64,000 nt of DNA from Dialister succinatiphilus YIT 11850 (GTDB lineage Bacteria > Bacillota > Negativicutes > Veillonellales > Dialisteraceae). Every line of letters begins with the position of its first letter. Position 1 is the stretch's first letter. This document shows positions 1 to 64,000 of the stretch, piece by piece. The notes beneath the pieces were generated by a model that searched no databases, had not been told where the DNA came from, and saw only the letters and a list, made by a program, of their open reading frames with translations. The position numbers and the translations under genes are program-made. The stretch is taken from assembly GCF_000242435.1 (NCBI RefSeq), contig NZ_JH591187.1, positions 247,672 through 311,671 of the forward strand, written 5' to 3'.

Positions 1-84
1 ATCATCAGATTCCTTGATGATAGAAATAACTGCTCCTATTGCATTTTCACTCCAAATTTCTCCAGTTTTTGTTATAATATCCAT
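1..84 (-). CDS. Hypothetical protein, N-terminal 28 codons only
   Basis: An open frame on the minus strand begins with ATG at 84 and runs off the left edge of the window. It has a possible ribosome site (AAAGG) about 9 bases upstream. The 28 visible residues begin MDIITKTGEIWSENAIGA and match no family I recognise. The reading is partial, so it may be a chance frame; no stop interrupts it within the window. Confidence 0.45.
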   Translation of the reverse strand, partial: MDIITKTGEIWSENAIGAVISIIKESDD

Positions 85-245
85 GAGGAAAGACCTTTCT
101 TTGTTTTATTCTTTGCCACGGAAATTATAACATTTCCACTCAAGGGGAGGCTTTCCTCTTTTATTGTTTCTGGAAAAATTCCCCTACCGAGTAAAATTTT
201 ACACTAAGATATATTATATAAGGTAAGGAGAAGGGGAAGGAGAAA

Positions 246-274
246 TTGAAATTCAAATTTGAATTATATATAAT
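246..274 (+). promoter_or_regulatory. Sigma-70-type promoter of the efflux operon
   Basis: TTGAAA (246-251) and a perfect TATAAT (269-274) are separated by 17 bases, which is the optimal spacing for a housekeeping promoter. The outer-membrane channel gene starts 83 bases further on, so transcripts would carry a leader of about 75 bases. No other promoter of this quality was seen before 8 kb, so it probably serves the whole six-gene operon. Confidence 0.75.
250..265. promoter_or_regulatory. Candidate TetR-family operator inside the promoter
   Basis: AATTCAAATTTGAATT is a perfect 16-base palindrome lying between the -35 and -10 boxes. A dimer bound here would block RNA polymerase. The last gene of the operon encodes a TetR/CecR-type repressor, and autoregulation from such a site is common in this family. 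The palindrome is seen directly; the assignment to that regulator is inference. Confidence 0.6.
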
Positions 275-356
275 AGGGATAGAAATGAATCAGACAGGGA
301 CAGGCATCAGATGGCCTTCCCTTTCATGCATATCCAGCTTGTAAGGAGGTGGCGGC

Positions 357-1862
357 ATGGATAAAAAAAGAAAAGCAGCCCTTGGCATGGTTTCCCTATT
401 AGCGGCTGCTTTTTGTATGGTTCCCCTTTCCGGAAAAGCAGAGGAACCGGTGAATCTTGAGAAAACGTCATGGACGGCTCTGGCGTCCATGTACGGGAAC
501 CCCTATTTCACAGAAGAAAAGGGAGCCACCCTTTCGCCGGAGGTGCTGGCGGAATGGTGGAAAGTATTTCATGATGATACCCTGGACTCCCTGATTTATA
601 CCGCCCTGGACCATAACCGGGACCTGGCCCAGGCAGAGTCAAGACTGAAACAGGCCAGGGAGGCGCTGGGCATGACGAAAGCTTCTCTGGTGCCCTGGGT
701 GAATGCAGGCGCCGGATGGGTGAGGGCAGAGGCACCGGAAGGGGTGATCACCGATGTCACTCCATCGGCTTTGGAAAAGGTGCCGGGCATGACCATCGAT
801 AACAGCCATAATCTTACCTACACCGGACTGGATGCGTCCTGGGAACCGGATTTCTTCGGTAAAAACCGGTCTAAAGTAAAGGCGTCGGAAAAATCGCTGG
901 AAGCCCAAAGGGCCGCTCTCTACTCCACCTGGGTATCCCTTTCGGCGGAAGTGGCCATGAATTACATCACCCTCCGCACCCTGCAGGAAGAGCTGGCGGT
1001 GACGGAAGCCCATATCCATAATCAGAAAGAAAATCTCGCCCTTCTTCAGGTGAACGAGAATGCGGGCCTTCTCTCATCCCTCCCTGCAGACCAGGCGTCC
1101 TATACACTTCATGAATCGGAAGCGAAAGTGCCGGAGCTGAAGACGGAAATCGCAGATACAGCCAATCGGATTTCCATTCTCACCGGCACGGTACCGGGGG
1201 CGCTGAATGATAAGCTCCTTACCCCTTCGCCTCTTCCGGATATCGACAGCGCCATGTACAATGCCATTCCGGCGGAGGTGCTTCGCCAGCGGCCGGATGT
1301 GCGCGCGGCGGAAATGGCCTGGGCTGCGCAGATAGCAAAGACAAAGGAAGCAAAGGCGGAAATGAAGCCGAAGTTTTCCATTCTGGGCGTGCTGGGGCTG
1401 GCAGCCCTTTCCGGCGGCCTCTTCTCTGCCGGCAGCCACGCCTTCGGCATTATGCCTCAGGTGTCCTATCCTTTATTTAACGGCGGCGCGCTGAAAAGAA
1501 ATGTAAGGGTACAGAGCGAAAAGGAAAAAGAAATGCAGAGTGCCTATGAAAATACGGTGCTCAAGGCGGCCGGTGAAGTACGAAGCGCCATGACTGCCAT
1601 CAGCCAGGATAAGATCCGGAAGGACTCTCTGGAACAGGGAAGAAATAAGGCCAAAGAAGCACTGGATCTGGCACAGAACCAGTTCACCTACGGCCTTTCC
1701 GACTACATGGGAGTCCTGGACGCAGAGCGCCATTACCTGTCCCTGGACCAGAACTATACCCTGTCCAAAGGAAAGGAACTCACCGACATGGTATCTCTCT
1801 TCAAAGCATTGGGCGGCGGCTGGAAACCGCTGGATGAGGGGCTGGAAAAAGGGAGAAAATAG
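357..1862 (+). CDS. Outer-membrane efflux channel (TolC/NodT family)
   Basis: A 501-residue protein of the outer-membrane factor family. Such trimers form the exit duct of tripartite efflux pumps across the outer membrane. A classical signal peptide (KKRK, hydrophobic run, SGKA before Glu-Glu) predicts cleavage near residue 28. There is no lipobox Cys, unlike many NodT lipoproteins. Two internally related halves rich in Ala/Glu/Lys heptads are typical of the family's alpha-barrel hairpins, and the R-Q-R-P-D-V-R motif near residue 317 is typical of the second half. The start is fixed by AAGGAGGT six bases upstream. It heads an operon with a membrane-fusion protein, fused ABC ATPases and two ABC-2 permeases, so it is probably their dedicated channel. 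Its presence shows the host has an outer membrane. Confidence 0.9.
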   Translation: MDKKRKAALGMVSLLAAAFCMVPLSGKAEEPVNLEKTSWTALASMYGNPYFTEEKGATLSPEVLAEWWKVFHDDTLDSLIYTALDHNRDLAQAESRLKQAREALGMTKASLVPWVNAGAGWVRAEAPEGVITDVTPSALEKVPGMTIDNSHNLTYTGLDASWEPDFFGKNRSKVKASEKSLEAQRAALYSTWVSLSAEVAMNYITLRTLQEELAVTEAHIHNQKENLALLQVNENAGLLSSLPADQASYTLHESEAKVPELKTEIADTANRISILTGTVPGALNDKLLTPSPLPDIDSAMYNAIPAEVLRQRPDVRAAEMAWAAQIAKTKEAKAEMKPKFSILGVLGLAALSGGLFSAGSHAFGIMPQVSYPLFNGGALKRNVRVQSEKEKEMQSAYENTVLKAAGEVRSAMTAISQDKIRKDSLEQGRNKAKEALDLAQNQFTYGLSDYMGVLDAERHYLSLDQNYTLSKGKELTDMVSLFKALGGGWKPLDEGLEKGRK

Positions 1863-2221
1863 AGAGCAGGCCTATCAGCTTACGGCTGTCCGATTCTCCC
1901 GGGATGACATAGGTGGCGTTCCCAGGGAACGAGCTTTGCGAAGCGGTGCGGATGGTTCCTTATACTCATCGCCCGCAGGGCGAAGCGGGCAAACCTTCTA
2001 CCCAACCCGCGGCGCCAGCCGCTATAATCTGCGGCGAAGCCGCCACTACCACCCTCTGAACCCTTTGAACCTTTTGAACCTTCTGAACCTTCTGAACCCT
2101 CATGTGCGCATTCTGCATAGAATGCGCAAGTCAGTCGAAGTTGGCCCTTAGCCTGCCCATAAAAGGGCCTTCTTATTGTCGGCTGACCGTTCGAAGGGCG
2201 TGTTTAATATAAAAATGTGAG
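1863..2221. repeat. Intergenic hairpin mosaic
   Basis: This stretch within the efflux operon holds no convincing gene. It contains short GC-rich hairpins (GCCCGCAGGGCG around 1970, GCGGCGAAGCCGCC around 2031) and a roughly 10-base periodic run of CTGAACCCT/TTTGAACCT from about 2056 to 2100. A perfect hairpin with 10-base arms follows (TGCGCATTCT...AGAATGCGCA, 2104-2127). The same words recur in other intergenic regions of the window. Confidence 0.7.
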
Positions 2222-2230
2222 GTGTATAGT

Positions 2231-3250
2231 ATGTTTGAAAAATGCAGGGAGCATAAAAAAGCCTTTATTCTCATAGCGGCCCTTCTTATACTGGCCGTGG
2301 GCTTTGGGTGCTATGAGTACAGGAGCCGCAAAGCGGCGGAAGAGGCGGCGCATCAGCTGGTGCTCTATGGCAATGTGGATCTCCGGGAGGTGTCACTGGC
2401 CTTTAAGAACAGCGACCGCATTTCCGATATCCTTGTGGAGGAAGGGGATGCGGTGAAGAAGGGACAGGTGCTGGCGAAGCTGGACACGGCGGATCTGGAG
2501 CATCGCATGGACATTACCCGTTCCCAGGTCGATGCCCAGCAGGCAGTGGTGGATAAACTTCATAACGGCACCAGGGAAGAAGATCTGCGGAGCGCTGAAG
2601 CCAAGGTCCGGGAAGCCCGGGCAGAAAAGGATTTCCTGACTTCTGATTACCAGAGAAAACAGGATGCTTTCCAGGCTTCCGGCGGCAAGTCCGTAAGCCG
2701 CCAGGTCCTTGAAGATGCCAGGACGAAGCTTCAGGTGGCCGAGGCAAAGGTGAATGAGGCAGAGGAAGCACAGAATCTGGCTGTGGCCGGCCCCAGAAGT
2801 GAAGATGTGGCGGCCGGGGAAGCCCAGCTGGATGCGCTTAAGAATACGCTGAAGCAGGAAGAGTATACCTTGTCCCAGTCGGAACTGACGGCGCCCCAGG
2901 ACGGCGTCATCCGGTCCCGTCTTATGGAAGTGGGGGATATGGCTTCTCCCCAGAAGCCGGTGTTCCGCATGTCCCTGAATACGAAGAAATGGGTACGGGT
3001 GTATGTGAAGGAAGGGGACCTGGGCAAAATCCATGAAGGCATGGACGCCCGGGTGTATACGGACAGCGATCCGAAAAATCCGGTGAAGGGCCAGATCGGA
3101 TATATTTCCTCCACCGCTGAGTTTACGCCGAAAAATGTGGAGACCTCGGAACTCCGCACGGCCCTTCTCTATGAGGTGCGGGTGTATGTGACAGATCCGG
3201 AAAACAGACTGCGCATGGGCATGCCGGCTACGGTAAAAATCGGACTGTAA
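2231..3250 (+). CDS. ybhG: HlyD-type membrane-fusion protein, YbhG-like
   Basis: A 339-residue periplasmic adaptor linking the inner-membrane ABC exporter to the outer-membrane channel. It has one N-terminal membrane anchor (residues about 10-28), a biotinyl-lipoyl half (EEGDAVKKGQVLAKLD), a long Ala/Glu-rich coiled-coil hairpin, the second lipoyl half (ELTAPQDGVIRSRL) and a beta-barrel domain. Length and order match the E. coli YbhG family. ATG at 2231 is preferred over an in-frame GTG nine bases earlier because GAGGTG lies six bases upstream of the ATG. The next gene begins within a few bases of its stop. Confidence 0.88.
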   Translation: MFEKCREHKKAFILIAALLILAVGFGCYEYRSRKAAEEAAHQLVLYGNVDLREVSLAFKNSDRISDILVEEGDAVKKGQVLAKLDTADLEHRMDITRSQVDAQQAVVDKLHNGTREEDLRSAEAKVREARAEKDFLTSDYQRKQDAFQASGGKSVSRQVLEDARTKLQVAEAKVNEAEEAQNLAVAGPRSEDVAAGEAQLDALKNTLKQEEYTLSQSELTAPQDGVIRSRLMEVGDMASPQKPVFRMSLNTKKWVRVYVKEGDLGKIHEGMDARVYTDSDPKNPVKGQIGYISSTAEFTPKNVETSELRTALLYEVRVYVTDPENRLRMGMPATVKIGL

Positions 3251-3256
3251 AGGGTG

Positions 3257-5032
3257 ATGACATTGGAAGACTCTGTAATCAGGGCCAAAGACCTGTATAA
3301 AGGCTTTGCCATCAAAGGGGGCGTCCTTCCTGCCCTGGACCATCTGTCCCTTTCCGTGAAAAGGGGAGAGCTTACGGCGGTGATCGGTCCTGACGGCGCC
3401 GGAAAGACTACCCTCATGCGGCTCATTGCGGGCCTCATGGCGCCTTCCTCCGGCAGTCTTTCCGTCCTGGGTCTTGACAGTGTGAAAGATGCGCAGGAAA
3501 TCCAGAGCCGCATTTCCTACATGCCCCAGAAATTCGGACTCTATGAGGACTTGACGGTGGCAGAGAATATGAATCTCTATGCCGACCTGCACGGCGTTGC
3601 GAAGGACAAGCGGCCTGCCCGCTTCCAAAAGCTCTTGGAAATGATGGGGCTGGAGCGGTTCACCGGCCGATTTGCGGGGAAGCTGTCCGGCGGCATGAAG
3701 CAGAAGCTGGGCCTTGCCTGCACCCTGGTCCGTTCGCCGGACCTGCTTCTCCTGGATGAGCCTACGGTGGGGGTGGATCCCCTGTCCCGGCGGGAGCTCT
3801 GGGACATTTTGAAGGAGTTTGTGAAGGAGGAGCATCTTTCTATTTTCGTCAGCACTGCCTACATGAATGAAGCGGAAATGTGCCGTCATGTGTTTGTGCT
3901 GAACAAGGGCCGTATCTTGGCTGATGGCACGCCGGAGGATCTGCGGAACCTGGCCAGGGGACGTACCTACCGGGTCATGCCGGAGGCGGGAATGCCTACC
4001 CGGATTCTCCAGGCCCATTTACTGGACGATGATGATCATGTGGTGGACGCGGTGCCCCGGGGCGGGGAGGTCCATTTCATTGCCCGAAAGCAGGGCATGG
4101 TAATTCCCTGTCTGGAGGCCGGAGGTCTCAAGGCGGAAGCCGATGAACCCCGTCTGGAGGACGGCTTTATGATTCTTCTAAGGAAAGCGGAGCCGTCGGT
4201 GCTGAAATCTTCACCGGACAGCGAAAGAGCCCTGGATGAAGGCGGCCGGCCTTCAGAAGAGGTCAATATCCGGGTGAAAAATCTGGTGAAGAAGTTTGGC
4301 GATTTCACAGCGGTAGCCAATACGTCCTTTGAAGTGCATAAGGGTGAAATTTTCGGCCTGCTGGGACCTAACGGTGCCGGAAAGACCACCACTTTCAAAA
4401 TGCTCTGCGGCCTTCTGCCGGAAACCAGCGGTTTCCTTTCGGTGGCAGGGGTGGATTTGAGAAAGGCCAGAACCAGGGCCAGGGCCAACATAGGCTATGT
4501 GGCTCAGAAATTTTCCCTTTACAGCCACATGACAGTGCGGGAAAATCTGAATTTCTTCGGCGGTCTCTATGGACTGGCACCGGCAAAGAAGAAGGAACGG
4601 ATCAGGGAAGTGGTGAAGGAATTTCATCTGGAAAACCGGTTGGACATGAAGGCGGGTGATCTCCCTGGCGGTTACAAGCAGCGCCTGTCCATGGCCTGTG
4701 CCCTTATTCATGAGCCTAAAATCCTGTTTCTCGATGAGCCCACCTCCGGCATCGACCCTCTGGCAAGACGCAATTTCTGGCGGCAGATTACCACCCTGGC
4801 CGCCCGGGGGACCACCATTATCATTACCACCCATTTCATGGAAGAGGCGGAGTACTGCGACCGTTTCATGATTCAGGATAACGGCCAGCTGCTGGCCATC
4901 GGAAGTCCTTCAGAAATCAGAAGAAAACTGAAGGAACCCCGGGCGGATATGGATGATATTTTTATTAAAATCGTTGATGAAGCAAGGAAGAAAGGAGAGA
5001 GAAATCCATGGAAGGATTCTGCCGGCGCATGA
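3257..5032 (+). CDS. ybhF: Fused double-ATPase ABC exporter subunit, YbhF-like
   Basis: A 591-residue protein with two ABC ATPase domains in tandem that should power the two permeases encoded next. Domain 1 has Walker A GPDGAGKTT (about residue 45), signature LSGGMKQKL (143) and Walker B LLLLDEPT (165). Domain 2 has GPNGAGKTT (370), LPGGYKQRL (470) and ILFLDEPT (489). Domain 1 lacks the H-loop histidine (STAYMNEAE), while domain 2 keeps it (TTHFMEEAE) but has a non-consensus signature. One composite ATP site is therefore canonical and one degenerate, as is known for some heterodimeric ABC exporters. The start is uncertain: GTG 3254, ATG 3257 and TTG 3263 are adjacent. The stop overlaps the next gene by 25 bases. 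Confidence 0.9.
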   Translation: MTLEDSVIRAKDLYKGFAIKGGVLPALDHLSLSVKRGELTAVIGPDGAGKTTLMRLIAGLMAPSSGSLSVLGLDSVKDAQEIQSRISYMPQKFGLYEDLTVAENMNLYADLHGVAKDKRPARFQKLLEMMGLERFTGRFAGKLSGGMKQKLGLACTLVRSPDLLLLDEPTVGVDPLSRRELWDILKEFVKEEHLSIFVSTAYMNEAEMCRHVFVLNKGRILADGTPEDLRNLARGRTYRVMPEAGMPTRILQAHLLDDDDHVVDAVPRGGEVHFIARKQGMVIPCLEAGGLKAEADEPRLEDGFMILLRKAEPSVLKSSPDSERALDEGGRPSEEVNIRVKNLVKKFGDFTAVANTSFEVHKGEIFGLLGPNGAGKTTTFKMLCGLLPETSGFLSVAGVDLRKARTRARANIGYVAQKFSLYSHMTVRENLNFFGGLYGLAPAKKKERIREVVKEFHLENRLDMKAGDLPGGYKQRLSMACALIHEPKILFLDEPTSGIDPLARRNFWRQITTLAARGTTIIITTHFMEEAEYCDRFMIQDNGQLLAIGSPSEIRRKLKEPRADMDDIFIKIVDEARKKGERNPWKDSAGA

Positions 5033-6114
5033 AAGCGCTGATTTACAAAGAATTTCTCCAGCTCATCCGTGATTCCAGTTCTCTTCTTCTGGGTATCGTG
5101 CTCCCCATCATTCTGATCCTTATCATCGGTTACGGCATATCTCTGGATGTGAAGAACGTACCCTGCGCCGTGGTGCTGGAAGATGCATCGCCCAAAGCCC
5201 AGGATGCCGTGAGCTTTCTGAACGGGTCCGACTACTTTTCACCGGTTTATGTGACAAGCATGAAAGAGGCGGAAAAACAGCTTCTGGACAGGGACGTAAA
5301 TGTCATTATAGATATTCCTCCCGATTTCACCTCCTCCCTCTATGAAGGACGGGCGAAGGTTGAGGTCATTATGGACGGTGTGGAAACGGCCACGGCCATG
5401 AGCACCGGCTCCTATGTGGAAAGCTCCCTGTCCGCCTGGATGGCAAAGGAAGGGCTCACCGGTAAAGGCGGAATTTCCATCGTTTCCCGCATGTGGTTTA
5501 ACGATGACAATTCCAGTACCTGGTTCTTCATTCCCGGTCTTATCATGCTCATTATGACCATCGTGGGGGTCATGCTGACCTCTGTGGTCATGGCCCGGGA
5601 ATGGGAGCGGGGTACCTTTGAATCCCTCTTCGTCACGCCGGTGAAGCCCATGGAGCTGGTGCTGGCCAAAATGGTGCCCTATTTCTGCGTGGCCCTTCTG
5701 GGCATGGGCATCTGCCTGGTGCTGTCCCGCTTCCTCTTCGAGGTGCCTATAGAGGGGTCCCTGATAGCACTGATTCTGATTTCCATGGTGTATCTTCTGG
5801 TGGCCCTGGGCATAGGGCTGGTAATATCTGCCATTACGAAAAGGCAGTTCCTGGCCTGCCAGTTTTCTCTGCTCATCAGCTTCCTGCCCTGCCTGGTGCT
5901 GTCGGGCTTCATTTTTGACCTTCGCTCTACGCCGGAATTCGTACAGGCCGTAGGGGAAGTGCTGCCCTTTTCCCACTATCTTATTTCCATCAGGACCCTC
6001 TTCCTCTCCGGCACCGATACAGGCCTTCTTCTGAAAGAGGGAGGGCTCCTTATGCTGTATGCCCTGTTTTTTGTCAGTGCTGCCTTCGGCATGACCAGGA
6101 AGAAGGTGGAATGA
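5008..6114 (+). CDS. ybhS: ABC-2 permease subunit, YbhS-like
   Basis: A 368-residue inner-membrane permease of the ABC-2 family. It has one N-terminal membrane span, a large periplasmic domain (about residues 45-170) and five further spans, with the characteristic REWERGTFESLFVTPV cytoplasmic motif near residue 196. Together with the next gene it should form the membrane half of the exporter. AAGGAG lies about 12 bases before the ATG, and the gene overlaps its neighbours at both ends, implying translational coupling. Substrate is not readable from sequence; E. coli YbhFSR has been linked to drug and cation export. Confidence 0.88.
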   Translation: MEGFCRRMKALIYKEFLQLIRDSSSLLLGIVLPIILILIIGYGISLDVKNVPCAVVLEDASPKAQDAVSFLNGSDYFSPVYVTSMKEAEKQLLDRDVNVIIDIPPDFTSSLYEGRAKVEVIMDGVETATAMSTGSYVESSLSAWMAKEGLTGKGGISIVSRMWFNDDNSSTWFFIPGLIMLIMTIVGVMLTSVVMAREWERGTFESLFVTPVKPMELVLAKMVPYFCVALLGMGICLVLSRFLFEVPIEGSLIALILISMVYLLVALGIGLVISAITKRQFLACQFSLLISFLPCLVLSGFIFDLRSTPEFVQAVGEVLPFSHYLISIRTLFLSGTDTGLLLKEGGLLMLYALFFVSAAFGMTRKKVE

Positions 6115-7229
6115 TGGATGACCTCAGACTCTTCCTCCAGCAGCTTCGGGTAATCTGCGTGAAGGAAATCATGGCTATCTGGAATGATCCCGCCACCCGC
6201 CGCATCGTGGTGGTGCCGGTCATCATTCTGGGGTTCCTTTTCGGCTATGCCGCCAATTACAATCTGGAAGACGCACCCTATGTGGCAGTGGATGAAAGCA
6301 GGAGCTATGATTCCTCCCGCCTCCTTTCCCGCTTTGATGGCACCGGACTTTTCCATCGGGTGGCCACGCTGCAGAGTCCCGATGAAATGGGGACTATCAT
6401 TACCCGGGGCGACGCGGTGATGGCGGTGTTCATTCCCGCCGATTTCCAGCGAAAACTGGATGGGGGAGAAAAAGCGGATATCCAGATCATTACGGATGGC
6501 AGAAATACCATGACCGCCGGCCTCTCTTCGGCCTATGCCGCCCATATTGTGGGACAGTTCAATCTGGAAAGGGCCGGAAGGGAAAGCCCGGTGACCATAG
6601 AAAGCAGGACCTGGTTCAATCCGAACCAGATTACCCGCTGGTTCTTCCTGCCCGGTATTATCGGCCTTTTGAGCTTTGCCCAGGTCTTTCTCCTGGCAGG
6701 CCTTTCGGTGGCCCGGGAAAGGGAAGAAGGCACCTTCGAGCAGCTTCTGGTGGCGCCGGTCTCTCCGGTGGTGATTCTTGTGGGGAAGGCAGTGCCTCCC
6801 ATGATCGTGGGATTTATCCAGTGCACCATTCTCCTCTGCATCAGCTACTTCTGGTTTAACGTGCCCTTTGCAGGCTCCCTTGTGACTTTCTATACAGCCC
6901 TTTTCTTCTACCTTTTAAGCTCTACCGGCTGCGGGCTCATTGTATCCTCTATTTCCAAAAACATGCAGCAGGTGCTGGTCTACGTCATTGTGTTCATGAT
7001 TCCTATGGCCCTTCTTTCCGGCATTATTACGCCGGTAAGGAATATGCCTCCTTTCCTGCAGCTTGTGACCTATGCGGATCCCCTGCGCTTTGCCCTGGAA
7101 TTGATACGGCGCATTTATTTGGAAGGCCTTACCTTCGGAGAGCTGGCCTGGAATTTTGTGCCCCTGGCCGTCATATCCCTGGTGACCCTCACCATTGCGG
7201 GGTACCTGTTCCGGCATCATATGAATTGA
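6111..7229 (+). CDS. ybhR: ABC-2 permease subunit, YbhR-like
   Basis: A 372-residue paralogue of the preceding permease with the same plan: one N-terminal span, a periplasmic domain, then five spans. The motif REREEGTFEQLLVAPV near residue 204 is diagnostic of this subfamily. Its start ATG overlaps the stop of the upstream gene (ATGATGG), so the two are coupled and probably made in equal amounts as a heterodimer. The next gene starts ten bases after its stop. Confidence 0.88.
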   Translation: MMDDLRLFLQQLRVICVKEIMAIWNDPATRRIVVVPVIILGFLFGYAANYNLEDAPYVAVDESRSYDSSRLLSRFDGTGLFHRVATLQSPDEMGTIITRGDAVMAVFIPADFQRKLDGGEKADIQIITDGRNTMTAGLSSAYAAHIVGQFNLERAGRESPVTIESRTWFNPNQITRWFFLPGIIGLLSFAQVFLLAGLSVAREREEGTFEQLLVAPVSPVVILVGKAVPPMIVGFIQCTILLCISYFWFNVPFAGSLVTFYTALFFYLLSSTGCGLIVSSISKNMQQVLVYVIVFMIPMALLSGIITPVRNMPPFLQLVTYADPLRFALELIRRIYLEGLTFGELAWNFVPLAVISLVTLTIAGYLFRHHMN

Positions 7230-7239
7230 AGGTGAATCT

Positions 7240-7908
7240 ATGAAATCCATCAAAAAGAATACAAGGGAAGACGGCGCAGAAACAAAAGCCCGGCTCATTC
7301 AGTGCGCCGGCCGCCTGATAGCAGACCAGGGCTATGACCGTACCACCAGCAAGGATATCTGTCGTCTGGCAGGGGTCAATATGGCAGCTGTGAACTATCA
7401 CTTCGGCAGCCGGGAAGGTCTCTATCAGGCAGTGCTGGATGAGGTATACCACTATGTCCTTTCGCCGGTGGAAATAGAAACCATTTACCATATGGACATA
7501 GGGCCCCGGGAGAAACTGATGAAGCTCCTGGATTTATATGTGAAGGAAGCCCTCTTTTCTGAAAGCTGGCAGGTAAAGGTGAGCATACGGGAACTCATTA
7601 ATCCGTCGGACGTATTCACCAGGTTTGTGGAAAGCTATATCGGGCGAAAGCTGACGCCGGTGCTGGATATCCTTTCCAGTTATCTGGGCCTTCCTGCCCA
7701 TGATGCCAGAGTGCCCCGGGCCTTTCTGGCCGCCCTTTCGCCTTTCCTCATTTTCCTCCTCTCCGGCCACCGCCAGATGGGCCTTGTTATGTACGGCCTG
7801 TCCAAAAGAGACAGAAAAGAAAAAATGGAAGAAGCGGACCTGTTGAAAGAATTCGTCTTCGCAGGCTTGGACCGGCTGAAGGAGAAATGGAAAGGGAAGG
7901 AAAAGTAA
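7240..7908 (+). CDS. cecR: TetR-family regulator, CecR-like (DUF1956)
   Basis: A 222-residue regulator with an N-terminal TetR helix-turn-helix (about residues 15-65, TTSKDICRLAGVNMAAVNYH) and a C-terminal ligand domain resembling DUF1956, as in E. coli CecR, which controls ybhGFSR there. It is the last gene of the efflux operon, here downstream rather than upstream of its targets. The likely binding site is the 16-base palindrome in the operon promoter at 250-265. The ligand is unknown. AAGGTG precedes the ATG. Confidence 0.85.
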   Translation: MKSIKKNTREDGAETKARLIQCAGRLIADQGYDRTTSKDICRLAGVNMAAVNYHFGSREGLYQAVLDEVYHYVLSPVEIETIYHMDIGPREKLMKLLDLYVKEALFSESWQVKVSIRELINPSDVFTRFVESYIGRKLTPVLDILSSYLGLPAHDARVPRAFLAALSPFLIFLLSGHRQMGLVMYGLSKRDRKEKMEEADLLKEFVFAGLDRLKEKWKGKEK

Positions 7909-7939
7909 GATTTTAAGATTTGAAGATAGGCAGAGAGTC

Positions 7940-8035
7940 AGACGGCAGACTCCTTTTCATCGGGCGCCGTCATTCTTCACCGGCGGCGCCAGCCGCTGCT
8001 GCAGCCCCCTGAATCTTCTGAACCCTTTGAACCTT
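7940..8035. repeat. Short hairpin-mosaic fragment
   Basis: Contains GGCGCC and GCGGCGCCAGCCGC hairpin words followed by CTGAATCTTCTGAACCCTTTGAACCTT. The same word order is seen at 2020-2100. The terminal TTTGAACC doubles as the -35 region of the downstream promoter. Confidence 0.6.
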
Positions 8036-8054
8036 CCTTTCCATTTGATATACT
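8027..8054 (+). promoter_or_regulatory. Probable promoter of the first ornithine decarboxylase
   Basis: TTGAAC (8027-8032) and TATACT (8049-8054) are 16 bases apart, upstream of the decarboxylase start at 8093. The -35 box is part of the TTTGAACC linker of the hairpin mosaic, so the repeat may have supplied half of the promoter. Confidence 0.5.
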
Positions 8055-8092
8055 TACTATATAAATTCACGTAGGGGACAGGAGGAATTCCC

Positions 8093-10285
8093 ATGCAGGA
8101 GCATTTAAAGGTTGCATATACGAAGAAGGCGCTGGAGCTGTTTGCGCCTATTCCCACACGGAAGGCTGCAGCGGCAGAAGAAACGGATTTCACAGATATT
8201 GCTGCCCTGGTGGTGACGGAGGAAGATGAATCCATTATCCATGACAGAAGGGTTAAGGCTTTTCACATTCCCCTTTTCCTCATCGTCCATGGCCATGAGG
8301 AAAGGACGGATAACACCCTGGGCCATGTGTACGGAATGATTGACACCCGGTCCCTTTCCCGGCCTTATTTTGAACGGCAGATTGAACAGGCCGCATCTTC
8401 CTATGAAGATTCCCTTCTGCCACCCTTCTTTAAGACGCTGAAGAACTATGTGGACTGCGGAAACGCCCAGTTTGACTGCCCTGGGCACCAGGGGGGAGCC
8501 TATTTCAGAAAGCATCCGGCAGGCCGTATTTTTTATGATTTCTATGGGGAAAATACTTTCCGCAGTGACCTCTGCAACGCCGACGTGGCCATGGGGGACC
8601 TTCTCATTCATGAAGGGGCAGCCCTGGCGGCCCAGAAACATGCGGCCCGGGTGTTTAATGCAGACAAAGCCTATTTCATTCTGAACGGCACGTCCGGTGC
8701 CAACAAGGTGGTTATGAATGCCCTCCTCACGCCGGGAGATCTGGTGCTCTATGAAAGAAACAACCATAAGTCCGTAGGCTACGGCGCCCTGATCCAGGCC
8801 GGTGCCATTCCCATCTACCTGGAAACCGCCAGGAACCCCTTCGGCCTCATCGGCGGGGTGCTGGATCACTGCTTTAATGAAGAATACATCCGCATGCTCA
8901 TTGCGGAAAGAGATCCCCGGCGGGCCCGCATGGACAGGCCCCTTCGGGCGGCGGTAATCCAGCTGGGAAATTATGACGGCTGCATTTACAATGCCCGGCA
9001 GGTGGTGGAAAAAATCGGCCATCTCTGCGACTACATCGTCTTCGATTCCGCCTGGGTAGGCTATGAACAGTTCATCCCCATGATGAAGGACTGCAGCCCC
9101 CTGCTCCTTGACCTTAAGCCCGACGACCCCGGCATCATTGTGACCCAGTCCATTCATAAGCAGCAGGCCGGTTTCTCCCAGGCCTCCCAGATTCTGAAAA
9201 AAGACTCTCACATCAAGGGGCAGGCGCGGTATGTGCCTCATAAGATTTTTAATAATGCCTTCATGGTAAATTCATCCACCTCCCCGAACTACCAGATTTT
9301 TGCCTCTCTGGACATGAATGCCAAAATGCAGGAAGGCGATGCAGGGAAAATGCTGTGGCATGAATGCATTATCAATGCCATTGAAGCCAGAAAAAAAGTG
9401 CTCCGCCACTGCCGCTACCTCCGTCCCATTGTTCCCCCTGTGGTCCATGGGAAGAAATGGGAAGAAGGGGATACGGAACAAATGGCGGAGGATATTGCCT
9501 ACTTCGCCTTCGAGCCGGGCGGCAAATGGCACTCCTTCCAGGGCTACGCCAAGGGCCAGTATTTCATAGATCCCCTGAAACTGCAGCTCATGACACCGGG
9601 TATTCATATGGAAACCGGGGAATACGAAGACTTCGGCATTCCCGCCATCATTCTGGCCGATTACCTTCGGGACTGCCAGATTATACCCGAAAAGTGCGAC
9701 CTCAACGATATTCTCTTCCTTATGACGCCGGCCGAATCGAAAACAAAGCTGGATAACCTGATTACCAAGCTCATCCGGTTTGAAGCCCATATAGACAACG
9801 ATTCCCCCATGGAAATGGTACTTCCTACGGTATACAGGAAATATCAGTCCCGCTACGAACGCTACACCATCCGGCAGCTCTGCCAGGAACTCCATGACTT
9901 TTACAAGGCAAAGAAAATCAACGTACTGCAGAAGAAAATGTTCCTGAAAGCCTACTTCCCCGAATATTTCATGAGCCCCCAGGAAGCCAACTGGGCCCTG
10001 GTGAGAGGTCAGGGAGAACTGATCCCTCTGGACGAGGCAGAAGGCAGAGTAGCCCTCCAGGCCGCCGTGCCCTACCCGCCGGGCGTTACCTGCGTGCAGC
10101 CCGGAGAAAGATGGACCCGCATCGCTTTAGACTACTTCCTGGACTTCGCAGAAACCGCCGATATCCTCCCCGGCTTCGCCCCGGAACTGCAGGGCGTGTA
10201 CCTGGAAAAAGACAGCATGGGCCATGGAAAAGCCAAAGGCTATGTGCTGAAAAAGGAATATGAAAAAGACTATAAGAATGGCTGA
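8093..10285 (+). CDS. Inducible-type Orn/Lys/Arg decarboxylase, probably ornithine decarboxylase
   Basis: A 730-residue PLP-dependent fold-I decarboxylase with an N-terminal wing domain (1-105), a PLP domain and a C-terminal domain. The PLP lysine is in SIHKQQ (about K356), and the substrate-region motifs CPGHQGG, ADVAMGDLLIHEG and DSAWVGYEQFIPM are intact. It closely resembles the SpeF-like enzyme at 13.6-15.8 kb, including the motif pattern typical of ornithine rather than lysine enzymes. It would convert ornithine to putrescine and CO2 in the cytoplasm, consuming a proton. AGGAGG lies seven bases before the ATG. It stands alone, 1.9 kb from the antiporter and on the opposite strand from the other copy. 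Confidence 0.85.
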   Translation: MQEHLKVAYTKKALELFAPIPTRKAAAAEETDFTDIAALVVTEEDESIIHDRRVKAFHIPLFLIVHGHEERTDNTLGHVYGMIDTRSLSRPYFERQIEQAASSYEDSLLPPFFKTLKNYVDCGNAQFDCPGHQGGAYFRKHPAGRIFYDFYGENTFRSDLCNADVAMGDLLIHEGAALAAQKHAARVFNADKAYFILNGTSGANKVVMNALLTPGDLVLYERNNHKSVGYGALIQAGAIPIYLETARNPFGLIGGVLDHCFNEEYIRMLIAERDPRRARMDRPLRAAVIQLGNYDGCIYNARQVVEKIGHLCDYIVFDSAWVGYEQFIPMMKDCSPLLLDLKPDDPGIIVTQSIHKQQAGFSQASQILKKDSHIKGQARYVPHKIFNNAFMVNSSTSPNYQIFASLDMNAKMQEGDAGKMLWHECIINAIEARKKVLRHCRYLRPIVPPVVHGKKWEEGDTEQMAEDIAYFAFEPGGKWHSFQGYAKGQYFIDPLKLQLMTPGIHMETGEYEDFGIPAIILADYLRDCQIIPEKCDLNDILFLMTPAESKTKLDNLITKLIRFEAHIDNDSPMEMVLPTVYRKYQSRYERYTIRQLCQELHDFYKAKKINVLQKKMFLKAYFPEYFMSPQEANWALVRGQGELIPLDEAEGRVALQAAVPYPPGVTCVQPGERWTRIALDYFLDFAETADILPGFAPELQGVYLEKDSMGHGKAKGYVLKKEYEKDYKNG

Positions 10286-10343
10286 GAAATAGGGAAATGG
10301 CATCGAGCGAGACCGCTGTCAGGTATCCGCCTTCAGCTTGGCA

Positions 10344-10810
10344 GGGCCGCCCCCTTCCGTCTCGCTGCGCTCGCCACCCACCCCCGGAAAGGGGTGGGCA
10401 GGTAACATGGAGGAGAGGACCACGCCTTTAAGCCTTGCCTCCCACCGCTTGCGGGGGGAGGGGGACCACGAAGTGGTGGTGGGGGGAGGCCTCCAATAGA
10501 GGCCGGTGCCCGCCAAGCGGGCTATAAAACTCATCGCCCGCAGGGCGATACCACCACCCTTTGAACCCTCAGAACCCGGGCCACAGAGTGGCCCATACGG
10601 CCGCCCCCTTCCGTCTCGCTGCGCTCGCCACCCACCCCCAGAAAGGGGGTGGGCAGGTAACATGGAGGAGAGGACTGCGCCCTTAAGCCTTGCCTCCCAC
10701 CGCTTGCGGGGGGAGGGGGACCACGAAGTGGTGGAGGGGGGAGGCCTCCAATGGAGGCCGGTGCTCGCCAAGCGGGCTATAAAAGCCAGTGCCCGCCATG
10801 CGGGCACAAG
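10344..10810. repeat. Two tandem copies of a ~220-bp hairpin-rich unit
   Basis: Copy 1 runs from about 10344 to 10570 and copy 2 from about 10597 to 10808. Each carries, in order: CCGCCCCCTTCCGTCTCGCT, CACCCACCCC..AAAGGGGGTGGG, CTTGCCTCCCACCGCTTGCG, GGGGACCACGAAGTGGTG, GCCTCCAATGGAGGC and GCCAAGCGGGCTATAAA. Each word is a self-complementary hairpin or part of one, and the linkers are constant. A third copy follows the DUF559 gene at 11280. Confidence 0.8.
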
Positions 10811-10897
10811 ATGAGTCAGTAACTAAAAGCTGATATTTAACTGTTCACTGGTGATGCATTCACGTTGCAATATCTACGGCTTCATCCGGAGGCTCCT

Positions 10898-11272
10898 ATG
10901 GATAAGAAATACATGATGCCTGAAGACCGCTCTCTCTTGGAAAAAGCAAAAGAACTTCGAAGTCATATGACACAGGAAGAAAGGAAATTGTGGTATCTTT
11001 TCCTTCGAAAACACCGCTTTCGCTTTTACCGACAGAAAATCATAGGTCACTACATCTGTGACTTTTACTGCCCACAAACCCGCCTGGTCATAGAATTGGA
11101 CGGGAGCCAGCACTACACTGAAAAAGAACTGGCCTACGACATGAAAAGAACCGCTTTCCTTGAAAGCTGTCATATTCATGTTATCCGTTTCTACAATGGG
11201 CAGGTTAACCTTCATTTTAGAGAAGTCTGCATAGAAATCGAAAGGACCATAAAAGAAAGGATAAAAGAGTGA
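10898..11272 (+). CDS. DUF559 (Vsr-like fold) endonuclease-domain protein
   Basis: A 124-residue single-domain protein of the DUF559 family, which shares the PD-(D/E)XK/Vsr nuclease fold. Visible family features are the N-terminal Arg/Lys-rich helix (MTQEERKLWYLFLR), KHRFRFYRQKIIGHYICDFYC, the acidic VIELDGSQHY active-site strand and a late RFYNGQV strand. Such proteins are small predicted nucleases whose role is not settled. ATG 10898 is chosen because CCGGAGG lies six bases upstream; an earlier TTG at 10865 has no such site. It is flanked on both sides by copies of the same hairpin-rich repeat, and its base composition is less GC-rich than that repeat. Confidence 0.85.
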   Translation: MDKKYMMPEDRSLLEKAKELRSHMTQEERKLWYLFLRKHRFRFYRQKIIGHYICDFYCPQTRLVIELDGSQHYTEKELAYDMKRTAFLESCHIHVIRFYNGQVNLHFREVCIEIERTIKERIKE

Positions 11273-11279
11273 AGAATGT

Positions 11280-12090
11280 ACGGCCGCCCCCTTCCGTCTC
11301 GCTGCGCTCGCCACCCACCCCCGGAAAGGGGGTGGGCAGGTAACATGAGAGGACTGCGCTCTTAAGCCTTGCCTCCCACCGCTTGCGAGGGGAGGGGGAC
11401 CACGAAGTGGTGGAGGGGGGAGGCCTCCAATGGAGGCCGGTGCTCGCCAAGCGGGCTATAAAACTCATCGCCCGCAGGGCGATACCACCACCCTTTGAAC
11501 CCGCCTGCCAAAGGCAGGCAGAACCCTCTGAACCCAGGCACCAAAGGCGCCGAACCTTCACGCCCCAAAGGGGCTGTCCATAAGGGCACCCACCTCCCCA
11601 GTGGTAACGCCCTTCGGGCGATGAGTATAAAGTCAGCGTTACGGATTTACCTTTTTGCGTCATACGTTATGATAGGCATTCTGCAGTGGAAACCATACAA
11701 CCGCGCCTGGGGCGCGAGGAAATGTACCCCTATCCCCACCTGCGGCGGTACTTCCCCCGGTGGGGGAAGTCTGCTCTGCGCTTGCCTTACTGCTAACTTA
11801 AGCAGCTCAACACATAGCGGAGAGTAAAGTTCCCCCGCCCGGGTGGCAAAGGAACTGGATTCATAGGGGAGCTCCGTGACCCGCGAATCCAGTGAGACGC
11901 CATCCAGCGAAGTCGGTGTGCATTCCCTCACCCGCCAGGGCGGTTATATAGTTTTTATCATATAATTTGGCGCCTTTTATAATTTAGAGGCGCCCACCAC
12001 AACCCTCACGGCCGTAGGCCGTGTCAAACTTAAGCCCCTTAAGAACCTTCGGCCCGAAGGGCCGTCAACCCTCAAGCCCCATAGGGGCTT
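11280..12090. repeat. Hairpin mosaic downstream of DUF559
   Basis: Begins with a third copy of the ~220-bp unit (11280-11500). Many short hairpins of different stem sequence then follow with the same linkers: CTGCCAAAGGCAG, GGCACCAAAGGCGCC, CCCCAAAGGGG. A module at 11665-11775 (CGCGCC..GGCGCG, GATAGGGGTA, CCCCCGGTGGGGG when read on either strand) recurs inverted at 30600-30720. The AACTGGATT...AATCCAGT element at 11851-11893 recurs near 27.2 and 27.4 kb. No gene is seen. Confidence 0.75.
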
Positions 12091-12096
12091 GTCCAT

Positions 12097-12133
12097 AGAA
12101 AACCACCGCCCTCAAAGAGGACGGTGGTTTTCT
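12097..12133 (-). terminator. Intrinsic terminator after potE
   Basis: Perfect 12-base arms AGAAAACCACCG / CGGTGGTTTTCT with a 13-base loop; the minus-strand transcript ends in TTTTCT. It lies about 50 bases beyond the potE stop. A second, shorter hairpin (TATGGCCTGT / ACAGGCCATA, about 12153-12183) lies between it and the stop. Confidence 0.7.
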
Positions 12134-12186
12134 GTTGTAGAGGATGTTATATGGTATGGCCTGTTCTGCCCCAGACAGGCCATATT

Positions 12187-13563
12187 TTATTTTTCTGCAG
12201 CTGCAGGAACAGCGTCAGCGGGAGCTTTGCCGGAGGCCACGGCTTCGTTGTCGGCTTTGGCCTTTTTCAGGTCGAAGCGGTCGGATACGAAACCGTAGAG
12301 GGTCCAGCCGAATACGGTGACGATGGCGCCGTAGGTCATGGCTTCAAAGCCGGAGGCGTAGCATGCATAGAGGCTGTAGAGGGAAGCGATGAAAGCGATG
12401 AGTTTCGTGGTTTTCAGTTCGCTGCCTACATGATCTACAGCTTTCATGATGACTACCACGGAAGCCATGCAGAGGAGGTAGGGCATGATGTTGGTAATGA
12501 CTGCCAGGTTGACCAGGGTCTCGAACTGTTCGTTCAGGGAGGGGCTGATGGTCATGAGGGAGAAGAGGGACTGAATGATGGTGATGGCCACCATGCCGGC
12601 GATGGGAGCGCCGTGGGAAGTCACTCTCTTCAGGAAGGCCGGGAAGTATCCTTCATCGCTGCCTGCCTTGAATACGTTGGCAATGGTGAACTGCCAGCCC
12701 AGGAGGGAACCGAAGCAGGAGAGAACCATGAGGCCCATGATGATCTTGCCTACGGTGCCGCCAAACATCTGGGAGAATACGAGGCCGAAGGGAGCGGAGC
12801 TGGAGACGAGAACGTCAGCAGGAACGATACCGAAGATAATGTTGGTGGAAACGATGTAGCAGGCTGCTGCCAGCAGGGTGCCGCCGAGAACGGCTTTCGG
12901 CACGTTCTTTTCCGGATTATCCACGGCATCGGCATTGGCGCAGGCCGATTCCATACCCAGAAAAGCCCACAGGGTCATGGTGATGGCGTTCAGTGCAGCT
13001 TCACCGAAGCCCAGGTCATGGACATTCCAGTTAGCGGTGTACATGGAGGGGGAGAACCAGAACCAGCCTACGAAAGCGAGGCCGATACAGGGAATGATGA
13101 CGCCCCATACGGTGATGGAGGAAACCTGGCCGGTATACTTGGCGCCGCCGAAGTTAAGAACGGTAGCCAGCCAGAGGGTGAAGATAGTGGCAGCGCAGGT
13201 CATGACCGGGTCCAGAGTCGTATCCAGGAAACCCAGGGCATAGCCTACGGCGGAAATGGCAATGGCGGTGTTCGCAAAAATCAGGGACACCCCATAGGTG
13301 TAGTTGGCAAGGAAGTTTCCGGCCTTGCCGAAGGAATATTCAGCATAGCCGCCCATGCCGCCGCCTTTTTTACTGTACATGCCGCACTTGGCAAATACAT
13401 AGGCCAGAGCCATGGATCCCACGGCCGTTACCAGCCAGGAAACGATGGACAGGGCACCCACCTGAGCCAGTTTGGATGGCAGCATGATAATGCCGGAACC
13501 CATCATATTGACTGCTGTCAGGATGGTGAGCTGGAAAACGCTCATTTTGTTTGCTTTACTCAT
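12187..13563 (-). CDS. potE: Putrescine-ornithine antiporter
   Basis: A 458-residue APC-superfamily transporter with about 12 membrane spans. The N-terminus (VNMMGSGIIMLPSKLAQVG), the GGMGGYAEYSFGKAGNF block and MTLWAFLGMESACANADAV match E. coli PotE nearly residue for residue, and length is close to the usual ~440. It exchanges external ornithine for internal putrescine across the inner membrane. With the decarboxylase it forms an acid-resistance or proton-motive cycle. It is the second gene after speF, 59 bases downstream on the same strand, with AGGAG before the ATG. An Ala/Lys-rich tail of about 20 residues extends beyond the E. coli protein. Confidence 0.95.
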   Translation of the reverse strand: MSKANKMSVFQLTILTAVNMMGSGIIMLPSKLAQVGALSIVSWLVTAVGSMALAYVFAKCGMYSKKGGGMGGYAEYSFGKAGNFLANYTYGVSLIFANTAIAISAVGYALGFLDTTLDPVMTCAATIFTLWLATVLNFGGAKYTGQVSSITVWGVIIPCIGLAFVGWFWFSPSMYTANWNVHDLGFGEAALNAITMTLWAFLGMESACANADAVDNPEKNVPKAVLGGTLLAAACYIVSTNIIFGIVPADVLVSSSAPFGLVFSQMFGGTVGKIIMGLMVLSCFGSLLGWQFTIANVFKAGSDEGYFPAFLKRVTSHGAPIAGMVAITIIQSLFSLMTISPSLNEQFETLVNLAVITNIMPYLLCMASVVVIMKAVDHVGSELKTTKLIAFIASLYSLYACYASGFEAMTYGAIVTVFGWTLYGFVSDRFDLKKAKADNEAVASGKAPADAVPAAAEK

Positions 13564-13622
13564 GTTTGTCTCCTTTGATAAGGAAGGATGGGGAAACCCT
13601 GTTTCCCCGCTTCCCTATGAGT

Positions 13623-15800
13623 TTATTTCTTTTCAAATTCCTTTTTCAGCACATAGCCATAGGCATGTTTCTTTCCATCAGCGCCAGGCTGTACATAAAC
13701 GCCCTGGATTTCAGGAGCAAAGCCGGGCAGCTGGTTGATGCCTTCCACCAGGTCCAGGAAATAGGTGACAGCGGTTTTGGACCACTTTTCACCGGGATGT
13801 ACGCAGAGTACTCCTGGCGGATAGGGGAGAGCGCCTTCCAGGGCGGTGCGGCCTTCTGCATCAGCCAGGTCCACCAGTTCGCCATGGGCTCTCATGAATT
13901 CATACTGCGCTTCCTGGGGATTCATCACGTATTCCGGGAAATAGTCCTTCAGGAAGAGTTCCTTCTGCAGAGTGGAAACTTTGCGGTCCTTGTAGAAATC
14001 ATGCATTTCCTGGCAGAGACGGCGGATGGTGTAGCCTCTGTATTTTTCTTCGTAAGCGTTATAAATGGAGGGGAGCACTTCAGACATGGGCGCATCCTGG
14101 TCGATGAGCTGTTCGAAACGGATGAGCTTTGCTACCAGGTCGTTCATCTTTGTTTCGCTTTCCGCAGGGGTCATGAGGAAGAGGATGTCGTTGAGATCGC
14201 ATTTTTCCGGAATAATGCCGTTTTCACGGAGATAGTTGGCCAGAATGTTTCCTGGAATGCCGAAATCTTCATAGCCGCCGTTTTCTACATCAATGCCGGC
14301 AGTGACGAACTGCAGCTTCATGGGATCGATGAAGTACTGGCCCTTGCCGTAGCCGTCGAATCCGTGCCATTTGGCGCCCGGTTCGAAAGCCCAGTAATTG
14401 ATGTCGTTAGCCATCTTTTCGGTGTCTCCATCTTCCCATTTCTTTCCGTAAACCACCGGAGGAACCAGAGGACGGATGTAGTGGCAGTTGCGGAGCACCT
14501 GTTTTCTTGTTTCAATCACAAGCTTCACAGCGTCCATCCAGAGCTTTCTGCCTGCTTCGCCTTCATGCATCTTGGCATTCACGTCAAGGGCTGCGAAAAG
14601 CTGGTACAGCGGGGAAGTGGAAGCGTGCATCATGAATGCATTGTTCACTCTCTTATGAGGTACATAGCGGTCCTGGCCTTTAATGTGAGAGTCTTTCTTG
14701 TGAATCTGGGAGGTCATGGAGAAGCCGGCCTGCTGTTTGTGGACGGACTGGGTGACGAAGATGCCGGGATCTTCCGGTCCCAGGTCCAGAAGCAGAGGAG
14801 AGCAGTCCTTCATCATGGGGATAAACTGTTCATAGCCTACCCATGCGGAATCGAAGAAAATGTAGTCGCAGAGATGGCCGATCTTATCCACTACCTGGCG
14901 GGCATTATAGATGCAGCCGTCGTAGGTGCCCAGCTGAATCACTGCCAGGCGGATCGGTCTTTTAGCCTTGGCTTTTACCGGATCCTTTTCAGCCACCAGT
15001 TTCCGGATGTAATCTTCATTGAAGCAGTGTTCCGGAATGCCGCCGATGGAGCCGAAGGCATTTCTTTCCGTTTCCAGATATACCGGAGTTGCGCCGGCCA
15101 GTACCAGAGCGCCGTGGTCAATGGACTTATGGTTGTTTCTGTCGTAGAGGACGATATCGCCAGGAGTGAGGACAGCGTTGAGCACCACCTTGTTGGATGT
15201 GGAAGTGCCGTTCAGTACGAAGTAGGTCTTGTCGGCGTTGTATACCCGGGCTGCATGCTTCTGGGCTGCCAGAGCCGGGCCTTCATGAATGAGGAGATCC
15301 CCCATGGCCACGTCGGCGTTGCACAGGTCGGCGCGGAAAGTGTTTTCACCGAAGAAATCGTAGAATGCGCGGCCTGCAGGATGCTTGCGGAAGAAAGCGC
15401 CGCCCTGATGGCCTGGGCAGTCAAACTGGGAGTATCCGTTTTCCACGTATTTTTCCAGATCCTTGAAGAATGGGGGCAGTACTTTTTCTTCATAATGGGA
15501 AGCAGCGCTTTCAATCTGGCGGCTGTAGAAAGCATGATCCGTGTCGTTCAGGTCAATCACCCGATATACCTTGCTGATGACATCATCGGCTACCGGGCCT
15601 TCCTTGGTGCGGATGAGAAGTACCGGAATATGGAAGGCAAAAATCATTTCCTTCTTGAGCACATCGGTATCGGTGTCTGTAATGACTACGGCACCTACAT
15701 CGGTAAAGTCGGTATCATTGACGTTTACCGTTTCGCGGGATGGAATGGCTCCGAAAATTTCGAGTGCTTTGTCAGAGTAAGCAATTTTTAAACGTTTCAC
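13623..15800 (-). CDS. speF: Inducible ornithine decarboxylase
   Basis: A 725-residue PLP enzyme converting ornithine to putrescine. It aligns along its length with E. coli SpeF: AASHYE...LPPFF, CPGHQGG, NADVAMGDLLIHEG, GTSTSNKVVLNA, FDSAWVGYEQFIPMM and the PLP lysine in SVHKQQAGFS (about K355). The start is GTG at 15800, supported by AGGAGG eight bases upstream. It is followed by potE, the classic acid-inducible speF-potE arrangement. The unusually long upstream region (about 390 bases) suggests leader regulation; in enterobacteria speF is controlled by a leader peptide, but no equivalent peptide was recognised here. Confidence 0.95.
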   Translation of the reverse strand: MKRLKIAYSDKALEIFGAIPSRETVNVNDTDFTDVGAVVITDTDTDVLKKEMIFAFHIPVLLIRTKEGPVADDVISKVYRVIDLNDTDHAFYSRQIESAASHYEEKVLPPFFKDLEKYVENGYSQFDCPGHQGGAFFRKHPAGRAFYDFFGENTFRADLCNADVAMGDLLIHEGPALAAQKHAARVYNADKTYFVLNGTSTSNKVVLNAVLTPGDIVLYDRNNHKSIDHGALVLAGATPVYLETERNAFGSIGGIPEHCFNEDYIRKLVAEKDPVKAKAKRPIRLAVIQLGTYDGCIYNARQVVDKIGHLCDYIFFDSAWVGYEQFIPMMKDCSPLLLDLGPEDPGIFVTQSVHKQQAGFSMTSQIHKKDSHIKGQDRYVPHKRVNNAFMMHASTSPLYQLFAALDVNAKMHEGEAGRKLWMDAVKLVIETRKQVLRNCHYIRPLVPPVVYGKKWEDGDTEKMANDINYWAFEPGAKWHGFDGYGKGQYFIDPMKLQFVTAGIDVENGGYEDFGIPGNILANYLRENGIIPEKCDLNDILFLMTPAESETKMNDLVAKLIRFEQLIDQDAPMSEVLPSIYNAYEEKYRGYTIRRLCQEMHDFYKDRKVSTLQKELFLKDYFPEYVMNPQEAQYEFMRAHGELVDLADAEGRTALEGALPYPPGVLCVHPGEKWSKTAVTYFLDLVEGINQLPGFAPEIQGVYVQPGADGKKHAYGYVLKKEFEKK

Positions 15801-15911
15801 GATTGAAACCTCCTGTACTGAACATTTTGTTATGAATGGGAAGCGGAAGGTGTGTGCACATCACCGAAGCCGCTTTCCCGGCAGGGGACGTATGTCCTTT
15901 ACTGAGCTTAT

Positions 15912-15939
15912 TGTATAGAAAATGGAGAAAATACTCCAA
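15912..15939 (-). promoter_or_regulatory. Possible speF promoter
   Basis: On the minus strand TTGGAG and TATACA are 16 bases apart, placing a start site about 105 bases before the speF GTG. The -35 is weak, so this is tentative. Confidence 0.35.
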
Positions 15940-16006
15940 TACCGATTCCATGCAAAAAATAAAAATCCCCGAAATGATTACAAATTGCATGGATAAAACG
16001 AAATAT

Positions 16007-16042
16007 GAGGCTATTTATAACAATATTGCTATAAATAGCCTC
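16007..16042. repeat. Perfect inverted repeat upstream of speF
   Basis: Arms GAGGCTATTTATA (16007-16019) and TATAAATAGCCTC (16030-16042) with a 10-base loop. It has no T-run, so it is not an obvious terminator. It could be an operator or a leader-RNA hairpin for speF. Confidence 0.55.
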
Positions 16043-16193
16043 GATGAATGGCGCCCATGCAGAACAAATACATGTCTATATTATGTAAATAGTTTGTAAA
16101 ATCATGGATTCTATGAGAAGCAAAGAGAATGCCGGAAAGAAGAAGGCGGAAAAAATCTGTATTTCCTGAAAGAAAGCATGGCTGGCAGAAAAA

Positions 16194-16235
16194 ACTCCGA
16201 ACAATAATAACAAGATAGTTATTATTGTTCGGAGT
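16194..16235 (-). terminator. Intrinsic terminator after the MFS exporter
   Basis: Perfect 18-base arms (16194-16211 and 16218-16235) with a 6-base loop. The minus-strand transcript ends in six T's. It starts two bases beyond the stop codon of the transporter gene. Confidence 0.85.
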
Positions 16236-16237
16236 CA

Positions 16238-17407
16238 TTACCTTCCGTGGACCCATTTCCAGTAGGACAAAAGGCAGAGGGCGTAGCCGCCAGTCATGAG
16301 GAGCCCCAGGGGGAGAGCCGTATCTTCCCCGGCAATACCGGTGAGAGGCATGGTCAAACTGCCCGGAGCTACCGTAAAGAATCCCAGCAGCGCAGAAGCG
16401 GCGCCGGCATTCTTTCCCTGCCTTGAAAGGGCCATGGACATACTCACCGTTTCTGTAATGGATAAAGGAATGACCGTGATAATAAGGATGGGAATGAGCA
16501 GGTGAAGGGGCCAGAGGAAATAAAAACCGGCCAGCAGGAAAAGACTTGCTATAAAGAAAAGAATAATAGAATGGCGCAGCATGGCATCATCCAGCAACTT
16601 CTTTGCCAGGGCTGCCGGAAGAAGGCCTGTAAGCAGAAGCCCCACGCCCACCACGCCCAGAATCAAACTGTAAGTCTGGGCACTGAGACCGTAAATATGC
16701 TGGAACAGGAACGAAGAACCGGCCAGATATCCGAAGAAAGAAATGAAAAGGAACCCTTCCAGAAGACAATGACCCATAAAGTAGGAATCATGGAAAAGAT
16801 GGGGATAGGAGCGGAAAGCGGCAGTGAGCCGGGGAAGACGGTGTTCCTTGGGAAGTGTTTCCCGGTAGGGGATACAGGACAGGGCCAGCAGGAGACCGAT
16901 ACCAGTCAGCACATAAAAAACGCCTCTCCAGTCAGTCCAGCGGAGAATCTGTCCTCCTGCCACAGGAGCCAGCACCGGCGCCAGACCGTTAATCATCATG
17001 AGGGCGGAATACAGAGTCAGAAGCTCAGTGCCTGTCTTGATATCCCGGGCAATGGCCCTGGCAATGACCAGCCCGAAAGAGCCGAAAAAGCCCTGTACGA
17101 AACGGAAGAAAAGAAGCACCGAAGGCGTAGAAGCCTCACTGGCACCGTAGGAAGTCAGAGTAAAAACAGTCATGCCCACAAGGATAGGAACCTTCCTTCC
17201 GAAACGGTCGGAAAGAGGGCCGCCAAAGAGCTGCCCCAGCGCCATGCCCGCCATGGTCATGGTGAGAGTCAGCTGGGCCAGGGATGGAGAAATACCAAAG
17301 AAATCCGCCAGCTCGGGAAGGGCCGGAAGATACATGTCCGTAGCCAGCGGCGCTACCGCCGTCATGAGACCCAGAAAGATAAAAAGGCCGATTTCAGATA
17401 CTTTCAT
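16238..17407 (-). CDS. MFS drug exporter, Bcr/CflA family
   Basis: A 389-residue transporter with 12 predicted spans. LATDMYLPALPEL in the first loop and GPLSDRFGRKVPILVG between helices 2 and 3 are hallmarks of the Bcr/CflA drug:H+ antiporters (bicyclomycin, chloramphenicol and related drugs in characterised members). Start ATG 17407 is set by TGGAGG six bases upstream; a more distant in-frame ATG at 17428 has no ribosome site. The gene is monocistronic, between a leader with a terminator hairpin and its own terminator. Substrate cannot be read from sequence. Confidence 0.9.
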   Translation of the reverse strand: MKVSEIGLFIFLGLMTAVAPLATDMYLPALPELADFFGISPSLAQLTLTMTMAGMALGQLFGGPLSDRFGRKVPILVGMTVFTLTSYGASEASTPSVLLFFRFVQGFFGSFGLVIARAIARDIKTGTELLTLYSALMMINGLAPVLAPVAGGQILRWTDWRGVFYVLTGIGLLLALSCIPYRETLPKEHRLPRLTAAFRSYPHLFHDSYFMGHCLLEGFLFISFFGYLAGSSFLFQHIYGLSAQTYSLILGVVGVGLLLTGLLPAALAKKLLDDAMLRHSIILFFIASLFLLAGFYFLWPLHLLIPILIITVIPLSITETVSMSMALSRQGKNAGAASALLGFFTVAPGSLTMPLTGIAGEDTALPLGLLMTGGYALCLLSYWKWVHGR

Positions 17408-17451
17408 ACAAACCTCCAGAAAATACAAAGAAGCAGGCTGCCCTGCAAAAA

Positions 17452-17485
17452 AAGCCGCCCAACGCTAAACAGCGCTGAACGGCTT
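17452..17485 (-). terminator. Terminator hairpin in the MFS gene leader (possible attenuator)
   Basis: On the minus strand AAGCCGTTCAGCGCT pairs (with G-U pairs) with AGCGTTGGGCGGCTT across a 4-base loop and is followed by seven T's. It lies between the promoter at 17551-17579 and the gene start at 17407, so it would stop most transcripts before the coding region. A further hairpin GGAGCC/GGCTCC (17523-17537) lies upstream in the same leader. Confidence 0.65.
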
Positions 17486-17550
17486 ATATTGCGGATGCTC
17501 AGAAAACGCAGCTCTACTGTGTGGAGCCTACGGCTCCTTATCTTGAGTAA

Positions 17551-17579
17551 ATGATAACAAGAGGGCTGGAAATTGTCAA
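17551..17579 (-). promoter_or_regulatory. Promoter of the MFS exporter
   Basis: On the minus strand TTGACA (17574-17579) and TATCAT (17551-17556) are 17 bases apart. The transcript would have a leader of about 135 bases. Confidence 0.65.
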
Positions 17580-17599
17580 GGGCAGGCGGTGGAGGCGCC

Positions 17600-17925
17600 T
17601 CTAGCACTTGCACTCCCCTGAATGAGGGCGGGGAAGTAAAATAGTGGAGAGGATCGCACTCTTTAAAATCTGCGGCGTCAGCCGCCACCACAACCTCTGA
17701 ACTATCGGAACCCGGGCCGCAGAGCGGGCCCATACAGCCGCCCCCTTCCGACTCGCTGCGCTCGCCACCCACCCCGGAAAGGGGGTGGGCAAGTAAAAAG
17801 GAGGAGAGGGACGTACTCTTTAAAATTTGCGGCGTCAGCCGCCACCACTACCCTCGGCCTGAAAGGCCGTCAAACTTACGAACCCTCCGGCCGTCAGGCC
17901 GGTCAATCCTAAGAACCTTTTCCAT
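17600..17925. repeat. Hairpin mosaic
   Basis: Contains a partial copy of the 10.3-kb unit (17735-17815: CCGCCCCCTTCCGACTCGCT, ACCCCGGAAAGGGGGTGGG). GCGGCGTCAGCCGCCACCAC occurs at about 17671 and 17830. Then come CTCGGCCTGAAAGGCCGTCA and CCGGCCGTCAGGCCGGTCAA joined by ACTTACGAACCCT-type linkers. No gene is seen. Confidence 0.75.
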
Positions 17926-17930
17926 CCCCG

Positions 17931-17959
17931 TTGACACCATCCTGCGGGGGTGATATACT
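17931..17959 (+). promoter_or_regulatory. Promoter of the T-box operon
   Basis: Consensus TTGACA (17931-17936), a 17-base spacer and TATACT (17954-17959). It begins immediately after the last hairpin-mosaic linker and reads into the T-box leader. Confidence 0.8.
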
Positions 17960-17965
17960 CTTGAC

Positions 17966-18219
17966 ATACAAATACAAAGCCATAGAACAGGAAGAGTAGT
18001 CCTGATGGAAGCCATCCAAGGGAGCCGGCGCAAGTGGAAGTCCGGTATGGCAGTCTGGATGAATGGGCCTGGGAGGCGCTGTTTCGAACCATAGGTGTAG
18101 AGACAGACGGATTTCACCGTTACAGGAAACTGAGTTGGGCATTTGCCAAGTTGGGTGGTACCGCGGAAATAGATCCTTTCGTCCCTTTGCTTTTCAGCAG
18201 AGGGACGAAAGGATTTTTT
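17966..18219 (+). ncRNA. T-box riboswitch, tryptophan type
   Basis: The leader shows the ordered T-box landmarks. Stem I carries the AGAGTA loop-E strand (about 17994) flanked by CAGG, which pairs with CCTG at 18068. The opposite strand reads GAA-TGG-G, placing specifier TGG (Trp) at 18064-18066. The distal GCCAT/ATGGC stem and AAGGGAGCCGG follow, then the T-box sequence TGGTACCGCGG (18156-18166). The terminator has 14-base arms (18173-18186 and 18201-18214) and a T-run. Uncharged tRNA-Trp should favour read-through into the transporter operon. One caveat is UGGU in the bulge: bacterial tRNA-Trp usually has G73, which would need a G-U pair. Confidence 0.9.
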
Positions 18220-18244
18220 GTTATATTGATTAAGGAGGAATGTC

Positions 18245-19735
18245 ATGATGGAACAGGTTATGGATGTATCAAAACTTGTCTTTACCAAGGCGAGGGGAGG
18301 TCGGTTCCGCTGGCTTACCATTTCCACCCTCATGCTGGCTATCGGCATGCTGCTCCATCTGGTCTCTCCGTCGGTGGCAGGTTTTACGCCGAACTGGATG
18401 ATCGCCTGCTATGTGGTGGCTATTCTTCTGACGAAACCGAGCTACAAGCAGTGCCTGGGCATCTGCATGGTGGCGGCGCTGATGGAAGTTTTTACCAGTA
18501 AGTCCGCTTTCCCCTACGGCGACTTTGCTTCCGAATTCTTCGGCGCCTATGTGGCAGGCTTCTTTGCCCATTCCGTGCCGCCCATTAAAATCGGGAAATT
18601 TTCTCTCCGTCCTGCCATTGCAGGATTCATTACCACCTGCGTGTCTGGCTTCACCTTCGTTTCCATTCTGACCCTGGTCATGGGGATTCCTATGAAGGTA
18701 TACCTCTATGGTATGCTTCCGGCAGTCGCCATGGTGGGTATCGGAAATGGCATTATCACACCGTTCCTTTATTTCCCGGCGCTCCGCCTTTTCAAGTCCA
18801 TGCATTACATGGCAGAGTCCGACGTGGAGGACAGCGACCACAGCGGTCTGGTGCTGAAGCAGCAGCAGGAAGGGGTCATCAGCGTGGAGCATCTGACCTA
18901 TACCTATCCCTTCTCTAAGAAGAAAGCTCTGGATAACGTGTCCATGGCAGTATCCAAAGGAGATTTCGTGGTGGTTACCGGCCCTAACGGTGCCGGCAAA
19001 ACCACTCTCCTCATGTCCATGGCCGGCGCCATTCCTCATTACTACGGCGGCACCATGGAAGGCATGGTCTTCACCGGCGGCAAGGCAGTGACCCAGCACA
19101 CCATTGCGGATCTGGCATCCTCCATCGGCGTCATCCTTTCAGACTACAAGGCCCAGATCGTCACCCTCACCGTGGGAGAAGAAATGGCATTTACTCTGGA
19201 AAACCACGGATTTCCGCCGGATGAAATCCGCCGCCGGTCAAAAGAAGCTCTGGCCAAGGTTCACCTGGACGGACTGGAGGAACGGAAGGTTTCCACCCTT
19301 TCCGGCGGCCAGTGCCAGCGTCTGGTGGTGGCTGCGGTGCTGGCGGAAGAGCCGGAAGTACTGGTATTCGATGAACCTACCTCTGCGCTGGATCCGGAAG
19401 GTATCCGCGAATTTTATGAAATGGTGGGCGAACTGAACCGGAAGGAAGGACTGACGGTGATTGTGGCGGAACACCATCTGGAAGCTGCCCTGCCTTTTGC
19501 GAAGAAATTTATCCTCATGAATCAGGGAAAGATTATCAGCCAGGGCACGCCGGAAGAAGTGATGCGGGCCATGAAACAGAATCACATTTATGAAGAAGCC
19601 ATTCCGGATATGTACCGCGCCCAGCTGACCCTGGAAGACCAGGGGATTTCCTTCGAAAAACCGTTCCTCAACATCAGGGATGCAGAGCAGTCTGTGATGG
19701 ATTCATTCGAGAAAGGAGAGGGGAAACATGCTTGA
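18245..19735 (+). CDS. TrpP-EcfA fusion: tryptophan S-component joined to ECF ATPase
   Basis: A 496-residue fusion. Residues about 1-195 are a six-span membrane domain resembling TrpP, the predicted tryptophan-binding S-component (MLLHLVSPSVAGFTPNW versus the B. subtilis TrpP N-terminal pattern). Residues about 213-496 are an ECF-type ATPase with Walker A GPNGAGKTT (246), signature LSGGQCQRL (352) and Walker B VLVFDEPT (372). Substrate-binding and ATPase subunits are normally separate proteins, so the fusion is unusual. AGGAGG lies six bases before the ATG. The Trp T-box directly upstream supports tryptophan uptake at the inner membrane. EcfA and EcfT genes follow with overlaps. Confidence 0.85.
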   Translation: MMEQVMDVSKLVFTKARGGRFRWLTISTLMLAIGMLLHLVSPSVAGFTPNWMIACYVVAILLTKPSYKQCLGICMVAALMEVFTSKSAFPYGDFASEFFGAYVAGFFAHSVPPIKIGKFSLRPAIAGFITTCVSGFTFVSILTLVMGIPMKVYLYGMLPAVAMVGIGNGIITPFLYFPALRLFKSMHYMAESDVEDSDHSGLVLKQQQEGVISVEHLTYTYPFSKKKALDNVSMAVSKGDFVVVTGPNGAGKTTLLMSMAGAIPHYYGGTMEGMVFTGGKAVTQHTIADLASSIGVILSDYKAQIVTLTVGEEMAFTLENHGFPPDEIRRRSKEALAKVHLDGLEERKVSTLSGGQCQRLVVAAVLAEEPEVLVFDEPTSALDPEGIREFYEMVGELNRKEGLTVIVAEHHLEAALPFAKKFILMNQGKIISQGTPEEVMRAMKQNHIYEEAIPDMYRAQLTLEDQGISFEKPFLNIRDAEQSVMDSFEKGEGKHA

Positions 19736-20546
19736 GCTGAAAAATGTATCTTTCCGTTACGCCAAAAACCTGCCCCTGGTCCTGGATGGGGTGTCCCTCT
19801 CCTTTGACAAGGGAGAATTCGTAGCCATCACCGGACGCAACGGCAGCGGTAAAACCACCATTACCCGTCTTCTTACGGGACTGGAAAAACCAGCTTCCGG
19901 AGATATTGTCTACAATGGCACCTCTGTGACAAAGGAAGATGCTTCGAAGAGAAGCCGCTTTATCGGCTATGTGTTCCAGCAGCCGGACCGGCAGATGTTC
20001 ATGCCCACGGTGCGCGAGGAAATCGCCTTCGGCCCCTTCCATCAGGGAAAACGGGGGCAGGAACTGGAAGATGCCATCGACCGCGCCATGGCGGATACCG
20101 ATACGGAAAGCTTATCGGCGGAATACCCGAGAACCCTTTCCCGGGGCGACCAGCAGCGGGTGGCCATTGCCTCTGCCCTGGCCATGGATACGGAATACCT
20201 GGTGCTCGATGAACCTACCAGCGGACAGGACGGCAGAGAAAAGAAAAGACTCATGGCCCTCATGGAAAGACTGCAGCAGAAAGGCATCACCATTATCCTG
20301 GTTACCCACGACATGGACATTGTAGCCAGAGACTGCACCAGGGTGGTGGTCATTGCAGGCCACAAAGTGGTCTTTGATGACAAGCCGGAAATCCTGTTTT
20401 CCGAAGCCAACCGCCCCGAAGACTGGGGCCTGGCCTATCCGCCGGCAGTTCTTCTGGGCCGGCGCCTCCCCGGCGCTCCCTACTGCCGGGACATGGACAG
20501 CTTCTGCAAAGAATTTATGAAACGGAAAGGAGGAGCTTCCTTATGA
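19728..20546 (+). CDS. ECF transporter ATPase (second EcfA)
   Basis: A 272-residue ATPase with Walker A GRNGSGKTT (about residue 37), Q-loop FQQPDRQMF, signature-position LSRGDQQRV and Walker B YLVLDEPT. The signature LSRGD differs from the usual LSGGQ, so the ATP site using it may be weak. It would pair with the ATPase half of the upstream fusion to make the EcfA heterodimer. It overlaps both neighbours by several bases. Confidence 0.88.
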   Translation: MLELKNVSFRYAKNLPLVLDGVSLSFDKGEFVAITGRNGSGKTTITRLLTGLEKPASGDIVYNGTSVTKEDASKRSRFIGYVFQQPDRQMFMPTVREEIAFGPFHQGKRGQELEDAIDRAMADTDTESLSAEYPRTLSRGDQQRVAIASALAMDTEYLVLDEPTSGQDGREKKRLMALMERLQQKGITIILVTHDMDIVARDCTRVVVIAGHKVVFDDKPEILFSEANRPEDWGLAYPPAVLLGRRLPGAPYCRDMDSFCKEFMKRKGGASL

Positions 20547-21226
20547 GAAATCTGGTACCCCTGACAAAAATCCTTTTAACCCTGGGCACTGCCGTATGGG
20601 CCATTGTGCTTCACCGGCCGGAAAGCCTCCTTTACCTCTGCGTTCTGGAACTTCTCATCCTCCTCGTATCCGGTGAACTTTTCAAAAATATCAAAGCCCT
20701 CATTATGCTCATCATCTTTGCTGCCCTTCTGGGAGCTATTGAAAAGGTGGGCGGCGGCTCCACCGAAGAATCGGTGGTGGCGGCCCTTCGCATGCTGGGC
20801 ATGACCATCATCTTCATTTACCTCCTGGGCACCGTGAAACTGCAGGATCTCACCGCCTCCATGGTGCGGCAGCTGAAGGTACCTTATGAATACGCCTTCA
20901 TGTTCACTGCAGGACTTCGCTTCATCCCTGATTTCATTGAAGAAAACAGAGCTGTCTCCGAAGCCCAGGCCTGCCGCGGCCTGGCTGTCAAAGGCAACTT
21001 CTTCAAACAGGTCAAGCGCTACATGTCCATCGTTCGTCCGCTGATGCTCCGCTCCCTGGGAAGAAGCGAAACCATGGCCCTCTCCCTGGAACTCCGCGGC
21101 TTCGGCGGATCCCGGAGAACCTTCATGGAAAGCGTGGCGCCCAAGGGAAAAGACTACGTCTTCATGGTCCTCATCCTCCTCGTCACCGCTGCCGTCATCT
21201 ACGGCCGGGTGAAACTGGGGATGTGA
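20543..21226 (+). CDS. ecfT: ECF transporter transmembrane subunit EcfT
   Basis: A 227-residue membrane protein with four or five spans. Two coupling-helix motifs, ACRGLAVKG (about residue 143) and ELRGFG (about 188), correspond to the paired Ala-Arg-Gly motifs of EcfT that dock on the ATPases. ATG overlaps the upstream stop (ATGA). It is the last gene of the T-box operon and is followed by a terminator. Confidence 0.88.
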   Translation: MRNLVPLTKILLTLGTAVWAIVLHRPESLLYLCVLELLILLVSGELFKNIKALIMLIIFAALLGAIEKVGGGSTEESVVAALRMLGMTIIFIYLLGTVKLQDLTASMVRQLKVPYEYAFMFTAGLRFIPDFIEENRAVSEAQACRGLAVKGNFFKQVKRYMSIVRPLMLRSLGRSETMALSLELRGFGGSRRTFMESVAPKGKDYVFMVLILLVTAAVIYGRVKLGM

Positions 21227-21235
21227 AACAGGTAT

Positions 21236-21267
21236 AAAAAAAGCACCCTGCCAAAGGGTGCTTTTTT
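21236..21267 (+). terminator. Intrinsic terminator of the ECF operon
   Basis: AAAAAGCACCCT / AGGGTGCTTTTTT with a 5-base loop, ten bases after the ecfT stop. Confidence 0.85.
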
Positions 21268-21369
21268 AGTGGATTCGTAGGCCGGTAAAGACCGCTGCCG
21301 GCTATCCGCTGACCGCCATCCGCCGTTGTCCCCATCCATCTGATTGCCAGACCGGAATGGAACGCCCTG

Positions 21370-21710
21370 GATCCCTGAGGATAGGACATATAAAACTCAT
21401 CGCCTCCTGAGCGAAAGCGACGCACAAAATGTAGTGAGTCATTTTCCCTGTGGGATGCACAACCCTTCTACACAACTCGCGGCGTCAGCCGCGCCCCTTA
21501 TTATAATTTGCGGCGAAGCCGCCACCACAACCCTCGGCCTGAAAGGCCGTCAAACTTAAGAACCCTCTGGCCGCAGGCCGGTCCATCTTAAGAACCTTTC
21601 TCCCTGCCCCCTGAGCGAAGCGAATATAACCTGCCGCCGGCAGGCGGCCACAACCCTCGGGGCGCAGCCCCGTCAACCCTCACACCGAAGGTGTGTCCAA
21701 AGCCGTCACT
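21370..21710. repeat. Hairpin mosaic
   Basis: Begins with GACGCACAAAATGTAGTGAG (from about 21419), a module found inverted at about 27285-27312. It continues with GCGGCGAAGCCGCC, GGCCTGAAAGGCC, CTGGCCGCAGGCCGG, CTGCCGCCGGCAGG, GGGGCGCAGCCCC and CACACCGAAGGTGTG, each followed by a GTCAA/GTCC linker. No gene is seen. Confidence 0.75.
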
Positions 21711-21727
21711 TTTTAAATGAAATGAAC

Positions 21728-22222
21728 TTACCGATTATCCACTTTTTCCGGATTCATATCGTGATGGAGCAGACGGAAACGGGCGAAATCCTTCCATTCT
21801 GTACCGGGAATGCCGTAGTTGCAGTAGGGGTCGATGGAAAGGCCGCCCCGGGGGAGGAATTTTCCCCATACTTCAATGTACCGCGGCCGCAGCAGACGGA
21901 TGAGGTCGGTCATAATCATATTCACGCAGTCCTCATGGAAATCACCGTGATTCCGGTAGCTGAAAAGATAGAGCTTTAAAGACTTGCTTTCTACCATGTA
22001 CTTGTCAGGAATGTAGGAAATATAAATGGTGGCAAAATCAGGCTGTCCCGTCTTCGGGCACAGGCTCGTAAACTCCGGGCAGTTGAACTTGATAAAGAAA
22101 TCCCGGTCACTGTGCTTGTTGGGAATCCTCTCCAAAAGGCCCGGGTCATAATCATAGGTATATTTCGTGTTCCGGCTGCCCAGCTGTTTCAGCTCATCCA
22201 GCCCTTCTCTCTTTTCTGTCAT
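21728..22222 (-). CDS. queF: NADPH-dependent 7-cyano-7-deazaguanine reductase
   Basis: A 164-residue unimodular QueF that reduces preQ0 to preQ1 in queuosine tRNA modification, in the cytoplasm. With ATG 22222 as start, the catalytic Cys in [11 protein letters not shown] falls at residue 55 and the Asp at 62, the same numbers as in B. subtilis QueF. That supports this start over an upstream in-frame ATG at 22249, as does GAGGT five bases before it. The [12 protein letters not shown] block is also present. It is alone, with no other queuosine genes nearby. Confidence 0.93.
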
Positions 22223-22310
22223 AACGTACCTCACATTCATATAATTCAATGTAACTGTAACAAGAATATCACAGGAAAGAAAAGATGTAAATAGAGGGGC
22301 GCCTTGGGGC

Positions 22311-22364
22311 GAGGTCGGGATCGGGATCGGGATCGGGATCGAGGTCGGGATTGGGATCGAGGTC
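22311..22364. repeat. Hexanucleotide tandem repeat upstream of queF
   Basis: Four GGGATC-type units followed by variants (GAGGTC, GGGATT) spanning about 54 bases. It lies 90 bases upstream of queF and is prone to slippage. A hairpin-mosaic fragment (GCGGCGAAGCCGCC, TCGGCCCGAAGGGCCGTCAA) continues from about 22400 to 22480. Confidence 0.75.
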
Positions 22365-22488
22365 GTGTGAACCCCGATAGGGGGGGAGGATCATTCTATA
22401 AAAACTGCGGCGAAGCCGCCACCACAACCCTCGGCCCGAAGGGCCGTCAACCTTCCCCTCTGAACCCTCACACCGAAGGCCCGTCCAA

Positions 22489-23391
22489 TCACATGGGAAA
22501 TTCGCTGTTTGCCTTTTCTCTCACGTATTCCCAGAAGTGGTCGATAATGTATTCCCTGAGGAGCACGGCGGAGAGGGACAGCTTTCCTTCTGTTTTCCAG
22601 GAAAGATTCAGGTAGCGGTGGCAGTCCATGTCTCCCACTGGGAGAGAGGCCAGACCGCTGTAGGCGTTGTACCAGGTCATCTGGGGGACCAGGGCGATGC
22701 CAAGGCCGGCATTGACAAATTCATGGATGGTGTCGGGGTTGTCGCTTTCCATGACGATTTTTGGTGAAAATCCAGCTTTTCCGCAGTAGGTTTCAAGGAT
22801 GTCCCGGAGCACGAATCCCTTGGGCGGGGCGATGTAGTTTCTGTCTGCGAAATCAGCCAGATTGATGTAGGGCAGCCGGGCATGGCGGTCGGAAAGGGGA
22901 AGCACCATGACCAGGTTTTCCCGGAAAAGGGTGACGGTATGTTCATTCTCCACATGATGAATGCTGGAATAGAGGGTGAGATCCGTATGTTTCGGAGCGG
23001 CTTCCATCTTTGGGTTGATGATTTCCATCATGGCTTCGGGATGGTCTTTCCGGAATTCCGCCAGAAATGAAGGAATGAGCTTGGTGGCGGAATGGATGGC
23101 AAGGTTTACTGTCATCTGCTGGAGATTTTTAGAATCGGCGAATTCCTGTTGCATTTCATCATATTCCTGCAGGAAATTTTCCGCATGCTTCAGAAGGATG
23201 TGACCGTCCCTGGTGAGATGGATATTTCTTCCTTCCCGTTCAAAGAGGGTGACACCCAGCTCCTCTTCCAGCCCCCTGATGGTTCGGGAAAGGGCAGGCT
23301 GGGCGATATGGAGGGCCTCCGCTGCTTTGGTGAGATGCTCCATTTTCGCCGCTTTCCGGAAATATTCCAGGGAAGTGAAATTTAATTTCAT
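22489..23391 (-). CDS. LysR-family transcriptional regulator
   Basis: A 300-residue LysR regulator with an N-terminal winged helix (LEYFRKAAKMEHLTKAAEAL, residues about 7-27, then ALSRTIRGLEEELGVTLFER) and a two-lobe periplasmic-binding-like effector domain. The target and inducer are unknown. AGGAGG lies before the ATG. The divergent neighbour is a small hypothetical gene starting 257 bases away, the conventional place for a LysR target, so that gene or the MATE exporter behind it is a candidate. Confidence 0.9.
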   Translation of the reverse strand: MKLNFTSLEYFRKAAKMEHLTKAAEALHIAQPALSRTIRGLEEELGVTLFEREGRNIHLTRDGHILLKHAENFLQEYDEMQQEFADSKNLQQMTVNLAIHSATKLIPSFLAEFRKDHPEAMMEIINPKMEAAPKHTDLTLYSSIHHVENEHTVTLFRENLVMVLPLSDRHARLPYINLADFADRNYIAPPKGFVLRDILETYCGKAGFSPKIVMESDNPDTIHEFVNAGLGIALVPQMTWYNAYSGLASLPVGDMDCHRYLNLSWKTEGKLSLSAVLLREYIIDHFWEYVREKANSEFPM

Positions 23392-23456
23392 GGCTGCCTC
23401 CTGACTTCAAACTGTCTGCAGGAAAGAGAAAGGCTTTCTGAAGGATATCGAAAGAT

Positions 23457-23485
23457 TTGCCTTTTTCTTGCTATAGTAGTATACT
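23457..23485 (+). promoter_or_regulatory. Promoter in the lysR / small-gene divergent region
   Basis: TTGCCT and TATACT with a 17-base spacer, facing the small gene at 23648. The -10 overlaps a TATAGTAGTATACTATA near-palindrome that could be a regulator site. Confidence 0.45.
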
Positions 23486-23647
23486 ATAAGTGGGTATTAA
23501 AAATACCAATAAAACATTTCGGAAATTTAACCGCCGGTACTTGACCTTTTTATAAAAATAAAGGCCGGCTGTATGCAATCATTATATCATAGACCCTTTG
23601 GGTTCATGTCAGATTGTGACATTTTTTACCAAAGAAAGGAGGACAAT

Positions 23648-23926
23648 ATGGAAATCGGTGAACTGATGGACCTGGAAATGTACGGCAGCATGTACCTGCT
23701 CTTTGCCATGGCTTTCTTCTATGTAGAAGGAGCCAATCTTCTGGTGCCGTCCCGGGTGAATTTCAATTTCAAACGTATCCTTTCTCCATTTGCCTCCTTC
23801 TTCAAAGGTTTCATCGGTGCAGGAGGATGGAATCATTACGCCTCTGTGATTTTGGGGCGCAATGATTTTGTACAACTGAATGACGGGGCATCTGTTTTGG
23901 GATGTCCGGTTTCCGCCGCTACCTGA
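23648..23926 (+). CDS. Small hypothetical membrane protein
   Basis: A 92-residue protein with one clear hydrophobic segment (residues about 14-34, MYLLFAMAFFYVEGANLLV) and a weaker second one. I do not recognise the family. ATG 23648 is chosen for AAAGGAGG seven bases upstream; an in-frame start at 23573 has none. It lies between a LysR regulator (divergent) and a MATE exporter, with terminator-like hairpins before the latter. It could be a truncated membrane protein, since its last 20 residues look uncharacteristic. Confidence 0.55.
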   Translation: MEIGELMDLEMYGSMYLLFAMAFFYVEGANLLVPSRVNFNFKRILSPFASFFKGFIGAGGWNHYASVILGRNDFVQLNDGASVLGCPVSAAT

Positions 23927-23978
23927 CACGCGGGGGAAACCCTGCGCGGCGGCACAGCCATGAAACTTTCAAATGAAA

Positions 23979-24052
23979 GGCTTTTTCAGCGTTCTCTGAA
24001 AAAGCCAGCTTTGCAGAACTTTCAATGGAAGACGCCTCGCGGCGTCTTTTTT
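23979..24052 (+). terminator. Tandem hairpins before the MATE gene, second with T-run
   Basis: A perfect 11-base hairpin GGCTTTTTCAG / CTGAAAAAGCC (23979-24006) precedes AAGACGCC / GGCGTCTT plus a T-run (24029-24052). The second is an intrinsic terminator. It may end the small-gene transcript or act as an attenuator for the exporter that starts 28 bases later. Confidence 0.65.
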
Positions 24053-24079
24053 GATGAAATTTCTGGAGAGTGCATTTAC

Positions 24080-25699
24080 ATGTTATTCGTAAAAAAAGAT
24101 ATTAAGAAACTGCTGTCGGTGATGATACCGATACTGGTGGCCCAGGTATCTACGGCAGGAGTGACTTTCATTAATACCACCATGGCCGGCCATGCCGGCG
24201 CCGACGATCTGGCCGGTGTCTCTGTGGGAGCGGGACTCTTTTACCCCCTCCTGGCTTCCATTATCGGTCTCCTCATGGCGGGAACGCCCCTCATGGCGCA
24301 GCTCATTGGACGGAAAGAAAGAGAAAGCCTTCCCTTCATCGTAAGAAGCGGCATGGTCATTGGCCTTTCGGTGTGGGCCCTCTTCACAGCAGCCTATTTC
24401 TTCTTCATTGATGACCTCCTGGCCTCCCTTGCTCTGGAAGCAGCAGTGGAACACATTGCCCGGTACTACCTGATGACCATGATTGGCGTAGTCTTCTTCC
24501 TGGCCCTCATGATTCCGCTGCGCTGCCTCACCGACACCGCAGGCTCCACTTCCATTTCCATGAAACTTTTCCTCATGGCACCGGTGATTAATGGCATTTT
24601 CAACTATCTTTTCATCTACGGCCACGGCGGCATGCCTGCCCTGGGCGGTATCGGAGCCGGTCTTGCCACCATGATGACCTACGGCTTCCTCCTGGGACTC
24701 TTCCTTCTGGTAGTTATGAAGTCGAAAGATCTGGGCGGAAGACAGATTTTCTCAAGCCTTGCCCTGCGTTCGAAAGACCTTCGAGAATACCTGGTCGTAG
24801 GCGTGCCCAGCGGCCTTTCCATCTTCATGGAAATGAGCCTTTTCAGCCTGATTATCGTATTCCTTTCCCGCTACGGCACCGACGCTCTGGCGGCCTACCA
24901 GATTGCCGACAACTTTGCCAGCCTGGTATACATGCTTCCCGTATCCTGCTCCATGGCCCTCACCATCCTCATCGCTACGGCAGTGGGAGCCGGTGATATG
25001 ACCCTGGCACGGCGGTACAAAAAAGCAGGCTTTGTGGTGGCCATGGGAGGCGCCATGATGACCGCCTCCTTCACCGTCCTCTTTAGAAACTCCATCGGAT
25101 CCGTCTATACCGACGACGCCGCTGTAGCCCTCATTGCAGGACAGTTCCTCATCTACAGCGCCGGCTGGCAGCTCTTCGACGCCATTTCCACCCCCATCCA
25201 GGGCATCCTTCGGGGACTGAAGGACACAAGGATTTCCTTCGTCCTCATGGTTCTGGCCTACTGGGGCGGCTGCTTCCCCATGAGCCTCTTCCTGGACAGT
25301 CACACCGCCCTGGGCGCCGACTCCTTCTGGCTGGGACTTGACTTCGGCGTAGGCTGCTCCGCCTTCCTCATGATACTCCGCCTTCTCTACGTAGAAAGAA
25401 AACTGGACGGCCGGCCGATGCCCTCCCTCAGCTGGTTCCTTTCCCTTATCCCCGGCAGAAAAACAGCGCCTGCTGCTGTCTATGCCATTTCCCTCCAGAG
25501 AAATATAAAGAAAGCAGAAGAACTGCTGGACCTCTGGACCGCCATGGAAGAAAAACTGTCCATGCTCATGCAGGAAATCAAAGAATCGGAAGTCGATATC
25601 TACGAAGCCCTGGGAAGAATCCTCCCCATCCGCCTATCCCTTCTGACCGACCTTCACCTGTCCATCATAGGCCACGCCTCCAGGGCCTATATCCCATAG
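24080..25699 (+). CDS. MATE-family multidrug/Na+ exporter
   Basis: A 539-residue transporter with two bundles of six spans (PILVAQVSTAGVTFINTTMAG in helix 1; VGVPSGLSIFMEMSLFSLI starting the second bundle). It exports drugs or metabolites with Na+ or H+. A longer reading frame begins at 23960, but it runs through a terminator hairpin, so ATG 24080 (GGAGAG upstream) is preferred. The C-terminus extends about 80 residues beyond the 12 spans as a soluble Glu/Leu-rich helix, longer than the usual ~450 residues for the family. Confidence 0.88.
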   Translation: MLFVKKDIKKLLSVMIPILVAQVSTAGVTFINTTMAGHAGADDLAGVSVGAGLFYPLLASIIGLLMAGTPLMAQLIGRKERESLPFIVRSGMVIGLSVWALFTAAYFFFIDDLLASLALEAAVEHIARYYLMTMIGVVFFLALMIPLRCLTDTAGSTSISMKLFLMAPVINGIFNYLFIYGHGGMPALGGIGAGLATMMTYGFLLGLFLLVVMKSKDLGGRQIFSSLALRSKDLREYLVVGVPSGLSIFMEMSLFSLIIVFLSRYGTDALAAYQIADNFASLVYMLPVSCSMALTILIATAVGAGDMTLARRYKKAGFVVAMGGAMMTASFTVLFRNSIGSVYTDDAAVALIAGQFLIYSAGWQLFDAISTPIQGILRGLKDTRISFVLMVLAYWGGCFPMSLFLDSHTALGADSFWLGLDFGVGCSAFLMILRLLYVERKLDGRPMPSLSWFLSLIPGRKTAPAAVYAISLQRNIKKAEELLDLWTAMEEKLSMLMQEIKESEVDIYEALGRILPIRLSLLTDLHLSIIGHASRAYIP

Positions 25700-25710
25700 G
25701 TACCTTCGAT

Positions 25711-25746
25711 AAAAAAGCTCTCTGCTCTATAGCAGAGGGCTTTTTC
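25711..25746 (+). terminator. Intrinsic terminator after MATE gene
   Basis: AAAAAAGCTCTCTGC / GCAGAGGGCTTTTT with a 6-base loop, 12 bases after the stop. Confidence 0.8.
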
Positions 25747-25838
25747 AGTGGGGATGTGCCAAAGGCGCGTCTGATGTCTCAACTCTCAAAACCATCTTTT
25801 TCCTCCACGGTAAGCGTGCAGCCGAGATCTCTCTCCCC

Positions 25839-25978
25839 GTCATTTCGAGCGAAGCGGAGTCGAGAAATCTCCTCGCACAAAATACCTGTCATAGGTGGAG
25901 TATACGTTCCAAGGCGTACTGCCAGTCTGAAGTCTGATAGTCTCATCATCTGACGTCTCCTGCCGAATTGTCTCCGCA
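25839..25978 (-). repeat. R-type repeat (TCGAG..CTCGA end plus GTCTGA tract)
   Basis: Reads GTCATTTCGAGCGAAGCGGA, GTCGAGAAATC, then a divergent middle and a CTGAAGTCTGATAGTCT / CTGACGTCTCC tract. It matches, in inverted orientation, the elements at 61.2-61.6 and 62.9-63.2 kb. Confidence 0.65.
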
Positions 25979-26094
25979 TCCTTTACAAATTTATAATTCT
26001 TTTACCTTACACCGTATCATCATGTGCTATTATAATAGTAATAAATAACTAAAATAGACTTATCACAGTCATTTCTATAGAAAAAGGTGAAGTT

Positions 26095-27018
26095 ATGAAG
26101 ATTCTTGTAACCGGCGGTGCCGGCTTTATTGGTTCCCATCTGGTGCGTCAGCTCATGGAAGCAGGGGATGAGGTCATTTCCCTGGATAATCTCTCCACGG
26201 GCCTTCGGGAAAACCTGCCGGAAGGAGCCCGGCTGGAAGTGATGGACACCCATGACGACAAAGTGGAAGACCTCTTCCGCCAGGAACATTTTGATGCTGT
26301 AGTCCACCTGGCTGCCCAGACCCTGGTGAGCGACTCCATGGTGGACCCTGAAAACGATATGTACCAGAACATTGCAGGTACCGTTCATATCATGGAATGC
26401 TGCAGGAAATACGGCGTAAAGCGGGTAATCTTCTCCTCCTCCGCCGCCACCTATGGCGACGTGGACGAGAAAGCCCTGCCTGTGCAGGAAACACTCCCGC
26501 AGATTCCCCTTTCCTTCTATGGCCTGACCAAAATGACCGTAGAAAAATACCTGGCCCTCTACCATATGGCCTTCGGCATTCACTACGTGGTACTCCGTTT
26601 CTCCAACGTATACGGCGAACGTCAGGGCGATGGGGGAGAAGGCGGTGTCATCAGTATCTTTGCCAAACGACTCGCTAAAGGACAGGACATTACCATCTTC
26701 GGAAACGGCAAACAGACCAGAGACTTCGTCTACGCCGGCGACATTGCCCGGGGCATCCGCCTGGCACTGACCACCCCAAATGCCGACACCTGCTACAACC
26801 TCAGCACCCAGACAGAAATCAGCCTGAACGAACTGGTCACCATCCTTTCCCGCATTACCGGAAAAGAAATCACCCCATCCTACGGTCCCGTCAGAGAAGG
26901 GGACATCTACCGCTCCTCCCTTTCCAACGAAAAGGCAGTGAAAAACCTCCACTGGACCCCGGAAGTATCCCTGGAAGAAGGACTGAAACGGACCTACCAG
27001 TACTTCCAGAAACAATGA
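26095..27018 (+). CDS. NAD-dependent sugar epimerase, GalE-like
   Basis: A 307-residue extended short-chain dehydrogenase: GGAGFIGSH Rossmann motif (residues 7-15), the SSSAATYGD strand (about 115) with YGLTK catalytic Tyr/Lys (about 142-146), and an NVYGERQ / TRDFVYAGDIA pattern typical of UDP-glucose 4-epimerases. It would interconvert UDP-hexoses and could feed the polysaccharide locus 4 kb downstream. AAGGTGAAG precedes the ATG. It has its own terminator, so it is a single-gene unit. Confidence 0.85.
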   Translation: MKILVTGGAGFIGSHLVRQLMEAGDEVISLDNLSTGLRENLPEGARLEVMDTHDDKVEDLFRQEHFDAVVHLAAQTLVSDSMVDPENDMYQNIAGTVHIMECCRKYGVKRVIFSSSAATYGDVDEKALPVQETLPQIPLSFYGLTKMTVEKYLALYHMAFGIHYVVLRFSNVYGERQGDGGEGGVISIFAKRLAKGQDITIFGNGKQTRDFVYAGDIARGIRLALTTPNADTCYNLSTQTEISLNELVTILSRITGKEITPSYGPVREGDIYRSSLSNEKAVKNLHWTPEVSLEEGLKRTYQYFQKQ

Positions 27019-27024
27019 AATACG

Positions 27025-27058
27025 AAAAGCGCCCTCTTGAGAAAAAAGGGCGCTTTTT
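27025..27058 (+). terminator. Intrinsic terminator after galE-like gene
   Basis: AAAAGCGCCCT / AGGGCGCTTTTT, seven bases beyond the stop. Confidence 0.85.
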
Positions 27059-27324
27059 AATTGATAGAAGGCGCCATGACATAGAAAGGCCAATTCCCGT
27101 AACGTTCTTGCGGCCCCTTTAGGGGAAGAGGGCCACGAAGTGACGAAGGGTGTGCAAGCGAACTGGATTCATAGGGGAGCCCCGCGACCCGCGAATCCAG
27201 TGAGACGCCATCCAGCGAAGTCGGTATGTACGAGGTTAAGAATGATTATGATACTCTTATTCTATGTCTTATCGCCCTAAAGGGGAAACGACTCACTACA
27301 TTTTGCGCGTCGCTAGCGCTCCTT

Positions 27325-27470
27325 CATCCACTGCTGTCACTGACTCACTGGATTTTCAGGTCGCTGATGCTCCCTTACAAATCCAGTTCGCATAGTGCAT
27401 CCACTGCTGTCACTGACTCACTGGATTTTCAGGTCGCTGATGCTCCCTTACAAATCCAGTTCGCATAGTG
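27325..27470. repeat. 73-bp perfect tandem duplication
   Basis: Two identical 73-base units (27325-27397, 27398-27470). Each contains CACTGGATTTTCAGGTCGCT and AAATCCAGTT, which is the minus-strand form of the AACTGGATT..AATCCAGT element at 27.16 and 11.85 kb. Perfect identity implies a recent duplication. Confidence 0.85.
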
Positions 27471-27980
27471 CAAATCATGTTCGCTGTGCATCGCTTCGCT
27501 CAGGGGGCCGCCGATTGGCGGTCAGGACCGCGATGGAGCATCATATCGGTGCTCTGCCCCGTACACCCTTTTGCCACTACGTGGCATTTCCCCTCAAGGG
27601 GAAACGAGAAAATAGGTGGCACTGGATATTGTGTCACATATGACACAGACAGCCAATCCCGTAACGCTGACTTCATACTCATCGCCCTGCGGGCGATACC
27701 ACAACCCTCGGCCTGAAAGGCCGTCAAACTTAAGAACCCTCCGGCCGTCAGGCCGGTCCATCTTAAGAACCCTCACACCGAAGGTGTGTCCAAGGGCAAT
27801 CCAAAACCCTCGGGGCTAAAGGCCCCGTCAAACTTACGAACCCTTGGGCTCCAAGGGCCTATCCATCTTAAGAACCTTTTTTCCGCAACCCTTCTATACA
27901 ACCTGCCTGCGTCAGCAGGCCATAACCTTCGGGCCGCAGGCCCGTCCACCCTCTGAACCCTCCGAGACCTGCGGTCTCGG

Positions 27981-28113
27981 CCCCTTTGGTACTGCGTACC
28001 ACCTTTCCGCCCACAGTTCGGTGGGGCGGCAAAAGGAAAGCGCCTTAATGGGCAGGCTAGGCGCCTTACTTCGCCCCACTTGGAGGTCCTATGCAGGACC
28101 TCCACAGTGGCAC
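27981..28113 (+). repeat. 130-bp repeat, copy 1
   Basis: Runs from GGTACTGCGTACCACCTTTC through GGGCAGGCTAGGCGCCTTAC to GGAGGTCCTATGCAGGACCT. It is nearly identical and in the same orientation as 31021-31155. Together the copies bracket the ATPase+TOPRIM gene pair. Confidence 0.85.
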
Positions 28114-28196
28114 AATAAGGATTTCAAATTTCTACTTCACCACTTAGATGTAAACTTTTTAAAATAGATATTTTTTATTCTTTTTTGTTAAATATA

Positions 28197-28225
28197 TTGA
28201 CGAGAAATGTAAAATTATTTATGAT
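28197..28225 (+). promoter_or_regulatory. Promoter of the ATPase+TOPRIM pair
   Basis: TTGACG and TATGAT with a 17-base spacer in an AT-rich stretch directly after the 130-bp repeat, 40 bases before the ATPase gene. Confidence 0.65.
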
Positions 28226-28264
28226 GATACCAGCAAGTACCGGTATATAGGAGGAAATGCAAAG

Positions 28265-29713
28265 ATGGCAAAGGGAGATATGGTGCGCATTACTTATGTG
28301 GAACTATGGAATTTTAAAAATGTCAGGCATGGAAGCATTAACTTATTATTGCAGCCCGAAGGCTTTAAGTCCTCTGTGCTGGGCATTTTTGGACAAAATG
28401 GTTCTGGAAAGACAGCATTCATAGATTCACTGAATATTTTGAAGCAGGCGCTGTCTGGGAGAATCTTAGATAATCAATATGCAGGATACATTATGTATGG
28501 TGCTGAGTGTGCTGTCCTGTCATTTCATTTCATAGTATCAGCAGGCAATATACATTACAGGGTAAAATATACATTTAAATTAAGAAAAGAGGCCGCACTG
28601 CCGGATTCCAATGTAGAGGCTTTTAGTGAGACCGAGGAAGACACAGTACAGTATCGCCCTGTGATTTTTGATGAAGAATTGAAATGCGCGGTAGAAACGG
28701 AATCTTTAAAATGTCCTATGACCACCGTCATGAATACAAAATCAAATAAAGCCGTATTTCTGCCCAAAGCTAAATATAACCTTCTCATTGACGATAAAAC
28801 TGCCTATATACAGCTCATGGGGGATAAAGGGATGGCATTGAAGCTGGGGAAATCCTTCCTTTTCTCTTCAGAACTTCTTTCCTTCATACGTAAAAATAAA
28901 AATGCCGAAATTTATCGGTTATTGCTTGACTCCCTGGTGCGATTTGGAAACTTCGAGTTATTTGTCATGAAAACAGATATGAACGGGATCATCAGTTTAT
29001 CCGGGCTTCCCTTTGCATTCCATCTGGAAGGAAGCGCCATTGGGCAAACACTGCTTCCGATAAATAAACCGCCGGTCATTCCAAAAGATATGTTTCGTGT
29101 CCTATCTGAAATGATTGGTTATATGAACATCGTCCTCCAGACGCTCATCCCTGGATTGACCATAGGAGTTCACGATTTGGGCACTGCCTTTGTGGGTAAA
29201 ACGCATATGGAAGGAATCAGGATAGGGCTGACCTCCTGTCGCAATGACCGAGAAATTCCGTTGGTTTATGAATCGGATGGTATTAAGAAAATCGTCTCCG
29301 TCCTGCAGCTCTTTATAGAAATTTATAATAGACCGTCTATGACCGTGGCAGTGGATGAATTGGATTCCGGTATCTTTGAATACCTTTTGGGGGAGCTCCT
29401 GTCCATCATTCAGGAAAGAGGAAAAGGCCAGCTGATTTTTACATCCCATAACCTGAGGCCTCTGGAAACCCTGCCGACTCTGTGCACCGCTTTTACCACA
29501 ACAGATCCCGATGAGCGATATATTCGAATCAGAAATATGAAACGCTCCAATAACCTGCGCAGCAGCTATTACAGAAATATTATTTTAGGAAACGATCATT
29601 ACACATTATATGATGAAACAGAAAATTATAAAATTGCAGCAGCATTCCGCAAGGCCGGAATGCAGGAAGAAGAACGCAGGTTAAATTCCAAAGGGGGCAA
29701 ACCCAATGCGTAA
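28265..29713 (+). CDS. AAA/ABC-type ATPase of a putative two-gene defence system
   Basis: A 482-residue SMC/ABC-like ATPase: Walker A GQNGSGKT (about residue 40), a long insertion, and near the C-terminus MTVAVDELDSG (Walker-B-like, about 360) and FTSHNLRPLE (H-loop, about 395). This is the AAA_15/AAA_21 plan of OLD, RloA, AbiL and PARIS ATPases, which sense phage or regulate an attached nuclease. GGAGG lies nine bases upstream of the ATG. It overlaps the next gene by 8 bases, and that gene encodes a TOPRIM-type protein. The assignment to defence is by architecture and neighbour, not by a named match. Confidence 0.75.
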   Translation: MAKGDMVRITYVELWNFKNVRHGSINLLLQPEGFKSSVLGIFGQNGSGKTAFIDSLNILKQALSGRILDNQYAGYIMYGAECAVLSFHFIVSAGNIHYRVKYTFKLRKEAALPDSNVEAFSETEEDTVQYRPVIFDEELKCAVETESLKCPMTTVMNTKSNKAVFLPKAKYNLLIDDKTAYIQLMGDKGMALKLGKSFLFSSELLSFIRKNKNAEIYRLLLDSLVRFGNFELFVMKTDMNGIISLSGLPFAFHLEGSAIGQTLLPINKPPVIPKDMFRVLSEMIGYMNIVLQTLIPGLTIGVHDLGTAFVGKTHMEGIRIGLTSCRNDREIPLVYESDGIKKIVSVLQLFIEIYNRPSMTVAVDELDSGIFEYLLGELLSIIQERGKGQLIFTSHNLRPLETLPTLCTAFTTTDPDERYIRIRNMKRSNNLRSSYYRNIILGNDHYTLYDETENYKIAAAFRKAGMQEEERRLNSKGGKPNA

Positions 29714-30413
29714 AAAAGCCATGATTTTCATTTTGGAAGGCCCTTCAGACGATACATCACTTGCCGGCTCCTTAAAGTATATTTTTTCATCCAGCCGGAT
29801 AGAACCCCTGGTTATGCATGGAGATATCACATCGGATAGGACCATCACAAACAGGAATATAATCAAAAGGCTTCATGAAGAAATCAGAGCATTTTGTAAC
29901 ACAAAATTTCTTACGAAAAGCAACATCCTTAGAATCGTCCATATTATTGATACGGATGGAGCCTTTATTCCCGACGATTTAGTTCAAGAATCCCCTGACT
30001 GCAGTCAGATTGTTTATTCAGAAGATAACATCAGATGCAGCTCAAAACAAAACCTCTGCCGAAGAAACCATATAAAGCAACAAAATGTCCAAAAACTGCT
30101 TGATACTTATAAAATAGGAGGATTATCCTACAGCGTATACTATATGTCATCAAACCTCGAACACGTCCTTCATAATCGCATCAATCTATCAGATGATGAA
30201 AAAGAACAATTATCCTATGATTTTGCAGAACACTGTATGAACAAACCGGAATACTTCATCCAATTAATGACATCCAAAGCTGTTTATATAGATGAATCAT
30301 ATAGAGAAAGCTGGGATTTTATCAAAAGCGGAAAGCATTCACTGGAACGCCACTCCAACCTGGCCTTATGCTTCCACGGCTCATTCGGCTACGAGAGTAT
30401 AAATAGTCAATAA
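29706..30413 (+). CDS. TOPRIM-like nuclease partner
   Basis: A 235-residue protein with the minimal TOPRIM signature: an acidic residue in FILEGPSDD (about residue 11) and DTD in HIIDTDGAFIPD (about 80). This order (E then DxD) matches RloB/OLD/DUF4435 TOPRIM domains found as effectors next to ABC-type ATPases. It is translationally coupled to the ATPase gene. The C-terminal half is Tyr/Asn/Ser-rich and not recognised. Its substrate could be DNA or tRNA; sequence alone does not decide. Confidence 0.65.
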   Translation: MRKKAMIFILEGPSDDTSLAGSLKYIFSSSRIEPLVMHGDITSDRTITNRNIIKRLHEEIRAFCNTKFLTKSNILRIVHIIDTDGAFIPDDLVQESPDCSQIVYSEDNIRCSSKQNLCRRNHIKQQNVQKLLDTYKIGGLSYSVYYMSSNLEHVLHNRINLSDDEKEQLSYDFAEHCMNKPEYFIQLMTSKAVYIDESYRESWDFIKSGKHSLERHSNLALCFHGSFGYESINSQ

Positions 30414-30419
30414 AGACGA

Positions 30420-30775
30420 GCCACTTATGGTAAAAACCATTAAAACCGCCTCAAGGGGCGAGGGGAAAACCGCAAAACCGGACTTCGTCCGCTGGAAATA
30501 CACCCCTTTTGGTGCTAACGCACCACCTTTCCCCCGGAGGGGGCACTTTTACCGGCGCTATGCCTTGCGTTGCTTATGAGGGCAAATACTGAGTGGAGAG
30601 CAAACTTCCCCCTCCGGGGGGAAGTACCGCGCAGCGGGGATAGGGGTGCATTTCCTACAGGCGCAGCCTGGTCGGCATGTTTTCCTTTCGCGCCAAAGGC
30701 GCGGTTGTATGATTTTACCAAAAGAAGCGGCCCTCTATGATTGTAAAGGCCGCCCACGAAAGGCCCGAAGGGCCC
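30420..30775. repeat. Hairpin mosaic
   Basis: No gene. GGTGCTAACGCACC, CCCCCTCCGGGGGG and CGCGCCAAAGGCGCG occur with AAGTACCGC and GCGGGGATAGGGGT linkers. It is the inverted counterpart of 11665-11775, with different hairpin tips. Confidence 0.7.
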
Positions 30776-31020
30776 GTCTGAAGTCTGACCATCTGAAATC
30801 TGACCGTCTGACGTCTCCCTTCTGATTGTCTCCAATCTCCTCCCGTCATTTCGAGCAAAGTCGAGAAATCTCCCAGAACCATGCTGCCCATGACTCATGA
30901 CCGAGAAGCTATCGCCCTCAATGCCGTCTGACAGTCTGAAGTCTGAATGTCTGAAGTCTGACCGTCTGATTGTCTCTATCTGCTCAAATCTCAAATCTCA
31001 AATCTCAAATCTCAAACATC
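30776..31020 (-). repeat. R-type repeat with short-period tracts
   Basis: Contains GTCATTTCGAGCAAAGTCGA at about 30845. Two runs of 10-12-base GTCTGA(A/C)GT units flank it (30777-30825, 30927-30975), and five CTCAAAT units end it (30983-31017). Confidence 0.7.
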
Positions 31021-31155
31021 CCCCTTTTGGTACTGCGTACCACCTTTCCGCCCGCAGTTCGGTGGGGCGGCAAAAGGAAAGCGCCTTAATGGGCAGGCTA
31101 GGCGCCTTACTTCGCCCCACTTGGAGGTCCTATGCAGGACCTCCACAGTGGGACA
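31021..31155 (+). repeat. 130-bp repeat, copy 2
   Basis: Same orientation and nearly the same sequence as 27981-28113, with a few substitutions (for example CCCGCAGTTC for CCCACAGTTC). Confidence 0.85.
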
Positions 31156-31164
31156 ACAAAACGC

Positions 31165-31335
31165 CCTGTCATTTCGAGCGAAGCGAAGCGGAGTCGAGAA
31201 ATCCCCCAGCACTATGCTGCCTGCCGTAAGTAGGGATACGTTTCCAGTCACACTGCCAATCTGACGTCTCATTGCCTCTACGCTCCTCAAACCTCAAATC
31301 TCAAACTTCAAATCTCAAATCTCCTACATCAAATC
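31165..31335 (-). repeat. R-type repeat
   Basis: GTCATTTCGAGCGAAGCGAA and GTCGAGAAATC, then CACTATGCTGCCTGCCGTAA, CAATCTGACGTCTC and a CTCAAAC/CTCAAAT run. It directly follows the 130-bp repeat and precedes the polysaccharide locus. Confidence 0.7.
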
Positions 31336-31424
31336 TCTATTCTCCCACTCTCTCATCTGTGCTATAATACATAAATAACACACATATAAAACAAAAGGAT
31401 TTATCTGAACTTTCCGGGGGATTT

Positions 31425-32864
31425 ATGAATCGTAACTATACACAGGCAGCAAGGCAGGACGCAGGCGGGAGACTTTTACCGTCTCTTATTTTTGCCCTGG
31501 GTGACTATGCTGCCCTGGCGGTGGCGGGGTTACTGGCGGTGTATTTGAGAAACTGCATTATGACCTACAACACCTTCCGCCTTTCCATGGCCTACCTTTT
31601 TCTCTGGCTGCCCATGGTATTTATGTTTTTTATTTTCTATAGCGGACTTTATGGAAGGCGCATGCTTATCTACCGTATGGTGGAGCGCCTTTTCTTTGCG
31701 TGTCTGGAAGGGGCCGTGCTTTCTATTATCCTCATGTTCTTTGCCCAGGTATCGGGACAGGTGTCCCGATTCTTCGTCCTGGCCTATGTGGTCATAGCCT
31801 TTGTACTCCTTGCCATTGTCCGGGTCATCCTCAGCAAAGCCATGAAGAAGGTGAAGGCCTTCCAGATTCCCGTGCTCATCGTAGGCGCCGGGCAGACGGC
31901 GGAGCTGGTGGTGCGGCAGATTCTTCACGACTCCGGCATGCGGTACCGGGTGGTGGGGTTCCTGGAAGACCGCCATCCTGTAGATACCATGCTCCATGGC
32001 TTCCCTGTGCTGGGGGGCTTTGGAAATATGGAAGAAGTGATACAGGAAACCGGCGTACACACCGTATTGATTGCAGCGCCCGGCCTTCCCCAGGACGACC
32101 TGTCCAACCTGATTTACCGCGCCCAGTCCCTGGTGAAGCAGGTGGACGTCATTCCGAACCTGGTGGCCGTCCCCATGTCCAATGTCACCGCTGAATCCTT
32201 CTTCGATGCGAAAATCATGGTTCTCCACATCCGGAACAACCTGGCCAGCCCCTGGAACCAGATGCTGAAGCGTCTCTTCGATATCGTCGCCACCATCTGC
32301 GGCGGCATCCTCATATCGCCCATCCTTCTGGCCATCGCCTTCTGGGTCTACCACGACTCCCCGGGGCCCGTCATCTTCAAGCATAGACGGGTAGGAAGAA
32401 ACGGGAAGGAATTCAACTGCTATAAATTCCGCTCCATGTGCGTGAACTCGAAGGAAGTGCTGGAACACCTCCTGGCCACCGACCCGGAGGCCAAAGCGGA
32501 ATGGGATAAGGAATTTAAGCTGAAAAATGATCCCCGCATTACAAAGAGCGGCGCCTTCCTCAGAAAAACCAGTCTCGACGAACTTCCCCAGCTCTGGAAC
32601 GTGCTGAAAGGGGAAATGAGCCTCGTGGGACCCCGGCCTATCGTACAGGCAGAAGTGCCAAGATATGGGAAATATATCAAAGAATACTACTCCGTCCTTC
32701 CCGGCATCACCGGCATGTGGCAGACCAGCGGCCGCAGCGATATAGACTATCCGGAAAGGGTCCAGATGGACAGCTGGTATGTCCACAACTGGTCCGTATG
32801 GCTGGATATGGTGCTGCTGTGGAGAACCGTGGCAGTGGTATTGAGCCATAAAGGGGCGTATTGA
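31425..32864 (+). CDS. wbaP: Undecaprenyl-phosphate sugar phosphotransferase, WbaP-like
   Basis: A 479-residue polyprenyl glycosylphosphotransferase that starts repeat-unit assembly by loading a sugar-1-phosphate (galactose in WbaP) on undecaprenyl phosphate. It has four N-terminal spans, a CoA-binding-like Rossmann domain ([15 protein letters not shown], about residue 146), a fifth span and the catalytic domain with [39 protein letters not shown] and [13 protein letters not shown]. It is more GC-rich than the genes that follow, like the chromosomal background. It heads the polysaccharide locus. Confidence 0.92.
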
Positions 32865-32868
32865 GTCC

Positions 32869-33390
32869 ATGAATAAAAGAGTAAAAGTAGTATTTCTTGA
32901 CAGGGATGGAGTCATTAATGCGAAAGCGCCGGAAGGTGACTATATAAAGTCTTGGAAAGAGTTTCATTTCCTACCGGGCGTTATAAATGCGATTCGTTTG
33001 CTGAATGATAATAATTATCGCGCCATTATCATTACCAATCAGCGAGGAATAGCCAGGCATTTAATGACTATGCAGGATTTGCATGTGATTCATTCCTCTA
33101 TGGAAGACGTATTACAAAGGTATGGTGCACATATAGACGGCATTTATGTCTGCCCTCATGAGAAGGGAACATGCCACTGCCGCAAACCGGATATTGGCTT
33201 ATTTCTGCAGGCTGAGCAGGAGTTTCCGGTGGATAAATCCAAGTCCTGGATGGTTGGTGACAGTGAGAGCGATATAGAAGCTGGCCGAAACTATGGGATT
33301 CGTACCATTGCAGTTGCAAATCCGATTCCGCTGGCGGATGAGCAGTTTCCAAATTTGTTAAGTGCCGCATATTTTATAGTGAATGGCTGA
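32869..33390 (+). CDS. gmhB: D-glycero-D-manno-heptose-1,7-bisphosphate 7-phosphatase
   Basis: A 173-residue HAD phosphatase that removes the 7-phosphate in heptose nucleotide synthesis. The nucleophile motif FLDRDGVIN (Asp11, Asp13), TNQRGIAR, the zinc-binding CPHEKGTCHCRKPD loop (about residues 100-113) and GDSESDIEAG match GmhB. It starts four bases after wbaP and is the first of four contiguous heptose genes. Confidence 0.92.
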   Translation: MNKRVKVVFLDRDGVINAKAPEGDYIKSWKEFHFLPGVINAIRLLNDNNYRAIIITNQRGIARHLMTMQDLHVIHSSMEDVLQRYGAHIDGIYVCPHEKGTCHCRKPDIGLFLQAEQEFPVDKSKSWMVGDSESDIEAGRNYGIRTIAVANPIPLADEQFPNLLSAAYFIVNG

Positions 33391-33399
33391 GGTGGTCTG

Positions 33400-34395
33400 A
33401 TGGTTATTACCAAGACACCGTTTCGTATGTCTTTTTTTGGCGGCGGGACGGATATGAAAGAATTCTATGAGGAGTATGGAGGAAGCGTTCTCTCCACAAC
33501 TTTTGATAAATATTGCTATGTGACAGCCCGTTATTTGCCGAAATTCTTTAATTACTCTTCTGAATTTGTATATTCCCATATTGAGAGGGTCACAGATGTT
33601 GACCAGATACAGCACCCATTAATTCGGAACTGTATGAAGTACCAGAAAATGCATCATATACGGTTAGCTTATGACGCAGATCTTCCGGCAAGGACAGGAC
33701 TTGGCACCAGCTCATCCTTTGCAGTAGGAATGTTGAATGCTTTTCATGCTTTAAAAGGAGAGATGGCGGATAAGAAAAAGCTGGCAAATGAAGCTATTTA
33801 TGCAGAAAGAATATTATGCCATGAAGCCGGTGGGATTCAGGACCAGATTGCAGCTTCTTTTGGCGGCCTGAATAGAATCGATATGGATGAGGACGGATAT
33901 CATGTGATTCCTATCGTGATTTCACGGGATCGGAAACAGGAGTTAAATGATTCCCTTATGCTGTTCTTTACCGGATTTTCGCATATGTCGGCCGCCGTGC
34001 AGGAAAAGGTGAAAGAAAATTTCCAGGATAAAATACGCCGTCTGCAGGATATGAAGGGCATGGTAGGAGAAGCCCAGAGAATTTTGACGGGCAAAGGAAA
34101 TTTAACCGAATTTGGCCATTTGCTTCATGAATCATGGCAAATCAAGAGAAGCCTTTCCGGTGGTATTTCTACAGGAGAAATTGATGCTATGTATGAAGCT
34201 GCCTTCAAAGCAGGAGCAGAAGGAGGAAAACTCCTGGGTTCCGGGGGCGGTGGTTTCTTGTTGTTTTATGTAGAAAAAGATAAAAAGCCTTATGTTAAAA
34301 AGGCTTTGGATAAGCTTCTTTATGTCCCGTTTTCTTTTGAAACAGGTGGCACACGCATCATTTATTACAGAGCAGAAGATCCGGTAAATTTTTGA
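33400..34395 (+). CDS. hddA: D-glycero-alpha-D-manno-heptose 7-phosphate kinase
   Basis: A 331-residue GHMP kinase that phosphorylates heptose 7-phosphate at C1. It has PFRMSFFGGGTD near the N-terminus, the phosphate loop GLGTSSSFAVG (about residue 103), GGIQDQIAASFGG and the C-terminal GGKLLGSGGGGF. This combination is characteristic of HddA of the GDP-heptose route. Confidence 0.9.
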   Translation: MVITKTPFRMSFFGGGTDMKEFYEEYGGSVLSTTFDKYCYVTARYLPKFFNYSSEFVYSHIERVTDVDQIQHPLIRNCMKYQKMHHIRLAYDADLPARTGLGTSSSFAVGMLNAFHALKGEMADKKKLANEAIYAERILCHEAGGIQDQIAASFGGLNRIDMDEDGYHVIPIVISRDRKQELNDSLMLFFTGFSHMSAAVQEKVKENFQDKIRRLQDMKGMVGEAQRILTGKGNLTEFGHLLHESWQIKRSLSGGISTGEIDAMYEAAFKAGAEGGKLLGSGGGGFLLFYVEKDKKPYVKKALDKLLYVPFSFETGGTRIIYYRAEDPVNF

Positions 34396-34411
34396 GGAGG
34401 ACTTATGACTT

Positions 34412-35074
34412 ATGAAAAAGACAACAGAAGCATATCTGATAGAGTTGCTGGATAGATACCCTGCATTGAAGACCATTGAAGATGATATATATGCAGCTGC
34501 TGAATCTTTAATTCATTTGTATCAACATAAAGGGAAGATTTTAATATGCGGTAACGGCGGCAGTGCCGCAGATTCTCTGCATATAGTTGGAGAATTGATG
34601 AAATCCTTCAAGCAGTATCGGTCGATCCCCATAGAACTCCGGAACAAGCTTGAGAAATATGAGGATGGCTATGAATTAGGAAATCATCTTCAAATGCCGC
34701 TCCGTGCCATAGCCCTTGTTTGTGAGTCCGGATTAAACACGGCCTTTGCCAACGATGTGAATCCGAACTATGTATTTGCCCAGCAGGTCCTTGGCTATGG
34801 AGACAAAGGGGACATCCTTATGGGAATCAGCACATCAGGGAATTCCCATAACGTTGTTTATGCAGCTGAAGTGGCTAAAGCCATGGGGCTTACCGTCATG
34901 GCACTGACCGGACAGGGCGGTGGAAAGCTGAAAAAATTAGCAGATATCTGTATTGCTGTACCGGAGACGGAAACTTTTAAAGTACAGGAACTCCATCTGC
35001 CCGTTTATCATGCTCTCTGCCTGGCAGTGGAAAATGAGATTTTCAAGGTGGGAGATATATCATGGAAGCAGTAA
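34412..35074 (+). CDS. gmhA: Phosphoheptose isomerase (SIS domain)
   Basis: A 220-residue SIS-fold isomerase converting sedoheptulose 7-phosphate to D-glycero-D-manno-heptose 7-phosphate, the first pathway step. ICGNGGSAADSLH (about residue 46) and GISTSGNSHNVVYA (about 137) are the phosphosugar-binding loops. GAGGAGG lies about 12 bases before the chosen ATG, a little far; no in-frame alternative is better. It overlaps hddC by 13 bases. Confidence 0.92.
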   Translation: MKKTTEAYLIELLDRYPALKTIEDDIYAAAESLIHLYQHKGKILICGNGGSAADSLHIVGELMKSFKQYRSIPIELRNKLEKYEDGYELGNHLQMPLRAIALVCESGLNTAFANDVNPNYVFAQQVLGYGDKGDILMGISTSGNSHNVVYAAEVAKAMGLTVMALTGQGGGKLKKLADICIAVPETETFKVQELHLPVYHALCLAVENEIFKVGDISWKQ

Positions 35075-35754
35075 TATTAGCCGGTGGATTTGGCACCAGA
35101 CTGCAAAAGGTAGTTCATGACGTGCCCAAGCCCATGGCACCCGTTGCGGGTAAACCATTTCTTTCCTATTTACTTGACCAATTAGATAGACAGGGCTGTA
35201 CCCATGCTGTTCTGGCAGTGGGCTATAAAAGGGAAGTCATTCAAAACTATTTTGGCTCCGGTTACAAACGTATTTCTCTTTCCTATTCTGTAGAGGATAA
35301 GCCGCTTCTTACCGGTGGGGCATTGAAAAAGGCATTACAAATGGTTACGGAAGATGCGGTGCTTGTGTTAAATGGAGATACGTTCTTTGGCGTAGATTTC
35401 TCTAAAATGATGGATTTTCATTATCGGACTCATTCTGACGCTACACTGGCAGTAAAAGAGCTTCGTGATTTCTCACGATATGGGACAGTCCACTTTGATG
35501 ATGATTATAGAATCACCAAATTTGTAGAGAAAAAAGCATGTCCGAAAGGTTTTATCAATGGTGGAGTATATGTACTGAATCGTAACCTTTTTTGTGATAT
35601 TCCTCAGGATAAATTTATGATGGAAAAAGACTTTCTGGAAAAGTATGTAGACACAAAATTGTTTAGTGCTTTTCCATGTGACAGTTATTTTATAGATATT
35701 GGCATTCCGGAAGATTATGAAAAGGCAAATAAGGAGTTTCGCAAGCTGGTATGA
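35062..35754 (+). CDS. hddC: D-glycero-alpha-D-manno-heptose 1-phosphate guanylyltransferase
   Basis: A 230-residue nucleotidyltransferase with the LAGGFGTRLQ pyrophosphorylase signature (residues 6-15), DVPKPMAPVAGKPFL and VLNGDTFFGVD (metal-binding Asp, about 110). In this context it activates heptose 1-phosphate with GTP to give GDP-D-glycero-alpha-D-manno-heptose. With gmhA, hddA and gmhB it completes the pathway from sedoheptulose 7-phosphate. It overlaps the next gene by four bases. Confidence 0.9.
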   Translation: MEAVILAGGFGTRLQKVVHDVPKPMAPVAGKPFLSYLLDQLDRQGCTHAVLAVGYKREVIQNYFGSGYKRISLSYSVEDKPLLTGGALKKALQMVTEDAVLVLNGDTFFGVDFSKMMDFHYRTHSDATLAVKELRDFSRYGTVHFDDDYRITKFVEKKACPKGFINGGVYVLNRNLFCDIPQDKFMMEKDFLEKYVDTKLFSAFPCDSYFIDIGIPEDYEKANKEFRKLV

Positions 35755-37007
35755 AGAATAAAAGGCTGCTTTTTGTAACGACAAGGCTTTTCTGGCCAAC
35801 GGATAGCGGGAGGAAATTAAGCCTGTACTATTACTGCAAAGGCATTCATGAAAAATATAATTGTGATATTTATATCTATTCCTTTCTGGAAGCAGGACAG
35901 ACAGAGAAAGATATAGAGGAAAAACCTGAATTTATCAAAGAGGTTCGGCTGGCGCAGACCATTGGAAAAGTCGAGAAAATTCAAAATCTTGTGGCAAAGA
36001 CGTTGCTTAGTCGAAAATGGCCGATTCAGTGTTCTTTGTATTATAGTGAGCAAAATGCTGAACGCATAAAAAAGTACTGTAATGAAATTCAGCCGGATTA
36101 TATTTTTACTGATATGATTCGTACATCCATGTATTATGATTCCTTTCAGCACAGTCATGCAGTAAAAGTGTTGGATATGGATGATTTGTTATCAGCCCGC
36201 TACGAAAGGCAGCTGCATGCCAGGTATAAATCTAATATTTCCGGGCAATATGCTGGCAGACTGCCCGGCATCATCAATAAACTTATTGGAAATCAGGTGG
36301 TGCGCAATGCAGTCCTTGCTATGGAAAGAGAACTGACGGCAAAAGCAGAAATTCATTACTCCAAGCTTTACGACCAGGTTATTTTTGTTTCTGCAGTAGA
36401 AACAGCTTATCTCAACAAGAAACTGCCGGGAAAAGCTATAACGATTCCTGTTGGAATTAATGCTGTTCCGGAAGGGGAATTGGCTGGAATACCCGAGAAA
36501 AATCTTCTTTCCTATGTGGGCAATCTAAAAGTGGCAGCAAATGTAGATACACTGCATTGGATTATTTCCGATATACTTCCTAAAATTCATCACGATGTGA
36601 AATTCATGGTTATCGGAAAATGCCCGGATGATATCAGAGAGAAATATAAGGGTAATAATCATGTCATATTTACTGGACGTGTTGACAATTTAGTGGAATA
36701 TATTCGAAAAAGCCAGATTTTCCTTTCACCGATTCTTTATGGTACAGGAATCAAGACAAAGATTCTGGAAGCCATGTCTATGGGTGTACCGGTTGTGACT
36801 AATGACGTTGGAGCAGAAGGAATTGAAGCTAAAGATGGTCAAGAGTTCTGGGTTAGGAATGACTCTGCGGCCATAGCTGGACAGGTAGACTATTTACTCG
36901 GACATTATGATGCTGCACTGAGCGTGGCTGAAGCTGGGAAAAAACTGGTAGAGGGAAAGTATGAATGGAACAGAATCTGGGAAAGCTTTCAGGAAGTTCT
37001 CACTTAA
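35751..37007 (+). CDS. GT4-type glycosyltransferase
   Basis: A 418-residue GT-B fold glycosyltransferase. The C-terminal half has the family pattern: SYVGNLKVAANVD, FTGRVDNLVEYIRKSQIFLSP and the donor-binding ILEAMSMGVPVVTNDVGAEG. The N-terminal acceptor half is less conserved. It probably adds a sugar to the lipid-linked repeat unit at the inner membrane. The heptosyl donor made by the previous four genes is one candidate, on position only. Confidence 0.85.
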   Translation: MKNKRLLFVTTRLFWPTDSGRKLSLYYYCKGIHEKYNCDIYIYSFLEAGQTEKDIEEKPEFIKEVRLAQTIGKVEKIQNLVAKTLLSRKWPIQCSLYYSEQNAERIKKYCNEIQPDYIFTDMIRTSMYYDSFQHSHAVKVLDMDDLLSARYERQLHARYKSNISGQYAGRLPGIINKLIGNQVVRNAVLAMERELTAKAEIHYSKLYDQVIFVSAVETAYLNKKLPGKAITIPVGINAVPEGELAGIPEKNLLSYVGNLKVAANVDTLHWIISDILPKIHHDVKFMVIGKCPDDIREKYKGNNHVIFTGRVDNLVEYIRKSQIFLSPILYGTGIKTKILEAMSMGVPVVTNDVGAEGIEAKDGQEFWVRNDSAAIAGQVDYLLGHYDAALSVAEAGKKLVEGKYEWNRIWESFQEVLT

Positions 37008-37019
37008 AGAGGATTGAAG

Positions 37020-38183
37020 ATGAATATTTTATACATTACTGATAATAACATTATGGGACATGGCGGCGGCTGCTTAGGAGCACGGAAATACTATAGTGCG
37101 ATTAAGGCTTATGCAGAGAAGAAAAATGCGAATTTTAAAGTCATTTCCCTGGGACAGAATATGCCGGAAGCTATGGATGTAGATGTTGTTAAAAATAGGA
37201 AACTGGATAAAAGTGCCAGGCTGCATGGCCATAGCAATTTTATGTATTTCACCTGGGAAAAGCATAAAGATAAAATCATGTCATATCATCCGGATGTGCT
37301 CTTTTTAGGGCGTACACGGTTGGGATTTATTGCTAAAGAATTTAAAAGGGTACAGCCTGAAATCAAGATTATTACGTTTGTAGACAATATTGAATATGAT
37401 TATGTTGATTCCTACTTTGCTTTGGAAAAGGGAATTAAAGGAAAAATCCTTAAAACAATTGAAAAGCATGTGGTGAAAAATGATGAAGGAGATGCAGTAA
37501 AATATAGTGACAGACTTGTCTATTTGACTCAAAGAGATGTAAAACGATGTAAAGAACTCTATCATTATAATGATCCATATGAGTATATTCTTCCTATATG
37601 TTTAGAGCATACTCGTAACTTGAAAATAAAAAATCCTAAGAAGACAGTAGCATTTATAGGAAGCTTAGGGTATGGCGCTAATGTATCGGCAGTAGAAATG
37701 CTGATAAAACAGGTGTGGCTTCCAAATTTTGCTCAAAATGATGACTTCCAGCTCATAATTGCCGGCGGGAACCCGGCAGATGAGATTTATCGCTGGACAA
37801 AACTGGCTCCCAATATTAGACTGGTGGCGAACTTCAATGAACCGGAAGATTTTCTCCCTCAAAACAGCTTAATGGTAGCGCCTATTCCCACTGGGGCGGG
37901 AATGAAAGTGAAGGTTGCTGAAACTCTTAGCATGGGGCTTCCTATTGCTGGAAGTGATGAGGTGCTGGTTGGATATGAAGATGCTATAAGAGATGTTAAA
38001 TTGGGTGGTATTCGGCGGGCTAATAATGCGGCTGAATTTACACAGGCAATTCGTGAATTTTCAGAGATGTGTGAGCAAGATCTGGTGCATATTGCCTTAG
38101 AAAACAAGAATCTTTTTAACAAGTATTACACTTTTGAAACAGCTAAGGAACTAATAATTGATATATTAGGGAAATTGGCTTAA
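37020..38183 (+). CDS. GT4-type glycosyltransferase
   Basis: A 387-residue GT-B glycosyltransferase with the N-terminal GHGGGCLGARKYYSA acceptor loop and the C-terminal GYGANVSAVEMLI / PTGAGMKVKVAETLSMGLPI donor motif. ATG 37020 is preferred to a TTG six bases earlier because AAAGAGG lies at the right distance. It is AT-rich, like the following genes. The acceptor and sugar are not identifiable. Confidence 0.82.
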   Translation: MNILYITDNNIMGHGGGCLGARKYYSAIKAYAEKKNANFKVISLGQNMPEAMDVDVVKNRKLDKSARLHGHSNFMYFTWEKHKDKIMSYHPDVLFLGRTRLGFIAKEFKRVQPEIKIITFVDNIEYDYVDSYFALEKGIKGKILKTIEKHVVKNDEGDAVKYSDRLVYLTQRDVKRCKELYHYNDPYEYILPICLEHTRNLKIKNPKKTVAFIGSLGYGANVSAVEMLIKQVWLPNFAQNDDFQLIIAGGNPADEIYRWTKLAPNIRLVANFNEPEDFLPQNSLMVAPIPTGAGMKVKVAETLSMGLPIAGSDEVLVGYEDAIRDVKLGGIRRANNAAEFTQAIREFSEMCEQDLVHIALENKNLFNKYYTFETAKELIIDILGKLA

Positions 38184-38322
38184 ATTTTATAGGGGCGTTT
38201 GCTTAATTTTTATAGAGGCGATTATCTTTTATTTAGAAAGCTAATTATTATTATCTATTGTTACATGCCAGTTGTTCAGTTATACCTATGCTATTAGCCG
38301 TAATCAGAAAGGAGCAGTCTTT

Positions 38323-39021
38323 ATGTGTAGTGAATTTTATACTAAAGATGAAGTTATGACAGTTCTAAATGATTATAAAGTCACACATTTATATCATGCG
38401 AATACTGTGAAAACGGCATGTTCTTATTTAGCTTATAAAGGGCTTTTTTCTCGGCGGAAAATGGAAGTAAAAGGATATCCTCAGACGGCACAAAGCAGTG
38501 ACAGAATTGATATGAAATATGGAATTTATAATGATATTTTTTTTGATAGTTGTGATATTCACAACAGGGCACATAATGTTAATAAATATGGCCCTGTGTT
38601 ATTTGTATTTTCCAATAAGGTCATATACGAAGCTTGCCATATAGCAATTACTCGAAAGAATCCCATTTACTGGGGAAATTCTTATCAGCTCAATGAAAAT
38701 GAACATTATTTTACCAATATTGAGGATCTTAGAGCAGGATTTTGTTATGGGAATTTTGGCCAAAGTATTACCTTTCATAATCAAGAGCAGGTGTCATTTA
38801 ATACCTTGCAAGGGATTGTGCTTGATTGTTTACCTGATGATTTATTGAGACAGGAAAAATATAAACAAAAATGGGATTCGGCATATTGTAGATTAAAATA
38901 CTTTGTGAAACAATTGAATAAGCAAGTTCCTATCACTCTTCGTTCATGTGATGAATTGTGTCAATGTAGTGATTTTTATCGTAACAATTATTTAGAGATA
39001 GATAGATTTTTTGATATGTGA
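38323..39021 (+). CDS. Unrecognised protein paired with a dGTPase
   Basis: A 232-residue soluble protein I do not recognise with confidence. An N-terminal block (THLYHANTVKTACSYL, then KGLFSRR), a central DIFFDSCDIHNRAHNVNKYG block and PVLFVFSNKVI loosely recall the layout of DarT-like ADP-ribosyltransferases, but I cannot confirm catalytic residues. AAAGGAG lies seven bases before ATG 38323. It is 20 bases upstream of a dGTPase gene and the pair interrupts the glycosyltransferase series, so it probably acts with the dGTPase rather than in glycan synthesis. Confidence 0.6.
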   Translation: MCSEFYTKDEVMTVLNDYKVTHLYHANTVKTACSYLAYKGLFSRRKMEVKGYPQTAQSSDRIDMKYGIYNDIFFDSCDIHNRAHNVNKYGPVLFVFSNKVIYEACHIAITRKNPIYWGNSYQLNENEHYFTNIEDLRAGFCYGNFGQSITFHNQEQVSFNTLQGIVLDCLPDDLLRQEKYKQKWDSAYCRLKYFVKQLNKQVPITLRSCDELCQCSDFYRNNYLEIDRFFDM

Positions 39022-39041
39022 ATTATTTATGGAGGTATCGA

Positions 39042-40295
39042 ATGAATAAATATATAGCATGTAATGCCGATGAATTATTAACTCATCGAATTTATGAAGA
39101 ACTGCCTGAAAGTACTATGTGCCGTAGAGATGCATTTCAACGTGATAGAGATCGTATTATTCATTCCAGAGCTTTTCGGAGAATGATGCATAAAACGCAG
39201 GTATTTAATCCTAATAAAGGAGATCATTATAGAAATCGTTTAACACATACTTTGGAGGTATCTCAGATTGCCAGATCAATAGGCAAAGTGTTAGAGCTTA
39301 ATGATGAATTAATTGAAGCTATTGCGTTAGGACATGACTTGGGGCATACACCATTCGGGCATGTAGGAGAGAGGACTTTAGATGAAATCCTATGGCAAGG
39401 AATACTCGAAGCTAACATCGAGCCAATTAAAGAAAATTTCAAGCATAATTTTCAATCTCTGGAAGTAATTGACCATCTGGAGACCAGATGTAGCGAATAC
39501 ACTGGTATTAACTTAACTTTGGCTGTTCGAGAGGGTATTATAAAGCACACAAAGGTTACAAAAAACCAAGGCAAAGATTTTATTGTATATAAAGATTTAA
39601 ACATGGAGGGAATTGATTTAAGGTTGCCATCGTTCACTGTAGAAGGACAGGTTGTAGCGATTGCAGATGAAATAGCACAATGTACACATGACTTGGAAGA
39701 TGGTGTTCGCAGTGGAATCATTGAATTTAGCCCTCTGATTAATATGCCTCTTGTACAAGAATGTATCAATAAATATAAAGTTAAGGTCAATCCGGCTGCA
39801 TCAAGTTTAGCATATGAAACACGGTCTCAAATTATCAAAAATTTGGTTGGCTTTTTGATTGAAGATGTATGTCAGAAGTCTTGTAAAAATATTTTGCAAT
39901 GTACTAAGAGTTTGGAAGAATTCAGAAAATCACCAGTCCAGCTGATTGAATTTAGTGATAATATCAAATCCATGGAAGAAGAACTGATGAAATGGATGAG
40001 AGATAAAATTATTTCTTCGGAAGAAATCAGTATAGCTGATGCCAAAGCCAGGTATTTTATTCGTCATATTTTTAGAGCATTTTTCGAGCATCCGTTGGAA
40101 CTTCCTGATTATGTTTTAAGTAAATATCTCTGTGGATATAATAAGGTTTCTACTTATTCGCGGTCGAAAATTGATATAGAAAGACTGCAGGATGATCCGG
40201 CTTTTCGAAGGACAATTGCTAATCATATAGCAGGAATGACGGATCAATATGCGGCTAGACTTTATAAAAAATTGTACTATCCTGATTACGTATAA
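39042..40295 (+). CDS. dgt: dGTP triphosphohydrolase (HD domain)
   Basis: A 417-residue HD-superfamily dGTPase that hydrolyses dGTP to deoxyguanosine and triphosphate. RDRDRIIHSRAFRRMMHKTQ, RLTHTLEV (H69) and GHDLGHTPFGHVGE (H98, D99) are the family's metal and substrate motifs, and length is typical of the short Dgt branch. ATG 39042 is preferred to an in-frame GTG at 39018 because GGAGGT lies five bases upstream. Some dGTPases deplete dNTPs to stop phage; its place beside an unknown gene inside a capsule locus favours that role, by inference. Confidence 0.88.
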   Translation: MNKYIACNADELLTHRIYEELPESTMCRRDAFQRDRDRIIHSRAFRRMMHKTQVFNPNKGDHYRNRLTHTLEVSQIARSIGKVLELNDELIEAIALGHDLGHTPFGHVGERTLDEILWQGILEANIEPIKENFKHNFQSLEVIDHLETRCSEYTGINLTLAVREGIIKHTKVTKNQGKDFIVYKDLNMEGIDLRLPSFTVEGQVVAIADEIAQCTHDLEDGVRSGIIEFSPLINMPLVQECINKYKVKVNPAASSLAYETRSQIIKNLVGFLIEDVCQKSCKNILQCTKSLEEFRKSPVQLIEFSDNIKSMEEELMKWMRDKIISSEEISIADAKARYFIRHIFRAFFEHPLELPDYVLSKYLCGYNKVSTYSRSKIDIERLQDDPAFRRTIANHIAGMTDQYAARLYKKLYYPDYV

Positions 40296-40353
40296 GATTA
40301 TAAAAGTTTCTGATTATAGATGATGGCTGCTATTTTGGTATAAGGAAAAAATT

Positions 40354-41409
40354 ATGATATATTTCCTATTTATTTTATGTCTATTATTAGTCTCTAATTA
40401 CAGGTTTTATCAAAAGGGCTATTGCAAAAACTATTTGGATAAGTATCATTGTAATGTGATTAAAGGTCTCTTTATTGGGATTGTATTTATGGATCATTTT
40501 TCACAGTATGTGAAGCTAAATAACTATCTCGATATTCCGTATATACATTTTATACATTATGTTAATCAATTTGAAGTTGCATTGTTTCTTTTCTATTCCG
40601 GATACGGACTAATGGTTTCTATCATGCAAAAAAGGATGCCCTACATTAAAAAGCTTCCTTCCCACCGCATACTTAGGACGCTTATTCATTTTGATGTAGC
40701 AGTATCTCTCTATTTGATGATATCTATTTGGAAACATGGAATTCCTTCAATAAAAGCAGTCGCTTTGGGTTTTATCGGATGGGGGGGCTTTGGCAATTCT
40801 AATTGGTACATTTTTGCTATTTTGGTTTTATGGATGATTTCCTTTGTCGTTTTTTATGTTTTTAGAACGGATAAATATATTTTACAGATTTCTATTACTA
40901 CGTTACTTACGGTTACAGCAGCATATCTGATTTCTTTATATAAGCAGCCATATTGGTATAATACATTGTTGTGCTTTCCTTTGGGGATGTCTTTTGCCCT
41001 TTATAAGGACAAATTAGAAAAGATTTTCTTTAAATCATGTACTAGATGGCCGTATTTGTTTACAACTATATTTTGTGGAGCAGGGACATACATATTTGGA
41101 AAACACCAGGCAAATTTCTATCTGTATGAAGTTTGGATACTTTTCTTTACGATGTTTACCGTGTTGATTACTATGAAATTTGAATTTAATAATTCGATTT
41201 TGGCCTGGATGGGTAAGCATCTATTTGAAATTTACATCTTAATGAGATTACCCATGATTTTGCTGCAGCCCTATTTTAAAGGACATAATTATCATTATCT
41301 TGTTATTTCTGCTATAATTACCGGGGCACTTGTCGTTGTATTTACTCCATTTTTAAAATGGCTTGATGTGCATCTGTTTCAAGTTAATAAGAGAAGAGGC
41401 GAATTTTAA
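40354..41409 (+). CDS. Acyltransferase-3-like membrane protein
   Basis: A 351-residue integral membrane protein with about ten spans. FMDHFSQYVKL near residue 45 and FEVALFLFYSGYGL (about 76) follow the pattern of acyltransferase-3 proteins, which acetylate surface sugars. The usual catalytic histidine region is represented by MDHFSQ. It is directly followed by the first CDP-glycerol polymerase. A role as O-acetylase of the polysaccharide is inferred. Confidence 0.7.
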   Translation: MIYFLFILCLLLVSNYRFYQKGYCKNYLDKYHCNVIKGLFIGIVFMDHFSQYVKLNNYLDIPYIHFIHYVNQFEVALFLFYSGYGLMVSIMQKRMPYIKKLPSHRILRTLIHFDVAVSLYLMISIWKHGIPSIKAVALGFIGWGGFGNSNWYIFAILVLWMISFVVFYVFRTDKYILQISITTLLTVTAAYLISLYKQPYWYNTLLCFPLGMSFALYKDKLEKIFFKSCTRWPYLFTTIFCGAGTYIFGKHQANFYLYEVWILFFTMFTVLITMKFEFNNSILAWMGKHLFEIYILMRLPMILLQPYFKGHNYHYLVISAIITGALVVVFTPFLKWLDVHLFQVNKRRGEF

Positions 41410-42606
41410 ATGAATAAAGAATATGAATTTCTCAAGACAATGTTGTCCTTTTCAATTTCAGGAGTTCTACATTTATTTAAGGTATTTCCTATCCAACGGA
41501 ATAAAATTCTGCTTTATCCTTTTAATGGACATTACTATTGTAATCTTAAATACATTGATGAAAAAATCAGGGAAGAACATTTACCAATCATATGTGTATG
41601 GGAAACGCACAACGTTAAAGACCGTTCTTATCCGGCAGGCGTAAAAACAGTCAAAAAGAATAGTTTTGCTATGTTTTATCATTTTTATACAGCATCAGTC
41701 ATTATATTCAATAGTGGCTTACCGAGCTGGATGTATAAACGAAATGGGCAGACCTTCATTGAAACTTGGCATGGCGGCGGAGCTTATAAAAAGAATGATG
41801 CAGTATTCAAAAATATGAAAAATAAGTGGAAATTAGTTCGAGCTGAAAAAGCATGGCAGCGTGTTGACTATATTATAAGTTCCTGTGCAAAATTTACTAA
41901 GATATTTCGGGATGATACTGGGACAAAGGCCGCTTTTTTATCGATTGGCATGCCTCGTAATGATATCTTTTTCAATGAAGCGCGTATGCAGAAGGCTGCA
42001 TCATTGGTTCGGGATACCTATCAAATACAACCGGATTTTGGAATAGTCTTGTACGCACCCACATTTAGAAATAACGGTATGTTAGTAGACTTGGATGTAA
42101 ATGAATTATTATGCTCATTGCAGTTACGATTTAAGAAACCGTTTGTACTTTTTGTGCGCAGCCATCCACATCTTGCAAAAGATATTTTCGCTAAGACAAA
42201 TAGACATGATAGGGTTATAGATGTGAGTGGTTATGTGGATATGCAGGAGCTGCTAGCTGCAGCTGATGTTCTTATTACAGATTATTCTTCCAGCATGTGG
42301 GATTTTTCTTTGACCGGACGTCCGTGCTTTATCTATGCTAACGATTTGTCCAGCTATAAGAAAGAAAGAAATTTCCATACTCCTATTAATGAATGGCCAT
42401 TTCCGCTGGCAGAAAGGAATGAAGAATTGAAGAATAACATATTAAACTTTGATCAGCATGATTATGAATGCAAGGTTAGACAGCATCATGAAGAGTTAGG
42501 TTCTTACGAAAATGGTAATGCCTCTTTAGAACTATGCAATATAATTATGCATTTGATAAATAAAGAAAAATTAGAAGATAATTATCGGGGGGGTATAACC
42601 TCTTAA
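41410..42606 (+). CDS. CDP-glycerol glycerophosphotransferase-family protein
   Basis: A 398-residue TagB/TagF-type transferase. Visible motifs are ETWHGGGAYKKN (about residue 118), GMPRND, VLYAPTFRNNG (about 213) and TDYSSSMWDFSLTGRPCFIY (about 294). Family members transfer glycerol- or ribitol-phosphate from CDP-polyols to glycans. The gene begins at the base following the previous stop. In a diderm without wall teichoic acid this suggests a polyol-phosphate-decorated capsule. Confidence 0.85.
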   Translation: MNKEYEFLKTMLSFSISGVLHLFKVFPIQRNKILLYPFNGHYYCNLKYIDEKIREEHLPIICVWETHNVKDRSYPAGVKTVKKNSFAMFYHFYTASVIIFNSGLPSWMYKRNGQTFIETWHGGGAYKKNDAVFKNMKNKWKLVRAEKAWQRVDYIISSCAKFTKIFRDDTGTKAAFLSIGMPRNDIFFNEARMQKAASLVRDTYQIQPDFGIVLYAPTFRNNGMLVDLDVNELLCSLQLRFKKPFVLFVRSHPHLAKDIFAKTNRHDRVIDVSGYVDMQELLAAADVLITDYSSSMWDFSLTGRPCFIYANDLSSYKKERNFHTPINEWPFPLAERNEELKNNILNFDQHDYECKVRQHHEELGSYENGNASLELCNIIMHLINKEKLEDNYRGGITS

Positions 42607-42701
42607 TCTTTTCTTTCGCTCATGGTAGAGAAAGGAAACAGACCATATCCCGAGGACTTACATTCCGAATGGAATGTGCTGCTTAAGGGAGGATATTGGT
42701 C

Positions 42702-43607
42702 ATGAAATGCGTTTCCGTTGTTATTCCATCCTATAATAGAGCACACTTGTTATCTTATACAATTCCCAGCTATGCTCAGGATTTAGTAGGAGAAATCATC
42801 ATTGTAGATGACTGTTCAACCGATAATACCAGTGAAGTAATAAGGCAGTTGCAAGAGAAATATCCTTTTATCCGTTATTTTCGAATGCCTCGTAACAGCA
42901 AACAGACCGCAGCCAAAAATGAAGGAATAAAGCATGCAAAATATCCGTTTATTTATCTGGGAGATGATGATTCTTTTATTACTCCAGATACCATTCAGAA
43001 ACTGTATAATACTTTGATTACTTATGATGCTGATGTGGTAGGTGCTAAAGCTCTATATATGCATAATCAAGAGGAGTTGAAACATATAAATGAGTTTATT
43101 CTGCAAAACAGCAGACATGTTAAGTCTGCTCAGAATGCCCTGGATATTAATAAACTTTTTTATATCAATTTTGATTTTGACTGTGACTCTCCTCAGTCTG
43201 TTCCCTTTTGTCACGCCTGTGCTTTGGTAAAAAGAGAGATTTTTGATTCTATACATTTTGATGTGGGTTATAAGGGTAATGCTTTCCGCGAAGAGACGGA
43301 TCTATTTACACGAGTAAGTGCAGCAGGTTATTCCATTTATTATGATTCGTCCGCTGTTCAGATTAATCTTCCTCGTACCATGATTTTACGTAAGAATTCT
43401 ATTTTACAGCATAAGCTGAAAGCAGCCTTTTATGAATTTTGGAATACATATAAGTATTTAAGAAAAAATAAGAAATTCCTTCAAACCTATTATCATACGT
43501 CAAAGAGCTTTCGAAAATTGTGGCTATGTTACATGAAGGATGCGCTTTATGTGAAGGCAGGTAAATTTTTCAAGATTTTATTGAGTTTAGAAAAGGAAAA
43601 GAAATGA
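42702..43607 (+). CDS. GT2-family glycosyltransferase
   Basis: A 301-residue GT-A fold glycosyltransferase: VVIPSYNRAHLL at the N-terminus, VDDCSTDNT, AAKNEGIKHA and the metal-binding GDDDSF (about residue 88). AAGGGAGG lies eight bases before ATG 42702. A palindrome, ACATTCCGAATGGAATGT, sits about 25 bases upstream of the start. It overlaps the next gene by four bases. Confidence 0.87.
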   Translation: MKCVSVVIPSYNRAHLLSYTIPSYAQDLVGEIIIVDDCSTDNTSEVIRQLQEKYPFIRYFRMPRNSKQTAAKNEGIKHAKYPFIYLGDDDSFITPDTIQKLYNTLITYDADVVGAKALYMHNQEELKHINEFILQNSRHVKSAQNALDINKLFYINFDFDCDSPQSVPFCHACALVKREIFDSIHFDVGYKGNAFREETDLFTRVSAAGYSIYYDSSAVQINLPRTMILRKNSILQHKLKAAFYEFWNTYKYLRKNKKFLQTYYHTSKSFRKLWLCYMKDALYVKAGKFFKILLSLEKEKK

Positions 43608-44779
43608 AAAAAGTTGTAGATATGCTGACCTGGGCAAAAGATGCCTGTCTGTATTGGATGCATAAAAACCATAAAAGAGATATGAATTTATGGGTATTTG
43701 GATGCTGGGGTGGTAATAAATACGCAGACAATGCAAAATATCTTTTTGAATATATAAATGAGAATTATCCTTCTATTCGTGCGGTCTGGATTACGGCAAA
43801 GACTGAGATAATCGATACGCTGGCGAATGCAGGATTTGAGGTTTATCTGGCTGATACAGAATTAGCGGAAAAAGTGCTTAGACAGGCGGGAGTTGCGTTC
43901 TTTACTAACAGTCTTAATGATTTTGGCATGCACCCATATCTGAATGGAGCAAAGATTTGTGCTCTTTTTCATGGAGTAGGCTTTAAGAATGAGCTGAGGG
44001 AATTAGATAATCAAAATACTTTAAAAGCTAAACTTAAAGGGCTGAAGCATGCTATATACGATTTATCCTATACAGACTATATTTTTACAACATCACAATT
44101 TGCAAGAGAAAAGTTCTACAGACAGCAGTATAATGCAAAGTTAAACTCAATAATATTAACAGGACAGCCAAGGAATGATGCTTTATTTGATGAAAGTGGT
44201 AAGCCTTTTCCTGCAGAGAGGACTATTCTTTACCTACCTACGTTTCGTGAAAATAAGGAAGGTCAGATTCGGCTGGAGAAAGTTATTAACGATTTGCTAA
44301 CTTACTCTGAGTTAAACGACTTATTGAAAAATTATGGCTATACTTTATTGATTAAACCGCATTACTTGACCAAAGTGCACAAAGAAAAACGTTTAACCAA
44401 TATCCAGGTATTAAACGATTCAGACGTTACAGATGTTCAGAAGCTGCTGGCAAAAGTAGGAATGTTGATTACCGATTATTCCAGCGCTATTGGGGATTTT
44501 GCTCTGCTTAACAGACCTATTATTTTTTATTCTTATGACCTGGAAGACTATTGTAAAAATAGCCATATGGATCCGGCTTATTTGTCTATATTGCATGAGA
44601 CTTATGTAAAAAATAAGGAAGAACTATACGCCACTTTAGCAAAATTATTTCAAGAAAAAATTTATTACCAAAGCACTGCTGAGTCAATTAATTCATATCT
44701 CAATGAACAATTATTGAGGAATGGTGGCTATTGTAGAAATGTCTGCCAGTATCTTTTTGAGAATGAAAATATTAAGTAA
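43604..44779 (+). CDS. Second CDP-glycerol glycerophosphotransferase-family protein
   Basis: A 391-residue paralogue of the gene at 41.4 kb, with ALFHGVGFKNE, GQPRNDALF, LYLPTFRENK (about residue 206) and TDYSSAIGDFALLNRPIIFY (about 289). Two such enzymes could act as primase and polymerase, or add polyol phosphate at two positions. It is coupled to the preceding GT2 gene by a four-base overlap. Confidence 0.85.
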   Translation: MKKVVDMLTWAKDACLYWMHKNHKRDMNLWVFGCWGGNKYADNAKYLFEYINENYPSIRAVWITAKTEIIDTLANAGFEVYLADTELAEKVLRQAGVAFFTNSLNDFGMHPYLNGAKICALFHGVGFKNELRELDNQNTLKAKLKGLKHAIYDLSYTDYIFTTSQFAREKFYRQQYNAKLNSIILTGQPRNDALFDESGKPFPAERTILYLPTFRENKEGQIRLEKVINDLLTYSELNDLLKNYGYTLLIKPHYLTKVHKEKRLTNIQVLNDSDVTDVQKLLAKVGMLITDYSSAIGDFALLNRPIIFYSYDLEDYCKNSHMDPAYLSILHETYVKNKEELYATLAKLFQEKIYYQSTAESINSYLNEQLLRNGGYCRNVCQYLFENENIK

Positions 44780-45083
44780 AAATAATTATGATTAAGGTGA
44801 TTGAAATGAATCTGTATGTTTTTATGCTTAAATGATGTATTATCATAGCAAAAGAATGTGATAATAGAAGAATATTCTGAGATAAATGTAAACGGAATTG
44901 ATTTCCTGTTATTGGCTTAATGTACTTAAAGATTTAAATTACCTATCAGATTTTGGAAATTAAAGACAAAAGCATAGAAAACCGCTTTTTTGTATAAAAT
45001 GAATTTTGTTTATAAATGGAAATAGCAATTGCATCGATAGAATGAGAGGTGCCCTTATTCTTGGATGCTGGAAAAGAGGAAAA
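44780..45083. other. AT-rich intergenic gap in the polysaccharide locus
   Basis: No gene of credible length or ribosome site is seen. A weak hairpin with T-run (AAAAGC / GCTTTTTT, about 44969-44992) could end the upstream transcript. Confidence 0.5.
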
Positions 45084-46109
45084 ATGAATAGTTCAGAACC
45101 ATTAGTGTCTATTATTGTACCTGTTTATAATACCGAAAAGTATTTACCGCGTTGCATTCATTCTATCTTAGAACAAACATATAAAAAGATTGAGTTATTA
45201 CTCATTGATGATGGAAGTACTGATTCGTCTGGAGAAATATGCGATGCGTTTTTTGAAAAAGACAAGCGAGTAATAACAATTCACCAAAAGAATCAAGGTG
45301 TTTCAGCTGCTCGAATTTGCGGCTTTGAAAATTCTCATGGCCAATATATTATGTTCGTTGATAGTGATGACTATATTGCACCTTCCATGGTAGGTTATAT
45401 GATTAGTGAAATAATAAAGTATCGTGCTGATTTAGTAATCTGCCAAATGAATAAAGTAGGTGATAGGGCAATAGTAAATGATGTAATTCGTCCGGCGCCA
45501 GGATTTTATGATACAAAGAAAATTCATGAGCTTTTGGCAACAAATGCCTTGGTTGACATAAAATCAGGTAGATCCGGATTTCCTTTTGAAATTTGGGGAA
45601 AGATATATAAAAGGGAGATAATGACATATGCACTAACTGAAGGTATCGGGATTTGGTATCAAGAAGATATGATAATTAACTTTTCCATATTATTTCAAAT
45701 TCACTCTATGATTGTCATTCCGGAACACTTTTATTATTATTTCTCCCGACCAGGTCAGGCAACTTTACAATATAGGCATGATGCAGGGAAGAATTTCCTG
45801 GTTACATTTGATAAACTTCAAAAACTTGATAATTTGCATTTACTAAAAGAGCAATTACCAGTTAGAGCCATGCTTGAAGCAGTACGAATCCTTTCGTTAT
45901 GTGAACGCAAAGGGGAAGGTAAAAATGAATTCATGCATTTGTTTCGTTATTTGAGAAAGAGCTCTATTTTTTTTGAGTTAATCAATCAACCGGCAAATTA
46001 TGGTAATATTCTTACTTATTTTAAACGTTTTTTAATATTAAATAATCTTGGATATGTTTATTATTGGACTTCGAAAGCATTTCATATACTAAGATGGAGG
46101 CGGATGTAG
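45084..46109 (+). CDS. GT2-family glycosyltransferase
   Basis: A 341-residue GT-A glycosyltransferase: VSIIVPVYNTEKYLPRCI, LLIDDGSTDSSG and MFVDSDDYI (DxD, about residue 92). ATG 45084 is chosen for AAGAGG four bases upstream and because the family fold begins there; an earlier in-frame TTG lacks a site. It is followed by the polymerase gene after two bases. Confidence 0.87.
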   Translation: MNSSEPLVSIIVPVYNTEKYLPRCIHSILEQTYKKIELLLIDDGSTDSSGEICDAFFEKDKRVITIHQKNQGVSAARICGFENSHGQYIMFVDSDDYIAPSMVGYMISEIIKYRADLVICQMNKVGDRAIVNDVIRPAPGFYDTKKIHELLATNALVDIKSGRSGFPFEIWGKIYKREIMTYALTEGIGIWYQEDMIINFSILFQIHSMIVIPEHFYYYFSRPGQATLQYRHDAGKNFLVTFDKLQKLDNLHLLKEQLPVRAMLEAVRILSLCERKGEGKNEFMHLFRYLRKSSIFFELINQPANYGNILTYFKRFLILNNLGYVYYWTSKAFHILRWRRM

Positions 46110-46111
46110 AT

Positions 46112-47755
46112 ATGTCAGAAAGTCTCAAGAGAAAACTATTTTGGAGCATTATTATTACAAGTATGTTTTGCACAATACCTGCTGCAGTGCGTCTAAATTT
46201 TCTAGGCTCAATCATGGGAGCCAAACTAACTTTATATCCTTTGCTTATTGGGGTACTTTTTTCGATTTATGATTGGCATAAGAATGGGAAAAGTTTTTCA
46301 AGAGAAGACAAATATGTTGTATATTTTCTTCTTCTGTATGGTGGGGTCACTTTTATTTCGCTGATTCATGGATTAGCAATTTATCCCTATTATAATGATA
46401 TATTAAACGGACCAATGAATCAGATAGAAAAGCTGCCGAAGGCTTATAATCTTCTTCATCGATTTGGTATTCCCGTAGACGAAAAAATGCTTCTTGGAAT
46501 ATGGCTGATTATTCGCCCTATCAAAGGTTTTATACTTGAAATTTTCTGGTCGTTCGGAATTTCCTACATGATTTATTGCTGGTATCGTAATCATTGGGAA
46601 GAGGGCTTTTCTATTATGAGAAAGGGCCTTTTATGGTGTATCGTTATTATTGTCTTGTATTCTATTCTAGATATCCTATATTTGTACGGCTTTTGGGGAG
46701 CGGAAACGGTTCTTAAATTTCTTAATCCTATCATTCATGATATCAAACAGGATGGTACCTGGTGGCCTCCTCTCGTATGGCCTGGTCAGCTTCGTTCTAT
46801 ATTTGCTGAACCTTCTTATTTCGGCATATTTGCTGCTTTTGCTATGCCCTGGCTCTGGTATTCTATTTGCAAAGAAAAATCATATAGGAAAAAAGTAGCC
46901 ATGTTTATTTTGTTTACATTTTATGTGATATGTTTGTTCTTGACGAGAGCTCGTACAGCCAATGCTCTTTTTTTAGGGGAACTTTTGCTATTTGGAATTG
47001 CCAGTGTTCTCTTTAGAAAAGAACTTCTCAAGAATTTTATTATTTTGGCTTTGTGTGCTATCGCTGCTCTTGGCATTGCATCCTATGGCATTGATAATTT
47101 CTTGCCGGGATCACCTGAGAAGGCTCAGGTAATTTCCGAACAGCGTGCGGGGCACAAGCCTGTAAATAAGGCTACAAATAAGGCTACAAATAAGCCTACA
47201 AATAAGCCTGTAAATGTGTCTGGATATATGGCAGATAATTTAGGCTCTTTGGCTAGTGCTGATAAAAGGAGCAATCGTTCCCGTTACTCTATATTGAAAG
47301 CTAATATTGGTATAGGTATGGATTACCCGGTCTTGGGGGTTGGCCTTGGCTTAAGGCATGCTTATATCCCTGAATATTTGCCTAAAGAAGCCTTTTCGGT
47401 CTCGGAAATACAAATGTGGATTAGAAACCAGAAAGAGAAAGGTATCATGCGATCGGGATTTCCCTCATTAGGCGAATATTCCTCCAGGTTTGCGGAGACA
47501 GGTATTCTTGGACTTATTGTTTATTTGATTCCGGCATTTTTCCTTATATATCGACTTTTAGCTGTTAGTTGTAATAAAGCCGTAGGTTCCCCAAAACGCA
47601 TTCCCTATGTATTTTTCCTCATATCTATTCTTGGCGTGCTGGCATCTGGGTTGGGGGATAGTATTAACATTACATATGCCTACTGGTTACTTTTGGGTCT
47701 CGGATATGCTATGTGTTTTGGAAAGAAAACAATTAGTGCTCTTAAGAGTGATTAA
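46112..47755 (+). CDS. wzy: Wzy-like O-antigen/capsule polymerase
   Basis: A 547-residue membrane protein with about 11-12 spans and the Wzy/WaaL-family plan: a large extracytoplasmic loop between late spans containing a Lys/Asn/Thr-rich tract, then GVGLGLRHAYIPEYL and GLGDSINITYAYW. It should polymerise repeat units on the periplasmic face. GGAGG lies about ten bases before ATG 46112. Assignment rests on topology and on position next to wzx; sequence identity across this family is low. Confidence 0.75.
   Translation: MSESLKRKLFWSIIITSMFCTIPAAVRLNFLGSIMGAKLTLYPLLIGVLFSIYDWHKNGKSFSREDKYVVYFLLLYGGVTFISLIHGLAIYPYYNDILNGPMNQIEKLPKAYNLLHRFGIPVDEKMLLGIWLIIRPIKGFILEIFWSFGISYMIYCWYRNHWEEGFSIMRKGLLWCIVIIVLYSILDILYLYGFWGAETVLKFLNPIIHDIKQDGTWWPPLVWPGQLRSIFAEPSYFGIFAAFAMPWLWYSICKEKSYRKKVAMFILFTFYVICLFLTRARTANALFLGELLLFGIASVLFRKELLKNFIILALCAIAALGIASYGIDNFLPGSPEKAQVISEQRAGHKPVNKATNKATNKPTNKPVNVSGYMADNLGSLASADKRSNRSRYSILKANIGIGMDYPVLGVGLGLRHAYIPEYLPKEAFSVSEIQMWIRNQKEKGIMRSGFPSLGEYSSRFAETGILGLIVYLIPAFFLIYRLLAVSCNKAVGSPKRIPYVFFLISILGVLASGLGDSINITYAYWLLLGLGYAMCFGKKTISALKSD
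47156..47215 (+). repeat. 12-bp coding tandem repeat in the polymerase gene
   Basis: Five in-frame 12-base units (AAGCCTGTAAAT and AAGGCTACAAAT variants) encode K-(P/A)-(V/T)-N repeats in the predicted periplasmic loop. Slippage would change loop length in steps of four residues without a frameshift. Confidence 0.9.
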
Positions 47756-47758
47756 TGT

Positions 47759-49270
47759 ATGAACCAACGTAAATTAGGAATTCTTCTCAGCTATTTGAAT
47801 ATTGCACTTCATGCTGTTATAGGCTTTCTCTATGTGCCGATACTTCTCCATTTTATCGGCAAAAGCGAATATGGGCTTTATCAGCTTATGGGTTCTTTGA
47901 TTGCCTATTTCAGCATTATGGATTTCGGCCTTTCTGCTGCAGTTATCCGGTTCTATGCCAAGTACAGGGCATTAAAGGACAGTATCGGCATGGAGAATAT
48001 CCTTGCCATTTCTGTTCGTGGATATGGTGCTGTTACCGTATTAGCACTGGCCATTGGCTTTATTTGCTATGGATTTCTGGATGTTATCTTTGCAGGAAGC
48101 ATGACCGTATCAGAAGTGGCGGAGGCAAAGCAGATTTTCCTGCTTTTGCTTTTTAATATTGTCATCACTTTATCTACCATGGTTTTCCGTTCTGTGATTA
48201 ATGCCCATGAGCGTTTTTTCTTCCTAAAAGGAATGGAGACCATCCAGCTGGTATTGCAACCTGTTCTTGTAGTGCTGGTACTGCAGCGTCATCCCAGTGC
48301 GTTTTCCGTAGCCGCTGTGCAGACTGTATTGAATCTGGTGCTCAGTGGAGCAAGGGTTTATTACTGTTTCCATGACCTTCACGTGAAAATTCATTTCCAT
48401 TACTGGAACCATGAGCTTTTCTCAGAGTTCAAGAAATTGGCTTTGAGCGTTTTTGCTGTGTCCCTGATTGACCAGGTCTTCTGGAAAACAAACCAGATTA
48501 TTCTGGGTATCATCAGCGGGACGGCAGCAGTGGCGGTATACTCTATTGCTTCCTTGATTTATATGAACTATATGGCCCTCTCCACAGCCATTTCCGGTGT
48601 GTATCTTCCTCATGTTACCGGCATGGTGGCCAGGAAGGAGCCCATCAGCAACCTTTCTGAGCTCTTTATTCAGATTGGCAGATGGCAGTACTATCTTCTG
48701 GCCCTGGTGGCGACCGGCTTTATTATTTTCGGAAAGCAGTTCATCTCTTTATGGGCAGGACCAGGGTTTGAAGACTCTTATATCATTACTCTTCTCATTA
48801 TTCTTCCATTTACAGTAGACCTGATTCAAAACATAGGCCTTGCTATCATGCAGGCCATGAACCGTTATGACTTCCGTGCCCGCATTTATTTTCTCACAGG
48901 GGTTTTGAATCTTCTCCTCGCTATCCCACTGGGAATCAAATATGGCGGTATTGGCTGTGCGGTGGCTACCGGCATTTCTATGATTGTGGGAAATGGATTC
49001 ATCATGAACTGGTACTACGCAAAGGAGATACACCTTGCCATCGCTTCCTTCTGGAGACAGATAGGCAGAATATCGCTGGTTACAGGTGTATGTCTTGTGA
49101 TAGGATATGCTGCCAATATGTACCTTTTGCCTCAAAGGGGAATAGGGCCTTTCGTTTTGAAGACAGCAATGTATACTGCTCTATATATGGTAATGATATA
49201 TGTCTTTGCCATGAATCGGACGGAACGAGAGAAAATCCAGGCTACGTTTAGGAAATTGCATATTCACTAA
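47759..49270 (+). CDS. wzx: Wzx-like polysaccharide flippase
   Basis: A 503-residue MOP-superfamily flippase with about 14 spans. IGFLYVPILLHFIGKSEYGLYQLMGSL at the N-terminus is characteristic of Wzx/RfbX transporters (read as two shorter blocks: VPILLHFIGKSEYG and YQLMGSL). It moves lipid-linked repeat units to the periplasmic side. Starts four bases after the polymerase stop. Codon use is more GC-rich than the preceding genes. Confidence 0.87.
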   Translation: MNQRKLGILLSYLNIALHAVIGFLYVPILLHFIGKSEYGLYQLMGSLIAYFSIMDFGLSAAVIRFYAKYRALKDSIGMENILAISVRGYGAVTVLALAIGFICYGFLDVIFAGSMTVSEVAEAKQIFLLLLFNIVITLSTMVFRSVINAHERFFFLKGMETIQLVLQPVLVVLVLQRHPSAFSVAAVQTVLNLVLSGARVYYCFHDLHVKIHFHYWNHELFSEFKKLALSVFAVSLIDQVFWKTNQIILGIISGTAAVAVYSIASLIYMNYMALSTAISGVYLPHVTGMVARKEPISNLSELFIQIGRWQYYLLALVATGFIIFGKQFISLWAGPGFEDSYIITLLIILPFTVDLIQNIGLAIMQAMNRYDFRARIYFLTGVLNLLLAIPLGIKYGGIGCAVATGISMIVGNGFIMNWYYAKEIHLAIASFWRQIGRISLVTGVCLVIGYAANMYLLPQRGIGPFVLKTAMYTALYMVMIYVFAMNRTEREKIQATFRKLHIH

Positions 49271-49429
49271 GAAGCGAACGTGGGTAAAGGAGTTCTCTTT
49301 TACTTTTATAATTGTTAGCCATTATTTACCTATTGTGGTTCTTTAGGATGCTTACGAAGAAATGAATAGGTGATAGGATGCGAAAAATATTGGTAATTGA
49401 GTAGGCAGTAAGTGGTAAAATAAGAAGTA

Positions 49430-49463
49430 GTTTATCAGTACCGAAGGGTACAGATTGATAAAC
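49430..49463 (+). terminator. Hairpin between wzx and the SIR2 gene
   Basis: GTTTATCA-GTACC pairs with GGTAC and TGATAAAC around a GAAG loop, with a 4-base bulge on the 3' side, followed by ATTTTCTT. It may be a weak terminator separating the glycan operon from the SIR2 gene. Confidence 0.45.
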
Positions 49464-49551
49464 ATTTTCTTGCTAATTTTTTATCTAGCTTATTATATGA
49501 TGCTTTTATATGATGATTTCTTATTCATGGCGTTAAGTGCAGGGGGCAAAA

Positions 49552-52500
49552 ATGGCTTCAAAGGATGCTGCGACCTATGATGAAGCACGCAGGCTGATTC
49601 GTAAGGCAATGGCTGAACATAAACTGGTTCTTTTTGTTGGATCCGGTACGTCTCTTGATGCGGGGATGCCCAGCTGGTCAAGCGCGGTCTCTCAGATTGC
49701 ACAAAAATTGCAAATTCAGGTGAATGATGCCGATATGCTTAAAATTCCGCAGTATTACTACAATATGCATGGAAAGCATGAATATACGGTATTGATGAGA
49801 AGCATTTTTAAATATGGAGTGCCGCTTCATCCCGGGAAAGTACATAAACTTATTTTTCGATTTGATGCAGATACGATTATAACAACCAATTATGACCATC
49901 TGCTGGAACAGGCCGCTGAAGAAAGTGGCAAGATTCTCCATGTCGTAGCAAAAGATGCAGAACTTCCCTATGCGAAGGGAAAGAAAATTATAAAAATGCA
50001 TGGTGACTTCGGGCATGAAAACTTCGTGCTTAAAGAAGATGATTATCTGAATTATACACAGAGTTTTAAATTAATAAATAATTATATTACATCGGTGGCC
50101 GGGACAAATCTGATTCTTTTTGTTGGTTATAGTTTTAGCGATCCTGATGTTAAACAGATTTTGACATGGCTTAAGAATGCTCTCGGGAATGATTTACAAC
50201 AGGCTTATATGATTAGTGTAGGGCCTTTTGAAAAAGTGATAGATGATTATTTCAAAAAATTTGGCATTAATGTAATTTATGCAGAAGATATAGCAGCAGC
50301 ACGAGGAAAAGCCAATCTTTCTAAGACGATGATATTGGAAGAAACTCTGCAGTGGATTTTAGAAGATAATAACCATAGCTTGTTGGAAGAACTTTATCAG
50401 CAACTGGGGCCTTATCACTATCTGGATTTTCCATATGTAAATGATGTGAAGGAAAAGTTGTTAAACTTTAGGCTTGCAACTGGGGAAATGGTTTCGGCTG
50501 AGAATGAGATAGAAGATACTAATGCTGTTGCCGTAAATGACAATAATGTCAGTCATGATAGTAATGCTTCAATCCAACAGGAAATAAACGGTGAAGAGGC
50601 AGCTGCTTCTATTCCGGATCTTATAGGCAAACGAACTCAATATTGGTTATCCAATCCAATTCTTGAATTTGGCAGCCATATTACATCAGATATTTTTGAA
50701 CTGGATTCGGGGTCAGATCCGTGTGCTTCCCTTTTCTTGCGGATTTGTTATGTCGCAGACCAGCGAGCGGGATGTTATTCTGATGCCCCAATTATTCGTA
50801 AGCAGTCGTGGTATCGGCTCATTGATGATATTTATCATAAAAGAAGTAAAAGTGGAACTCGTAGAGGCATTCAGCTTTCTCAAGATGAATATCATAAAAT
50901 TGCTGAAATTCTTGCAGTTATGGAAAAGGTTGGCTATGAATCTATTTCTTTTGAGCTTTATGATTGTGATTATAGCCAGTTAAAGACTGCGGATAAACCT
51001 GTTCGTTTTCAAGTACAATGCAATATTCCCTTGCATCCGGTAAAGTGGGATGACCGGATGGAAAATGCTATGGATTATTTTGATTATGTGGCATTGGAAG
51101 AAAACGAAAGAAACGGGGAGAATTGGGTTTTTCGTGACAATCCGGACATTGTTTTAAAAGAGGCTCATATCTGCTATTTTCTTGGCAATTATCTGAAGGC
51201 TTATAACTTGACTAAAATGGCAGCGTCTCAGTATTATCATCGCCCTAATTATGCGAAATACTTTATTGCTAAATGTGATCAGTATTACCTCGGAAGATCG
51301 CTTATTCATAAATTAATGCTTAATTCTGAGGAAGAGCATAGTATCATAAAAAAAGAAGTTGATAACATTGATTTAGCTCGTATTTTTGCAGGGATGCCGG
51401 ACTTATCTGGCGAATCGGGTGGAACAGGTAAAGGGAATCAATTTCTGAAGGATTTGTATTCTTTTCAACTGGTTTATAAAACGTTTAAACAAACAGTAGA
51501 TGAAGCAAAGCAGACAAGCAAAGAAGCCAAAACAGATTATATTATACATACGGGGATGCCAGCATACCAGACTTTAAGAACGATGATAGCAGCATTTTAT
51601 CTCTATCAACAGAGAAATCATTTCCTGGTAGACGATTATTCTGAAGTTCAGGAAATCTATAGGATGGCATTTTCATTTTTGCTTTTATCGGTGTTAGCAA
51701 AGGATAGAAGATATAACGGTGACAGTATCAACCCGAATCGTTTGAAGACTAAAAATATACACGAAGTTGAACTGAAGCCATTTGACTTACTTCTGGCAGT
51801 GAAATTTTCATCTCCAGAGGAGATTAATCAGATTCTGAGAGAAAGAGATACTATTCCTATATCCCAAGCAGGAATACAATATTTAGAACTGCTGGCTAAA
51901 AATCTGGCTAAAGAACCGAAGGAGATTCAGTGGAGACATCGTTATTTCCGTACGTTTATGAGTGTGTGCTGCTATGCTGTATTATCGGAAAGTTTAGCTA
52001 AGCAGATTCTTGAAACCTTGATTGACCGTATTTCACAAACAAATCAATGGAGTAGATATAATGATATTACTGGATTATTCATTAATCATTTGAGACAGCA
52101 GACTTGGTTTTCTAAGTGCGAGTGGATTCCTGGCGTTTTATGCAAGTTGATTGATGCGTTGGTAAGAAACTTGAATTTGAATATTTTCAGAGGCAATGGA
52201 AAATGGGCTGCCTGGCAGGTATCAGGTTTACTAGATTCTATTCTTTCGGCCTTGGACAGCGCTGGGAAAAAATATGATAGGGTAAATGTCATTAAACAAA
52301 TTTTTGATAATGGCATAGACATGACAATAAAAGTTAATTTGGTTATACATATGTATGCTTATAGCTCAAAAACAGTAAAGCAAACAATCAAAAAAGGCAT
52401 CTACATTTGGAAACCGGATAAAGATGTGAATGGGTGTTTGCTATATGCCGCAGGAGTTGAAGCGGGAGCCATTAGTCATGCTATGGAGCTAGATGAGAAC

Positions 52501-52890
52501 TGTTTCAATCTATTGGAAGAGCATAAGGCTGAATTTAATGAACGAATCAGTAATGGCAAGCACAATTCCAATGATGATTTCTACGTTGACCTGATTTATA
52601 AACTTGTACATCTTACGCGATTGGGCATATTATCTCAAAAAAATCGTTTGAAAGAAATCTGTCAATCCTATCGGATGGAAGCTGCCTGCTGGCTGTTGGA
52701 TTTTCATGATGAGGAATCTTTTTCTAAGTTTAATCCGCAGTGGCTATCTTTATGTGATTCAACATTTTTGAAAAAACTTGCTGCAGATGCACTTTTGAAA
52801 AAGGAAATTAATAGGCAGATGAAGGAAGCTTATGGGAGAGGAAACCTTGATGAGAAATTGGTGGGGGTGTATTTTAAATATTTTTCTTAA
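49552..52890 (+). CDS. Large SIR2-domain protein (defence-associated sirtuin type)
   Basis: A 1112-residue protein with an N-terminal SIR2 NAD-binding domain (about residues 1-270): VLFVGSGTSLDAGMPSW (26-42), TTNYDHLLE (about 111), KMHGDFGHENFVLKEDDY (about 148) and LFVGYSFSDPDVKQI (about 188). The remaining ~840 residues are mostly helical, without a motif I recognise, and could be a sensor. Standalone sirtuins of about 1000 residues (DSR1/DSR2 type) cleave NAD+ on phage infection. ATG 49552 is supported by AGGGGG five bases upstream; GTG 49537 is an in-frame alternative. No partner gene adjoins it: flippase upstream, cytidylyltransferase downstream. Confidence 0.85.
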   Translation: MASKDAATYDEARRLIRKAMAEHKLVLFVGSGTSLDAGMPSWSSAVSQIAQKLQIQVNDADMLKIPQYYYNMHGKHEYTVLMRSIFKYGVPLHPGKVHKLIFRFDADTIITTNYDHLLEQAAEESGKILHVVAKDAELPYAKGKKIIKMHGDFGHENFVLKEDDYLNYTQSFKLINNYITSVAGTNLILFVGYSFSDPDVKQILTWLKNALGNDLQQAYMISVGPFEKVIDDYFKKFGINVIYAEDIAAARGKANLSKTMILEETLQWILEDNNHSLLEELYQQLGPYHYLDFPYVNDVKEKLLNFRLATGEMVSAENEIEDTNAVAVNDNNVSHDSNASIQQEINGEEAAASIPDLIGKRTQYWLSNPILEFGSHITSDIFELDSGSDPCASLFLRICYVADQRAGCYSDAPIIRKQSWYRLIDDIYHKRSKSGTRRGIQLSQDEYHKIAEILAVMEKVGYESISFELYDCDYSQLKTADKPVRFQVQCNIPLHPVKWDDRMENAMDYFDYVALEENERNGENWVFRDNPDIVLKEAHICYFLGNYLKAYNLTKMAASQYYHRPNYAKYFIAKCDQYYLGRSLIHKLMLNSEEEHSIIKKEVDNIDLARIFAGMPDLSGESGGTGKGNQFLKDLYSFQLVYKTFKQTVDEAKQTSKEAKTDYIIHTGMPAYQTLRTMIAAFYLYQQRNHFLVDDYSEVQEIYRMAFSFLLLSVLAKDRRYNGDSINPNRLKTKNIHEVELKPFDLLLAVKFSSPEEINQILRERDTIPISQAGIQYLELLAKNLAKEPKEIQWRHRYFRTFMSVCCYAVLSESLAKQILETLIDRISQTNQWSRYNDITGLFINHLRQQTWFSKCEWIPGVLCKLIDALVRNLNLNIFRGNGKWAAWQVSGLLDSILSALDSAGKKYDRVNVIKQIFDNGIDMTIKVNLVIHMYAYSSKTVKQTIKKGIYIWKPDKDVNGCLLYAAGVEAGAISHAMELDENCFNLLEEHKAEFNERISNGKHNSNDDFYVDLIYKLVHLTRLGILSQKNRLKEICQSYRMEAACWLLDFHDEESFSKFNPQWLSLCDSTFLKKLAADALLKKEINRQMKEAYGRGNLDEKLVGVYFKYFS

Positions 52891-53009
52891 AGGTAGTCAA
52901 ATATATCGTTAGCATGTCGTATAGATAAATCTACAAGACTTGCTACATTTGTAGGGCACTATTCCTATTTGCAGAATAATTAAGCGGTCTTTTAAATATG
53001 GAGAAAATT

Positions 53010-53732
53010 ATGAATATTGCTATCATTTTTGCCGGTGGTACAGGCACCAGGATGAATACGAAATCAAAGCCAAAGCAGTTTCTAGAAATGCATGGCAAGC
53101 CGGTCTTAATTTATACTCTGGAAAATTTTCAGAATCATCCTCTGATTGACCATATTATTTTGGTCTGTTTAGAAAGCTGGATGGATTATGCTGCAGGGCT
53201 TATGAAGAAATTTGGTATCACGAAGGTATCGAAAATCGTACCCGGTGGGGCAACAGGGCAGGAATCTATTTTTCATGGTATCAAAGAGGCGGAGATTTTA
53301 TATGGTGATGATCATATTGTTCTCATCCATGATGGGGTGCGGCCTTTAATTAATAAAGAAACGATAACAAATTGCATAAAAACTGCCAAGCTGCATGGAA
53401 ATGCCATTACCGTTTCGCCAGCTATTGAGACTATATTCCTGAAAAATGAAGGTGATGATTGCGTAGGAAAGATATTCGACAGGTCTCGCTGTGAAATGGC
53501 CAAGGCGCCACAATGTTTTATTTTAGGAGATATCTATAAGGCACACATGAAGGCCATAGAGGAAGGAAACTGTGATTTCATTGATTCGGCTTCACTGATG
53601 CAGCATTATGGGATGAAGTTGTATACGGTTGACGGACCTTCAGAAAATATAAAGATAACAACACCATCTGATTTTTATATTTTCCGTGCTATCATGGATG
53701 CGAAGGAAAATTTGCAGATTCTTGGGTTATAA
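53010..53732 (+). CDS. IspD/TarI-family cytidylyltransferase
   Basis: A 240-residue nucleotidyltransferase with AGGTGTRMNTKSKPKQFLEM, LIHDGVRPLI and FIDSASLMQ. These fit both IspD (MEP cytidylyltransferase) and TarI (ribitol-5-phosphate cytidylyltransferase). In a locus with two CDP-polyol transferases a TarI-like role, making the CDP-activated polyol, is more likely. ATG 53010 is chosen for GGAG six bases upstream; an ATG at 52998 lacks a site. No TarJ-type reductase is seen beside it. Confidence 0.8.
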   Translation: MNIAIIFAGGTGTRMNTKSKPKQFLEMHGKPVLIYTLENFQNHPLIDHIILVCLESWMDYAAGLMKKFGITKVSKIVPGGATGQESIFHGIKEAEILYGDDHIVLIHDGVRPLINKETITNCIKTAKLHGNAITVSPAIETIFLKNEGDDCVGKIFDRSRCEMAKAPQCFILGDIYKAHMKAIEEGNCDFIDSASLMQHYGMKLYTVDGPSENIKITTPSDFYIFRAIMDAKENLQILGL

Positions 53733-53742
53733 GGAGTTATAT

Positions 53743-54786
53743 ATGGTTACTAATGTATATCAAGAAGATATGGAATATATATCCAGTGCTGAGGGCATTG
53801 ATTGGAAACTTTTAGCGGGAAAGACAATCTTTATAACCGGCGGGACAGGGCTTATTGGATCAACTGTTATCAATGGCCTTCTTTACGCAAATAATAAGTA
53901 TAAACTTAATGTGCGAATCATTGCTCTTGTACGAAACCTCGATAGAGCTAAAGGGCTTTTTCATAATGTCAATGCGGGAACCTCGTTAAGTTTTATTGTT
54001 GGCTCTGTAGAAAGTTTACCGGAAGTTCGAGAAAAGGTGGATTATATCATCCATGGCGCAAGTCCTACTGCCAGTCTCTATTTCGTTCAGCATCCAGTTG
54101 AAACAATCCAGACTGCAGTTAAAGGAACAAAGAACATTTTGGAACTGGCCAAGAAGAACCAGGTGGAAGGTGTTCTTTACCTTTCCAGCATGGAAGTGTA
54201 TGGAGCGCCGTTAACGGATGAACTTATTCTGGAAACACAGGGATGCACACTGGATTCTATGACTGTACGCAGTTGTTATCCTATATCTAAACGGCTATGC
54301 GAAAATCTATGCGCCAGTTACTCCAGCGAATATGGGGTACCAGGGAAAGTAATTCGCTTGGCCCAGACCTTTGGTCCGGGAGTCAGCATGAATGATGGTC
54401 GTGTCTTTGCAGAGTTTGCTAGGGATGCTATGCACAAATCTGATATTGAATTGCAGACAGTTGGCACCAGTAAGAGAATGTATCTCTATACCGCTGATGC
54501 GGTAACTGCAATATTGACAGTCCTTTTATCCGGAAAAAACGGTGAGGCATATAATGCTGCCAATTCGGGAACTTATTGCAGCATTGTAGAAATGGCACAG
54601 CTGGTAGCTCATGAAATTGCTCATGATTCTATTAAGGTGCATGTGCCTACGATAAAGCTCGATGCAGATTCAAAATTCCCCCCCCTCCATCACTTGAATT
54701 TGGATACGAGTAGGATTTACAAGCTGGGGTGGAGGCCAAGTGTTGGTTTAAGAGAAATGTATTTAAGAATGATTGCGACAATGTGA
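53743..54786 (+). CDS. NAD-dependent sugar epimerase/dehydratase
   Basis: A 347-residue extended SDR enzyme: FITGGTGLIGSTV (about residue 27), YLSSMEVYG (about 150) and YPISKRLCE with the catalytic Tyr/Lys (about 185-189). Overall pattern resembles UDP-glucuronate decarboxylases and nucleotide-sugar dehydratases. AAGGAG lies six bases before ATG 53743, ten bases after the cytidylyltransferase stop. It probably makes a sugar for this polysaccharide; the exact reaction cannot be read. A C-tract (about 54677-54685) within the gene is a possible slippage site. Confidence 0.82.
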   Translation: MVTNVYQEDMEYISSAEGIDWKLLAGKTIFITGGTGLIGSTVINGLLYANNKYKLNVRIIALVRNLDRAKGLFHNVNAGTSLSFIVGSVESLPEVREKVDYIIHGASPTASLYFVQHPVETIQTAVKGTKNILELAKKNQVEGVLYLSSMEVYGAPLTDELILETQGCTLDSMTVRSCYPISKRLCENLCASYSSEYGVPGKVIRLAQTFGPGVSMNDGRVFAEFARDAMHKSDIELQTVGTSKRMYLYTADAVTAILTVLLSGKNGEAYNAANSGTYCSIVEMAQLVAHEIAHDSIKVHVPTIKLDADSKFPPLHHLNLDTSRIYKLGWRPSVGLREMYLRMIATM

Positions 54787-55251
54787 TTAACTTTTACCCC
54801 AAATGAGTGTGAGTATGTACAGAAGATTTTGAATATCACGTCGCTTCAAATATTCCCCAATATGCGTGAGTTTTTATGGTATGTGATTTGAGAGCGAGTG
54901 AATATGCAGAAGGAAACTGGCTGTTTCATATGGGCGACTTCTTCCTGATTTGTCTATAATTGAGCAATTAATCATGCTTGTTGTATAGACACAGAAACTA
55001 TGGGCTTGATTCTTTGCGCATATTGGGTTAAATAGAGTAAAAGAATGGGTGGATGGATCCCATTGGCATATATGATAGTTGATATGATAGTTGAATTCTT
55101 TTCGTCTATAAAACATGCAAACATCGATAAACACTGCATAAGAGATACTCTGCCGCTGATGCTCATTAGGGGAGCTTTTAATAGAAGCTATATTCTTTTA
55201 GTGAGTGGAGTCTATGATGCTTTTGTATGAATAGTATCTGGAGGGTGCTGA
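54787..55251. other. 465-base gap with no recognisable gene
   Basis: AT-rich and without an open frame that has a ribosome site and credible composition. GATATGATAGTT-type words are repeated around 55068-55095. It separates the glycan genes from the ATPase+TOPRIM pair, whose promoter should lie near its right end; no consensus boxes stand out. Confidence 0.5.
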
Positions 55252-56358
55252 ATGAGATTAACATATTTCAGTGTGGAAAATTTTAAGAACTTTTCAAAAT
55301 TGTTTTATATTGATTTTTCTAAAGTAAAGGATTATGGTTTTAATACATCTTGTTTGAAAGATAATATAATAAAGAACGCAATTATCTATGGAAAAAATGC
55401 TGTCGGCAAGACTAATTTTGGCTTTGCTTTATTTGATATAACTTATCACTTAGTGGATAAACTCAAGGATCCAAGAGTCTTAATCAATTATCTTAATGCG
55501 GATTCTGAGAAGAAAGAGGCATCTTTTTGTTATAAATTTCAAAATAAAAATGATGTTTTTGTTTATTCATATCGGAAAACAAATGCAGAGCATTTGACTT
55601 ACGAATGTTTATCTGTCAATGGGAAATTAGTGTTCTCTTTTGATTTCCAAGAGGGGAAGGGGGATTTTTCTCATCTGTCAGAATTTGGCCTCAATACATT
55701 GAATTGGAAGTATCGGGATAAAGATATATCCTTAATTCGATATATGGCTAATAATCTAGCTCTTTCATCGGATCATCCCATCATGAAAATCATGAATTTT
55801 GTCAATGGAATGTTGTGGTTCTGCAGCTTTGGAAATGGAAATCAATATGTTGGCTTTTCTTCAAAACTTGAACAGATCCCTGATTTTATAATAAAAGAAG
55901 GATATGTAGCAGAATTTCAGGATTTCTTAAATCAAAATGGTGTGAATGAATCTATAACTAAAGCAGTAAATCCAGATGGTTCATCTAGCTTATATTTCAA
56001 GCATAAAAGACTGATACCGCTAAGTATGGCGTCAAGTGGGACAAACGCATTGATAGCTTTCTTCTATTGGTATAAACACAGCAAGGGGATAAGCTTTCTC
56101 TTTATTGATGAGTTCGATGCTTTTTATCATTATGAATTGGCGGAGAATATAGTGAAGCTGCTTCGTGATAAGATTCCAGTACAGGCTGTCTTGACGTCAC
56201 ATAATACTTCTCTGATGACTAATCGATTTATGCGGCCGGACTGTTACTTTATCTTGACAGCAGATAAAATTGTTTCTTTACCATATGCTACGGATCGTGA
56301 ATTGCGGCAAGGGCACAATCTTGAAAAACTATATATGAATGGTGAGTTTGATGAGTAA
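55252..56358 (+). CDS. AAA_15-type ATPase, AbiLi-like
   Basis: A 368-residue ABC/SMC-like ATPase: FSVENFKNFSKLFYIDFS at the N-terminus, Walker A IYGKNAVGKTNFG (about residue 46), signature-like SMASSGTNALI, Walker B FLFIDEFDAFYH (about 283) and H-loop LTSHNTSL (about 315). Length and motifs fit the ATPase of AbiL/RloA abortive-infection modules. GGAGG lies nine bases upstream of the ATG. It overlaps the TOPRIM gene by eight bases. It is shorter than, and not closely similar to, the ATPase at 28.3 kb. Confidence 0.82.
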   Translation: MRLTYFSVENFKNFSKLFYIDFSKVKDYGFNTSCLKDNIIKNAIIYGKNAVGKTNFGFALFDITYHLVDKLKDPRVLINYLNADSEKKEASFCYKFQNKNDVFVYSYRKTNAEHLTYECLSVNGKLVFSFDFQEGKGDFSHLSEFGLNTLNWKYRDKDISLIRYMANNLALSSDHPIMKIMNFVNGMLWFCSFGNGNQYVGFSSKLEQIPDFIIKEGYVAEFQDFLNQNGVNESITKAVNPDGSSSLYFKHKRLIPLSMASSGTNALIAFFYWYKHSKGISFLFIDEFDAFYHYELAENIVKLLRDKIPVQAVLTSHNTSLMTNRFMRPDCYFILTADKIVSLPYATDRELRQGHNLEKLYMNGEFDE

Positions 56359-57088
56359 AAAAATTCTTGCTATAGTAGAAGGGGAAAAAAAAGAACCAGA
56401 AATTCTGAGAAGAGTCTTTGATATTTCTGGCTTGAAGCAAAGAGAAATTGTGCCCTATAAGACAAATATTTACGATTTATATGACCGATTGTATGGGGAG
56501 TACGGAAATGCGATTGACGAAATAGATATCCAAGAGTTCTTAAGGGAGATTCATCCAGAACCTGAAATGCAATCCATACTGGATGAACATTTTACGGATA
56601 TATTATTAATATTTGATTTTGACCCACAGGATAATCGCTACAGTGCAGATAAGTTGTTGAGACTTTTGAAAATCTTCAAAGAATCTACCCAGATGGGACG
56701 GCTCTATATTAATTATCCGATGGTGGAATCCTTTTATCATTTTTGTTCACTGAAAGATAATAGCTTCCTACAAGCAATGTTCAACTTGAAGGAAATAAGT
56801 TCAGGAAGCATATATAAAGAGAAGGTTAATAAACTTACTTGTATACATCAACTGAGGGATGTCAGTAAAAAAGAATTAGCCTATATGATTAGGTTAATCT
56901 TAAAAAAGGTGAATCTAATCTGTGCGCGGGAGTGTAAGTCTGCAGAACTAGCAGACGACTTGCTGGATGTTGCTGAATGTCAGATAAGCCGGTTGGAAGC
57001 CAATCAGGAAATGTATGTTCTCAATACGTGCATTTTGTATGTTTACGAATATAATCCGAGTATGTTGGATTGGTTGGATCGTAAGTGA
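56351..57088 (+). CDS. TOPRIM-domain partner, AbiLii/RloB-like
   Basis: A 245-residue protein with a TOPRIM core: AIVEGEKKEPEIL (acidic residue near position 9) and ILLIFDFDPQDNRY (DxD, about 95), followed by INYPMVESFYHF, a block common to RloB/AbiLii proteins. It is presumed to be a nuclease held or triggered by the ATPase encoded upstream. ATG 56351 is chosen because it starts the conserved fold; the coupled overlap with the ATPase stop supports it. Confidence 0.8.
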   Translation: MSKKILAIVEGEKKEPEILRRVFDISGLKQREIVPYKTNIYDLYDRLYGEYGNAIDEIDIQEFLREIHPEPEMQSILDEHFTDILLIFDFDPQDNRYSADKLLRLLKIFKESTQMGRLYINYPMVESFYHFCSLKDNSFLQAMFNLKEISSGSIYKEKVNKLTCIHQLRDVSKKELAYMIRLILKKVNLICARECKSAELADDLLDVAECQISRLEANQEMYVLNTCILYVYEYNPSMLDWLDRK

Positions 57089-57367
57089 AAAAGGTAAGGA
57101 TTCCCGAACCTTGATACTATGGAAAAGTAGGACAGCTACCTGTACATCCATGACTTGCTCCTGCTTTTTTATATTCGTTGGGACGGTATATGGTAACACT
57201 GATTGTTTTTCTCTGTAATCTTGTGAAATTATGCCGTAAGTGTCAAGTTTTCCTCGGTAATTCATTTGACTGTCGATAATTACAATCTCCGTGGCTTCGG
57301 TTTTGTCAGTAGTTCTGTATGGCATGGGCCAATGCACCTATTGGAGAAGAGGAAGCAGCATAAGCAC

Positions 57368-57700
57368 CTATGCGGCCTTCCAGACATCCCGGCCTATATC
57401 TTTCGCTTTGTGCTTCTGAGCCGCGCTCAGGCCATCCTGAGCGATTTTACGCTCTGCCTGCGCAGCAGCCTTATGCATGGCCTTATCCATCTTTTTGTAG
57501 TTTGTTCCATTGGCATGGTATAGAAAGGCTTGCGTAAGCGTTTTGTTCTTCCTTGCTGTCAGTACCCAGACCAGGTGCTCCATTCCCTCGCCGGACCAGC
57601 TCCGGCCCTGACGCTTCATGCGGTAGCTGTAGAACCGGTGATTCGTTTCCGCAGTACCCAGATGAATCTCTGTGTGGATGCCGCGCTGGCCCAGATTCGG
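57368..57700 (-). pseudogene. Transposase C-terminal remnant (ISLre2/UPF0236-like)
   Basis: The minus-strand frame reads GIHTEIHLGTAETNHRFYSY, then MKRQGRSWSGEGMEHLVWVL, then KNKTLTQAF. That resembles the C-terminal end of ISLre2 (UPF0236) transposases with their R-x-K-x-x-G-R-S-W-S signature. The preceding ~380 residues of a full transposase are absent, and the frame upstream of about 57700 reads as unrelated sequence. It marks decayed insertion-sequence activity at the edge of the defence region. Confidence 0.6.
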
Positions 57701-57939
57701 GGGATGTAGGGAGCATGTTATCGGTGAGCAAATTTCGCCCCTCATTAACCGCTGGGGAAGAGATTCATTTAGAAATGATTTTCCACAATTTATGTAAGCA
57801 ACAAAAATGCTAACTTGCAATAAATGAATTTAAACATGGTGAATATTGTAACTGAAAACTGATAATATGCTGACGAAGGATACGCGCTCAAGGCGAATAG
57901 CCAGATGCGCGCTTATCATGGCGAATGCAATCAAATGAA

Positions 57940-57976
57940 AAGCAGGCAGTACATGGATAGGATGTACTGCCTGCTT
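57940..57976 (-). terminator. Terminator after the DUF2188 gene
   Basis: Perfect 14-base arms AAGCAGGCAGTACA / TGTACTGCCTGCTT with a 9-base loop. The minus-strand transcript continues TTTTC. It lies seven bases past the stop. Confidence 0.75.
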
Positions 57977-57982
57977 AACTAA

Positions 57983-58207
57983 TTATCCCTTAGGTGGGAA
58001 GGGGTCATTGCCATAGGAGTTCTTCTGACGGATTTTTCCATCTCTGCCATGAATGACAAGTTCACTATGCTGATTACGTGCCAGCTCTCTGCCGATTTCA
58101 ATGGCCTCGCGCTGGGTTTCAGTTCTACGGTAGGCTTTTGAGCTACCGGAAAATTTTACCTGATATCCACCTTGGGAGTGATTCGTGACATGTATATTTT
58201 TGCCCAT
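57983..58207 (-). CDS. DUF2188 family small protein
   Basis: A 74-residue protein with the DUF2188 pattern: NHSQGGYQVKFSGSSKAYR, TQREAIEIGRELA and the C-terminal ELVIHGRDGKIRQKNSYGND followed by PFPPKG. Function of the family is not established. AAAGG precedes the ATG. A 45-residue gene lies 85 bases upstream on the same strand, and the two may be co-transcribed. Confidence 0.88.
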   Translation of the reverse strand: MGKNIHVTNHSQGGYQVKFSGSSKAYRRTETQREAIEIGRELARNQHSELVIHGRDGKIRQKNSYGNDPFPPKG

Positions 58208-58292
58208 GTATGTGATCCTTTCGATAAGAAAATGAGAAAGGGAGAAACCTACAACCTCCCCGCTAATCCTGATAAAAAACTACCGATTGATT

Positions 58293-58430
58293 TCAGTAAT
58301 AAACTTTGATGATGAAGGCCTTGAGACCGTAATCGGCAGCGAAAATAATTTTGCCGCTTTTAGTTCTCATAGATGCACGGTAGATGATACGGCACCGCTT
58401 GTTTCGACGAGTATTTCGTTTGTAAGTCAT
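58293..58430 (-). CDS. Very small basic protein (45 residues)
   Basis: ATG at 58430 is preceded by CCAGGAGGTTTT, a strong ribosome site with about eight bases of spacing. The product begins MTYKRNTRRNKRCRIIYRAS and ends SGKIIFAADYGLKAFIIKVYY (given as two pieces: SGKIIFAADYG and LKAFIIKVYY). The SGKIIxAxxYGxKAF pattern resembles small uncharacterised proteins seen in other bacteria, from memory. It is highly basic in its first half, compatible with nucleic-acid binding. The neighbour downstream is DUF2188. Confidence 0.7.
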   Translation of the reverse strand: MTYKRNTRRNKRCRIIYRASMRTKSGKIIFAADYGLKAFIIKVYY

Positions 58431-58505
58431 AATAAAAACCTCCTGGTTTCAACTCAAAAGCTGCCTACGAATAGACATCGTTAAACAGATAATTCTTGGC
58501 AAAAC

Positions 58506-58534
58506 TTGAAACAGGGGGCTTTGTGTCCTATACT
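58506..58534 (+). promoter_or_regulatory. Promoter of a candidate small RNA
   Basis: TTGAAA (58506-58511) and TATACT (58529-58534) are exactly 17 bases apart, facing rightward into an 80-base stretch with no gene that ends in a terminator. Confidence 0.7.
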
Positions 58535-58540
58535 AACGTT

Positions 58541-58623
58541 GTTAATTGGAGTAAAGGGTAGGTTACACTTGCTCTCTATTTCAAGGGGATCAATGAAGTT
58601 GCAGCTTCATTGATCCTTTTTTA
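58541..58623 (+). ncRNA. Candidate small RNA (~80 nt)
   Basis: The transcript predicted from the 58506-58534 promoter ends at a perfect terminator: 12-base arms GGATCAATGAAG / CTTCATTGATCC (58587-58616), 6-base loop and six T's. There is no coding gene on this strand between promoter and terminator apart from a six-codon frame (ATG at 58593, behind AAGGGG) inside the hairpin. It lies antisense to nothing annotated, between two minus-strand genes. It is unnamed and resembles no RNA family I know. Confidence 0.6.
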
Positions 58624-58647
58624 TTCAGCGGGTGTACCGCGGAATAA

Positions 58648-59031
58648 CTACTTGATGATAATGGGTTCCTTCAAATCAAAGAGGATTACATTATCTTCCT
58701 GATAGAAAGTGCCGGAAATCCGGTAGCCGCCTTTGGATAAATCCCAATCCATTAGCTGGGACAATGTGTTCAGTAGGTCCCTGCTGTTCCAGCGAACGGA
58801 TAAGATGGCATTGTTGCGGTTTGTGTTAAAGAACTTCACCGCGTTTGGCGTTTTCTCATCACATGCTTTCAAAGCCACCATCTTCTCCTGCCGGTCTATC
58901 AGGAAAAGTACATATTCAGGCTTTTGCATCTTTAGTGTGACAGCCTTGTTGAATGTGACTCCGTTTTCTGTGACGGAAAGGTACGGGACACCCTCTTGAA
59001 AATTGAAGGGCTTGAAGTTGGATAGATCCAT
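58648..59031 (-). CDS. Hypothetical protein (127 residues)
   Basis: A 127-residue soluble protein beginning MDLSNFKPFNFQEGVPYLSV and ending in a hydrophobic strand (LFDLKEPIIIK). Alternating strands and a central ALKACDEKTPNAVKFF block suggest a small beta-rich fold. I do not recognise it. ATG 59031 is chosen for GAGGCG about six bases upstream; the frame is open further but with poorer signals. It stands alone between the candidate small RNA and a 510-base gap. Confidence 0.65.
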   Translation of the reverse strand: MDLSNFKPFNFQEGVPYLSVTENGVTFNKAVTLKMQKPEYVLFLIDRQEKMVALKACDEKTPNAVKFFNTNRNNAILSVRWNSRDLLNTLSQLMDWDLSKGGYRISGTFYQEDNVILFDLKEPIIIK

Positions 59032-59544
59032 GATACTCGCCTCGCTTTCTATCTGCAGATAATTGTAGCATTTTAGTAATCGGCTTGCAACTGCACATTG
59101 CACAAAAAAATCTTCGCTTTGTAAAGAAAAATAAAAGCCGATGCTGCAAGCGCATCTGGAAATTATTTATGCCTTGGAGCTAACGAACAAATAAAGTGAA
59201 AGGCTTTGCTCGACTTGTGCAAAAATGAACGCGTGAACTACTTGCTTATGTCATGTGACTAAACTGTTTGTTGGTTAGGCTTTGATTTGTTGGATTTTTA
59301 GAGGTCAGGTGTATTAGCTCAGTCGGAATTGCAGGTTCTGTGAGGGGGGAGAATTGTGTGAATAGGAAAGTCATTAGTAAGAGAAGGGGCAATCTTTAGC
59401 AGCTGTTACTGGCAGATGCCTTCCTTCTGACCCGTTGTGATTGTCACCTTCTGCTGGGACTGGGAGAGGTTGGCAAAACAACAGAGCAGTGACTCATTGT
59501 CAGAGTTCTATACAAATAGAATGTGGTAACATGCTCATCATGGT
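59032..59544. other. Gap of about 510 bases without a convincing gene
   Basis: Should contain the promoter of the 127-residue gene at its left end. Around 59318 the words TTAGCTCAGTCGG resemble a tRNA D-arm, but no acceptor stem or anticodon arm follows, so at most it is a tRNA remnant. Nothing else stands out. Confidence 0.4.
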
Positions 59545-59578
59545 ACAAAAACTCCCCATAGCAAAGGGGAGTTTTTGT
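59545..59578. terminator. Bidirectional terminator
   Basis: ACAAAAACTCCCC / GGGGAGTTTTTGT with an 8-base loop and T-runs readable on both strands. It lies ten bases past the stop of the minus-strand gene at 59588. Confidence 0.8.
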
Positions 59579-59587
59579 AGTGCTCTT

Positions 59588-60580
59588 TTAATTTTCAAAC
59601 CGCTTCAGCCGGTAGGTACATTTCTTCTTCGGTTTGTTTTCACAGGTTACGTAGATGGCATACTCTTTCTGATAAAGCGGATTGACTTCATGGGACATGA
59701 GGTCGGAAATGTTTTCTTTATCGAATTTGACGGTGCTGATGGTGCCGTCTTTTTGCTTAATACGGAAAAAGGATTTTTCCATGCTGAGGGTGGTGATAGT
59801 GCCAGTGAAGCGCCGGATTTGGCTGGCCTGTTGGCGCCGCTCTACGTAGTCCTTGAGGGCTTTAGCGATGGGGGCGGTGTCTTTGTGGAGGATGGTGAAG
59901 GTGCTTCTAGTGGGATGGCGAGTCCAGGTGATGTCCAGGGAAAGGTTGTCTTTGTCCATGTCTTTGTAGAGGGACTGCACTGATTCCAGAATTTCATCAG
60001 TATCATCAGCCAGGCGGTTCATGTCATCCCGATGGCCCAGGGTATACATGATGTCCAGAAGGCGGGTACCGGATTTGTAGAGAATGTTCACTTTTCTTTC
60101 TTCATTGGTTCCGTAGAAGAGTGAGCTTGGGTCATTCAAGGCGCCCAGCTGGACGTTGAAGGAACCGGGGCTCATGGCGAGGAGTTGGATTGGGGAATTA
60201 TAAAATTTCCTTTGCCGTCTGCCGGCCTTGAGAGAGCAGCTATCTATTTTCCTGATGATGTCTTCGCCAATAAGGCGGAGGGTTTCATCCAGGTTTTGGG
60301 TGAAGTGATTGAAGGCGGAAAGGGGCATCATGCCGGAGGGGAGGTCGGGGATGGTGAAATGAAGGTTGATGATTTCCCCTTCCCTGGCGATTTCCTTTTC
60401 CAGGTCGGCGATGAGCTGCTTTTTCTTTTCATAGGCCTGCCGGTTGATGCTGTCAGCTACCTGCATGGTGAAGGTCACTTTCCCTTCCGGTGCATGGTTC
60501 GTGTAGTAGTCCAGCATTTTTTCTTCGATGGAAAGTTCCCGCTTCATTTCACTGAGCTGTTTCAGTTTGTCTTGTATCAT
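59588..60580 (-). CDS. Unrecognised 330-residue protein, partner of the DUF6932-like gene
   Basis: The N-terminal ~100 residues are a Lys/Glu-rich coiled coil (KLKQLSEMKRELSIEEKMLD, then KKKQLIADLEKEIAREGE). A mixed middle domain contains SPGSFNVQLGALND. The C-terminal ~70 residues are a small beta domain (FTGTITTLSMEKSFFRIKQK, then DGTISTVKFDKENISDLM) reminiscent of an OB/SH3-type barrel. I do not recognise the family. Its start lies inside the end of the upstream gene (32-base overlap), so the two are translated together and probably act as a complex. The gene ends at a strong terminator. Confidence 0.75.
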   Translation of the reverse strand: MIQDKLKQLSEMKRELSIEEKMLDYYTNHAPEGKVTFTMQVADSINRQAYEKKKQLIADLEKEIAREGEIINLHFTIPDLPSGMMPLSAFNHFTQNLDETLRLIGEDIIRKIDSCSLKAGRRQRKFYNSPIQLLAMSPGSFNVQLGALNDPSSLFYGTNEERKVNILYKSGTRLLDIMYTLGHRDDMNRLADDTDEILESVQSLYKDMDKDNLSLDITWTRHPTRSTFTILHKDTAPIAKALKDYVERRQQASQIRRFTGTITTLSMEKSFFRIKQKDGTISTVKFDKENISDLMSHEVNPLYQKEYAIYVTCENKPKKKCTYRLKRFEN

Positions 60581-61118
60581 CTTCGATAGTCCCTTCTGCG
60601 TTGCAAATAAAGTAGCCCCGGGGATGGTGGTCTCCGCCGAGACGGAAAAGATTTTCCATCATCTTCTTGAAACATAGGTTAATAAGATAGGAGGGAGAGT
60701 TGGAGTCGTTTTCTTCTAAAAGGAAGTGAATGCTGCATCCCATATTCTGTCGTATGCATTCTGCCATGTGAGTAACGTCGGTTTCAGGATGCATGAATTT
60801 GGCGAGGGCTGCACGGGTATGTTCATCAGCATTGTTAAAGGCATCAGGGGCGATGACAAAACAGATTTCCGTACATTCCGGTTCCGGATTATTGGAAATA
60901 AAGACGCCGCCAACCCAGACCTGAAAGCAGTCAGTGTGGAGGAGGTTTATAAATTTTCTGATAATACCGAGCATGACCCTGAAAAGCTGTGGGCGTGACT
61001 CTGATGGGAACATGCCTTCTACGAAATGCAGGCGGATATGGCATAGGCTGCCCTTGTGGGGGCCGGGCGGCGTGAGGTAGCCGTACTCATCGAAAACGGG
61101 CTGTGCAGGTTCGTCCAT
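60549..61118 (-). CDS. DUF6932-like protein
   Basis: A 189-residue protein whose N-terminus FDEYGYLTPPGPHKGSL followed by VWVGGVFISNNPEPECTEICFVI matches, from memory, the DUF6932 layout (an F-x-E-x-G-x-L-P-P-G-x-H start, then a nucleotidyltransferase-like W-x-x-G-S-F strand). Here the G-S-F serine is replaced by G-V-F and the usual acidic D-I-D is C-T-E-I, so catalysis may be lost or altered. AGAGGAG precedes the ATG. First gene of a two-gene operon with the 330-residue protein. Confidence 0.6.
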   Translation of the reverse strand: MDEPAQPVFDEYGYLTPPGPHKGSLCHIRLHFVEGMFPSESRPQLFRVMLGIIRKFINLLHTDCFQVWVGGVFISNNPEPECTEICFVIAPDAFNNADEHTRAALAKFMHPETDVTHMAECIRQNMGCSIHFLLEENDSNSPSYLINLCFKKMMENLFRLGGDHHPRGYFICNAEGTIEDDTRQTETAQ

Positions 61119-61177
61119 AGAATCTCCTCTTTTCTTCCGGAAACATATGTTATTATTGCCTTTATTTTAACATACGG

Positions 61178-61372
61178 AAAGAGAGATTTGAGGGAAGAGG
61201 TTTGAGATTTGAGATTTGAGGATGTAGAGACAACACAGTAGGAGACATCAGATGGTCAGACGACAAGACTTCAGAGTGACAGTGTGGCTTGTGACGTTTC
61301 ATTTACTTACGGCGGGTAGCATGGTGCTGGGAGATTTCTCGACTTCGCTCGAAATTACAGGGATAAGAGAGA
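61178..61372 (+). repeat. R-type repeat, copy 1
   Basis: Starts with GAGATTTGAGG / GTTTGAGATTTGAGATTTGA units and GTAGAGACAA, then GGAGACATCAGATGGTCAGA. It continues with GTGACAGTGTGGCTTGTGAC, GGTAGCATGGTGCTGGGAGA and the palindromic end TTTCTCGACTTCGCTCGAAA. The next copy begins immediately. Confidence 0.8.
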
Positions 61373-61598
61373 TTTGAGGAAAGAGAATTGAGGGTTGAGG
61401 AGTTAGAGACAATTTGGTGAGAGACATCAGATGGTCAGACGAGCAGACTTCAGACTGACGGTGTGGCTTGTGGCAAATGCTTCACTTGCGGTGAGTAGCA
61501 TAGTGCTGGGGGATTTCTCGACTCTGCTTCGCTCCGCTCGAAATGACAGGGGCGGGAGACGTCAGACGGTCAGACTCCGGACATCAGGAAGGAGGTGT
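61371..61598 (+). repeat. R-type repeat, copy 2
   Basis: Same order of words as copy 1 (GAGATTTGAGG, TTAGAGACAA, GACATCAGATGGTCAGACGA, GTGTGGCTTGTGGC, GAGTAGCATAGTGCTGGGGG, TTTCTCGACTC..GCTCGAAATG). It has an 11-base insertion in the terminal palindrome and an extra GACGTCAGACGGTCAGACT tail. Confidence 0.8.
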
Positions 61599-61601
61599 TT
61601 T

Positions 61602-61838
61602 ATGCACGACAAAAACACGGATGGTTATCCGTGCCAGTCAGTATTGCGGGCCTCTCAGAATCAGGCGTCAACGCTGGACTGCAGGAAGGAGACTCCCTGC
61701 AGCAACCCTGAACTTGTCGTCCGGGAATGCGGGCTCATGCTGTATGTGGATGTAAATCCGTGTTTTCGTCATTGGTATTGCTTCCGTAATTTCCAGGCGC
61801 CTGGGGGGATTGCGGGGAGGGCTCCGGAGCTTCCATGA
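61602..61838 (+). CDS. Small cysteine-rich hypothetical protein (78 residues)
   Basis: ATG 61602 has a near-perfect ribosome site (GGAAGGAGGTG) at good spacing, directly after an R-type repeat. The product begins MHDKNTDGYPCQSVLRASQN and contains six Cys spread along its length, with a Trp/Tyr/Phe cluster near the end (CFRHWYCFRNF). No signal peptide and no family match recognised. The ribosome site and open frame favour a real gene; its composition is unremarkable, so a chance frame is possible. Confidence 0.45.
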   Translation: MHDKNTDGYPCQSVLRASQNQASTLDCRKETPCSNPELVVRECGLMLYVDVNPCFRHWYCFRNFQAPGGIAGRAPELP

Positions 61839-62149
61839 TCATCTGCTTGATTTCATTCCTCTCTGGCCCATCCTGCAGGGATGATCACTGGGCTTTTGAA
61901 AGGAAATTCATTTCCACAGTTCGCGAAGGAAGTTTCTTTCGCCTCTCCATACATTTATATTGCATAAGGGGTCCTTTTTTACAACCTGTGGATAAAATTT
62001 TTTGAAAAAATATGACAACATGATTATGTGAATACAGCACGTCCTTATTCCCTTTATAGTATAATAAATAAAGATAAGGCGAAGAAATAAAAAATCTTCA
62101 CTGGCAAACGGAAAATGGGCTCCGGGTTGGGGTCATAGAAAGGAGACGA
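61839..62149. other. 311-base gap
   Basis: No gene. GATGATCA/TGATCATC words about 50 bases apart (61836, 61876) could pair. A TTGAAA (about 62012) with TATGTG 17 bases on is a weak promoter candidate for the 62150 gene; TATAAT at about 62057 has no matching -35. Confidence 0.35.
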
Positions 62150-62938
62150 ATGAAACTCGATGCTTATGTACAGCAGTTAAAAGGGAAAAAGGTTTTCGCC
62201 ATGGTTACAGCGGGAAAGTCGCAGGTGGATTTCTACTATGAGGAGAATAATGAGATCCAGGTAAAAGCCATACTGATGGCGAAAAAATATGAAGCGTTTA
62301 AGCAGTATGCAATGGTCTGCGGGCTCTTATGGGATGTCATCGCTATAGGGGAAGGCTGGGAGTCGTGCAGGAATTTCCAAAACGGAAGGCTCTTTGTACC
62401 GATTCGTGGACCCAAAGGTGTTATGTATGTGGATTTCAAGTATCTGGGAAAATTCAGCAGGGAAGACGGACATACCTATATGGAGCTGCAGAACGGACTG
62501 AAACTGGAGTGCTGCAAGAACCTAATGGGCAATGAAGAAAGGATAAAAGAAGCCAGGAAGATTGCTGCAGACATTGGCCTTGTCGACGGTCCTAAGCAGG
62601 CGTCCTGCGCGATACCACCGGTGCAGGATGTGTATCCAGTCATAGCAGCTCCGGTGGTCAGAGATGTGTCTTTCGAAAGGCCGCAGCTCAAAGGAGTAGT
62701 AAAAAAGAAGAAAACGAAGAAACGAGCGGCCCTTAAAGAGGGTGCTTTGGAAACGGACTTAATTGATGCATTCCCAACAAACGAGGAAGTCCGGACTAAG
62801 CAGTGGAAACATACAGAAGATATTGACAGAGAATCTTTTGCTTATAAGACTATGCAGTCAAAGAAAAAGGTGGAGCTGGAAGAAATCGGCGCCAGGCTTT
62901 GTGAGCTGATTGCTCAATGTGAAGGAGGGGGAGTATAG
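62150..62938 (+). CDS. Hypothetical protein (262 residues)
   Basis: A 262-residue cytoplasmic protein beginning MKLDAYVQQLKGKKVFAMVT. The N-terminal ~125 residues look like a compact alpha/beta domain. The middle is Pro-rich (residues about 150-180), followed by a KKKKTKKR basic stretch (about 190) and a charged helical tail. The basic linker suggests nucleic-acid binding, but the family is not recognised. AAGGAG lies before the ATG. It is bracketed by R-type repeats, with copies 300-700 bases to the left and immediately to the right. Confidence 0.7.
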   Translation: MKLDAYVQQLKGKKVFAMVTAGKSQVDFYYEENNEIQVKAILMAKKYEAFKQYAMVCGLLWDVIAIGEGWESCRNFQNGRLFVPIRGPKGVMYVDFKYLGKFSREDGHTYMELQNGLKLECCKNLMGNEERIKEARKIAADIGLVDGPKQASCAIPPVQDVYPVIAAPVVRDVSFERPQLKGVVKKKKTKKRAALKEGALETDLIDAFPTNEEVRTKQWKHTEDIDRESFAYKTMQSKKKVELEEIGARLCELIAQCEGGGV

Positions 62939-62939
62939 G

Positions 62940-63075
62940 AAAGAGATTTGAGGAGGTAGAGACAATACAGTGAGAGACTTCAGACTGACATTGTGGCTTG
63001 TGGCATATGCTTCACTTACGGTGAGTAGCATGGTGCTGGGAGATTTCTCGACTTCGCTCGAAATGACGGGGAGAG
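62940..63075 (+). repeat. R-type repeat, copy 3
   Basis: A shorter copy lacking the GGTCAGAC block but otherwise ordered like copies 1 and 2, ending TTTCTCGACTTCGCTCGAAA. It begins within three bases of the stop codon at 62938. Confidence 0.8.
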
Positions 63076-63207
63076 AGATTTGAGGTTTGAAGGATATGGA
63101 GACAATCGGGAGGGAGACATCAGACGATCAGACTTCAGACTGACAGTGTGGCTTGTGGCATATGCTTCACTTACGGTGAGTAGCATAGTGTCGGGAGATT
63201 CCTTTGT
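63072..63207 (+). repeat. R-type repeat, copy 4, truncated
   Basis: Same word order as copy 3 but broken off after GTGTCGGGAGATTCC, losing the terminal palindrome. Confidence 0.75.
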
Positions 63208-63554
63208 TCAATTTTTATGCCTAATTTTTTTAGTTTCGTGTCCAATTTTTGTTGACAAGTGCAAAGGTGGGGCGCCGTCTGGCGGCGCGTAGGTGACGCT
63301 TTCGTTTTGAAGGCGTCTTTTTTTATTGGCCTTTTACAACTGTAGGCGTTGCATCAATCCAGCATCATGGACGCAGTGCTTTTATCTCATTTCAAGGTCT
63401 TTAAAAAAAGTCCTGTTTTTTAAAAACTTTCTTGTATGGCGGAAAGTTTTGTATAAAAGTATGCCGGAGAGGGAGACTTTTATGTAAAAGTGGTCTGAAA
63501 TGGGATAGTTTTTTTTGGAAATGCGCGAACGTGCGTTCTTTACGGGAGGAACGG
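63208..63554. other. Gap with two hairpins
   Basis: No gene. A GCGCCG/CGGCGC hairpin (63272-63288) is followed by GACGC/GCGTC and seven T's (63295-63324), a terminator-like pair. TTGACA at about 63252 lacks a clear -10. Confidence 0.4.
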
Positions 63555-63620
63555 ATGCTGATATTCTACAGTCAGGCCTGGTGAAGTGAATGCTTCATCT
63601 TAGAAGAAAAGCTTTTCTTC
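63555..63620 (+). promoter_or_regulatory. Possible leader peptide and hairpin before the sigma-like gene
   Basis: A nine-codon frame (63555-63584, MLIFYSQAW) has GGGAGG six bases upstream. It is followed by the perfect 18-base palindrome GAAGAAAAGCTTTTCTTC (63603-63620). This is a leader-peptide-plus-hairpin arrangement 47 bases before the next gene. Confidence 0.35.
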
Positions 63621-63666
63621 AATCTTTTCTTATTTTTACCTGTTTACTGAATGGAGGGTAATTATT

Positions 63667-64000
63667 ATGAAAACTTTGAAGGATATTATTGTAGAAGTAC
63701 AGCATGGAAATGAAGCGGCAAAGATGGAACTGTATACACGGTTCCTTCCGCTGGTGCACAAGATTTCCAGGAGCAGGAGCATCTTGTTCAACCGCGAGGA
63801 TCTGGAACAGGACCTGTGGGAGTATTTCTGGAAGTGTGCCATGACCTATGATCCGAAGAAGGCGGACCATTTCCCGGCGTGTGTATGTAAGCGGCTGCAT
63901 CTGCATGTGAACTATCTTCTCCGCAGCTGCTGGAAACAGCATAAGATGGAAGGGCAGTCACTGGATGGATTGGAGGAGCAGGGCTATGAATGCTGCTCGG
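63667..64000 (+). CDS. Sigma-70-like factor (region 2), cut by window edge
   Basis: The frame opens with ATG 63667 (GGAGGG upstream) and is still open at the window end; 111 codons are visible. The order GNEAAKMELYTRFLPLVHKI, NREDLEQDLWEYFWKCAMTY and FPACVCKRLHLHVNYLLRSC follows the sigma-70 region-2 plan of small sigma factors such as phage- or competence-type regulators in Firmicutes (core-binding ED-x-x-Q/E-D-L motif, then the -10 recognition helix region). The C-terminal region-4 half lies outside. It may control the nearby orphan genes, by position only. Confidence 0.65.
   Translation, partial: MKTLKDIIVEVQHGNEAAKMELYTRFLPLVHKISRSRSILFNREDLEQDLWEYFWKCAMTYDPKKADHFPACVCKRLHLHVNYLLRSCWKQHKMEGQSLDGLEEQGYECCS

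Follow-up and report, generated by a model that had tools for sequence, protein, structure and literature searches.

Among the closest described systems are two kinds of palindromic repeat. REP sequences and REPINs are defined by a tag, GTAG or CGTC, at the palindrome's foot (PMC3733652). BoxC/PIT/TM repeats, known since the 1990s, present in more than 260 genomes and linked to genome instability, have the consensus CCCTCNCCCN3-6GGGNGAGGGN3GGGNGAGGG and form inverted pairs in E. coli, where variability and loss of TM sites have been published; their origin and any mobilizing enzyme were unknown, and a 2015 paper reported no mobility activities near TM sites (PMC4666352). The DUF559 protein YcjD was assigned long ago to the PD-(D/E)XK superfamily, near Vsr (PMC1189080), and in Legionella a transposase/DUF559 segment is among the recombination hotspots (PMC12308824). 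We found no paper linking DUF559 or YcjD to BoxC, triplex or REP repeats, in a literature search that had most subscription journals and preprints outside its scope.

The DUF559 gene, its repeat units and its product

We analysed a 64-kb stretch of DNA (the window) from a 2.5-Mb genome. It contains a DUF559 gene on the + strand at 10898..11272, with an ATG at 10898, a stop at 11272 and GGAGG shortly 5' of the start. The 124-residue product matches PF04480 with an E-value of 3.5e-30 (104.5 bits; the Pfam gathering cut-off is 20.6), and profile match and modelled fold indicate a YcjD-like PD-(D/E)XK nuclease. Its closest relative, 82% identical, comes from a Dialister metagenome. The left neighbor is an Orn/Lys/Arg decarboxylase gene (8093..10285, + strand) and the right neighbor an amino acid permease gene (12187..13563, − strand).

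An earlier note on this DNA had described two repeat units before the gene and one after it, and nucleotide searches agree: unit 1 is at 10346..10595 (core 10347-10529), unit 2 at 10600..10800 and unit 3 at 11283..11480, and they are 95-96% alike across about 184 bp. A BLASTN query of 10601-10800 against the window matched 10347-10529 (95.7%) and 11284-11463 (96.2%), and beyond units 1 and 3 it found a single gene-less 73-bp fragment (17738..17809, + strand) and nothing further. A further mosaic of small palindromes extends over 11463..12070, for example ACTCATCGCCCGCAGGGCGATACCAC and its inverse at 11601-11626. Elsewhere in the genome there are unit fragments at about 49 sites; none matches the 1157-bp stretch over more than about 125 bp, so that only the window DUF559 gene has full units. 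The longest and most complete units in the genome adjoin this gene. The claim that no other gene has such a setting holds inside the window but not genome-wide, where adjacency was judged through sequence searches: two further DUF559 genes (C2 and C3) are each flanked by repeats, of different sequence.

In all three units the sequence comprises two palindromes that are inverted relative to each other. In unit 1, motif a (10346..10399, − strand) has a hairpin GCCCACCCC/GGGGTGGG, a spacer GGCGAGCGCAGCGAGAC and a purine tract GGAAGGGGG, and motif b (10437..10490, + strand) has a hairpin CCTCCC/GGGAGG, a mini-hairpin ACCACGAAGTGGT and a third purine strand GGGGGGAGGC. Read on the + strand, motif b runs GCCTCCC-ACCGCTTGCGG-GGGGAGG, then GGGACCACGAAGTGGTGGA, then GGGGGGAGGC, so that a hairpin whose 5' arm is pyrimidine precedes a GAA-loop mini-hairpin and then the extra purine strand; motif a has the same order of parts in different letters. 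The corresponding motifs are at 10600-10654 (−) and 10692-10745 (+) in unit 2, and at 11283-11337 (−) and 11371-11424 (+) in unit 3. DNA secondary-structure folding gave z = -2.6 for motif b of unit 1 and no strong significance for motif a (z from -0.4 to -1.1). The motif detector that we also used on other genomes matched the window at 10377-10693, 11336 and 11372.

Both motifs in each of the three units follow the broad triplex-type plan, a hairpin with pyrimidine and purine arms and then more purine strand, and on this sequence pattern the window units are of the BoxC/PIT/TM intrastrand-triplex type in the broad sense. Hairpin plus third purine strand, inverted pairs and a broad phyletic range are common to both (PMC4666352). 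However, the spacer of the window unit is longer and contains a mini-hairpin, and the window has no match to the strict TM_ECO consensus with up to 2 mismatches allowed. An exact match to that consensus adjoins E. coli ycjD, and several further DUF559 loci have matches with 2 mismatches. No mobility gene was reported near published TM sites (PMC4666352), whereas here a nuclease gene is linked to the repeats. The reading in the earlier note is partly supported: the link between gene and repeats extends across phyla, but the repeats are of a type already described in many genomes.

Mini-hairpins with GNA triloops (GAA, GCA), which are highly stable in DNA, are about threefold denser in the flanks of Negativicutes DUF559 genes than in control flanks, an enrichment that is suggestive only. 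On the permease side of the locus, a near-perfect 17-bp inverted repeat at 12097-12133 (AGAAAACCACCGCCCTC..GAGGACGGTGGTTTTCT) is probably a bidirectional terminator. The permease itself lies between two Orn/Lys/Arg decarboxylase paralogs (8093-15800), a module whose arrangement differs among congeners.

A single-sequence structure model of the protein was poor (pLDDT 49), and we used an alignment-based model with a pLDDT of 91. The model resembles 3hrl, a Neisseria protein (Z = 16.5); the homing endonuclease I-Bth0305I (Z = 13.9, 2.4 Å over 95 residues), which indicates an I-Bth0305I-like catalytic fold; and Vsr (Z = 11.3), in line with the Vsr fold proposed earlier. A match to TnsA (Z = 7.1) is within background and was given no weight. 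In an alignment of DUF559 proteins the residues R, E, Q, D, E, D, H, D, R and R are invariant, and E, D and H among them are typical of EDxHD-type active sites. As modelled, the window enzyme is a PD-(D/E)XK/EDxHD-type nuclease and not a HUH transposase, and its fold and conserved E/D/H residues suggest that it cuts the repeats. Vsr, which nicks at T:G mismatches, shares the fold, but DUF559 is set among repeats and we saw no evidence of mismatch repair here. TnsA of Tn7 is likewise a PD-(D/E)XK nuclease and cuts transposon ends, but it requires TnsB, and we saw no partner gene beside DUF559.

Multicopy cassettes, occupied sites and empty sites

DUF559 genes occur in discrete multicopy cassettes with inverted ends, and at sites that are occupied in one genome and empty in relatives. 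One genome (G447) has three cassettes of about 811 bp that are 94-95% alike, with sharp edges and inverted ends made of nested hairpins; two others (G402 and G505) similarly have near-identical, clear-edged cassettes at separate places, and in G525 a cassette is duplicated in tandem through its repeats. Terminal inverted repeats, as expected of transposons, are present at the multicopy cassettes of G447 and G402 and at Deinococcus loci, where DUF559 lies between inverted motifs within paa or hpa clusters at a position that varies by species. At locus L200 (9515-10745) an entire DUF559 cassette has been doubled in tandem by way of its repeats, as a 635-bp match of 99.4% identity with a spacing of 596 bp.

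On two plasmids of Synechocystis B12, DUF559 cassettes are located inside methyltransferase genes (the pglX and DUF1156 sites). The pglX site is empty in the Planktothrix and Oscillatoria homologs; in Pseudanabaena galeata it holds a gene-less inverted pair of about 95 bp, in frame; and in Synechocystis B12 it holds ends like those of the P. galeata pair with DUF559 between them. Gene-less pairs of this kind are abundant, recurring on other cyanobacterial plasmids. The Synechocystis host genes also show frame changes, and the DUF1156 site also lacks a stretch of variable host codons. At the window locus, the gap between decarboxylase and permease genes is about 1967 bp, as against 215 bp, with no DUF559 gene, in the congener G004. 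The empty and occupied versions of the pglX, DUF1156 and decarboxylase-permease sites are too distant from each other to resolve a target-site duplication. P. galeata pglX has two in-frame inverted BoxC-type pairs of about 95 bp (L285:210-310 and L285:716-810), which translate to SPxPLAPSPKGxG...GLGVR, and similar pieces are found within Planktothrix DUF1156 genes.

We consider it fairly probable that the DUF559 gene forms one mobile system with its flanking repeats, in which the nuclease cuts its cognate repeat and repair or strand transfer makes copies. The mobile unit would be an inverted pair of purine/pyrimidine-asymmetric palindromes of the BoxC/intrastrand-triplex type, each with a pyrimidine-5'-arm hairpin, a short spacer or mini-hairpin and a further purine-rich strand. 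A solitary YcjD-like nuclease gene between two palindrome ends would be the autonomous form, and a gene-less inverted pair the non-autonomous form. The cognate repeat would probably be recognized by the nuclease, perhaps in the form of a hairpin that is extruded or single-stranded, and would then be cut; repair or strand transfer would carry the pair or the entire cassette to new sites, and the same process could expand, contract and recombine repeat arrays. In this scheme we infer the recognition, the cutting, the direction of movement and the repair route.

By analogy, the best reading is of a REPIN/RAYT-like system with an unrelated enzyme. The comparison with RAYT and REP made in the earlier note is apt for the anatomy (inverted pairs with and without a gene, cognate subfamilies, multicopy cassettes and sites empty in relatives) but not for the enzyme. 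In both systems a dedicated gene appears to stand beside cognate palindromes, with inverted pairs as the non-autonomous form and subfamilies that follow the gene. However, a RAYT (TnpA-REP) is a Y1_Tnp protein encoded beside the repeats, and the window genome has no PF01797; the DUF559 enzyme is predicted to be of PD-(D/E)XK/EDxHD type rather than HUH Y1, multiple DUF559 copies per genome are common, and the DUF559 palindromes are purine/pyrimidine asymmetric with an extra purine strand. If the reading is right, a partnership of the REP/RAYT kind has also evolved around an unrelated enzyme, and a long-standing domain of unknown function gains a function.

There is a modest chance that the cassettes are instead homing-type elements, in which DUF559 would be a sequence-specific nuclease, the cassette would be copied by double-strand-break repair via the flanking repeats, and the repeats would be repair substrates or scars and not transposon ends. 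The closest functionally described structural match is I-Bth0305I, which resembles DUF559 in its catalytic-domain fold, its conserved E/D/H residues and its insertion into genes; the insertions within conserved genes (pglX and DUF1156) and the tandem duplication via repeats in G525 also fit. But DUF559 stands alone among interspersed repeats, with no intron or intein seen, and its cassettes occupy numerous sites that are unrelated to each other, with several in one genome, whereas classical homing uses one site; moreover, gene-less pairs with the same ends are abundant.

Repeat numbers and cognate repeats

Among Negativicutes genomes, at least 10 copies of the pattern CCTCCCCN3-8GGGGAGG are present in 17 of the 63 with DUF559 but in only 3 of the 237 without it (P = 3e-10), which bears out the expectation that arrays should be rarer where DUF559 is absent. 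The reversed pattern, used as a control, is near zero in all genomes, so the polarity is specific. Many hairpins also occur in three genomes without detected DUF559 (G446, G537 and G588), and BoxC copies persist in E. coli strains that lack ycjD; the repeats can therefore outlast the gene.

These numbers make it improbable that DUF559 is a host-protective nuclease that removes or trims structure-forming repeats and is found near them because they are its substrate. A Vsr-like fold and the variability and loss of TM sites in E. coli would suit such a role, but genomes with DUF559 are richer, not poorer, in repeats, and in the window genome it is the most complete units that adjoin the gene.

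Of 5426 complete E. coli genomes, about 3333 have ycjD, between sapF and fabI (L259-L262); in strain N96 the region is present in an 86%-identical version. E. coli strains without ycjD are unusable as a clean empty site because the eef efflux operon occupies the same place in the strains read (PMC12817139).

In genomes with several DUF559 copies, the repeat type follows the protein, as judged by sequence comparison. Paralogous pairs that are at least 83% identical have flanking repeats in common (cross scores 78-185), whereas pairs below 75% identity mostly have different repeats (median cross score 28), although both members can be flanked by strong repeats. Over 56 pairs, the Spearman correlation between protein identity and repeat cross score is 0.65. 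In G003, for example, repeat scores are 178, 275 and 209 within loci and 25-55 between loci. The 1.3-Mb genome G402 has eight DUF559 copies (L223-L226, L250) in at least three repeat-specific groups.

Association across genes and phyla

The association between DUF559 genes and repeats is real and general. Our sample was 80 DUF559 gene regions, each of up to 20 kb and mostly from Negativicutes, in which we aligned the 700 bp before each gene locally with the 700 bp after it; this comparison presupposes no motif. DUF559 genes that form part of long helicase-like proteins were excluded from the solitary set and treated as a separate group. A score of at least 40 was obtained for 60% of the 80 solitary DUF559 genes but for 5% of the 793 other genes in these regions (Fisher's test, P = 3e-33). 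With weighting by genus the proportions were 61% observed and 10% expected, a difference reached in 0 of 5000 permutations. Chance is thus excluded as the source of the two-sided repeats. Between about a quarter and 40% of the solitary DUF559 genes, among them both in G004, are without clear two-sided repeats.

A motif detector applied to the same sample was positive at 76% of DUF559 genes and 27% of controls (41% of gap-matched controls). Because the detector had been shaped on some of the tested flanks, we applied it unchanged to unread viral contigs from IMG/VR, an independent set, where it was positive at 14 of 18 solitary YcjD-like genes and 37 of 536 controls. Plasmid-collection records from Proteobacteria, Deinococcota and Cyanobacteria had the motif at 18 of 22 ORF calls (18 of 20 loci), compared to 37 of 214 controls; one Bacillota plasmid in this set was negative. 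At high-GC plasmid loci the flank-to-flank score is weak (11 of 22 versus 55 of 214, P = 0.02) because high-GC controls also score high, and the signal is carried by the motif count. The expectation that DUF559 genes lie near such units more often than chance was therefore confirmed in Negativicutes, in viral contigs and in other phyla.

It is quite improbable that gene and repeats are mere passengers that share variable intergenic regions, with arrays building up wherever accessory genes land. Controls with long gaps on both sides do score above the average control (13% versus 5%), and some genomes without DUF559 are hairpin rich. But DUF559 genes still differ about tenfold in odds from these gap-matched controls (P = 6e-14), so we reject a repeat-rich neighborhood as the sole cause; in addition, fused or distant DUF559-like domains show no association (distant ones in IMG/VR ORFs are control-like, at 4 of 45), and repeat and protein co-vary. 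That a Y1 (RAYT/IS200) transposase moves the repeats, with DUF559 incidental, is scarcely credible and we reject it, even though RAYTs are the known partners of REPs (PMC3733652, PMC2817692), because the window genome lacks Y1_Tnp and, among Negativicutes genomes, the number of hairpin copies shows no relation to whether Y1_Tnp is present (P = 0.8 for 10 or more copies).

Because the pairing of DUF559 with BoxC-type repeats recurs in several phyla, DUF559 probably supplies the partner that these repeats have lacked, an enzyme that spreads or remodels them. The link can be tested directly, because the structure of one member of this small nuclease family has been solved (3hrl) and E. coli K-12 encodes another (ycjD). 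It is possible, though we lean slightly against it, that one ancient mobile superfamily has BoxC/PIT/TM repeats as its non-autonomous members and, as its autonomous one, a single DUF559 gene whose product cuts and spreads structured (hairpin or triplex) DNA; if so, this would be a class of mobile element without a DDE, HUH or known recombinase enzyme. Photobacterium pGJ3-1 (L263) has long arrays, with up to about 29 listed hairpins in 2.5 kb; such arrays are present at several sites on this one 1.7-Mb replicon, and one is immediately 3' of a DUF559 gene.
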